Positions 1-35,667 of a stretch of 35,667 nucleotides of DNA are shown here, piece after piece. Under the pieces are notes generated by a model, which ran no database searches, was not told the DNA's origin, and saw only the letters and a program-made list of their open reading frames with translations. Positions within the stretch are counted from its first letter, which is position 1. Every line of letters begins with the position of its first letter. The stretch comes from a virus. The translations under genes and the position numbers were made by a program. Where the stretch lies: IMG/VR virus record IMGVR_UViG_3300007541_000074, positions 1-35,667 of that record; one strand, written 5' to 3'.

Positions 1-65
1 TTCAAGAGTTTTGGAATCATGAAGACTTCCCCATTGATGAGTACGGATACTGCATTCAAAAGTAA
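1..65 (+). CDS. C-terminal end of an unidentified gene (5' truncated)
   Basis: Only the last 20 codons are in the window, read from base 3 and stopping at TAA 63-65. The tail reads EFWNHEDFPIDEYGYCIQK. Of the three forward frames this one looks most protein-like: frame 2 stops at once, and frame 1 gives a low-complexity tail. The stop codon is followed 8 bases later by a clear intrinsic terminator, so a forward transcription unit ends here. The last 10 bases overlap the end of the HNH gene on the reverse strand. Too little is left to identify the product. Confidence 0.55.
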   Translation, partial: QEFWNHEDFPIDEYGYCIQK

Positions 66-550
66 CATTTAAGGGGAGCAAATTCGCTCCCTTTTTTTAT
101 ACTTTTTTTTACTTCTATGATACGGTAACCTTGAGACCAGTTTTGTCTGTATTTGGAAGACATTGTACCATGAAGGTTTTGCATATGTAGGTTATTTTCT
201 TTACACCATTTTGATAAATTAAAAACTTCAAACTTTTCACCATTCTTATTTTCAATTATAAAAGTTTTTGCTAATGAATGCTCTACATTTCTCTGAGAAT
301 TGCACCATTCTAAATTATCAATCGAATTATTTGATCTGTTTTTATCAATATGGTTAATTTGTGGAAGATTGTCTGGGTTTGGTATAAATTCTTCGGCAAT
401 CAACCTATGAATATAATAAGAAGTTTTATTTAATTTAACTCCCAAATACCCTTTACACCGATGAAACTTTTTTAATTCTTTTCCTTTTGAATTATAAAAA
501 CTACCATCTTCTGATATAAAGTAACCAGGATGATTTCTTAATTCTTTCAT
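56..550 (-). CDS. HNH homing endonuclease (NUMOD4-HNH type)
   Basis: This 164-residue protein is a predicted free-standing HNH homing endonuclease, a class that nicks or cuts intron-less alleles to spread its own gene. Residues 8-20 (PGYFISEDGSFYN) match the start of the DNA-binding NUMOD4 region. IHRLIAEEFIPNP (47-59) and NHIDKNRSNNSIDNLEWCN (66-84) form the ββα-metal HNH core, with H67 as the likely catalytic histidine and N75/N79/N84 as the conserved Asn series. Residues about 105-127 resemble a NUMOD1 module. The start ATG is at 548-550 with no clear Shine-Dalgarno sequence. The gene runs against its left neighbour and its last codons cross that neighbour's terminator. A paralogue with the same core lies at 4275-4841 on the other strand. 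The family call is strong; activity and target site are unknown. Confidence 0.9.
   Translation of the reverse strand: MKELRNHPGYFISEDGSFYNSKGKELKKFHRCKGYLGVKLNKTSYYIHRLIAEEFIPNPDNLPQINHIDKNRSNNSIDNLEWCNSQRNVEHSLAKTFIIENKNGEKFEVFNLSKWCKENNLHMQNLHGTMSSKYRQNWSQGYRIIEVKKSIKKGSEFAPLKCYF
74..98 (+). terminator. Rho-independent terminator
   Basis: GGGAGC (74-79) pairs with GCTCCC (86-91) around the loop AAATTC, followed by seven T (92-98). It closes the truncated gene to its left. The same bases lie inside the coding sequence of the reverse-strand HNH gene, so the hairpin is also translated there. The sequence leading into it, GTAACATTTAAGGGG, resembles the block found before the hairpins at 2967, 3344, 3661 and 4033. 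Confidence 0.8.
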
Positions 551-609
551 ATAATTAAATAACTCTGGTTTATTTAGGTTCTACTTATAATCCTAGCACG
601 CCACCCCCA

Positions 610-637
610 CCTTAGGTCAACCCCCTGACCGATAAGG
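610..637. other. Imperfect hairpin of unknown role
   Basis: CCTTAGGTCA (610-619) can pair with TGACC (626-630) and TAAGG (633-637), giving ten base pairs with a two-base bulge and a short loop. No T tract follows on the forward strand. It lies between the reverse HNH gene and the first forward mini-gene and could be a structured leader, a bidirectional stop or chance. Confidence 0.4.
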
Positions 638-657
638 ATTCCTGATCACCCAAACCC

Positions 658-685
658 TTGGCAGGTGCTCTGGATCGTGTAGGAT
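658..685 (+). promoter_or_regulatory. Possible sigma-70-type promoter
   Basis: TTGGCA (658-663) and TAGGAT (680-685) are 16 bases apart and lie about 25 bases upstream of the ATG at 711. This is the first forward gene after the HNH gene, so a promoter is expected somewhere here. The -10 box is imperfect, so the call is tentative. Confidence 0.35.
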
Positions 686-710
686 ACCTGCAGTTCACAC
701 CACTGAACCA

Positions 711-899
711 ATGACCCGCACCAACGTTCTGCCCATGGATCGCGTCACCGTGACCCTGACTGAGGCACAGTGGAGCACGATCCGAACCGCAGTGCTTTGC
801 CTTGCTTGCGACTGCCGCACCGCTGGCAAGCACACCGATGCCACCTACTACCTGAACGCCTACAACAACCTGAAGGTAGCGATGGGAATGGACGCCTGA
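711..899 (+). CDS. Small unidentified protein, 62 residues
   Basis: This is the first of a series of forward mini-genes. The product is 62 residues and probably helical: after VTVTLTEAQWSTIRTAV there is an amphipathic stretch with three cysteines, then DATYYLNAYNNLKVAM. I do not recognise a family. The ATG at 711 was chosen because its leader (CAGTTCACACCAC, seven bases before the ATG) matches the leader of the next gene at 974; an in-frame ATG at 735 is the alternative. There is no Shine-Dalgarno sequence. The stop is followed by a strong hairpin at 906-940. Codons are richer in G and C than in the structural genes further right, which suggests a different origin. Confidence 0.6.
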   Translation: MTRTNVLPMDRVTVTLTEAQWSTIRTAVLCLACDCRTAGKHTDATYYLNAYNNLKVAMGMDA

Positions 900-905
900 C
901 CTAGT

Positions 906-940
906 GGCACAAGGGGGATTGCAAGATCCCCCTCCGTGCC
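906..940 (+). terminator. Strong GC hairpin between mini-genes
   Basis: GGCAC (906-910) pairs with GTGCC (936-940), and inside it GGGGGAT (913-919) pairs with ATCCCCC (926-932), around a small internal loop. No T tract follows (CTTATACTGA). It may be a terminator, a block to 3' exonucleases or a processing site rather than a classic terminator. Confidence 0.6.
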
Positions 941-973
941 CTTATACTGATCTCAGTTCACACCACACCACCG

Positions 974-1147
974 ATGCGAACCTTCTCACCCGCTTCCGAC
1001 CTTCAAACCCGCCAGACCGTGTGGGCACTGCTGAAGAACGGTTCTCCAGTCTGCGCCAAGGGAGAACCTGGCATCCTAACAGCAGTGGAGATCGCTGGGT
1101 TCTTCTTCAGGAAGTATGGCAAGGATCTCAAACCGCTGGAGATCTGA
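974..1147 (+). CDS. Small unidentified protein, 57 residues
   Basis: The frame runs from ATG 974 to TGA 1145-1147. The product starts MRTFSPASDLQTRQTVWALL and ends FFFRKYGKDLKPLEI. It is slightly basic with one hydrophobic stretch near residues 36-45, too short for a confident membrane segment. The leader is GTTCACACCACACCACCG, closely related to that of the gene at 711, with no purine-rich ribosome binding site. Hairpins on both sides (906-940 and 1157-1176) set it off as one cassette. A longer overlapping frame at 904-1224 looks like an artefact. No family is recognised. Confidence 0.6.
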   Translation: MRTFSPASDLQTRQTVWALLKNGSPVCAKGEPGILTAVEIAGFFFRKYGKDLKPLEI

Positions 1148-1156
1148 TACAATACA

Positions 1157-1176
1157 GGGGGGAGAGCAATCCCCCC
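1157..1176 (+). terminator. GC hairpin between mini-genes
   Basis: GGGGGGA (1157-1163) pairs with TCCCCCC (1170-1176) around GAGCAA. It is followed by a CACC-rich leader instead of T residues. It lies just after the stop of the 57-residue gene, like the hairpins after the other mini-genes. Confidence 0.6.
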
Positions 1177-1201
1177 ATCACCACCATCACACCACACCAC
1201 C

Positions 1202-1357
1202 ATGAACACCTTTCTCACCGCTGAAGAAATCCTGCAACTGGTAACCACTGGTATGGTTACATTGACTGAGGATCTTATGATCAGAATGTCAGAATCTTAT
1301 GAAGAATCTGAATGGTACAATGATCCCAACAATGTGATGTCCCGTCATCATTATTGA
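1202..1357 (+). CDS. Small acidic unidentified protein, 51 residues
   Basis: The frame runs from ATG 1202 to TGA 1355-1357. The product reads MNTFLTAEEILQLVTTG at the start and ends NVMSRHHY. It is acidic (TEDLMIRMSESYEESEWY) and probably helical. The leader is the CACACCACACCACC type shared with the previous gene, without a Shine-Dalgarno sequence. No family is recognised. The shared leader and the hairpin just upstream are the main reasons to accept such a short frame. Confidence 0.6.
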   Translation: MNTFLTAEEILQLVTTGMVTLTEDLMIRMSESYEESEWYNDPNNVMSRHHY

Positions 1358-1387
1358 TTAGTGGTAGTTTCATCTTTTTTGATCATT

Positions 1388-1549
1388 ATGACCATTGCAA
1401 CTTTACACTCTGAATGGCAAATCGCTTTTGCAGAATGGCATCGCCACCGCACTGATGAATGTGCCGAAGCAGAGAAAAATGCAAGGGTTAGTTATCTCTC
1501 ACTCATTCGTGAGATGAGAAAAGCAAAGATTAGATCTCGAACAGAATAG
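1388..1549 (+). CDS. Small basic unidentified protein, 53 residues
   Basis: From ATG 1388 the product starts MTIATLHSEWQIAFAEWH and ends REMRKAKIRSRTE. It is charged, rich in Arg, Lys and Glu, and likely a single helix or helical hairpin. An in-frame GTG at 1361 would add nine hydrophobic residues (MVVSSFLII) and give 62 residues; I prefer the ATG. Unlike its neighbours it has neither the CACC leader nor a hairpin before it. Its stop codon TAG abuts the first palindrome of the array that follows. No family is recognised. Confidence 0.5.
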   Translation: MTIATLHSEWQIAFAEWHRHRTDECAEAEKNARVSYLSLIREMRKAKIRSRTE

Positions 1550-1728
1550 TCTCGACGAGATCACACACATCAATCTAGTCGAGATGCACATCATACACAT
1601 CTCGTCGAGAATACACATACATCACATAATCTAGTCGAGATCGCACACATCAATCTAGTCGAGATTACACACACATCACATAATCTCGACTAGATACACA
1701 CACCTACAACATACAATCTCGACGAGAT
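1549..1728. repeat. Array of seven 13-bp palindromic sites
   Basis: Seven near-identical 13-bp palindromes with an odd centre lie at 1549-1561, 1573-1585, 1599-1611, 1629-1641, 1653-1665, 1683-1695 and 1716-1728. The ideal form is ATCTCGACGAGAT. Several copies are ATCTAGTCGAGAT, or its reverse complement, with one arm changed to CTAG. Centres are 24 to 33 bases apart. Linkers are made almost only of ACACAT/CATCA-like sequence. This has the look of an operator or initiator-protein array. Repeats are too short and the linkers too simple and too alike for a CRISPR array. Confidence 0.8.
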
Positions 1729-1762
1729 TGTACACATTTAACACACATTCGCAACTAGATTC

Positions 1763-1927
1763 ATGCACAACACATCACGCCAAATTAACTCAATCGGGTT
1801 CACAATTACTTATCAAACACCATACAATCAATGCGAATGGCGTACACAATCATTCACAACTAGAGAAGAGGCAGAGAGAATGATTGCATTCTATAAGTCT
1901 TGTGGAAGTCCTGCTAAGTTTGTATAA
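1763..1927 (+). CDS. Small unidentified protein, 54 residues
   Basis: The frame runs from ATG 1763 to TAA 1925-1927. The product starts MHNTSRQINSIGFTITYQ, has a middle WRTQSFTTREEAERMIAFY and ends SCGSPAKFV. The pattern (short strand, then a helix beginning TREEAERM) suggests a compact αβ mini-domain, but I know no named family. It lies between the palindrome array and the long inverted repeat, whose left arm begins inside its last codons. If translated, its mRNA would end in that hairpin. Confidence 0.55.
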   Translation: MHNTSRQINSIGFTITYQTPYNQCEWRTQSFTTREEAERMIAFYKSCGSPAKFV

Positions 1928-2010
1928 AGAACTAACTCAGGATTAAGTGTAGTTTGTTAGTCAGTGGTGTGGTTTAGTTCTCTACACTTAGTCCTGTCTT
2001 AGTTCTTTAT
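1924..2010. repeat. 29-bp inverted repeat (long hairpin)
   Basis: Bases 1924-1952 are the reverse complement of 1982-2010 with 26 of 29 positions matching, around a 29-base loop. The ends are perfect for 12 and 9 pairs. The outer end holds AGTTCTTTAT, which recurs at 2333, just after the tandem array. The right arm leads directly into the 25-bp repeats. It may act as a transcript 3' structure for the 54-residue gene or as a cruciform in the DNA. Confidence 0.75.
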
Positions 2011-2025
2011 ACTTTATACCTTCTG

Positions 2026-2336
2026 CTGTTTGAGTTTAGTTAAAACAACACTGTTTGAGTTTAGTTAAAACAACACTGTTTGAGTTTAATTAAATCAGTG
2101 CTGTTTGAGTTTAATTAAATCAGTACTGTTTGAGTTTAATTAAATCAGCACTGTTTGAGTTTAATTAAATCAGCACTGTTTGAGTTTAATTCACTTAGTA
2201 CTGTTTGAGTTAAATTAAATCAGTACTGTTTGAGTTAAATTAAATCAGCACTGTTTGAGTTTAATTCACTTAGTACTGTTTGAGTTAAATTAAATCAGTA
2301 CTGTTTGAGTTTAATTCACTTAGTACTGTTTGAGTT
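2026..2336. repeat. 25-bp tandem repeats, 12 full copies plus a partial one
   Basis: The word CTGTTTGAGT recurs at exact 25-base steps from 2026 to 2326 (thirteen starts; the last copy keeps only 11 bases). The rest of each unit varies in blocks: two early copies have TTAGTTAAAACAACA, most have TTAATTAAATCAG, and three have TTAATTCACTTAG. Copies 7-12 alternate between the last type and a TAAATTAAATCAG type. The array is AT-rich. A 13-base direct repeat, AGTTCTTTATACT, flanks it at 2001-2013 and 2333-2345. The period is not a multiple of three and no frame crosses it sensibly, so it is non-coding. It resembles replication iterons, but the function is not known. Confidence 0.9.
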
Positions 2337-2345
2337 CTTTATACT

Positions 2346-2657
2346 AACTGCCTGCTGCTGCGATTCCAACCACACAAGCGCCCGATCTGTCAAGCGTTTG
2401 CCCATAAGCGTCACTGATCAGTCGGATTTGCTTTTTGGTATCCTGCGATACCTTTTGCCCTTGCGGGATCGTTGCCGACCCTTTACAGTGAGCGGAGCGA
2501 ACCTTGAAAACCGAATAGGGCAACGGGCGGAGCGCGGGCGGCGCTGCGCTTCGCGGGCGACGTGTCGGGCGGGATCCCACGCGCACCGTTGCGCTATTTT
2601 TATATTTTTAAGATTCGCCATTCGGTTACATTTTTGTCCTTTATTTTTCACAGTCCC
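2346..2657. other. GC-rich non-coding stretch before the 102-residue gene
   Basis: About 310 bases with no convincing gene. Bases 2500-2600 are strikingly rich in G and C (runs such as GCGGAGCGCGGGCGGCG), in sharp contrast to the AT-rich repeats on the left. Frames through it on both strands give Arg/Cys/Ala-rich translations typical of non-coding GC-rich DNA. It ends in a small hairpin and a T-rich stretch at 2581-2610. It could encode a structured RNA or be recently acquired DNA; I recognise no tRNA or known RNA family. Confidence 0.5.
2581..2610 (+). terminator. Possible terminator
   Basis: GCGCA (2581-2585) pairs with TGCGC (2590-2594) around CCGT, followed by a T-rich stretch broken by A (2595-2610). 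The stem is only five pairs but all but one are GC. It would end any transcript from the GC-rich stretch. Confidence 0.4.
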
Positions 2658-2966
2658 ATGACACTTCTTGTCGGACAAGTTGAAACTCTCATGCCTGAAC
2701 TTCTGCAGGCAATGGAAGACGCAGACGCTGCAAAGCGTCGCGTTGATGATCTCAAAGCGCAGATGATTGCGCTGATTGAAGAACCTCAAACGGTCAAGAC
2801 TTGCTGGGGTTCGGTTACACTTAACCGTGGCAGACGCACGGTTAAGGTTACAGATAAGGCGCTGAATGCGCAGATCACACTACTTAAGGAGAGCGGAATC
2901 TCCGAGGGTAAGTGTGAGGAATCGGTAGGATCTCCTTTCGTCACTGTTAGGAAGTCCGACCGATAA
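2658..2966 (+). CDS. Unidentified coiled-coil/β protein, 102 residues
   Basis: From ATG 2658 the product is 102 residues. Residues 1-45 form a charged helix suited to a coiled coil (VETLMPELLQAMEDADAAKR). The second half has alternating basic strands (WGSVTLNRGRRTVKVTDK), then a helix and a closing FVTVRKSDR strand. This helix-then-β layout distantly recalls the Gp157-type phage proteins, but that is only a resemblance. The frame stays open upstream to 2562, but ATG 2658 is preferred: it has the TTTTTCACAGTCCC leader resembling the other cassettes, and the upstream extension lies in GC-rich non-coding DNA. The stop is followed by GTTACATTC and the 2976-2997 hairpin. Confidence 0.7.
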   Translation: MTLLVGQVETLMPELLQAMEDADAAKRRVDDLKAQMIALIEEPQTVKTCWGSVTLNRGRRTVKVTDKALNAQITLLKESGISEGKCEESVGSPFVTVRKSDR

Positions 2967-2975
2967 GTTACATTC

Positions 2976-2997
2976 AGGGAGGCGGAATCGCCTCCCT
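2976..2997 (+). terminator. GC hairpin between mini-genes
   Basis: AGGGAGGCG (2976-2984) pairs perfectly with CGCCTCCCT (2989-2997) around a GAAT tetraloop. It is preceded by GTTACATTC and followed by ATTCTTTCACCTTTCACC, so there is only a weak T tract. It ends the 102-residue gene and also starts the leader of the next one. Confidence 0.7.
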
Positions 2998-3025
2998 ATT
3001 CTTTCACCTTTCACCCACAAGATCA

Positions 3026-3343
3026 ATGCAAACAAAATTGCAGAATCAAGCGATTGTCGATGCAATCGCCTCTAAAATTGTCAGCGAACTCTACAATCGA
3101 GTGCGCTATTCCTGTGACGATCTCTTCATTGAGATGCACAAGTATCATGAGGATTGTATCAATGAGAGAGAGTTCTTCTACGATGATTCTAACAGTGAAA
3201 AACTAACCTTCGATTGTATCTGGGACTTGATAATTAACACCGAACTTTATAACATCTACGATAGTTTGGAAGGTTACTCTCAGGAAGCGGTCAAAAATTA
3301 CGTCAGGGAAGTCTATCCTGACTGGCGCGATTCAATCGACTGA
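3026..3343 (+). CDS. Unidentified acidic protein, 105 residues
   Basis: From ATG 3026 the product is 105 residues, acidic and mainly helical. It starts MQTKLQNQAIVDAIASKIV and includes FYDDSNSEKLTFDCIWDLI and VREVYPDWRD. No membrane segment or known motif is seen. The leader is CTTTCACCTTTCACCC with no Shine-Dalgarno sequence, the same as before the gene at 3724. It lies between the hairpins at 2976 and 3353. The Asp/Glu-rich surface and small size fit many phage proteins that bind host enzymes, but nothing shows that here. Confidence 0.7.
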   Translation: MQTKLQNQAIVDAIASKIVSELYNRVRYSCDDLFIEMHKYHEDCINEREFFYDDSNSEKLTFDCIWDLIINTELYNIYDSLEGYSQEAVKNYVREVYPDWRDSID

Positions 3344-3352
3344 GTTACATTT

Positions 3353-3374
3353 AGGGAGGCACTTCCACCTCCCT
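3353..3374 (+). terminator. GC hairpin between mini-genes
   Basis: AGGGAGG (3353-3359) pairs with CCTCCCT (3368-3374) around CACTTCCA. It is preceded by GAGTTACATTT and followed by ATTTCACACAAACCACACC. It has the same layout as the hairpins at 2976 and 3671. Confidence 0.65.
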
Positions 3375-3396
3375 ATTTCACACAAACCACACCGCT

Positions 3397-3648
3397 ATGA
3401 AATTCTACCAACTGTTTATTCTCTCCGATAATAGTATCGGTGAGCATTGTGTTGATCATGAAGTCTACCTAAGCGAAGATTTTGCCATGAAAAAAGGGCA
3501 GCAAATCTACAACTGCAACAACAACGTGACGGGTTACGTTGTTGTTGAAATTAACAACAATAAGCGCCGTATTGTGTATCAGGCAGTCGATAAAGAAGTC
3601 TGCCATTTGTATGACTTTAACGGAGAAAGAATCCTCGCAGTGTACTAG
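3397..3648 (+). CDS. Unidentified protein, 83 residues
   Basis: From ATG 3397 the product is 83 residues and rich in β strands: MKFYQLFILSDNSIGEH, then a central GYVVVEINNNKRRIVYQAV and a final YDFNGERILAVY. It looks like a small all-β or α+β domain, with no motif I can name. The leader is TTTCACACAAACCACACCGCT, of the cassette type, without a Shine-Dalgarno sequence. It is followed by GTTACACTT and the 3671-3693 hairpin. Confidence 0.7.
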   Translation: MKFYQLFILSDNSIGEHCVDHEVYLSEDFAMKKGQQIYNCNNNVTGYVVVEINNNKRRIVYQAVDKEVCHLYDFNGERILAVY

Positions 3649-3670
3649 ACTACGCGATTAAGTTACACTT

Positions 3671-3693
3671 AAGGGCGGCAATCTTCCGCCCTT
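3671..3693 (+). terminator. GC hairpin between mini-genes
   Basis: AAGGGCGG (3671-3678) pairs with CCGCCCTT (3686-3693) around CAATCTT. It is preceded by AAGTTACACTT and followed by TCTTTCACCTTTCACC, nearly the same tail as after the hairpin at 2976. Confidence 0.7.
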
Positions 3694-3723
3694 TCTTTCA
3701 CCTTTCACCTCATTTTCAAGACA

Positions 3724-4029
3724 ATGACTGTTACGATTAAGACAAACTATGTTCCCCGCGAGTGCACTATGGGGATGTATCTTTGGGGTAGTTTGAAACA
3801 GCAACTCAAAGCGCAGTTCGACTACCTTACCGAAACAGAATTCGACGATACCGAATTCTTCAAATATCGCGGAGTTTGGTATTCTGTGAGCGACTTCATT
3901 CGCGTGGTTGCTGCACCTCATGAGCACCTTTATGGGTGGGATGGGTACAGTTCCGACTCCTACTTTAGTGGAGTTGTTATGAAATACTGCTACGATGGCA
4001 CTGTCATCGTGGGCACCTATTTCTCATGA
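3724..4029 (+). CDS. Unidentified protein, 101 residues
   Basis: From ATG 3724 the product is 101 residues, rich in Tyr and Phe. It starts MTVTIKTNYVPRECTMGMY, continues with EFDDTEFFKYRGVWYSVSDF and ends with strands around YCYDGTVIVGTYFS. It is likely a small globular α+β domain. No signal peptide or membrane segment is seen and no family is recognised. It is the last gene of the cassette series: TTCACC leader upstream, GTTACACTTAG and a nine-pair hairpin downstream. Confidence 0.7.
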   Translation: MTVTIKTNYVPRECTMGMYLWGSLKQQLKAQFDYLTETEFDDTEFFKYRGVWYSVSDFIRVVAAPHEHLYGWDGYSSDSYFSGVVMKYCYDGTVIVGTYFS

Positions 4030-4045
4030 GTTAGTTACACTTAGT

Positions 4046-4074
4046 GGGCGGCAGTTGTTTATACTCTGCCGCCC
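4046..4074 (+). terminator. GC hairpin ending the mini-gene series
   Basis: GGGCGGCAG (4046-4054) pairs perfectly with CTGCCGCCC (4066-4074) around an 11-base AT-rich loop. It is preceded by the GTTACACTTAG block shared with the other mini-gene hairpins. No T tract follows. Confidence 0.65.
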
Positions 4075-4078
4075 CAAT

Positions 4079-4110
4079 CACGAACGATTAGTATAACTTA
4101 TTCGTTCGTG
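4079..4110. repeat. Second hairpin, 9-bp stem
   Basis: CACGAACGA (4079-4087) pairs with TCGTTCGTG (4102-4110) around a 14-base AT-rich loop. It starts only four bases after the previous hairpin ends, and TTTGAC follows. Twin hairpins may make a double stop before the HNH unit; the perfect stem could equally be an operator. Confidence 0.55.
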
Positions 4111-4209
4111 TTTGACAGTTAAGCGATCCTTATGGGCGGATCGGGCGGATGCGATATAAAAACCCAACACTACCCTAACCTACAAAAGTAAATATAGACT
4201 GTGTTTTAC

Positions 4210-4238
4210 TTGACAAATAAAAAATTTTCCAGTATAAA
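4210..4238 (+). promoter_or_regulatory. Consensus-like sigma-70 promoter for the HNH gene
   Basis: A perfect -35 box TTGACA (4210-4215) and a -10 box TATAAA (4233-4238) are separated by exactly 17 bases. Transcription would start near 4245, about 30 bases before the HNH ATG at 4275. This is the best host-type promoter in the window. Confidence 0.75.
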
Positions 4239-4274
4239 ATACTCAAAAAATACCCTTAACAAAAAATCCACCCT

Positions 4275-4841
4275 ATGAAAGAAACTCAGTACCCAGGATA
4301 TTATATTACAGAAGACGGAAGGGCATATAGAAAACCCACAAAAAGGGATTCATCCGGAAAAATAGATGAAAATGGTTTAATATACTTAAAACCCAGTCTT
4401 AGAGGAAATCCAAGAAATAAAAAATATCAATATGAGTGTATTAATATTTCATTATATGATGAGAATGGAAAATTTGTAAAGCAAATCAAAAAAAGCATTC
4501 ATCAATTAGTTGCAGAAACTTTCATTCCAAATCCGAATAATTATTCAGAAATAGATCATATTGATAGAAATAAGAAAAATAATCATATAAACAATTTACA
4601 GTGGTGTAATAAACTTCATAATATGAGATGGAGTTCTGAAGAAAATGCAAAATATTTTAAACTAACTGACATAATTACAAATAAAATATATGAAGGGGAA
4701 AATCTTCAAAAATTTATTAGAGAAAACTGGGAATGGATTTCAAAAAGAACAAAAATCAATAATGATAGAAAATTTACAAGTCATTTGATAAGAAAATATA
4801 AAAAACAAGCAGTCGTAAATGGGTTTATTCTTAAAAGATAA
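4275..4841 (+). CDS. HNH homing endonuclease (NUMOD4-HNH type)
   Basis: This 188-residue protein is a second HNH homing endonuclease. PGYYITEDGRAYRK (7-20) matches the NUMOD4 start. IHQLVAETFIPNPNN (75-89) and DHIDRNKKNNHINNLQWCN (94-112) form the HNH core, with H95 as the likely catalytic residue. The core closely resembles that of the reverse-strand gene at 56-550, while the N-terminal part has an insert of about 28 residues and the C-terminal part differs, so the two are paralogues and not a recent duplication. It has its own strong promoter. Codons are very AT-rich (many Lys, Asn and Ile), unlike the mini-genes before it, as expected for an independently mobile gene. It has no Shine-Dalgarno sequence. 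Confidence 0.9.
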   Translation: MKETQYPGYYITEDGRAYRKPTKRDSSGKIDENGLIYLKPSLRGNPRNKKYQYECINISLYDENGKFVKQIKKSIHQLVAETFIPNPNNYSEIDHIDRNKKNNHINNLQWCNKLHNMRWSSEENAKYFKLTDIITNKIYEGENLQKFIRENWEWISKRTKINNDRKFTSHLIRKYKKQAVVNGFILKR

Positions 4842-4878
4842 AGACTCATATATAAAAACAACCCTCATAATCACTTAG

Positions 4879-5049
4879 ATGAAAAAAAATTCCGGAGATA
4901 TTTTTGAGTCCATAGAGATCGACCCAATTACAGGACAGTATTACATCACCATACCAGAACAAATTATGAATGAATTGCAGTGGTACGAAGACACTCGAAT
5001 TAAATTTTCAGTTGAAGGTGGCGAGGTCATTTTATCAGAGGCGGATTGA
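4879..5049 (+). CDS. Small AbrB/MazE-like DNA-binding protein, 56 residues
   Basis: The frame runs from ATG 4879 to TGA 5047-5049. ITGQYYITIPEQIMNELQW, followed by TRIKFSVEGGEVILSE, matches the swapped-hairpin pattern of the SpoVT/AbrB-MazE family, in which a strand ending in IP leads to a short helix, then two strands close the barrel. Members are dimeric DNA-binding regulators or antitoxins. At 56 residues it is a bare domain. No toxin gene accompanies it, so a transcriptional regulator is likelier than a toxin-antitoxin pair. It follows the HNH gene by 37 bases. Its stop overlaps the -35 box of the next promoter, so it could regulate the glycosyltransferase unit; this last point is inference. 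Confidence 0.6.
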   Translation: MKKNSGDIFESIEIDPITGQYYITIPEQIMNELQWYEDTRIKFSVEGGEVILSEAD

Positions 5050-5074
5050 CTTCTTATAGATACTGTTGTATGAT
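5047..5074 (+). promoter_or_regulatory. Possible sigma-70-type promoter
   Basis: TTGACT (5047-5052) and TATGAT (5069-5074) are 16 bases apart and end 22 bases before the glycosyltransferase ATG at 5097. The -35 box shares its first three bases with the stop codon of the AbrB-like gene. Confidence 0.5.
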
Positions 5075-5096
5075 ATGAATGCAATTACTTTCTATT

Positions 5097-5852
5097 ATGG
5101 CTAAAGGTTTTACAGTAAAAGCAAAGGCACCAGTTGCCTCACAAGAACAAGAATGGGACTATAATCTAGCAAGAGAAATGGTGAAAGGAAAATCCATTGT
5201 CTTTTGTCTACCAGGAAGAGGAGTCTCATATACCTACCTCAAAAACTTTGTACAACTTTGTTTTGATCTTGTACAATCGGGAGCAAGTATCCAGATCTCG
5301 CAAGACTATTCATCGATGGTAAACTTTGCAAGATGCAAATGTTTAGGTGCGAATGTACTGCGTGGACCAGATCAGATTCCCTGGGATGGCAAACTGAATT
5401 ATGATTGGCAACTTTGGATTGACTCCGACATTGTTTTCAATACTGAAAAGTTTTGGCAACTTGTACTGATGGACAAGGACATTGCTTCTGGATGGTATGC
5501 AACAGAAGACGGTCACACAACATCAGTGGCGCACTGGTTGGATGAGGATGATTTCAGAGGTAATGGTGGTGTGATGAATCATGAAACCGTTGAAAGTATC
5601 TCAAAGCGTCGGAAACCATTTACAGTTGACTATGCAGGATTTGGATGGCTTCTAATTAAGAACGGAGTCTTTGAACATCCAGAAATGAAATATCCTTGGT
5701 TTGCACCAAAGATGCAAGTCTTTGAATCTGGACAGGTTCAAGATATGTGTGGAGAAGATGTATCATTCTGCCTCGATGCAAAGGAAGCAGGATTTGAGAT
5801 TTGGTGTGATCCTCGTGTTCGTGTCGGTCACGAAAAAACCCGCATTCTATAA
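5097..5852 (+). CDS. GT-A-like glycosyltransferase, 251 residues
   Basis: From ATG 5097 the product is 251 residues starting MAKGFTVKAKAPV. An in-frame ATG at 5079 would add six residues, but MAKG is the more natural start and leaves room for the promoter. The N-terminal half has a Rossmann-like opening (KSIVFCLPGRGVSYTYL, 32-48). LWIDSDIVF carries the D109-S110-D111 metal/nucleotide-sugar motif of GT-A glycosyltransferases. A C-terminal EDVSFCLDAKEAGFEIWCDP and a final VRVGHE (H245) fit the acceptor/metal side of such folds. It probably transfers a sugar from a nucleotide donor; the acceptor (DNA base, virion protein or host glycan) cannot be told. It starts a tight run: the next gene begins two bases after its stop. 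Confidence 0.7.
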   Translation: MAKGFTVKAKAPVASQEQEWDYNLAREMVKGKSIVFCLPGRGVSYTYLKNFVQLCFDLVQSGASIQISQDYSSMVNFARCKCLGANVLRGPDQIPWDGKLNYDWQLWIDSDIVFNTEKFWQLVLMDKDIASGWYATEDGHTTSVAHWLDEDDFRGNGGVMNHETVESISKRRKPFTVDYAGFGWLLIKNGVFEHPEMKYPWFAPKMQVFESGQVQDMCGEDVSFCLDAKEAGFEIWCDPRVRVGHEKTRIL

Positions 5853-5854
5853 TT

Positions 5855-6040
5855 ATGACAGAAACTTACAATATCCTTTGTAAGGGTCGTAGAATCTATG
5901 CAAGTCTTACAGAGGAAGAATATTTCAATGTTATGGAGGATCTGTCGATAGAGTTTTATCAGACAGGTTCTCCAAGACCTGAAGATCTTGAAACTGAAAT
6001 TTTAACGGAGAATCAATTATGGCAAAAGTCGGATCACTGA
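5855..6040 (+). CDS. Small unidentified acidic protein, 61 residues
   Basis: ATG 5855 follows the glycosyltransferase stop by two bases. The product is 61 residues: a β-like MTETYNILCKGRRIYASLT, then a helix EEEYFNVMEDLSIEFYQTG, then an acidic Glu-rich tail. This looks like a small strand-helix domain. The gene overlaps the next one by 22 bases. No family is recognised. Translation is probably coupled to its neighbours. Confidence 0.7.
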   Translation: MTETYNILCKGRRIYASLTEEEYFNVMEDLSIEFYQTGSPRPEDLETEILTENQLWQKSDH

Positions 6041-6165
6041 AAAATAGTTCTTATAATCCTGGTCCACCTAAGAAGTCTCGTCAAGGAGACGGTGGGGGCA
6101 CTAAGTATGCTTCGTCTTCTCGTAATAAAGCACGTAAGAAATATAGGGGTCAAGGTAAAGGATGA
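6019..6165 (+). CDS. Small, highly basic, Gly/Lys/Arg-rich protein, 48 residues
   Basis: The frame runs from ATG 6019 to TGA 6163-6165. It overlaps the previous gene in another frame and shares ATGA with the SET-domain gene. AACGGAG upstream is a good ribosome binding site. The product is very basic and probably unstructured alone: MAKVGSLKNSSYNPGPPKK, then RNKARKKYRGQGKG at the end. Such a composition suits a nucleic-acid-binding peptide, though no function is known. Small basic proteins of this kind are common in T4-like cyanophages as far as I recall. The overlaps and ribosome binding site support it as a real gene. Confidence 0.75.
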   Translation: MAKVGSLKNSSYNPGPPKKSRQGDGGGTKYASSSRNKARKKYRGQGKG

Positions 6166-6536
6166 CCTTTAATTTAACACTCTACACCTATCTCGCTCCA
6201 AGTAAAGTTTGTAGTGGGGTAGGTGTTTTTTCTTTAGTGAATATACCAGTAGATACTCTAATATTTTCACCAGGTCCCATGGTGAAAATATTATGGACTC
6301 AAGTGAATGAAGCACTTAAAAAAAGACTTGAGACTTTAACCTATTATGATAATGAAGGATTTTGGGTCGATTCGGATCTTGCAAAATTAGGACCCCAATA
6401 TTATATAAATCATTCACATAATCCTAACGTAGCATATAACAAAAACACTGGCGAATTATATGCAATACGTAATATTCAAAAAGATGAAGAATTAACAGAC
6501 TACTATTTTCCCGGAGAAAGAGATTGGCTTACTTAA
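6162..6536 (+). CDS. SET-domain protein, 124 residues
   Basis: The start ATG 6162 overlaps the preceding stop (ATGA). The protein is 124 residues, a minimal SET domain. VCSGVGVFSL (16-25) is the S-adenosylmethionine-binding GxG loop. NHSHNPNVAY (83-92) is the signature NHS motif. AIRNIQKDEELTDYY (101-115) is the closing strand, turn and catalytic-tyrosine segment. SET proteins methylate lysines in proteins using S-adenosylmethionine. Here there is no pre-SET or post-SET zinc cluster. Substrate unknown; a virion or host protein is possible. It shares a short overlap with the next gene, so expression is coupled. SpeD, two genes downstream, also consumes S-adenosylmethionine. Confidence 0.85.
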   Translation: MTFNLTLYTYLAPSKVCSGVGVFSLVNIPVDTLIFSPGPMVKILWTQVNEALKKRLETLTYYDNEGFWVDSDLAKLGPQYYINHSHNPNVAYNKNTGELYAIRNIQKDEELTDYYFPGERDWLT

Positions 6537-7159
6537 ATCATAGTTTACCTGATTGGTCTTGTTATATTCGCAATGAATTTCTTTATAATCATAAAAAAGG
6601 TCATGGTGAAGTAACTAAATGTGATGTTCACTCTGTTGCAAGTATAGAAAAACGTGTACCTCTTTTTGAGGCATTTTTGGAAAACGGTGTAAATTGGACT
6701 AGAAGACCTCTACACGCTTTTTGTTGGGATCCTAATGCTGCGATAGAACCTCTTGAGAACATTATGTATTGGGATTGTTTTTCTCCATATATTGATGTTC
6801 AAAGAAGACATAGACTTGCCAATTTAGATGCTCAACTTATTCGCCCAGACGGAAAAAAAGTATTAGGAACATATATGTTCACCCTTGATTGGTCATGGGA
6901 AAACAAAGGAGTGCTTGATTTGAACTTTTCAGAAACTCCAGAACATAAATGTGCTCATCTATTTAAGGTTGAAACTGGTAATTATTATGCATATCCAAAT
7001 AATCGTATTATTTGGTATGATAATGCTTGGGTTTTTAATAGAATAGATAAAAATCCTGGATATGAAATAGACATGACTGCATATTCTGTAGAAAATAAAC
7101 GAAAAATTGAAACTTCAGATCATTACATTTACGAAATCACTGATTTAGAACAAAAATAA
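6524..7159 (+). CDS. Unidentified protein, 211 residues, TTG start
   Basis: The best start is TTG 6524, seven bases after GGAG (6513-6516), giving 211 residues starting MAYLNHSLPDWSCYIRNEF and overlapping the SET gene by 13 bases. No ATG near the start gives a comparable frame. The protein is soluble and rich in Trp, Tyr and Asn: LHAFCWDPNAAIEPLENIMYWDCF, then LGTYMFTLDWSWENKG, and a run of β strands near residues 150-190 (YYAYPNNRIIWYDNAWVF). A double-stranded β-helix fold would be possible but is not shown. No family is recognised. The last bases of the gene overlap a candidate late promoter at 7155. Confidence 0.8.
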   Translation: MAYLNHSLPDWSCYIRNEFLYNHKKGHGEVTKCDVHSVASIEKRVPLFEAFLENGVNWTRRPLHAFCWDPNAAIEPLENIMYWDCFSPYIDVQRRHRLANLDAQLIRPDGKKVLGTYMFTLDWSWENKGVLDLNFSETPEHKCAHLFKVETGNYYAYPNNRIIWYDNAWVFNRIDKNPGYEIDMTAYSVENKRKIETSDHYIYEITDLEQK

Positions 7160-7162
7160 ATA
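7155..7162 (+). promoter_or_regulatory. Candidate T4-type late promoter
   Basis: AATAAATA matches seven of eight positions of the T4 late -10 box TATAAATA, 38 bases before the SpeD ATG at 7200. It overlaps the preceding stop codon. AT-rich surroundings make a chance match possible. Confidence 0.35.
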
Positions 7163-7199
7163 ACTTTTTTACACTAAAACTGAATTGAAACAGTACTCA

Positions 7200-7526
7200 A
7201 TGGGTAAACACCTACTTTTAGAGGTGTATGATGTTGATTTTGAAGTGATTAACAATGCTGAATCACTTCAAGATGCTATGATTAGAGGCATAAATCGCGC
7301 AAAAATGACTATTTTGAACACATTTTCCCATTGTTTTGTTCCTCAAGGGTGTACAGTAGTCATTGCACTAGCAGAAAGTCATGTTTCTTGCCATACTTGG
7401 CCAGAAAATGGATGTTTAGCAGTTGATGTTTATACTTGTGGGGATGGAAATCCAAAATTAATTGCTTTAGAACTATTAAAATACCTAAATTCAGACAATT
7501 ATAATATTAGAGAAATAGATCGTTAA
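7200..7526 (+). CDS. speD: S-adenosylmethionine decarboxylase proenzyme
   Basis: SpeD removes the carboxyl group of S-adenosylmethionine to supply aminopropyl groups for spermidine. The short prokaryotic form autocleaves between Glu and Ser to create its pyruvoyl cofactor. From ATG 7200 the protein is 108 residues starting MGKHLLLEVYDV. LAESHVSCHTWPEN holds the cleavage site E59-S60, with S60 becoming pyruvoyl. H65 and C80 (in VDVYTCGDGNP) lie 5 and 20 residues after it, the spacing of the catalytic Ser-His-Cys set in the Thermotoga enzyme. A TTG at 7185 would add MKQYS and is a real alternative. Viral speD is a known auxiliary metabolic gene of cyanophages. It sits between the small-gene run and the virion genes. 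Confidence 0.93.
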   Translation: MGKHLLLEVYDVDFEVINNAESLQDAMIRGINRAKMTILNTFSHCFVPQGCTVVIALAESHVSCHTWPENGCLAVDVYTCGDGNPKLIALELLKYLNSDNYNIREIDR

Positions 7527-7534
7527 ATACAAAT

Positions 7535-7554
7535 AAGGAGATAGCAACCTCCTT
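7535..7554 (+). terminator. Possible weak terminator after speD
   Basis: AAGGAG (7535-7540) pairs with CTCCTT (7549-7554) around ATAGCAAC, followed by TATAAAAG. The T tract is poor, so it may attenuate rather than stop transcription. The AAGGAG itself is not followed by a start codon. Confidence 0.4.
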
Positions 7555-7564
7555 TATAAAAGTT

Positions 7565-7585
7565 CTGTTTTATTCATTAAAACAG
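7565..7585 (+). promoter_or_regulatory. Hairpin touching a ribosome binding site
   Basis: CTGTTTTA (7565-7572) pairs with TAAAACAG (7578-7585) around TTCAT. The GGAG ribosome binding site of the next gene begins at 7585 on the stem's last base. It could set translation or protect a processed 5' end. Confidence 0.45.
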
Positions 7586-7593
7586 GAGTTAAA

Positions 7594-7842
7594 ATGTCAA
7601 ATTTACCCGTTGATAGAGATTGGGAATACATGAAATCGATGTGGGGAACTACACATCTTATCACTGATTACCAATCCCAACCTCAAAAAAGAGTTATTCA
7701 AGAAGTTATGCACGATCTTGCACCTCGTCATGACTTAAAAAAACAACAAGAGTTACATGAAAAAATTCGTAATGATGATGATTATGATGATTGGGACTAT
7801 GGAACTGAACCAACATATGGAACATCTTGGAAATCATCATAA
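7594..7842 (+). CDS. Small acidic unidentified protein, 82 residues
   Basis: ATG 7594 has the ribosome binding site AGGAG six bases upstream. The product is 82 residues: VDRDWEYMKSMWGTTHLI, then a charged helix around LAPRHDLKKQQELHEKI, then a very acidic tail with NDDDYDDWDYGTEP. There is no membrane segment. The tail looks disordered, so a binding or adaptor role is possible but not shown. It is the last gene before the virion operon, and the gp25 late promoter overlaps its stop codon. No family is recognised. Confidence 0.75.
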   Translation: MSNLPVDRDWEYMKSMWGTTHLITDYQSQPQKRVIQEVMHDLAPRHDLKKQQELHEKIRNDDDYDDWDYGTEPTYGTSWKSS

Positions 7843-7845
7843 ATA
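7838..7845 (+). promoter_or_regulatory. T4-type late promoter before gp25
   Basis: CATAAATA matches the NATAAATA late box of T4-like cyanophages. It ends 20 bases before the gp25 ATG at 7866 and overlaps the stop of the 82-residue gene. Its position at the head of the baseplate genes supports it. Confidence 0.55.
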
Positions 7846-7865
7846 AGTAAAGAATTTATCTAAAA

Positions 7866-8267
7866 ATGGCAGTCACTAGGATATCCAGATCTTTTAAGGA
7901 TATTAGTTTATCTTTTGACCCACATCCTGTGACTAAAGATCTATCTGTTTTGACAAATGAACGCGCAATTATTCGCTCAGTTCGTAATTTAGTCGAAACA
8001 ATTCCAACTGAAAGGTTTTTTAACCCTACACTTGGATCAGATGTAAGAAGCAGTTTGTTTGATTTTGTTGATTATGCAACTGCTTCTACAATTGAAGATC
8101 AAATTATTGAAGTAATTAATAATTATGAACAAAGAGTAACAAATGTAATTGTTCAGGTTGACCCCATACCAGATCTTAATGAATTTGAGGTGACCATTAC
8201 ATTTGATATTATTGGACAAGAAATACCAGCACAACAGTTTTCATTCATACTAGAGGCAACAAGATAA
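7866..8267 (+). CDS. 25: Baseplate wedge subunit gp25
   Basis: gp25 is a small baseplate protein of the GPW/gp25 family, with a lysozyme-like-named fold. It joins the wedge near the gp6 dimer and helps start sheath assembly. The product is 133 residues against 132 in T4. DLSVLTNERAIIRSVRNLV (25-43) and ERFFNPTLGSDVRSSLFD (49-66) are the family's hallmark: an invariant NE...I..S..N then GERxxxPxxGsxl. The C-terminal half gives the paired strands VIVQVDPIPDLNEFEVTI. gp6 starts one base after its stop, so the two are translationally coupled. Chance of another identity is very low. Confidence 0.95.
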   Translation: MAVTRISRSFKDISLSFDPHPVTKDLSVLTNERAIIRSVRNLVETIPTERFFNPTLGSDVRSSLFDFVDYATASTIEDQIIEVINNYEQRVTNVIVQVDPIPDLNEFEVTITFDIIGQEIPAQQFSFILEATR

Positions 8268-8268
8268 A

Positions 8269-10224
8269 ATGCCTTTTACTAAATTTACAAATCTAGATTT
8301 CGATCAGATAAAGACCTCGATCAAAGATTATCTCCGTGCTAACTCTACATTCACGGATTTTGACTTTGAAGGGTCTAATTTTTCTGTTTTAATTGATACC
8401 CTAGCATATAACACATATATTACAGCATTTAATTCTAATATGGTTATAAACGAATCCTTTTTGGATTCGGCAACTGTAAGAGAAAATGTAGTATCTCTTG
8501 CAAGGAATATTGGATATGTACCTTACTCTAGAAATTCTGCAGCCGCTACAGTATCATTTACAGTAAGTGTAGCACCTAATAGTTTCCTGCAGGACAATAC
8601 ACCAGTTTATACCCCTACAGTGACCTTACAGGCGGGTCTGGTATGCACTGGATCTGTAAAAGGAACCTCTTATGTATTCTCTATTCCTGAAAATATTACA
8701 GTTCCAGTAGTAAATGGTGTAGCGACATTTAGTAATATATCAATCAAAGAAGGAACCTTTCTTACCAAAAGATTTACTGTAAATGCTTCTTTAGATCAAA
8801 GATTTATATTAGACAACTCATTTATTGATACCTCTACAATTAGAGTCTATGTTAAAGGATCAAGTGATAGTGGACTAGGGGTAAAATATTCATTAGTCGA
8901 TAATATTTTTAAAGTTAACTCAACTTCTCAAGTATTCTTAATTCAAGAAGTTCAAGATGAAAAATATCAATTACTTTTTGGTGATGGATTTTTTGGTCAA
9001 AAACTTGAAAACGGTGCAATTATAACTACGAATTATATTATAACAAGTGGAAAAGATGGAAATGGAGTAGAAACATTCTCTTTTGCAGGTTCTTTAAGAG
9101 ATGCTGATGATAATAATGTAATTTCACAAAATACAATCACAGTTACTACAAATCAAAAATCACAAAATGGATCTGATATTGAAACTATAGATTCAATTCG
9201 TTATTTTGCTCCAAGATTATATGCTTCTCAGTATAGGGCAGTAACTGCAAATGATTATGAGACGATTATAAAATCCAAAATTTATGGAAATGCAGAATCA
9301 GTTTCGGTTATTGGTGGTGAAGAATTAACTCCACCCCAATTTGGGACGGTGTTAATTAGCATTAAACCGAAGAATGGTACTTTTGTTTCTGATTTTGATA
9401 AAGAAATTATACTTTCAAAGTTAAGACAATACTCAGTTTCAGGTATTAATGCAAAAATTATAGATCTCAAGATTCTTTATGTTGAGATTGAATCATATAT
9501 TTACTATAATGAGAGTCAAGTAGCAAGTTCTTCCGACTTAAAAACAAGAGTAAATAATTCACTTACAAAATACTCAGAGTCTGTCGATTTGAATAAATTT
9601 GGTGGAAGATTCAAGTATAGTAAGTTACTGCAAGTTATTGATAATACTGACACTGCAATCACATCAAATATTACCAGAGTTAGAATAAGAAGGGATTTAA
9701 AAGCACTTATAAAGCAACAAGCACAATATGAAATCTGCTTTGGCAATCAATTCCATGTAAATCAATATGGATATAATATCAAATCCTCAGGATTTAGAGT
9801 ACAAAACGAACCAGATGTTGTTTACTTTACAGATGTTCCAAACTCCGATGGAAAAACAGGAGTTATTGCGATCGTAAAACCTTCAACAGAAGCTTCTACA
9901 GAAACACAGTCTAATGTTTCTTTGCAACCATTTATCATCGTTCAGTCTGCTGGAGTAGTTAATTATGAAACTGGAGAGATAACTATTAACACAGTTACCA
10001 TTACATCAACTTCTCTTGATAACGATATTATTGAAATACAAGCATATCCAGAATCAAATGATGTTGTAGGATTGAAAGATCTTTATGTTTCTTTTGACAT
10101 TTCAGAAAGTCAAATAAATATGGTAAAAGATACTATTTCATCTGGTGAGGATATTTCTGGTGTTGTCTTCACAAAAAATTCTTATCGCTCAAGTTATTCA
10201 AACGGGAGTTTAACGAGGTCATAA
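8269..10224 (+). CDS. 6: Baseplate wedge subunit gp6
   Basis: gp6 forms the dimer ring that joins baseplate wedges around the central hub. The product is 651 residues, near the 660 of T4 gp6. DYLRANSTFTDFDFEGSN, followed by SVLIDTLAYNTYITAFNSNM and NESFLDSATVRENVVSLA (residues about 17-80), is the conserved N-terminal domain of the T4 gp6/baseplate J-like family. Residues 270-480 carry the J-like core with FAPRLYASQYRAVTANDYE, and the C-terminal part is β-rich. The start ATG follows the gp25 stop by one base; AGAGGCAACAAG upstream gives a weak ribosome binding site. The next gene begins one base after its stop. There are no insertions relative to T4, in contrast to gp8 and gp14. Confidence 0.95.
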   Translation: MPFTKFTNLDFDQIKTSIKDYLRANSTFTDFDFEGSNFSVLIDTLAYNTYITAFNSNMVINESFLDSATVRENVVSLARNIGYVPYSRNSAAATVSFTVSVAPNSFLQDNTPVYTPTVTLQAGLVCTGSVKGTSYVFSIPENITVPVVNGVATFSNISIKEGTFLTKRFTVNASLDQRFILDNSFIDTSTIRVYVKGSSDSGLGVKYSLVDNIFKVNSTSQVFLIQEVQDEKYQLLFGDGFFGQKLENGAIITTNYIITSGKDGNGVETFSFAGSLRDADDNNVISQNTITVTTNQKSQNGSDIETIDSIRYFAPRLYASQYRAVTANDYETIIKSKIYGNAESVSVIGGEELTPPQFGTVLISIKPKNGTFVSDFDKEIILSKLRQYSVSGINAKIIDLKILYVEIESYIYYNESQVASSSDLKTRVNNSLTKYSESVDLNKFGGRFKYSKLLQVIDNTDTAITSNITRVRIRRDLKALIKQQAQYEICFGNQFHVNQYGYNIKSSGFRVQNEPDVVYFTDVPNSDGKTGVIAIVKPSTEASTETQSNVSLQPFIIVQSAGVVNYETGEITINTVTITSTSLDNDIIEIQAYPESNDVVGLKDLYVSFDISESQINMVKDTISSGEDISGVVFTKNSYRSSYSNGSLTRS

Positions 10225-10225
10225 T

Positions 10226-13200
10226 ATGGTACAGAATGGTTTCGAGTCAAGAGTAAAAGTACAGCAAATAATTGATAGTCAATTACCAGAATTTATTTTA
10301 GATGAAAGTCCTAAAGCATCTGAATTTTTAAAGCAATATTATATTTCTCAAGAATATCAGGGTGGTCCAACAGATATTGTTGAAAATTTAGACCAATATA
10401 TAAACCTCGATAGTCTTATTCCTGAAGTTATAGTTGGTAGTATAACTCTTAATAACTCCATAACAAGTAGTAGTAATACTATAGAGGTGAGTAGCACTAA
10501 AGGATTTCCCTCCCAATATGGTCTACTGAAAATTGATGATGAGATAGTAACATATACAGGATCTACAGAAACTTCCTTTACTGGGTGTATTAGAGGATTT
10601 AGTGGAATTACAAATTACCATAAAGATCTTCAATATGAAGAATTGGTTTTTACTGAGTCTTCAGCAGTATCTCATTCTGCAGGTGCATCTATTGAAAATC
10701 TTAGCTCATTATTTTTACAAGAATTTTACAAAAAAATTAAATTTAGTTTAACTCCAGGATTGGAAGGAGTAGATTTTACTGCGAACTTGAATGTTGGAAA
10801 CTTTATAAAAGAGGCAAGATCTCTTTATGAATCAAAAGGAACTGCAGAATCCTTTAGAATTTTATTTAATGTTTTATTTGGAGAAACCCCAACTGTAGTA
10901 GACCTAGAGCAATTTTTAATCAAACCTTCTGATGCTAAATTTATAAGGAGAGATGTTGCTGTAGTTGATGTAATTTCTGGAGACCCTACTAAGTTATCTG
11001 GACAAACGATCAGGAAATCTACTGACGAAGAAAATACTAGCGCATCAGTTTCTGAAGTAGAAACTATTACTAGAAAAGGAAAAACATATTACAAACTCAA
11101 CTTTTTTATTGGATATGATGATACCTATCCAAATGTCACTGGCACTTTTTCCATAACACCAAATACTAAAGTAGTTGAAGATGTTACTTTAAGTAATGTT
11201 GCAACAACAATTACTGTAGATTCTACAGTAGGATTTGCAGAATCTGGTAGTGTTTTTTATAATGGTAATGAAATATTTTATTCTGAAAAAACTGTTAATC
11301 AATTTTTAGGTTGTTATATAAACTCCACCCAATCAATTAATATCAGTAAAACTTCTAGAATCATATCTAATGATACTTACTATGGTTATGAGGATGGGGA
11401 TGTTACAAGAAAAGTAGAGTTTATAATCACAGGAGTACTATCTAATATTGTCATTGATTCAAATTCATATAGTTTCTTAGAAGGAGAAGAAATATATCCA
11501 CAGAATCTTGGAAAAATTATACCTAAAGGTGATGAAATAAATCAAATTTTTGCAAATACTTGGATTTATAATACTAGCTCTAGATATCAGGTAGACTCTT
11601 TTTCTGCCAATACTATTACAACGAAGTCTTCAATTGATAATACAAGTTTAGCAGTTGATGATGTAATTGAAGTTTTGCAAAGAAATACTGAAATTGTAGT
11701 CTCAGGTTTTGAAAACGTTAATGTAATATCAATTTCAGGAAATGAATTGACAGTTGATGTCAGTACTTCTTCATTAAATCAAAATGCAGAATACGATATT
11801 AGACGAATAATTAAAAAAGCATCATCTACAATTGTTCCAATTCAGTTTGGTAATGATAAAATAACTGCCGATGTGCAAAATGTATATGATGAAAACTCTA
11901 AAAATTTGTATGTCGCTTCTAACTCTATTCCATCATATCCAATTCAAACTAATGTTTTTGAATATGAAGTAGTTGGATTATTGGAAAGAGGTGATAATGA
12001 GGCGTATAGTGTAATTGATTTTGGCATTCAAAATCCAGTTTCATTTATAACTGGCGATAAAGTGTATTATTACACTCAAAATAATGATTTTATAGAAGGT
12101 TTAGTAGAAGGACCTTACTATGTTGAGGTATTATCTAATGTTAATCCAGATATCGATAATACTAGGATTAGGTTATATTTAAGTAACTCTACGGTTGGGT
12201 CTGATGATTATGTTTCTTTTGGTACATTATCTAACGGGATTGTAACAGGAACTCATAAATTTGTTTTATATTCTCAAAAATCTAAGGTAATTTCACCACA
12301 AAAACTTCTTAGAAAATTTAAGTTAAATCAGACAATTGGTGACAACAAAAAATATGAAACTGTTCCCGGTCCCGTTGGACTATTAAAAAATGGCGTTGAA
12401 ATCTATAATTACAAAACTCAAGATAAAATATACTATGGTCCCCTAGAAAGTGTTAATGTATTAAATGGAGGAAATGGATATGATGTTATAAATCCACCAT
12501 CAGTCACTTTATCAACTGGCAATGCTCTTGTACAACCTGTAGTTAAGGGATATGTTGAAAAAATATTTGTAGATCCTCAAGACTTTGATGTAGATGTTGT
12601 AGTTTCTGTAGCACTTACTGGTGGTAATGGGTCTGGTGCAAGTTTTCAACCAGTTATAGAAAAGTATGTCAGAGAACTTGAATTTGATGCTAGACCACTA
12701 TCTGGTGGTGGAGGATTGGATTTTGTCAACGAAAGGATTGCATTTATAGAAAATCATAATCTGATAAATGGACAACCTATTGTTTATAACAGCAATAACT
12801 TCAGTCCTATTGGAATTGGCACTTTTGGTGGATCAGATTTGGATCAATCCAAAACACTAGTAAATGGTGCAACTTATTATTCTAAGGTAATTAATGATAA
12901 AACTATTGAGATTTATCAAAGTTTATCGGATTATTCTGCAGGTATTAATACTGTTGGATTCACTACAATTGGAAATGCAGGTATTCAAAAGTTTAAGACT
13001 GAGATAAAAAATAAACTATCCGAAATAAAAGTAATTAATGGTGGAAGTGGGTATACGAATAGAAAGTTAAGAGTAAGTTCAACTGGAATATCCACTTATA
13101 ATCACATAATAGAATTTGAAAATCACGGATTTTTGAATGGAGAAATTATATCCTATAACTATGAAAATACTGGTATATCTGGATTATCAACTTCAGTAAA

Positions 13201-16200
13201 ATATCAAGTATTGCGTCTAGATTCTGATAAATTTAGACTTTGTGATGCTGGAATAGGAGGTACAAATGTTTCTAACTATCAGAGAGAAAACTATGTAAAG
13301 TTTTCAACCACTGGATCTGGATATCAAATTTTTAGTTATCCCGATATTGTTTTAACCGTCGAGTATACTTCAGTTGGGTTGGGAAGCACTCAAGTTAGAG
13401 GATCTATCGTTGCAACTCCAATAATCAGGGGAAGTATAGACCAAGTTTATGTCTATGAAAAAGGGTCAAATTATGGATCTTTAGTATTAAATACCCACCA
13501 AAGACCTCAAATTGTTGTAAAGAATGGGAAAGAATCACAATTTAAACCTGTGATTGAAAATGGTAGAATCGTTGATGTGTCAGTTCTATATGGTGGGCAA
13601 GATTATTACTCTACACCAGATTTAGTTGTTTCTGGTAGTGGTGTTGGTGCCAATCTTAGACCTGTTGTTTCTAACAACAAAATAGTAGATGTTATTGTTG
13701 TTAATCCTGGAGCAGGATATACTAGCACAAACACAGTAGTTCGTGCTATTTCTGCGGGAAAAAATGCGGTATTTGAATCTAGTGTTAGGTCTTTAACTCT
13801 GAATAACTCATATAAGTATGGAATTCAGAAAAAAACTTATAGAGATCCAGCAACAGAAATACTAGTCGAAACTGATAATAATTTAGAATATGCTGTCGTT
13901 GGTTACTCTGGAAACATAAAGAATAACCTTAAGGACAATGGTGGAAATACCTCACACTCAGATATAATAGGTTGGGCATATGATGGTAACCCAATCTACG
14001 GATCATATGGTTATTCAGACCCTAATGACACTAGACTTGTTAAAAAATTAGAACCTGGATATTCTGCAGTAAATGTCGAAAATCGTCCGTCTACTTCAGT
14101 TTTCCCTCTTGGTTATTTTGTTGAAGACTATGTATTTACAAATAGTGGAGATTTAGACCAATATAATGGAAGATTTGGAAAAACTAAAGATTTTCCAGAG
14201 GGTGTTTATGCATATTTTGCAACTATTGACACCAATATTGATGGTGATGTTATTGGAAAGTTTCCATACTTTATTGGAAATGAGTATAGATCTCCATATA
14301 TTGAAGAAAATATAGAGTTAGACCAAACTTTTGATTTTAATAATTCATCTTTAATTAGAAATACTCTTCCATATAAAGTAAATGAAGAATATGCAGACAA
14401 TGATTTTATTGTAGAGTCCAATGAGATCATAGAGCAAAAAACTTTAATAGAATCTGTTTCATCAGGTAACGTTTCTGCATTAGAAATTATAAATTCAGGT
14501 TCTGACTACAGAGTAAATGACCAAATAACATTTGATGATAGTGGCACTGAAGGTGGTGGAATATTTGCAAAAGTATCTGAAATAACTGGCAAACAAATAA
14601 ATGAAATTAATACTACGATTCAATCATACAGTGATTCCACTATTACTTGGGTAGATGGAAATACTATTAAGGTTTATATTGAACCATACCATGAATTTTT
14701 AAGAGGCGATAATATTAATATATCTGGTTTATCCACTCAAATTTCCAATCTTAATGGATCATATCAAGTTGGACTGACTACATATTCAACAATATTAGAT
14801 AAACAAATTCCAGCATATGCTTTAACAGGAATAGTTACTGATGTTTATTTGACATCTATTCCAGAAAATATTTCAATTGGAAGTAGTTTTAAAGTTGACA
14901 ATGAAATTTTCTCAATTCTTAACATCTATAATAATTTTGGTGTTGTTAGAGTAAGTAGAAGCACAAGTGGTGGAATACACACCCAAACAACACCTGTCCA
15001 TTTCCTCCCAGATTCATTTACTGTAAATAAATCTACAGATTATTTTGAGTCTAAAGTAAATGACAAGGTTTATTATAATCCAACAAAATCAGTTGGAATT
15101 GGCACAACATCTGGAACAGGTATAAATGTATCTTATAATATTGGAGTTACGACTTATAATACTTTTATTCCTACTCAGAGTATTTTCTTACCCAATCACT
15201 CATTCTCTACTGGTCAGCAATTAATTTTTAGAAAACCAAGTGGTGGAAATCCAATATCAGTATCAGATACTCCTACAAGTGTTTCTTTTAATATTTTAGG
15301 TGGCGACTCTGAAATATTATACGCAATTAATAAATCCAAGGATTATATTGGAATAGTAACTAATGTTGGGTTGACAACAATTACTAATGGACTCTTCTTT
15401 AGAAATACTAGTTGGGTTGCAGCACACGACAATTATCAATATTCGGTTGAATCAAACTTTACTCAAGTTACTGCAGACATCAACAAGATAAATTCTGTCG
15501 TTTCTGTGTCTACATCTCATAATTTATCAATTGGTGACAGAGTATCATTGAATGTAAGACCAAATTTATCTGTAGGGATAGGCACATCAAATGCAATTAA
15601 AGTTAAGTTTGATGCTTCTACTAACAGTTTAGTTGTTAATCCGATAGGTTTTAGTTCTTCTGGTATTAATACCACAACAAATCAAATTACGATAGAATCT
15701 CATGGTCTCAAGACAGGAGATAAGATACTATATCAAGCAGATAATGTACCTTCAGGAATTGTTACTGGAAACTACTATGTTTATAGAGTAGACGGTAATA
15801 ACATAAAATTATGTAATACATACACAGATTCTACTTCAAGTAATCCATTATTCCTCAATATATTGAGTGCAGGTATTGGAACGCAAAATATCAGTTTAGT
15901 CAACCCACAAATTCAAGTAATTAGAGATAATAATCTTGTATTTGACTTATCAGATTCTTCATTGTCTGGTTATAAATTAAAAATTTATTATGATAATGAT
16001 TTTAGTAAGGAATTTGTTTCGGTTGCAACTACTACATCTTTATCTGTTTCTGGAGTTGGTACTGTAGGTGTATCTACAGATGCAGCATTAACTCTCAATT
16101 ATACTGATTTTGTACCAGAAAAACTTTATTATAACTTAGAAAAATCTGGTTATATTAGCACAGCAGATAGTGATGTTGTTAATTATTCTGAAATAATCTC

Positions 16201-19200
16201 AATAGACAGTAAGTATAATGGAGATTATAATGTAATTGGAGTGGCAAACACTAGTTTTACAATTTCTCTGAGAAATACTCCGGAAAAACTTTCTTATCAG
16301 AAGATTGATTGTGATGTATTAGAGTATACTACTAATTCCACTACTGCAAGTGGTGGTATTAGTAAAGTAAATCTTATTTCGGGTGGTTATGGATACAAAT
16401 CACTTCCTCACTTCACTGGATCCAATTCGGTAAATGGTGAGGGTGCATTTATTATTCCATCATCCGAAACTATTGGTAAAATCACACAAAGTAGAATTAT
16501 AAATGAAGGGTTTGAATATGCATCAGATAAAACTTTAAGACCAACTACAACTATTCCACAATCTGTTTATATTTCTTCTTCAAACACTATTGATTCTATA
16601 ACCATTCTAAATGGTGGACAAAATTACACTTCAGCGCCAGATTTAATATTAGTAGATTCTGATACTGGCGAATTAATTGACTCTGGACTTTTAAAGGCAA
16701 ATCTAACTGGATCTTCAATTGGTGAAGTAAAAATTGAAGTAGAACCTAAAGGTCTCCCAATTAAACCAGTTACAATAAGAGCAATCAATAATTCTAATTC
16801 AGTTTCAATAGATAGAGTTGAATCATCTTCATCTGGTATAGTAACTTGTATATTAACCACTCCACTTGCTGGATTTACTTCTGCCCCCTTTGCAGTTGGC
16901 GATAGAATATTTGTAGAGGGAATTGAAAAGGCAGATTCTTCTGGAAGTGGATTTAATTCTTCAGATTATGGATATAGATTCTTTACAGTAACAAATTATT
17001 TTGGATTGAATCCAGGCAATCCAGACAAGTTGGAATTTAGTGTATCTGGTTTAACAACTAATCCAGGTATAGCAAAAACTATTCAAGAATCCTACGCTAC
17101 TATTACAAACTATAATAATTATCCAGAGTTTGAAGTTATTCAGAAGTTTTTACCATTTTTAGTTGGCGAAACTCTATCTTCTGATAATGGACTTGGTTTA
17201 GTAACTAGAGATTTGACAGTCACAGATTGTGATGAAAATATTGTAAGAGTGTCTGGAAGTTATAAACTTTCTCCTAATGAAAGAATAAGAGGCACGCAAT
17301 CTTTTAATGAGGCAACAGTAGATGTTGTTAAGAGTGTAGATGGAGTATACAATATAGATTACTTCAATCTTCAGAACTTTGGGTGGAGAGATGAAACAGG
17401 AAAATTGAGTGAAGATTCACAGGTAACGCCAGATAATGACTACTATCAGAATTTATCATACACAGTAAAGAGTAGTAAAACGTGGGAAGAAATAGTAACA
17501 CCTGTAAATAATTTATTACACACTAGTGGCACTAAAAACTTTGCAGATACTCAGTTAGAGCAAAATGTTCAATCTGGAATAGGAACTACAGAGTCTACAT
17601 TATCGCTTATTAATATGTTTATTGAGGATAATAGAGTAGATACCATTAATAATTTTGATCTTGTAGTTGATGTAGATACTATTGGTAGTAGATCTAAGTT
17701 TTTAAAGTTTAATAATATTCGTCTTTCGGACTATGTTTTATGTAAAACTAATAAAGTTCTAAAAATTGATGATATTAGTTCTCAGTTTTCTAGTAATGAT
17801 GATGAACGAGAAAATATTTCTAATATTCTTCCGATAACTTCTTCAAATGGTTATAATAAATTTTTACTTCAAGTAAAAAATATTTTAAACAATGAAATTC
17901 AATTTAGTGAAATAGTAACTATTAATAATGACGAGGACATATTTACTTTATATAAGGGGGAATTTACTACAGGCACAACAGGTTATGGATCTACCATTTT
18001 TAATCCAGATTCATTGCTGGCAAACATCAATGGATATGTGGACGAGGAAGGAACATTTTATTTAAGATTCGTCCCAGAAGATCCATTTGATTCTAGTTTT
18101 GATATTAAAATATTGCAGGATACTTTTACAAGTAAATCTGCAATTGGGTCTACTCAAAGTTTAAACTGTGTAGATTTGATATCTCAAAATAGAGTTGTTT
18201 CTAGTGGAATAACTACGTCTGTTATTGAGTTAGATTCTGCAAAATATTCATCAGTTTATTCAAATATTCATGTATTGAATACTGATAGTTCTGTTATGAA
18301 TTATGTTGAAATTTACTTATCTCATGATGGGTCCGATACTTATATTACCGAATATTACTTTGATGGTGAAGAGGGAGAGAGTTATCGTCCTATAGGATCA
18401 TTCGGTGCTTCTTTGTCTGGTGGAATACTATCATTAAAGTATACAAACACAGAGTCTGAAAATATAATTGTAAGATCTAAGAATGTAGGGTTTGGAACTA
18501 CAGCATTGGGTGGCGATTTCTATAGATTTAAACTTCCTGGGCAGATACCAACTAATGAGAGAACTGTTGTTTTTGAATCTAATTATAATAATGTTTCTTC
18601 TGCATCTACTAGTGTAATTATTTTAGATAAGAATCTGTTTACATCAGTAAAATCTATTGTAAAAGTTGGTTTAGGTGAAACCAGTGCGTTACATCAAGTA
18701 ATGACAGTTTATGATGGGACAAATGTATCCACACTTCAGTATCCATTTTTATCAATTGGAAGCACTAATGGAATAGGAACTTTTGGGGCAAACGTAGACT
18801 CAACTAACTTTACTCTTAGTTTCTATCCAGATTCATCCGTTTCTGGTAATATAGAGATAATTTCATTTAATGAATGCTTCTATACAGATTTGGATATTGT
18901 AAATATTCCACCAGATTTAGATTATTCTCCAGTTAGACAGTCTGTAAAAAATGCAAATTATTTTGGAGTAAATTCACCTTTGGTTAATAAGTTAGACTTT
19001 GAAACTAATTATGAGGAAACACCAATATTCATGAGGTCTTTTGATCCATCATCTTCTCTAGATTTTGCAACTGGAATATGCACAATTACTAATCATTTCT
19101 TCAACACTGGAGAGCAATTAATTTATAGACCAAAATCAACCTTTATCGGTATTGGAACTTCTGCTATAGGAATTGGAGCTACAGAAAATTATGTTGGAGT

Positions 19201-21991
19201 AGTTACGACAGTATTGCCTGAGGTTGTATATGCAATAAGGATTGACAGCAATTCTCTTAAGATTGCAACAAAGAAAGAATATGCTGAGCAAGGGATTGGT
19301 GTAACATTCACATCAGTAGGTCTTGGAAATGCACATGAACTTGAGATGTACAAAAAGAATGAAAAATCTTTGATTACCATTAATAATCTTGCACAATATC
19401 CAATTTCATATTCCTACATATCCCACACTTTATTGGGTAATAGTGGTCAAATTGGTGCAGCTTCTACATATTTTGCTTTAAGTGGTATAAGTTCTATTAA
19501 ACCAACAGACTTGTTAAAAATAGATGATGAATATGTTAGAGTTGAAAATGTTGGATTGGGAACTACAAGTATTGGTCCAATTACCTTCACCGGAAACATC
19601 CCACTAGTAGAGGTTACCAGAGGATTTGTAGGGTCTATTGCAGGAATACATACAGATACCTCTATTGCCAGGGTTTATAGAGGATCTTACAATATTTCTG
19701 GAAATAAGATTTACTTCACACAAGCTCCTAGAGGAAATCAATTAGACTTAATTGGTCCTGATGAAAACGCTCTGCCAAGAGAAAGAGCAACATTTAGTGG
19801 TAGAGTATTTTTAAGACAAGACTACACTTCAAACCAAATTTATGACGATATTTCTGATCAATTTACAGGAATAGGTCAAACTTTTATTCTGACATCACAA
19901 GGAATTAATACTGTTGGATTGGGAACTAGTGGTGGAAATGGTATTGTTTTTATTAACAGTATATTCCAGTCACCAACAACTTTAAATAATTCTGGTAATA
20001 ATTATGAAATTAATGAAGATACTTCTGTGGGAATAACCAGTATTAAATTTACTGGCATAACAACAAATGGTGGTCTTTATACTTCAGATTATGATATTAA
20101 TATGAATCAACTACCTCGTGGAGGTATAATTGTTTCTTTAGGATCTACATCAGGTTTGGGTTATGCTCCATTAGTAGGTGCTTCAGTTACTGCAGTTGTT
20201 TCGGGTGGGTCTATTGTATCTGTTGGATTAGGGACGCAAGATATTATTGGGTCTGGATATAGAGGAAATGTATCGGTAGCAGTCACAGAATCTGGTCATA
20301 CTGGGTCTGCAGCGAATATTACTGCTACTGTGGGTGCTGGAGGAACATTGTCCTTCAACATCGTTGGAGGTGGCAGTGGATACTCAAATCCAACAATCAA
20401 TGTTTCATCACCCTCATATGAAAACTTGCCAGTAATTGGTGTTTCTCGTTTAGGTGTAGGTGCAACTACAGATACTGGAATTGGACTTCTCCTAAATGTT
20501 GAAGTTGGTGCGAGATCAACTACTGGAATAGGATCAACTTACTTTGAAGTGAAAGATTTCAACATTGTAAGAAATGGATACGGATTTAGAATAGGTGATG
20601 TATTTAAACCTGTGGGATTGGTTACTGATGCAAGATTAGCATCTCCAATTAGTGAATTTGAGTTAACTGTTTTAGACACATTTACTGATTCTTTTGCTGC
20701 GTGGCAGTTTGGTGAATTGGATTATATTGATTCTATTAAGAATTATCAGGATGGTGTGAGAAATAGATTCCCATTATTCTACAATTCCGAATTACTAAGT
20801 TTTGAAATTGATGAAAACCTTGCAGATTCTCAGACAATAGATTTACAGTCAGTACTTCTAATTTTTGTTAATGGAATCTTACAAGAACCAGGAAGTTCTT
20901 ATCAATTTAATGGAGGAACATCATTCACATTTACAGTCGCTCCAAAACCAGAAGATGATATTGCAGTATTTTTCTATAGAGGAACTAGAGGCGTAGATAG
21001 CACTCAAGAGAATATTACAGAGACTTTGAAAGTGGGAGATACTGTGCAGGTATTCAGTAACAACAGTAATATCAGCAATACAATTACTCAAGACAAGAGA
21101 GTAATTTATGATATTGCTGGATCTGATAAAATTGAAACTAATCTTTATAATTTACAAGGAATTGATACTATTAACGAAAAACCATTGTATTGGACTAAAC
21201 AAAAAGTTGACCTATCAATTAATGGTGATATTATCTCTAAATCTAGAGACTCTATTGAATCGCAAGTTTATCCAACCGCAAATATAATTAGAAACTTTGA
21301 AATTTCTGATACTGAAGTATTTGTAGATGATTCATCGTTATTTAATTATGAAAATGAATCCTCAATATCTTTTGATGCAGTTGTATTTACCAATACCAAC
21401 GTTGGAATAGCAACTACAGACTTTTCTACACAAAATGAGATATTGAATAATATATCAACTGTTGAGGGTTTTGAAGCATCAGTTGTTGGAATTGCTACGA
21501 CAACTGGAATAGGAAATCCTTTAGCAATTGAATTTACTTTAAGTAGGCAATCAGGAACTTTCCCCAATCTTCAAGTTGGTTATCCCGTATATATTTCAAA
21601 CACTAGAGTTGGAAATGGTGTAACTTCTATTGATACATCAAATTCGGATATTGTGGCAATAAGTACTTCAGGATTAAATAATGTCTATAAAATACATGCC
21701 TTCAATTCAATAACTGGAATTATGACTTGTAACGTTGCATCTAATACTTCTATTGTTGGAATCGCAACGACTGGAACTCTTAATTACCCTGTAGGAAGAA
21801 TGACTTGGGGTAGATTATCTGGATTCACCAGATCTTCATCTCCAATATCAATCGCCGTCACTGGATATATTTCAAGTATCGGTATAAGTAGTGAAGGGTA
21901 TAGTGCAGGTCTTTCAACATATCCAATTATACAAAGAAGAGGATATGGATTAAGAAATAATGGATCTCTTAAAAAAGATAAAGTGTCATGA
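10226..21991 (+). CDS. Giant baseplate/tail-periphery protein in the gp7 position, 3,921 residues
   Basis: The gene fills the place of T4 gene 7 (between 6 and 8) but its product is nearly four times longer than T4 gp7 (1,032 residues). The N-terminal 200 residues (LPEFILDESPKASEFLKQYY, LFLQEFYKKIKFSLTPG, ARSLYESKGTAESFRILFN) are helical and look like the wedge-anchoring part. The rest is almost all β. I see at least three repeat classes: a Gly-Tyr module (V..GG.GY...P.V..S; near residues 740, 932, 1072, 1116, 1155, 1418, 2046, 2124 and 3374), an IDDE/RG module (about 101, 343, 1553 and 3097), and an NH..F.TG..L.Y module (near 770, 967, 1670, 1820 and 2960). A degenerate YHYH domain lies at about 1240-1335. 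Residues about 3545-3590 (LLIFVNGILQEPGSSYQF, FFYRGTRG) look like a tail-fibre element. GAGG precedes the ATG. A role as a gp7-like wedge base fused to surface-binding repeats is inference. Confidence 0.85.
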   Translation: MVQNGFESRVKVQQIIDSQLPEFILDESPKASEFLKQYYISQEYQGGPTDIVENLDQYINLDSLIPEVIVGSITLNNSITSSSNTIEVSSTKGFPSQYGLLKIDDEIVTYTGSTETSFTGCIRGFSGITNYHKDLQYEELVFTESSAVSHSAGASIENLSSLFLQEFYKKIKFSLTPGLEGVDFTANLNVGNFIKEARSLYESKGTAESFRILFNVLFGETPTVVDLEQFLIKPSDAKFIRRDVAVVDVISGDPTKLSGQTIRKSTDEENTSASVSEVETITRKGKTYYKLNFFIGYDDTYPNVTGTFSITPNTKVVEDVTLSNVATTITVDSTVGFAESGSVFYNGNEIFYSEKTVNQFLGCYINSTQSINISKTSRIISNDTYYGYEDGDVTRKVEFIITGVLSNIVIDSNSYSFLEGEEIYPQNLGKIIPKGDEINQIFANTWIYNTSSRYQVDSFSANTITTKSSIDNTSLAVDDVIEVLQRNTEIVVSGFENVNVISISGNELTVDVSTSSLNQNAEYDIRRIIKKASSTIVPIQFGNDKITADVQNVYDENSKNLYVASNSIPSYPIQTNVFEYEVVGLLERGDNEAYSVIDFGIQNPVSFITGDKVYYYTQNNDFIEGLVEGPYYVEVLSNVNPDIDNTRIRLYLSNSTVGSDDYVSFGTLSNGIVTGTHKFVLYSQKSKVISPQKLLRKFKLNQTIGDNKKYETVPGPVGLLKNGVEIYNYKTQDKIYYGPLESVNVLNGGNGYDVINPPSVTLSTGNALVQPVVKGYVEKIFVDPQDFDVDVVVSVALTGGNGSGASFQPVIEKYVRELEFDARPLSGGGGLDFVNERIAFIENHNLINGQPIVYNSNNFSPIGIGTFGGSDLDQSKTLVNGATYYSKVINDKTIEIYQSLSDYSAGINTVGFTTIGNAGIQKFKTEIKNKLSEIKVINGGSGYTNRKLRVSSTGISTYNHIIEFENHGFLNGEIISYNYENTGISGLSTSVKYQVLRLDSDKFRLCDAGIGGTNVSNYQRENYVKFSTTGSGYQIFSYPDIVLTVEYTSVGLGSTQVRGSIVATPIIRGSIDQVYVYEKGSNYGSLVLNTHQRPQIVVKNGKESQFKPVIENGRIVDVSVLYGGQDYYSTPDLVVSGSGVGANLRPVVSNNKIVDVIVVNPGAGYTSTNTVVRAISAGKNAVFESSVRSLTLNNSYKYGIQKKTYRDPATEILVETDNNLEYAVVGYSGNIKNNLKDNGGNTSHSDIIGWAYDGNPIYGSYGYSDPNDTRLVKKLEPGYSAVNVENRPSTSVFPLGYFVEDYVFTNSGDLDQYNGRFGKTKDFPEGVYAYFATIDTNIDGDVIGKFPYFIGNEYRSPYIEENIELDQTFDFNNSSLIRNTLPYKVNEEYADNDFIVESNEIIEQKTLIESVSSGNVSALEIINSGSDYRVNDQITFDDSGTEGGGIFAKVSEITGKQINEINTTIQSYSDSTITWVDGNTIKVYIEPYHEFLRGDNINISGLSTQISNLNGSYQVGLTTYSTILDKQIPAYALTGIVTDVYLTSIPENISIGSSFKVDNEIFSILNIYNNFGVVRVSRSTSGGIHTQTTPVHFLPDSFTVNKSTDYFESKVNDKVYYNPTKSVGIGTTSGTGINVSYNIGVTTYNTFIPTQSIFLPNHSFSTGQQLIFRKPSGGNPISVSDTPTSVSFNILGGDSEILYAINKSKDYIGIVTNVGLTTITNGLFFRNTSWVAAHDNYQYSVESNFTQVTADINKINSVVSVSTSHNLSIGDRVSLNVRPNLSVGIGTSNAIKVKFDASTNSLVVNPIGFSSSGINTTTNQITIESHGLKTGDKILYQADNVPSGIVTGNYYVYRVDGNNIKLCNTYTDSTSSNPLFLNILSAGIGTQNISLVNPQIQVIRDNNLVFDLSDSSLSGYKLKIYYDNDFSKEFVSVATTTSLSVSGVGTVGVSTDAALTLNYTDFVPEKLYYNLEKSGYISTADSDVVNYSEIISIDSKYNGDYNVIGVANTSFTISLRNTPEKLSYQKIDCDVLEYTTNSTTASGGISKVNLISGGYGYKSLPHFTGSNSVNGEGAFIIPSSETIGKITQSRIINEGFEYASDKTLRPTTTIPQSVYISSSNTIDSITILNGGQNYTSAPDLILVDSDTGELIDSGLLKANLTGSSIGEVKIEVEPKGLPIKPVTIRAINNSNSVSIDRVESSSSGIVTCILTTPLAGFTSAPFAVGDRIFVEGIEKADSSGSGFNSSDYGYRFFTVTNYFGLNPGNPDKLEFSVSGLTTNPGIAKTIQESYATITNYNNYPEFEVIQKFLPFLVGETLSSDNGLGLVTRDLTVTDCDENIVRVSGSYKLSPNERIRGTQSFNEATVDVVKSVDGVYNIDYFNLQNFGWRDETGKLSEDSQVTPDNDYYQNLSYTVKSSKTWEEIVTPVNNLLHTSGTKNFADTQLEQNVQSGIGTTESTLSLINMFIEDNRVDTINNFDLVVDVDTIGSRSKFLKFNNIRLSDYVLCKTNKVLKIDDISSQFSSNDDERENISNILPITSSNGYNKFLLQVKNILNNEIQFSEIVTINNDEDIFTLYKGEFTTGTTGYGSTIFNPDSLLANINGYVDEEGTFYLRFVPEDPFDSSFDIKILQDTFTSKSAIGSTQSLNCVDLISQNRVVSSGITTSVIELDSAKYSSVYSNIHVLNTDSSVMNYVEIYLSHDGSDTYITEYYFDGEEGESYRPIGSFGASLSGGILSLKYTNTESENIIVRSKNVGFGTTALGGDFYRFKLPGQIPTNERTVVFESNYNNVSSASTSVIILDKNLFTSVKSIVKVGLGETSALHQVMTVYDGTNVSTLQYPFLSIGSTNGIGTFGANVDSTNFTLSFYPDSSVSGNIEIISFNECFYTDLDIVNIPPDLDYSPVRQSVKNANYFGVNSPLVNKLDFETNYEETPIFMRSFDPSSSLDFATGICTITNHFFNTGEQLIYRPKSTFIGIGTSAIGIGATENYVGVVTTVLPEVVYAIRIDSNSLKIATKKEYAEQGIGVTFTSVGLGNAHELEMYKKNEKSLITINNLAQYPISYSYISHTLLGNSGQIGAASTYFALSGISSIKPTDLLKIDDEYVRVENVGLGTTSIGPITFTGNIPLVEVTRGFVGSIAGIHTDTSIARVYRGSYNISGNKIYFTQAPRGNQLDLIGPDENALPRERATFSGRVFLRQDYTSNQIYDDISDQFTGIGQTFILTSQGINTVGLGTSGGNGIVFINSIFQSPTTLNNSGNNYEINEDTSVGITSIKFTGITTNGGLYTSDYDINMNQLPRGGIIVSLGSTSGLGYAPLVGASVTAVVSGGSIVSVGLGTQDIIGSGYRGNVSVAVTESGHTGSAANITATVGAGGTLSFNIVGGGSGYSNPTINVSSPSYENLPVIGVSRLGVGATTDTGIGLLLNVEVGARSTTGIGSTYFEVKDFNIVRNGYGFRIGDVFKPVGLVTDARLASPISEFELTVLDTFTDSFAAWQFGELDYIDSIKNYQDGVRNRFPLFYNSELLSFEIDENLADSQTIDLQSVLLIFVNGILQEPGSSYQFNGGTSFTFTVAPKPEDDIAVFFYRGTRGVDSTQENITETLKVGDTVQVFSNNSNISNTITQDKRVIYDIAGSDKIETNLYNLQGIDTINEKPLYWTKQKVDLSINGDIISKSRDSIESQVYPTANIIRNFEISDTEVFVDDSSLFNYENESSISFDAVVFTNTNVGIATTDFSTQNEILNNISTVEGFEASVVGIATTTGIGNPLAIEFTLSRQSGTFPNLQVGYPVYISNTRVGNGVTSIDTSNSDIVAISTSGLNNVYKIHAFNSITGIMTCNVASNTSIVGIATTGTLNYPVGRMTWGRLSGFTRSSSPISIAVTGYISSIGISSEGYSAGLSTYPIIQRRGYGLRNNGSLKKDKVS
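13951..14229 (+). other. Degenerate YHYH domain inside the giant protein
   Basis: Residues about 1242-1335 read HSDIIGWAYDGNPIYGSYGY, then later YNGRFGKTKDFPEGVYAYF. This follows the YHYH family pattern (H.PI.G.A.DG.PIYGPYGY ... NGR...P.G.Y.Y). The name-giving YHYH has become YAYF here, so a metal-binding histidine may be lost. The biochemical role of YHYH domains is not established; they occur in secreted and phage structural proteins. Confidence 0.75.
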
Positions 21992-21996
21992 CCTCA

Positions 21997-22004
21997 TATA
22001 AATA
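21997..22004 (+). promoter_or_regulatory. T4-type late promoter before gp8
   Basis: TATAAATA matches the T4 late box at all eight positions and ends 20 bases before the gp8 ATG at 22025. It lies in the only gap of note between the giant gene and gp8. A second ATATAAATG overlaps the start codon itself. Confidence 0.65.
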
Positions 22005-22024
22005 TAAAAAAAACAGCAATATAA

Positions 22025-23599
22025 ATGTCTGCACTTGTAACAGATCAATTTAGAATTTTAAACGCCACTAATTTTATAGACTCTGTAGATAATTCTTCAG
22101 ACTCTTATTATGTCTGGGTTGGTTTAACTAATCCTAATAGATACACTGGATTTGGTAGAGATACTAATTGGGATGGTGGCACTGGGGTGACAAATGGTAT
22201 AGTGCCAAATCCAATTGATAATTTGGATTATTTAACTCAATATGAAGACACTCTTCTTTTTGGAAAAAAAGTTACATCATCAAATATAAGAAGAGTTGTA
22301 AAGAGAGTTAATTGGGTAAGAGGTAAAAAATATGATATGTATAGACATGACTATAGTATTAATAATCTTAGTCCAATAGCAAAAAGAGCAAGGTTATATG
22401 ATTCTGAATTTTATGTATTAAATAGTGACTACAAGGTTTATATTTGTATTGAAAATGGGTCCAGTGGAATTAATACAACGGGAAATCAATCATTATATGA
22501 ACCAACACACACCGATTTAGAACCATCTATTGCAGGAACTGGTGGTGATGGATATGTTTGGAAGTATCTATTTACTGTTTCTCCTGGAGACATTGTAAAG
22601 TTTGATTCTACTGAGTATATCACATTACCAAACAACTGGAGTACCTCTACAGATTCTCAAATTGTTTCTGTAAGAGAAAATGGAGACTCTGAAGTAAATG
22701 ATAATCAAATAAAAACAGTTTACATTGATAATCCTGGAAGTAATTATCTATCTTCTGGAGAGGTAAATATTTTAGGTAATGGTACTGGTGGTAGAGTTTT
22801 TGTAGAAGTTAATTCAAATGGGGAAATAATTAACACTACTGTTACTTCTGGTGGTAAAGGATATACTTATGGAATAGTTGATTTAGGACCACTACAGCCA
22901 GGTGGAAATATTGCAAATCCAGCAAGACTTATTCCAATAATTCCACCCTCTAGAGGTCATGGATATGACTTATATAAAGAATTGGGTGCTGATAGAGTAA
23001 TGATTTATAGTAGGTTTGATGATTCTTCTAGAGACTTTCCGATTAATACTAAGTTTTGCCAAATTGGTATAGTAAAGAATCCTACCAAATTTATTTCTAC
23101 AGAAGTTTTTAGTGATTCTCAATTTTCAGGTCTTTATGCAATTAATTTCACCACAGTAAATGATACACCACCAACTATTGGAGAAAAAATTACTCAAACT
23201 GTATCCGGAGGAATTGCTGTTGGATATGTTGCATCATATGATTCAGATACAAAAGTTTTAAAATATTTTAGAGATAGATCTTTATATTATGGTCCAACAC
23301 ACGATCAAACAGACTATGTAGGAGTTTCTACTGAAGGAAACGCTAACATTAATTTCAGTAATACCGGTGGAAATGTAGTTGGAGAAAGTAGTAATTTTGT
23401 TGGTCAAATCTCATCTTTCTCCGGAATTACTACAACAGTAAATAACTCCATTATAAATCTAGGGGTTACATTTACTGATGGACTTGCAAATCCTGAGATA
23501 AATAAAAAGACGGGAGATATTATTTACATTGATAATAGACCTCTCGTTTCTCGCAATGTTAGGCAAAAAGAAGACATTAAAATTATCCTGGAATTCTAA
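22025..23599 (+). CDS. 8: Baseplate wedge subunit gp8 with an internal insertion
   Basis: gp8 is a dimeric baseplate wedge protein. The product is 524 residues against 334 in T4. Conserved T4 features are seen: an N-terminal ALVTDQFRILNATNFIDS, then GTGGDGYVWKYLFTVSPGD (T4: GDGYVWEYLFEIPP) near residue 175, and a closing IIYIDNRPLVSR ... EDIKIILEF that matches the T4 C-terminus (MIYMENRPP ... EEINILFTF). The extra length lies mainly between the two. Residues about 225-300 hold two copies of the Gly-Tyr module (YIDNPGSNYLSSG and VTSGGKGYTYG) that is abundant in the giant protein. ATATAAATG leads the start codon, with a late promoter just upstream and no Shine-Dalgarno sequence. The DUF4815-type gene follows after three bases. 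Confidence 0.92.
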   Translation: MSALVTDQFRILNATNFIDSVDNSSDSYYVWVGLTNPNRYTGFGRDTNWDGGTGVTNGIVPNPIDNLDYLTQYEDTLLFGKKVTSSNIRRVVKRVNWVRGKKYDMYRHDYSINNLSPIAKRARLYDSEFYVLNSDYKVYICIENGSSGINTTGNQSLYEPTHTDLEPSIAGTGGDGYVWKYLFTVSPGDIVKFDSTEYITLPNNWSTSTDSQIVSVRENGDSEVNDNQIKTVYIDNPGSNYLSSGEVNILGNGTGGRVFVEVNSNGEIINTTVTSGGKGYTYGIVDLGPLQPGGNIANPARLIPIIPPSRGHGYDLYKELGADRVMIYSRFDDSSRDFPINTKFCQIGIVKNPTKFISTEVFSDSQFSGLYAINFTTVNDTPPTIGEKITQTVSGGIAVGYVASYDSDTKVLKYFRDRSLYYGPTHDQTDYVGVSTEGNANINFSNTGGNVVGESSNFVGQISSFSGITTTVNNSIINLGVTFTDGLANPEINKKTGDIIYIDNRPLVSRNVRQKEDIKIILEF

Positions 23600-23602
23600 G
23601 AA

Positions 23603-26600
23603 ATGGCACAAAAGACAAACCTAAATGTAAGTCCATATTTTGATGACTTTGATGCTGAAAAGAACTTTTATAAAGTTCTTTTTAATCCAGGAAGACCAGT
23701 ACAATCAAGAGAATTAAATAATATTCAATCAATTTTACAAAATCAAATTGAATCGTTTGGTAGTCATATTTTTAAAGAAGGGTCTTTAGTAATTCCAGGA
23801 AATACTACTTATGATCCTAGTTTTTTCGCAGTTAAATTAAATCCAACTTCTTTTGGTGTCAACATATCAGCATACATTGAGAAATATGTAGGTAAATTAA
23901 TAGAAGGTCAAGTTTCTGGTGTCACTGCATATGTCCAAAAAGTTGAAATACCAAATTCAACAAATAATTTAGATTATGTTACATTATATGTAAAGTATAT
24001 TGATTCGGATAATGATTTTAATATCAATCCGTTTCAAGATGGCGAATCATTAGTATCAACTGAAAGTATTGTTTATGGAAATACTACGATTACATCAGGC
24101 ACTCCCTTTGCTTCATTAATCCTAACAGATGCAACTTCTACAGGATCTGCTGTCTCTATTGATGATGGAATTTATTTTGTAAGAGGTACTTTTGCTAGAG
24201 TATCTAAACAAACTATTATCCTAGATTATTATACAAATACTCCATCATACAGAGTAGGTCTTAAAGTATCTGAAGAAATTATATCTGCTAAGGAAGATTC
24301 TTCTTTATACGATAATGCTAAAGGATTTACTAACTATGCGGCACCAGGTGCGGATAGATTTAAGATAGGACTGTCTTTAACTAAAAAATCTATTGATAGT
24401 GTAGAGACTGACACTGATTTTATTGAAATTCTTAGAATTGAAAACGGTGAAATTAAAAAGGTTAATACTACAACTCAATATTCTCTCATTAGAGATTACT
24501 TAGCACAAAGAACTTTTGATGAATCTGGAAATTACTCTGTAACTCCATTTAAAATTTCTTTACATAATTCTTTGAATGATAGACTTGGAAATGATGGATT
24601 ATTCTTTGATAATCAGAAAACAGAGTTTGGAAATACTCCTTCAGATGATTTAATGGGTGTAAAATTATCACCAGGAAAAGCATATGTAAAAGGTTATGAT
24701 ATTGAAAAAGTTACAACTACTATTCTAGATGTAAATAAACCAAGAGAAACTCAAAATGTAAAAACTGCAAATGTTCCCTTTGAAATGGGAAACTTATTGA
24801 GAATTAATAACATAACTGGATCTCCAAAGCAGAATGAATCTTTAGAACTTCATTCAGTTAGAAGAAGTGATTCTGGAGATCCAATTTCAGATACTAAAAT
24901 TGGAGATGCTAGAGTTTATAGTTTTAGATTAACTGACTCTGCTTATTCTGGAGCATCTACTAATTGGGACTTATATTTGTATGACATACAGACCTATACA
25001 ACTTTGGTTTTAAATCAAAGTATAACGGCAGAACAATTACCAATTTCCTCATATGTAAAGGGAAAAAGCAGTGGTGCAAGTGGATATGCATCTGCATCGG
25101 GAGACGGCACCACATCAATTAAATTAAGACAAACATCAGGTACTTTTATTAAAGGTGAGCAAATAATTATTAATGGAGTTGAAATATATCCTAGATCTAT
25201 TTCACAAATCAGCGTATATGGTACTGAAGACATTAGACAGGTTTATCAACCCACATCGGTAGGAATTGCAACTTCATTTATTGGAGATTCGGTATTAGAT
25301 AAGCAACTTCCAATTGGATTTAATGCTTCTGATACTATTAACATCACTGCAGGTGGGGTAGTAACTTCTCCAGGAAAGTTTTTCAATACAATTAAGGTTG
25401 GATCTATAATAAGATATCAGTCACCTAACAGTGCTGATGAAACTTTTAATAGAGTTTCTAGTATAAGTGCTACTGGCAATTCAATAACTGTTGCAGGAAT
25501 CTCTACAGTTAGTGGTGTTTGTGATGGTGCTGTAGGAGTTGCGACAAATCTATCATTTAGTATTGGAATACCGAAGATTAGGAATACTGATAAGGGATAC
25601 TTATATGCTGAGTTACCTAACTCAAATATATCTCAAATAGATTTAAATGACTCTATTTTAACTTTTAGCGCACAGTCTACAAGTTCTAAGTCTTCAAGTA
25701 GTCCAATAGTTCTTTCAGTATCAGATTTTTCTTTTTCAGGATTAACAACTGCTTTATTCACACCATTCGATGAAGAGCGTTACTCTGTTCATTATGATGA
25801 TGGCACAACAGAATCTTTAACATCTGATCAATTTTCTTTATCAAATAATCAAGTAACTTTATCAAATCTTACTAGCGGAAAGACAACATCTACAATTAAT
25901 GCAACATTCATTAAAAATGGTGTGCAGAGTAAGCAAAAACAATATAATCGTAGCAAAGTCTTAAACATAATTTATTCAAAGTATCCAGAATCTGGGAGTG
26001 GTATTAGTACTTCTATCGATGATGGTCTTGAGTATAATCAATATTATGGTCTAAGAGTTCAAGATGAAGAAATTTCTCTAAATTATCCAGATGTTTCAAA
26101 GGTCTTAGCAGTCTATGAATCTTTGGATACATCAAATCCATCTTTAGATATCTTGTCATTTAGTTCAGTTTTAAATATTGGTGGAAATGCTATTGTTGGT
26201 GAGAATATTTTAGGATCTGAAAGTGGATGTATTGCTAGAGTCGTAACAAGGTCTACAAATAGTGTAGGAATTGTTTATCTAAATTCGAATAGATTTAATA
26301 CTAATGAAGTTGTAACTTTTAAGGAATCAAATATTTCTGGTGAAATAGATGCTTTAACTTTAGGAAATTATAATGATATTACAAATAGATTTATTTTAGA
26401 TAAAGGTCAGAAAGAACAATATTATGATTATTCTAGACTTGTTAGGAATGAAGGAGAAACAGAACCTTCTAGAAGAATTTTAGTAGTATTTGATTATTAC
26501 AGTGTCCCCTCAACAGATAATGGAGATGTATTCACTGTAGCAAGTTATAATAAAGAGCAATTTTCATCTGATATTCCTTCAGTTGGAAGCAATAAAACTA

Positions 26601-29600
26601 GAGTATCTGATACTTTAGATTTTAGACCAAAAGTTTCAGTTTTTACTACAAATACTTCATCACCATTTGATTTTGACAATAGAGACTTTAGTTCTTCAAT
26701 TAAATTAAATTTAACACCAAATGAGAGTACTATCATTGGATATGACTACTATTTGGGTAGAGTTGATAAAATTTATTTAAGTAAAACAGGAGAATTTATT
26801 TATTTAGAGGGAGTTTCTTCTCAAAATCCAAAATCACCAGTAAAAACTGATGATTTAATGGAGTTAGCGACAGTTACTCTCCCACCATATCTGTATAATG
26901 TCAAAAATGCAGTATTATCTCTTGTAGATAATAGAAGATATACTATGAGAGATATTGGTCTCATTGAAAATAGAGTTAAGAATCTTGAAAGAGTAACTTC
27001 TTTATCACTTTTAGAATTGAGCACTCAAACTCTACAAATACAAGATTCTGAAGGATTTAATAGATTTAAGACTGGTTTTTTTGTAGATGATTTTAAAGAT
27101 ACCTCAAGAATAAACAATTCTTTCTCTTCTATTGAAATTGATTCTGATTTCCAAGAAATGAGACCTGTTATTTCTAGAAACAGTTTAAAAAATTATCTTG
27201 TACCATCTGTAAATACCTCCGATGAAAATATAGATTTATCAACAAATTATCAATTATTAGATTTAAATACACAAAAAACTGGATCTACAGTTTCTCTTAA
27301 GTATGAATCTGAAAAGTGGATATCTCAACCATTAGCAACTCAAGTAGAAAATGTAAATCCATTCCATGTAGTAACCTATACTGGAACAATAAAATTATCT
27401 CCAGAAAGAGATAACTGGGTCAGAACTCTTCAGTTACCTGACAAAACAATATCAGTCACTGACTTTGTACTGATTGAAAGAAGTCAAGTTGATGTTGTAA
27501 ATAGAAATGTAAGGGTAGCCAATTGGGATAGAAGAGGTCAAATTGAAAGATCTATTGAAGTATCCCAAAATGTTAATGACACAACAAGAAGTTCTACTAC
27601 TAGTTCAAGTGTTACTAGACTTATAGAATCTAGACCTGAAGAATATATGAGATCTAGAAACACTGAGTTTTCTATTTCAAATTTAAAACCTTATACTAGA
27701 TATTATCAATTCTTGGATGGCAATGGATCAGTAGATTTTATTCCAAAACTCATTGAGATTTCAGACAGCGCATCTTTACAAAATTATGGTGCATCTTCCG
27801 CATTTGAAATTGGAGAAACTGTTTTTGGATATGATAGTCAAAATAATAAAATCATCTCCTTTAGAGTTTCTCAACCAAATCATAAATTTGGTCAATATAA
27901 TTCTCCAACAACAACTTTTAATGTAAATCCATACATTAAATCAGAATCTATAGCAAATGCATATAGTGCATCATCAAAAGTATTAAATGTAGACACTTAT
28001 TCACTTTCAGAAGAAACTCAAGGACTTTATTCAGGATTCCTTGTCAAAGGTGCAAAACTTGTTGGTCAGACAAGTGGATCTATTGCATATGTGAAAGATT
28101 TGAGATTGATATCTGACAATTTTGGGGATCTAATAGGATCTTTCTTCATTAGAGATCCAAATACGACACCTGCACCTGATGTAAGAATTAATACTGGAAG
28201 TAAAACATATAAAGTTACATCTAGTTTAACGAATGAGACTTCAGCATCTGGAAGTACATTAATATCATCAGCAGAAACTAACTATGTTTCTGAGGGAACA
28301 TTAGAGTTATATGAAACTACTATTACAAATACAACTACATTTACAACTACAAGAACAACAACTACAACAATAGCAAATGTTACAAGCGAGTTTTATGATC
28401 CTTTAGCACAATCATTTAGTGTTGGTGGAAGTGGTACTCAAAATGATGACGAGGGTGGAGTATATTTAACTGATATAGATCTTTATTTTTATAGGAAAGA
28501 TACTGCAAATAATCCACTAACAGTTCAAATAAGAACTGTAGAGTTAGGAACTCCAACACGAACAGTGATTGGAAATTCAGTAACACTCAGACCAAATCAA
28601 ATTAATATATCTGACGACGCATCTGCAGTAACAAAAGTAACATTTGATTATCCAATTTATCTTGCTCCAGGATTAGAATATGCAGTTGTTCTTCTTGCAC
28701 CAGAAAGCGTAGAGTATGAAGTTTTTATTGCCGAAATGGGCAAAAAGACTATTCAATCTGTAAATCTTCCAGATGCAAATTCAGTTTTATACACTCAGCA
28801 ATTTGCATTAGGAAGTCTGTTTAAATCTCAAAATGGTTCAATATGGACAGCAAATCAATACCAAGATATGAAATTTACATTATATCGTGCAAATTTTGTA
28901 ACTAATACCCCATCTACAGTATACTTCTATAATCCAACACTTAATGAAAGTAATGGATACATTAAAAATCTTCAAAATAATCCATTAACAGCACTTCCTA
29001 GAAAATTAAGTGTCGGTATCACAACCACTACTGATACAAATACTATTGGCATTTTAACGACAGGAAGAAAAGTAAGTGAAGATATAAAAACTTATAATTA
29101 TGGTTATATTGTAGGAACAGGGTGCTCAGTATCTTCTGTTGGTATAACAACTGGTGGATTTAACTATGTAACAGATTCTAATGTATCAACATTCAACATT
29201 ATTGGTAATGGATCTGGTCTCACTTTAAATATTACTAATGTTTCTGCAGGTACTTCTGCAATATCTGCAATTAGTGTAGTAAATCCAGGAAATGGATATT
29301 CAATTGGAGATGTTGTCGGTATTGTAACTTCTTCAGTTTCTAGTAATAGTGGAAGAGATGCAAGGATAACAATTACTGGAAACAATGGTGGAATTGATAC
29401 TCTATATCTCAGTAATGTTCAAGGAGAATCATTTACTGACAATGGAACTGCAAAATTAGTCTATTATGATGATTCCAATAATGCGGTTACTATGGGATCT
29501 ACTTTTATCACAAGTTCAACTCCTACCGGTTCTTTATATAGTGGAAACTTTGTTAAAGTGAATCATTTCAATCATGGAATGTATTCTCCAAATAATAAAG

Positions 29601-30886
29601 TTAAAATTTCTGGTGTTTTACCTAATGTTACTCCAACTACACTCTCTCAGTCTATAACTGCATCTTCTACTTCAATTTCAGTTGCAAGCACTTCTAACTT
29701 TGGCACTTTTGAAGGAAAGGGAGTCAGTAATACAAATCCTGGTTATGCAATTGTAGAAAATGAAATTATTAAATATGAAAGTGTTGGGTCTGGAACACTA
29801 GAAACAATAGCAAGAGGTCAATTATCAACACTTGCTATTCCTCATGGTGTTAACACTCAAGTCTATAAGTATGAATTCAATGGTATTTCTTTGAGAAGAA
29901 TCAATACAACTCATGATATTAGTGACTTTGGTTTAGACATTGATAGTTATCATATTGAGATTGATAGAACTTCTAATGGTGAAGATAGAAGTCTTGATGG
30001 CACACCTACAAATTATCCTCAACTTTCATTTACAACTGAATTAAATTCTGGAGGAAATGGTGTATTTGCTACAGAAAATATTCAATATGATTCTATCATT
30101 CCGTTCTATAGAATTATATCACCAACCGATGCAACTTCAGTCTCTGCAAAAATCAGAAGTGTGAGTGGAACTAGTGTTTCTGGTAGTGAAGTATCATTTA
30201 ATGATTTGGGTTATGAAGATATACAATTAAATTCTCTTAATGAATTGTCTTCTACAAGAATTGTTTGCTCCAAAGTAAATGAAGATACATATCTAACTGC
30301 ACTACCAAGAAATAAGTCCTTTACTACAGCAGTTACTTTAGAAACAACAAATAAGTATGTTTCTCCACAGATATTCTTAGATAACTGCTTCACCGATTTC
30401 CATAGTAATAGAATTAATTCTCCAATATCTAATTATTCTTCAGATAATAGAGTTAATTCATTTATTGAAGATCCACATTCTGCAATTTATGTATCAAATA
30501 CAGTTAGACTTTCACAGTCCGCAACTTCTCTAAAAGTTATATTATCTGCTTATAGACATTCTTCTGCAGACTTTAGAGTATTATACAGTTTAATTAGACC
30601 AGATTCTAGTGAAATTGATCAAGCATTTGAATTATTCCCGGGGTATAATAATTTAACTGTGGATAATAATAATGATGGTTATCTCGATGTTGTAGATCCT
30701 GCAAATAATAGCGGATTACCTGATGTATTTGTTCGCCCAAGTAGAGAAAATGAATTCTTAGAGTATGAGTTTTCTGCCAATAATCTTGGAGAGTTTACTG
30801 GATATATTATAAAAATTGTAATGTCATCTACAAACCAAGCGTATCCTCCAAGATTTAAAGATTTAAGGAGTATTGCAGTCAGATGA
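23603..30886 (+). CDS. DUF4815-type giant structural protein, 2,427 residues
   Basis: It occupies the place of T4 genes 9 to 12 (baseplate periphery and short tail fibres). The N-terminal part (NVSPYFDDFDAEKNFYKVLF, VQSRELNNIQSILQNQIESFG, residues 6-56) matches the DUF4815 family of phage proteins and continues to about residue 600. Residues 1571-1595 are a Thr-rich tract (TTITNTTTFTTTRTTTTTI), likely a linker. Next comes FYDPLAQSFSVGG ... VYLTDIDLYFYRKD, a domain also seen in other phage baseplate and fibre proteins. Residues 1840-1916 hold two Gly-Tyr modules and about 2020-2075 an IDDE/RG-like module. The C-terminal 150 residues (IEDPHSAIYVSNTVRL ... YSLIRPDSSEIDQ) form a compact end domain. 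A role in the baseplate periphery or as a receptor-binding fibre base is inference from position and composition. It overlaps the next gene by four bases. Confidence 0.85.
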   Translation: MAQKTNLNVSPYFDDFDAEKNFYKVLFNPGRPVQSRELNNIQSILQNQIESFGSHIFKEGSLVIPGNTTYDPSFFAVKLNPTSFGVNISAYIEKYVGKLIEGQVSGVTAYVQKVEIPNSTNNLDYVTLYVKYIDSDNDFNINPFQDGESLVSTESIVYGNTTITSGTPFASLILTDATSTGSAVSIDDGIYFVRGTFARVSKQTIILDYYTNTPSYRVGLKVSEEIISAKEDSSLYDNAKGFTNYAAPGADRFKIGLSLTKKSIDSVETDTDFIEILRIENGEIKKVNTTTQYSLIRDYLAQRTFDESGNYSVTPFKISLHNSLNDRLGNDGLFFDNQKTEFGNTPSDDLMGVKLSPGKAYVKGYDIEKVTTTILDVNKPRETQNVKTANVPFEMGNLLRINNITGSPKQNESLELHSVRRSDSGDPISDTKIGDARVYSFRLTDSAYSGASTNWDLYLYDIQTYTTLVLNQSITAEQLPISSYVKGKSSGASGYASASGDGTTSIKLRQTSGTFIKGEQIIINGVEIYPRSISQISVYGTEDIRQVYQPTSVGIATSFIGDSVLDKQLPIGFNASDTINITAGGVVTSPGKFFNTIKVGSIIRYQSPNSADETFNRVSSISATGNSITVAGISTVSGVCDGAVGVATNLSFSIGIPKIRNTDKGYLYAELPNSNISQIDLNDSILTFSAQSTSSKSSSSPIVLSVSDFSFSGLTTALFTPFDEERYSVHYDDGTTESLTSDQFSLSNNQVTLSNLTSGKTTSTINATFIKNGVQSKQKQYNRSKVLNIIYSKYPESGSGISTSIDDGLEYNQYYGLRVQDEEISLNYPDVSKVLAVYESLDTSNPSLDILSFSSVLNIGGNAIVGENILGSESGCIARVVTRSTNSVGIVYLNSNRFNTNEVVTFKESNISGEIDALTLGNYNDITNRFILDKGQKEQYYDYSRLVRNEGETEPSRRILVVFDYYSVPSTDNGDVFTVASYNKEQFSSDIPSVGSNKTRVSDTLDFRPKVSVFTTNTSSPFDFDNRDFSSSIKLNLTPNESTIIGYDYYLGRVDKIYLSKTGEFIYLEGVSSQNPKSPVKTDDLMELATVTLPPYLYNVKNAVLSLVDNRRYTMRDIGLIENRVKNLERVTSLSLLELSTQTLQIQDSEGFNRFKTGFFVDDFKDTSRINNSFSSIEIDSDFQEMRPVISRNSLKNYLVPSVNTSDENIDLSTNYQLLDLNTQKTGSTVSLKYESEKWISQPLATQVENVNPFHVVTYTGTIKLSPERDNWVRTLQLPDKTISVTDFVLIERSQVDVVNRNVRVANWDRRGQIERSIEVSQNVNDTTRSSTTSSSVTRLIESRPEEYMRSRNTEFSISNLKPYTRYYQFLDGNGSVDFIPKLIEISDSASLQNYGASSAFEIGETVFGYDSQNNKIISFRVSQPNHKFGQYNSPTTTFNVNPYIKSESIANAYSASSKVLNVDTYSLSEETQGLYSGFLVKGAKLVGQTSGSIAYVKDLRLISDNFGDLIGSFFIRDPNTTPAPDVRINTGSKTYKVTSSLTNETSASGSTLISSAETNYVSEGTLELYETTITNTTTFTTTRTTTTTIANVTSEFYDPLAQSFSVGGSGTQNDDEGGVYLTDIDLYFYRKDTANNPLTVQIRTVELGTPTRTVIGNSVTLRPNQINISDDASAVTKVTFDYPIYLAPGLEYAVVLLAPESVEYEVFIAEMGKKTIQSVNLPDANSVLYTQQFALGSLFKSQNGSIWTANQYQDMKFTLYRANFVTNTPSTVYFYNPTLNESNGYIKNLQNNPLTALPRKLSVGITTTTDTNTIGILTTGRKVSEDIKTYNYGYIVGTGCSVSSVGITTGGFNYVTDSNVSTFNIIGNGSGLTLNITNVSAGTSAISAISVVNPGNGYSIGDVVGIVTSSVSSNSGRDARITITGNNGGIDTLYLSNVQGESFTDNGTAKLVYYDDSNNAVTMGSTFITSSTPTGSLYSGNFVKVNHFNHGMYSPNNKVKISGVLPNVTPTTLSQSITASSTSISVASTSNFGTFEGKGVSNTNPGYAIVENEIIKYESVGSGTLETIARGQLSTLAIPHGVNTQVYKYEFNGISLRRINTTHDISDFGLDIDSYHIEIDRTSNGEDRSLDGTPTNYPQLSFTTELNSGGNGVFATENIQYDSIIPFYRIISPTDATSVSAKIRSVSGTSVSGSEVSFNDLGYEDIQLNSLNELSSTRIVCSKVNEDTYLTALPRNKSFTTAVTLETTNKYVSPQIFLDNCFTDFHSNRINSPISNYSSDNRVNSFIEDPHSAIYVSNTVRLSQSATSLKVILSAYRHSSADFRVLYSLIRPDSSEIDQAFELFPGYNNLTVDNNNDGYLDVVDPANNSGLPDVFVRPSRENEFLEYEFSANNLGEFTGYIIKIVMSSTNQAYPPRFKDLRSIAVR

Positions 30887-31086
30887 TGATACCAGTAAAA
30901 GGTCACCCGAATTTGTACAGAGATGAAGAGTCTGGTGCTATTGTCAATTTTGATAATAACTCTTATAATCAGTATGTGAATAGTTTAAATAATAGAAAAT
31001 CTCAAAAAAGAGAGTTAGACGAAATGAAGAAGGATATTGAAGAAATTAAGTCTTTACTAAAGGAGATTGTAAATGGATCCAAGTGA
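30883..31086 (+). CDS. Small coiled-coil protein, 67 residues
   Basis: ATG 30883 overlaps the preceding stop (ATGATGA); an alternative ATG at 30886 gives one residue less. AAGGAG lies 12 bases upstream. The product starts with VKGHPNLYRDEESGAIVNF and ends in a charged heptad-like helix with RELDEMKKDIEEIKSLLKEI, suited to a coiled coil. Similar small proteins are, as I recall, common next to cyanophage structural genes. It may be a scaffold or assembly helper; no function is known. The end overlaps the next gene by 14 bases. Confidence 0.8.
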   Translation: MMIPVKGHPNLYRDEESGAIVNFDNNSYNQYVNSLNNRKSQKRELDEMKKDIEEIKSLLKEIVNGSK

Positions 31087-31243
31087 AATAAAATTACAAT
31101 CAATAGATAAATTATTTGAGTATGAAAAACACTCTAGAGTTATTGATAACTTAACTGAAGAGGAATTAAGAATTTTTGCAAAACTATACTTTAAGTTGTA
31201 TTTGAAACAACAAGAAACTGTTGTAGACCTAATGAATCTTTAG
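31073..31243 (+). CDS. Small unidentified protein, 56 residues
   Basis: ATG 31073 lies seven bases after AAGGAG (31060-31065) and overlaps the upstream gene by 14 bases. The product is 56 residues, all helical and charged: MDPSEIKLQSIDKLFEYEK, then LTEEELRIFAKLYFKLYLK and QQETVVDLMNL. The good ribosome binding site and the position inside the structural operon support it. The late promoter of the next gene begins three bases after its stop. No family is recognised. Confidence 0.7.
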   Translation: MDPSEIKLQSIDKLFEYEKHSRVIDNLTEEELRIFAKLYFKLYLKQQETVVDLMNL

Positions 31244-31245
31244 AA

Positions 31246-31253
31246 TATAAATA
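31246..31253 (+). promoter_or_regulatory. T4-type late promoter
   Basis: TATAAATA matches the T4 late box at all eight positions and ends 25 bases before the ATG at 31279. It would drive the neck genes independently of the long baseplate genes. Confidence 0.65.
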
Positions 31254-31278
31254 TCTTAAGGTAATTCATTATTAAGTA

Positions 31279-31629
31279 ATGTCAGTTTATGCATCTAACA
31301 TTATAATAGAGCAGGGATTTGATTTTTCTAGTAACTTTGCCTTAGGGGATTCTAGAACCAATTCAAGTTTGAATATTACTGGATATGGAGTTACTGCACA
31401 ATTGAGAAAAACTTATTCTAGTTCATCATATACATCTTTTGAATCAACTATTTTAGACTCTGAAGTCGGAATCATTAGAATATCATTAACTGATGATCAG
31501 ACTTTAAGTTTAAAACCAGGTAGATATGTTTTTGATGTTCTTATTGAAATTGGTGGATTAAATTCTGGTGGAACTAAATATAAGGCATTTGAGGGAATGG
31601 CTCTAGTAAGACCGGGAGTAACGAGGTAA
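31279..31629 (+). CDS. Probable virion protein, β-sandwich, 116 residues
   Basis: The product is 116 residues with alternating strands: VYASNIIIEQGFDFSSNF, GYGVTAQLRKTYSSSS, GIIRISLTDDQTLSLKPGRY and VFDVLIEIGG. This layout (a modelled load ..R.. followed by L.P G.Y.YDV) is typical of small β-sandwich domains at the N-terminus of phage baseplate or fibre proteins. It is not assigned to a T4 gene. The start ATG has no Shine-Dalgarno sequence but a late promoter lies close upstream. Its stop shares a base with the next start (TAATG). Confidence 0.65.
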   Translation: MSVYASNIIIEQGFDFSSNFALGDSRTNSSLNITGYGVTAQLRKTYSSSSYTSFESTILDSEVGIIRISLTDDQTLSLKPGRYVFDVLIEIGGLNSGGTKYKAFEGMALVRPGVTR

Positions 31630-32108
31630 TGTCTAGCATACCAGATAGAATTGGTGGACAGGGAGTAATAAAAGTACTTTCGAATATTAGTGGATCTTCA
31701 ATATCAAGAATAGTTGATTTAAGTGATGTAGATGTATCATCTTTAGCAGACGGGTACTTTTTAGAGTATAATGCAGATACTTCTAAATTTATAACAACAG
31801 ATACATTTAGATTTGTAAGAAATATCAATGTAACTGATACAACAACAACTCAAAATTTAGATGTAGTTGGTATAACTACATTTAGGGGAGATTTATATGT
31901 TGGATCTGATTTATATGTCAGTGATTACTTAATATATGAAAAATATTTTGATGGTCCCAATGGAATAGGATATTTTGATGATGATGGTAAGTTAATAGGT
32001 GCTGCAAGTACAGAAAATGCAATAAACACTAGTAATTTTATACTAACAACTGATGAACCGACTGGAATACCAACTTGGACTAGTGTAATAGATGGAGGTG
32101 TTTATTAA
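31629..32108 (+). CDS. Probable small virion/fibre-related protein, 159 residues
   Basis: ATG 31629 overlaps the previous stop (TAATG). The product is 159 residues: IPDRIGGQGVIKVLSNISG at the start, then DVDVSSLADGYFLEYNADT, the kind of segment found in phage fibre proteins before an assembly or chaperone region. FRFVRNINVTDTTTTQNLDVV and FRGDLYVGSDLYVSDYLI follow, a strand ladder like a β-helix fibre segment, and a tail GIPTWTSVIDGGVY. The order suggests a short fibre or whisker-like part. No T4 counterpart is recognised. gp13 starts at the stop codon (TAATG). Confidence 0.6.
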   Translation: MSSIPDRIGGQGVIKVLSNISGSSISRIVDLSDVDVSSLADGYFLEYNADTSKFITTDTFRFVRNINVTDTTTTQNLDVVGITTFRGDLYVGSDLYVSDYLIYEKYFDGPNGIGYFDDDGKLIGAASTENAINTSNFILTTDEPTGIPTWTSVIDGGVY

Positions 32109-32947
32109 TGTCAAAACCAAACACTAGACAAGAACTAATTGACTATTGTTTAAGGAGATTAGGTGCTCCAGTTCTAGAAATTAATGTTGATGATGATCAA
32201 ATAGATGATTTGGTGGATGATACTATTCAATACTTTAATGAAAGACATTATGATGGAGTTGAAAGAATGTATCTAAAATATAAAATAACTCAGGATGATA
32301 TTGACAGAGGATCTGCAAATTTGAATAATCCTGTAGGAATTGTTACTACAACAGGAACTTCAACAATCGTCGGAACGGCAACAACATTTAATTTTTATGA
32401 GACATCTAATTACATACAAGTTCCAGATTCTGTAATTGGTATTGAAAAAATATTTAAATTTGATACCAGTTCAATATCTGGTGGAATGTTTAGTATTAAA
32501 TATCAGTTATTTTTAAATGACTTATATTATTTTAATTCTGTAGAGCTTTTGCAATATTCTATGGTAAAGTCTTATCTAGAAGACATTGATTTTTTACTCA
32601 CTACAGATAAACAAATAAGGTTTAACAAAAGGCAGAATCGATTATATCTAGATATTGATTGGAAATCTCAATCTAAAGATACTTATATTGTAATAGATTG
32701 TTATAGAGCTCTGGATCCTCAATCATTCTCAAAGATATATAATGATTCTTTTGTTAAAAAGTATTTAACTGCTTTGATTAAAAAGCAATGGGGACAAAAT
32801 TTAATTAAATTTCAAGGAGTGAAATTGCCCGGAGGAATTGAATTAAATGGTAGACAATTATATGATGACTCTGTAAGAGAATTGGAAGATATAAAGCAAA
32901 GAATGTCTTTAGAATATGAATTACCACCTTACGATTTTATTGGATAA
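32108..32947 (+). CDS. 13: Neck protein gp13
   Basis: gp13 with gp14 forms the neck that seals the packaged head and docks the tail. The product is 279 residues (T4: 309). YCLRRLGAPVLEINVDDDQI (residues 13-32) matches T4 ILRRLGAPIINVELTPDQI, and a later stretch near residue 240 (LPGGIELNGRQLYDDS) matches T4 LPGGVTIDGQRLIEEA. The C-terminal LPPYDFIG fits T4 LDPPFGILVG. Between them lie IDWKSQSKDTYIVIDCYRA and the YLTALIKKQWGQNLIKFQGV helix. The loop near residues 76-92 (VGIVTTTGTSTIVGTA) is a cyanophage-style addition. It is tightly coupled to gp14 two bases downstream. Confidence 0.95.
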   Translation: MSKPNTRQELIDYCLRRLGAPVLEINVDDDQIDDLVDDTIQYFNERHYDGVERMYLKYKITQDDIDRGSANLNNPVGIVTTTGTSTIVGTATTFNFYETSNYIQVPDSVIGIEKIFKFDTSSISGGMFSIKYQLFLNDLYYFNSVELLQYSMVKSYLEDIDFLLTTDKQIRFNKRQNRLYLDIDWKSQSKDTYIVIDCYRALDPQSFSKIYNDSFVKKYLTALIKKQWGQNLIKFQGVKLPGGIELNGRQLYDDSVRELEDIKQRMSLEYELPPYDFIG

Positions 32948-32949
32948 CA

Positions 32950-34404
32950 ATGGCACTCAATCCTTTCTTTTTACAGGGATCTCCTGGAGAACAAAGTCTT
33001 ATTCAAGATTTAATTAATGAAAACTTAAAAATATATGGAATAGAAGTTTACTATATTCCAAGAAAATTACTTAAAACTGACAATATCCTGAATGAAGTTA
33101 ATTCATCTAAATTTGATACTAATTTTACAATAGAAGCATATTTGAATAATTATGATGGTTATGGTCCAGATAGTGATATTATGTCTAAATTTGGAATAAA
33201 ATTAAACAATGAAATTTCATTAGTAATATCAAAAGAAAGATTTGAAGAATTTATATCACCCTACTTATCTGAAATAATGTCATTATCTAGGGCATATTAC
33301 CAAGGTGAAGACTTGGCATTTGTAAGTAGACCAAAAGAAGGTGATTTAATTTTTTTCCCTTTGGGAGAAAGATTGTTTGAGATAAAACGAGTTGAAATGG
33401 AAAAACCATTTTATCAATTGGGAAAAAATTATGTTTATGAATTATCTTGCGAATTATTCGAATATGAAGATGAAGAAATTGATACTGGCATTTCCGAAAT
33501 AGATGATGTTATGGAGGACATTGGATATATAACAGATCTTAAATTAGTTGCATTTGGAGGATCTGCTAGTTGTCAATCAGCAATAAGTCCTCTTTTTGGA
33601 GTTAGTAAAGTAGTTTTATTGAATGATGGATATGGATACACAGAAACACCCACAGTCAGTATAAGTCCACCGACAGGAAATCCAGATACCTCATCAATAT
33701 TAGGAGCTATTAGTGTTTCAGAACTATCAAAAACTGCAAAAGCAGTTGCAATAACAACTTCTGTTGGTGGTGTTCATTCAGTAAAAGAAATTTTAATTAC
33801 AAATGCCGGATATGGGTATACAGAACCTCCAGCAGTGTCTATTATTGGTGGTTCTGGTTCTGGTGCAATAGCAACTTGCATAATATCTACAGGATCAATT
33901 CTAAATATTGGAATAGTGGATAAAGGTGATAGATATTACATACCACCAACCATTACAATAGATCCTCCAGTTGGTGGTGGAACAACCGCAACAGCAATAT
34001 CAAGAATTAGTGCTGGTAGATTATCAGAAGTTTTGATGACAAATGCTGGATCTGGGTATACCTCTATACCAAATATAAATGTTTCTCCACCACCAAATGT
34101 AGGATTTGGGACTTATATTGTTTCAGAAACAGTAACTGGATCACTTTCAGGAACTACCGCAGAAGTTAGATCTTGGACAAATCCCGGTAAAGATATTGAT
34201 AAGATTCTTAGAGTTTCTATAAATAGTGGTAAATTTAGTGAAGGTGAGAGTATTGTTGGATCCTCTTCATCTGCCATTTACACATTAAAATCATATGAAG
34301 ATGATACTTCTAAGAGTGATAAATATTCTGATAATAAAGAAATAGAAGATGAAGCAGATAAAATTTTAGATTTCACAGAAAAAAATCCATTTGGAGTATA
34401 TTAA
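32950..34404 (+). CDS. 14: Neck protein gp14 with a large Gly-Tyr repeat insertion
   Basis: gp14 joins gp13 in the neck. The product is 484 residues against 256 in T4. Residues 1-190 follow T4 gp14: YGIEVYYIPRKL, then YLNNYDGYGPDSDIMSKFGI, KEGDLIFFPLGERLFEIKRVE and KPFYQLGKNYVYELS. The C-terminal end (EADKILDFTEKNPFGVY) again fits the acidic T4 end. Between about 200 and 455 lies an insertion absent from T4: four Gly-Tyr modules near 219 (LLNDGYGYTETPTVSI), 280 (LITNAGYGYTEPPAVSI), 318 (IVDKGDRYYIPPTITI) and 360 (LMTNAGSGYTSIPNINV). This module is shared with the giant protein. It may add a surface collar at the neck. The gp15 start overlaps its stop. Confidence 0.93.
   Translation: MALNPFFLQGSPGEQSLIQDLINENLKIYGIEVYYIPRKLLKTDNILNEVNSSKFDTNFTIEAYLNNYDGYGPDSDIMSKFGIKLNNEISLVISKERFEEFISPYLSEIMSLSRAYYQGEDLAFVSRPKEGDLIFFPLGERLFEIKRVEMEKPFYQLGKNYVYELSCELFEYEDEEIDTGISEIDDVMEDIGYITDLKLVAFGGSASCQSAISPLFGVSKVVLLNDGYGYTETPTVSISPPTGNPDTSSILGAISVSELSKTAKAVAITTSVGGVHSVKEILITNAGYGYTEPPAVSIIGGSGSGAIATCIISTGSILNIGIVDKGDRYYIPPTITIDPPVGGGTTATAISRISAGRLSEVLMTNAGSGYTSIPNINVSPPPNVGFGTYIVSETVTGSLSGTTAEVRSWTNPGKDIDKILRVSINSGKFSEGESIVGSSSSAIYTLKSYEDDTSKSDKYSDNKEIEDEADKILDFTEKNPFGVY
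33590..34110 (+). repeat. Four tandem Gly-Tyr (GYGYT.PP.V) modules in gp14
   Basis: Four copies of a 38-61-residue module with the core L.NDGYGYTETPTVSI / NAGYGYTEPPAVSI / KGDRYYIPPTITI / NAGSGYTSIPNINV. Each has a hydrophobic strand, a G.GY turn, then P.V.I and a Gly/Ala-rich stretch. It is absent from T4 gp14. Confidence 0.8.
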
Positions 34405-35201
34405 TGTTAGGCACATATTATTATCATGAAATTATCAGAAAAACAATAGTTTCATTTGGTACTCTTTTTAACGATATTCATATAAAGCATAAAAATAATT
34501 CAGATAATGTAATTTCAGATTTGAAAGTTGGTCTTTCATATGGACCAATGCAAAAGTTTTTGGCAAAAATTGAGCAACAAGAACAATTAAATAAAGCAAT
34601 TGCCATAACTTTACCCAGAATGTCCTTTGAAATGACATCAATTCAATATGATTCGACTAGAAAAGCAGGAGTAACTCAGACATTCAAAGCTTTAGATGGG
34701 ACAAATTTGAAAAAGGTTTTTATGCCAGTTCCATATAATATTGGATTTCAACTAAATATCCTTAGTAAGTTAAATGATGATGCTTTACAAATTATTGAGC
34801 AGATATTACCTTATTTTCAACCATCTTTCAATTTAACTGTAGATTTGATTAGTTCTATAGGAGAGAAAAGGGATATACCAATTGTATTAGACAATATTTC
34901 ATTTCAAGATGATTATGAAGGAAATTTCACAACAAGAAGATCTTTGATTTATACACTCAATTTTACTGCGAAAACATATTTATTTGGTCCAATTGCAGAT
35001 TCTACAGACGGACTTATTCGTAAGGTACAAGTTGATTATTATAATTCCACAGATACTGCAACGGCAAAAAGAGAAATGAGATATACTGTTACTCCAGATC
35101 CTATTGATGCAGGCCCTGATGATGATTTTGGATTTACTGAAGTTTGGGATACTTTCGATGATTCCAAAACTTATAGTCCAACACAGCAAGATGATATTTG
35201 A
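34404..35201 (+). CDS. 15: Tail completion / sheath stabilisation protein gp15
   Basis: gp15 caps the tail after sheath polymerisation and forms the ring that binds the neck. The product is 265 residues (T4: 272). The strongest match is LQIIEQILPYFQPSFN (residues 128-143), nearly identical to T4 FQIVEQILPYFQPHFN. Other matches are the start MLGTYYYHEIIRKTI (T4 MFGYFYNSSFRRYA), ITLPRMSFEMTSIQYD and RRSLIYTLNFTAKTYLFGP, then SDTDGLIRKV-like GLIRKVQVDYY. No insertion is present, unlike gp14. The start ATG overlaps the gp14 stop (TTAATG). gp16 follows after six bases. Confidence 0.96.
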   Translation: MLGTYYYHEIIRKTIVSFGTLFNDIHIKHKNNSDNVISDLKVGLSYGPMQKFLAKIEQQEQLNKAIAITLPRMSFEMTSIQYDSTRKAGVTQTFKALDGTNLKKVFMPVPYNIGFQLNILSKLNDDALQIIEQILPYFQPSFNLTVDLISSIGEKRDIPIVLDNISFQDDYEGNFTTRRSLIYTLNFTAKTYLFGPIADSTDGLIRKVQVDYYNSTDTATAKREMRYTVTPDPIDAGPDDDFGFTEVWDTFDDSKTYSPTQQDDI

Positions 35202-35207
35202 TATGTT

Positions 35208-35630
35208 ATGAGTAATAACTATGAAGGATTAGATTCTGCTCTCAATATTAAGAGTGATATTGTTGAGATAGAAAAAGTAAAAGAGGAATTGAATATATCT
35301 CCAATAAAATCGGATGATATTCAAAAGGACTATGAGTACACTAGAGCAAATTTATATTCTTTGATTGAAAAAGGTCAAGAAGCAATCAATGGAATAATGG
35401 AACTTGCTGGAGAAGGTGGAAGCCCTAGAGCATATGAAGTTGCAGGTCAGCTTATTAAAAGTGTTGGTGATGTTACCGATAAACTTATAGATTTGCAAAA
35501 GAAACTTAAAGATGTTGAAGAAGAATCTGTAAAAACAACTAATAATGTTACCAATAATGCTGTCTTTGTTGGATCAACATCAGATCTTTCAAAATTATTA
35601 AAACAAGGTTTTCTAAATAGTAAAGAATAA
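35208..35630 (+). CDS. 16: Small terminase subunit gp16
   Basis: gp16 recognises phage DNA and stimulates the gp17 packaging motor. The product is 140 residues (T4: 164). DYEYTRANLYSLIEKGQEAI (41-60) and SPRAYEVAGQLIKSV (72-86) match the T4 coiled-coil core (DYGVVRRNMHFQQQM; SPRHMEVFATL). NNAVFVGSTSDL (116-127) matches the T4 C-terminal NATVFMGSPTEL, the segment near the part that contacts gp17. The shorter C-terminus ends with LLKQGFLNSKE. The start ATG lies six bases after the gp15 stop with no clear Shine-Dalgarno sequence. The identification is firm. Confidence 0.95.
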   Translation: MSNNYEGLDSALNIKSDIVEIEKVKEELNISPIKSDDIQKDYEYTRANLYSLIEKGQEAINGIMELAGEGGSPRAYEVAGQLIKSVGDVTDKLIDLQKKLKDVEEESVKTTNNVTNNAVFVGSTSDLSKLLKQGFLNSKE

Positions 35631-35640
35631 ATTAATTTTA

Positions 35641-35667
35641 ATGGGAACACTTCATCATTGGTTTAAA
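35641..35667 (+). CDS. Start of the next gene, expected to be large terminase gp17 (3' truncated)
   Basis: An ATG ten bases after the gp16 stop opens MGTLHHWFK and is cut by the window edge. In T4-like phages gp17, the large terminase, follows gp16 directly. The nine residues alone cannot confirm it, and an inserted small gene is possible. Confidence 0.4.

Follow-up and report, generated by a model that had tools for sequence, protein, structure and literature searches.

Introduction

Repressor operators of the lambda/P22 and LacI types are dyad sites placed in the -35/-10 spacer or just past the -10 hexamer, present in several copies and joined by distant auxiliary clusters. KorB operators are 13-bp odd palindromes found in several clusters. 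At the RNA level, lambda nut sites place boxA in a leader upstream of a terminator-bearing operon, and the RNase III hairpins of T7 and of rRNA stems have long, near-perfect stems with an internal mismatch. Among the viruses of aquatic habitats, T4-like cyanophages rank with the most abundant, and we know of no regulator dedicated to their early or middle genes. Recruitment of the rRNA antitermination complex in E. coli needs boxA, which alone suffices for it; the next element, boxC, forms part of a long paired stem (PMC10250234). In cyanobacteria, boxA and D4 have been defined in the 16S-23S spacer (PMC8461337), and a published primer provides a picocyanobacterial version, GAACCTTGACAACTGCATAG (PMC9769826).

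The cyanophage locus described here resembles lambda/P22-type and LacI-type operators in the promoter placement, multiplicity and clustering of its dyad sites, but these sites occur in T4-like phages described as lytic, their clusters hold up to seven promoterless copies, and spacings of 24 or 31-32 bp are preferred. Odd-centred palindromes in dispersed clusters are shared with the KorB operators of RK2, from which the sites differ in sequence. Like the cyanobacterial spacer, the phage leader has GAACCTTGAAAA and CYGMATAG followed at once by a long stem, and this order of boxA and then an immediate long stem also recalls the boxB-boxA-boxC arrangement of E. coli rrn operons. Unlike the boxA of cyanobacterial or E. 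coli rRNA, the phage copy lies in a leader, has no similarity outside about 21 nt, and its box strand may pair. The leader is like a lambda nut site in carrying boxA upstream of a terminator-bearing operon, and unlike it in that no defined boxB was identified and the boxA is of cyanobacterial type. Finally, the phage hairpin shares a long, near-perfect stem with an internal mismatch with the RNase III hairpins of T7 and rRNA, but its loop of about 15 nt is invariant. On balance, we interpret the region as probably a composite transcription-control locus that heads a mini-gene operon and combines an operator array, a structured hairpin RNA and a boxA leader.

The locus and its conservation

The window, meaning the whole stretch of DNA analysed, is a 35.7-kb virus record in which the gene at 10226 encodes a T4-type baseplate wedge initiator (gp7). 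Over its first 1000 residues, gp7 shares 68% identity with that of the freshwater cyanomyovirus S-SRM01, a Synechococcus phage, and 38-47% with those of marine cyanomyoviruses. The window comes from a T4-like freshwater cyanophage (Kyanoviridae, near S-SRM01), of whose genome it is a fragment. The features of the locus are as follows.

1550..1727, no strand assigned: candidate operator array of seven exact odd-centred 11-bp palindromes, TCT(A/C)G(A/T)C(G/T)AGA (TCTMGWCKAGA)
1763..1927, + strand: tiny gene, 54 aa (MHNTSRQIN...EWRTQSFTTREEAERMIAFYKSCGSPAKFV), predicted beta-beta-alpha fold
1922..2012, + strand: long hairpin, 31-nt arms 1922-1952 and 1982-2012, 90% complementary, stem of about 30 bp
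2026..2336, no strand assigned: tandem array of a 25-bp unit, CTGTTTGAGTTTAATTAAATCAGTA, with thirteen cores
2382..2657, + strand: conserved GC-rich leader ahead of the ORF at 2658, 70% identical to S-SRM01 over 2382-2646
2492..2616, + strand: multi-branched structured RNA with covariation, its stem closed by the boxA strand and a downstream complement
2499..2518, + strand: boxA+D4-like 20-mer, GAACCTTGAAAACCGAATAG, matching the cyanobacterial 16S-23S spacer signal
2658..2966, + strand: conserved first mini-gene of the downstream operon, 102 aa
2976..2997, + strand: terminator-like G/C-rich hairpin after the first mini-gene
About 3353-3374, 3671-3694 and 4045-4075: similar terminator-like hairpins, read from the sequence

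The first-pass annotation had reported seven palindromes, a tiny gene, a long inverted repeat, thirteen tandem repeats and a GC-rich island, and all are present where it had placed them. They follow one another in the order palindromes, 54-aa gene, hairpin, repeats and GC island, with 213 nt (1550-1762) and 730 nt (1928-2657) of non-coding DNA. The array, tiny gene and hairpin are kept together in about 20 independent contigs, the synteny that the annotation had proposed to look for: the last array site starts 17-72 nt before the tiny gene, the hairpin loop lies 35-239 nt past it and, in a subset, the boxA RNA lies 338-744 nt past it. Taken one by one, the palindromes, the tiny gene, the hairpin and the GC island are conserved and the 25-bp tandem repeats are not, so the annotation's caveat that the elements might be individually unconserved applies to the repeats alone. 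Across these comparisons the locus is a real, conserved control region. The further proposals, of a non-coding control locus among the mini-genes of a T4-like cyanophage and of an undescribed regulatory hub, both gain support from synteny, from the placement of operators in promoters of relatives and from RNA covariation. The locus is apparently undescribed: open-access literature searches of incomplete coverage found no description of the operator motif, and neither promoters nor palindromes come up in the paper on S-SRM01.

The T4-type late promoter ATAAATA is absent from the locus, its first + strand copy in the window being at 7156. No tRNA or known RNA family was found at the locus, where no Rfam score exceeded the gathering threshold; we discarded sub-threshold matches, mostly eukaryotic microRNA models on AT-rich repeats. 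Two AT-rich HNH homing endonuclease-like genes, at 56-550 (- strand) and 4275-4841 (+ strand), flank the mini-gene region, and an annotated HNH endonuclease gene lies within the homologous control locus of S-SRM01 (L001 4481-4918).

The palindrome array

The seven palindromes start at 1550, 1574, 1600, 1630, 1654, 1684 and 1717 (spacings of 24, 26, 30, 24, 30 and 33), are separated by C/A-rich spacers and are followed near 1753 by a degenerate half-site, AACTAGAT. TCTMGWCKAGA occurs nowhere else in the window, even allowing one mismatch, and 20,000 first-order shuffles of 1300-2700 averaged 0.003 sites and never exceeded 1. Relatives were first picked through the protein at 2658, independently of the motif, and the array is present in 15 of the 15 protein-selected loci whose contigs extend far enough upstream; five array-less loci (L010, L013, L015, L021 and L025) have just 288-621 nt before the gene. 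S-SRM01 has four exact copies, then the HNH endonuclease gene and then the GC island. A pattern scan found site pairs in at least 119 viral stretches, a number that is no evidence of conservation because these stretches were selected by the motif, unlike the surroundings of the sites, which do count as evidence; in this motif-selected collection, spacing between neighbours peaks at 24 and 31-32 bp.

In S-SKS1, L144 9100-9450, many ACGAGAT half-sites lie across and past the promoter and tiny gene. In S-CAM7 (L318, 869-957) the palindrome is absent and five copies of CGCAG(C/T)ATA lie near the orthologous gene, possibly representing a different operator specificity at the same locus.

Sites within promoters of relatives

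A perfect sigma-70 promoter of P-SSM2, TTGACA-ATCTCGACTAGATCTGG-TATAAT, has its 17-bp spacer filled by one site, and in S-SKS1, S-T4 and S-SRM01 sites lie within or around the TATAAT promoter of the corresponding small genes. Perfect TTGACA/TATAAT promoters accompany 14 of 169 clusters, compared with 0 of 845 shuffled clusters. Fifty distinct near-consensus promoters lie no more than 150 bp from a site. Fourteen of them carry an operator, with up to 2 mismatches allowed, in the spacer, against a background of 2.1%, or about one expected; all 14 operators lie 16-18 bp before the -10, and seven are exact. In a second group of promoters, the site begins at the last base of the -10 hexamer. The -35/-10 spacer and the -10 end are classical repressor positions, and the palindrome is best read, from this placement, as an operator. 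The orthologous small gene of S-SM2, SynMITS9220M01, S-SCSM1, Bellamy and S-B05 has a perfect or near-perfect promoter without the operator, and no motif clusters were found in these five genomes.

Promoter placement also bears on whether the array could act as RNA, its palindromes pairing within a transcript as a leader structure. The C/A-rich stretch could be a transcribed leader and some neighbours are perfect partners, but adjacent sites form reverse-complement pairs at about the chance level (68 compared with 65.6 expected), their centre bases are complementary in 121 of 265 neighbour pairs compared with 132.6 expected, and sites between -35 and -10 are untranscribed. We therefore rejected RNA pairing between neighbouring palindromes, and regard the array-as-RNA reading as highly improbable.

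A second question is which protein reads the operator. Comparing gene presence and absence between four array-bearing and four array-free genomes yielded no convincing regulator candidate; the one substantial shared protein, of 172 aa, has no clear link to DNA binding. A helix-turn-helix (HTH) protein near the L011 clusters was rejected as the regulator, as it is not conserved among relatives. This outcome, together with the fact that we know of no cyanophage middle-gene activator, leaves some room for a host transcription factor, or a middle-gene activator box, in place of a phage repressor site. We consider this quite unlikely, since a site between the -35 and -10 of already strong promoters suits repression rather than activation, and phages of similar hosts lack the site.

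Cluster architecture

The homologous cluster in S-SRM01 and eight contigs is the last of three or four that lie 2.5-4 kb apart, and the first, about 5-7 kb upstream, carries the promoter. Where three clusters are present in relatives, they reach about 6 kb beyond the last one. The three clusters of L011 are at 1256-1413, 4322-4409 and 6972-7022, and those of S-SRM01 span 85570-91006. The upstream cluster extends into the reading frame for a tiny protein rich in D and Y (MYDDY...ELAYRHYA), in which the sites encode Asp-Leu-Asp-Glu.

The window begins past the position of the other clusters. Across its own cluster (1550-1762), the + strand lacks a good sigma-70 promoter, and the - strand offers just a 9/12 match. 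Because this cluster is promoterless and the others would lie outside the window, its exact action, by looping or as a roadblock, is one that we infer.

Several clusters at a conserved spacing of 2.5-4 kb, three in the arrangement considered here, are also what a partition or nucleoid-type (parS/KorB-like) array would offer, with a ParB/KorB-type protein bridging three clusters of 13-bp odd palindromes; KorB operators are likewise odd palindromes in multiple clusters. The precise fit of sites into promoter spacers indicates transcription control instead, and partition would bring a lytic phage no obvious benefit, so we give little credence to this reading and retain that of operators.

Tiny gene, long hairpin and tandem repeats

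The tiny gene is present in 55 contigs, and profile and fold searches of its 54-aa product returned no significant Pfam, PHROG or PDB relative. The hairpin (model R1) has a conserved apical loop, GTCAGTGGTGTGGTTTA, at 1960-1976, and the loop GTCAGTGGTGTGG is identical in 20 of 20 aligned copies. These copies have 29-38 predicted base pairs and an internal mismatch that recurs at a similar place in the stem, and two arm families unrelated in sequence carry the same loop. Searches of S-SRM01, P-SSM2 and parts of S-SKS1 and S-T4 turned up no such hairpin. The roles to which we give most weight, as leading ideas, are RNase III processing and a small RNA acting through the loop.

Several genes have leaders containing ACCACACCAC, to which the loop is complementary. 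This string has 1-5 copies on the coding strand of hairpin-bearing stretches 10-36 kb in length and zero in S-SRM01 and P-SSM2. We treat this complementarity as a lead that might guide further work, not as an established result. A leader, TGTAGGATTCTCTCAGTTCACACCACACCACCATG, part of which is complementary to the hairpin loop, recurs ahead of several small genes in the window (697-713, 960-974 and 1189-1202), in L009 and in L011.

The tandem array contains thirteen CTGTTTGAGTT cores, every spacing being exactly 25 bp, and has a GC content of 28% compared with 33% in the whole window. Its unit resembles the 3' arm of the hairpin and is common to L009, L012, L282, L267, L140 and L073. In other relatives, L011, L014 and L024 among them, the same place holds unrelated repeats, and units of 15 or 33 bp occur there; thus the position of the repeat tract is common and its sequence is not. 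A CRISPR array was rejected, the units running head to tail without unique spacers between them.

An array of sites, AT-rich tandem repeats and a hairpin together resemble an iteron-type origin, and the first-pass annotation had proposed an undescribed origin as one reading. Under such a scheme the palindromes would be initiator sites, the 25-bp repeats an unwinding element and the hairpin a primer of synthesis, and the detrended GC skew of P-SSM2 does reach its maximum at 65,745, about 300 bp from its array. The proposal nevertheless finds little support: no initiator was found, the skew of S-SRM01 has neither a peak nor a turn at the array, the AT-rich repeats are replaced by unrelated sequences in relatives, the same sites lie inside promoters elsewhere, and other cyanomyoviruses have no sites at all. 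T4-type phages start replication from transcripts or by recombination, not from initiator-bound iterons, which also argues against it. An origin is thus improbable; an operator array combined with a leader RNA that is processed or structured accounts best for the locus.

A proposed boxA leader ahead of the mini-gene operon

The GC island reaches 62% GC at 2366-2594, compared with 33% in the whole window. Within it, an upstream hairpin, GGTATCCTGCGATACC, lies near 2439-2454, and the stretch of highest conservation is CGAACCTWGAHAA, represented in the window by GAACCTTGAAAACCGAATAG. This 20-mer, with the boxA-like core GAACCTTGA, consists of a cyanobacterial boxA (GAACCTTGAAAA) and a D4-like tail (CTGCATA), and stands in sense orientation 140 nt before the ORF at 2658. 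Phage contig L073 matches the picocyanobacterial version at 19 of 20 bases, and the phage variants ...GAAAAC... and ...GACAAC... mirror host variants. The surrounding structured RNA (model R2) has 13 pairs changed on both sides and a covariation score of 0.260, compared with 0.138 when shuffled and at most 0.07 when slid. The boxA RNA is missing from some array-bearing phages.

The cyanobacterial-type boxA pattern had 119 genome matches, 73 of them located in the 16S-23S interval, behind 16S or a short way ahead of 23S. Because the other 46 are elsewhere or unplaced, outside rRNA spacers, the string is not exclusive to rRNA. Examples of the 20-mer outside recognised rRNA spacers are L150, L178, L222 and L157, for which CRISPR leaders are one possibility. 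We rejected captured host spacer DNA, as no similarity extends beyond about 21-24 nt in the host genomes compared.

The boxA strand pairs with the downstream strand in 83% of cells (helix 1), and could be hidden since it can be base-paired in the predicted RNA. Such pairing is also what would be seen if the string were fortuitous or purely structural, forming the 5' strand of the stem that closes the folded RNA and recruiting nothing. This reading keeps appreciable weight but is still unlikely in our judgement: the match to the host signal extends over 20 nt, the A/C variant of host type included, the strand hardly changes though its partner varies, and similarity to host spacers stops at about 21-24 nt. 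The boxA+D4 identity instead suggests that host Nus factors may be recruited to the mini-gene operon. Help past terminators is plausible because boxA precedes mini-genes that each end in a terminator-like hairpin. To our knowledge, cyanobacteria lack Rho, so classical Rho antitermination is inapplicable.

Discussion

Our interpretation builds on direct observation of the elements, their order and conservation, the promoter-operator placement in relatives, the RNA covariation and the identity of boxA. We propose that the array consists of DNA operators of one dimeric, probably phage-encoded, repressor-like protein. Because the upstream cluster of relatives lies within a consensus sigma-70 promoter, a protein bound there would block RNA polymerase and presumably repress transcription. 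The cluster in the window would most likely be an auxiliary operator, either a roadblock or a looping partner, acting over the tiny gene and the transcript. The long hairpin would be a structured RNA, probably either a site at which RNase III processes the transcript or a small RNA displayed through its invariant loop. In the folded leader RNA, boxA would recruit the host NusB/S10 machinery, and Nus-loaded polymerase could then traverse the terminator-like hairpins between the mini-genes.

A more ambitious proposal, doubtful as a whole, is that lytic T4-like cyanophages possess a widespread, undescribed circuit in which a phage repressor on loopable three-cluster operators is combined with a processed hairpin RNA and an mRNA leader that takes over the host's rRNA boxA machinery on behalf of a phage operon. 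If true, a repressible, pause-capable infection programme or superinfection immunity would be possible. Such a control locus would be a new way for abundant cyanophages to time their genes.

The operator is common to cultured P-SSM2, S-SKS1, S-T4 and S-SRM01 and to more than 100 environmental stretches, and thus offers a direct handle for fishing out the cognate protein with DNA. If the reading is correct, a phage leader with a boxA of host type would mean that these phages borrow the rRNA transcription apparatus, and limited literature searches found no report of such borrowing by these cyanophages. The boxA+D4 string also occurs in array-less viral contigs (L268, L269, L271-L278, L280, L281, L283, L285, L286, L288 and L289), several of which have an apparent hairpin just upstream, and boxA use may be more general among phages.
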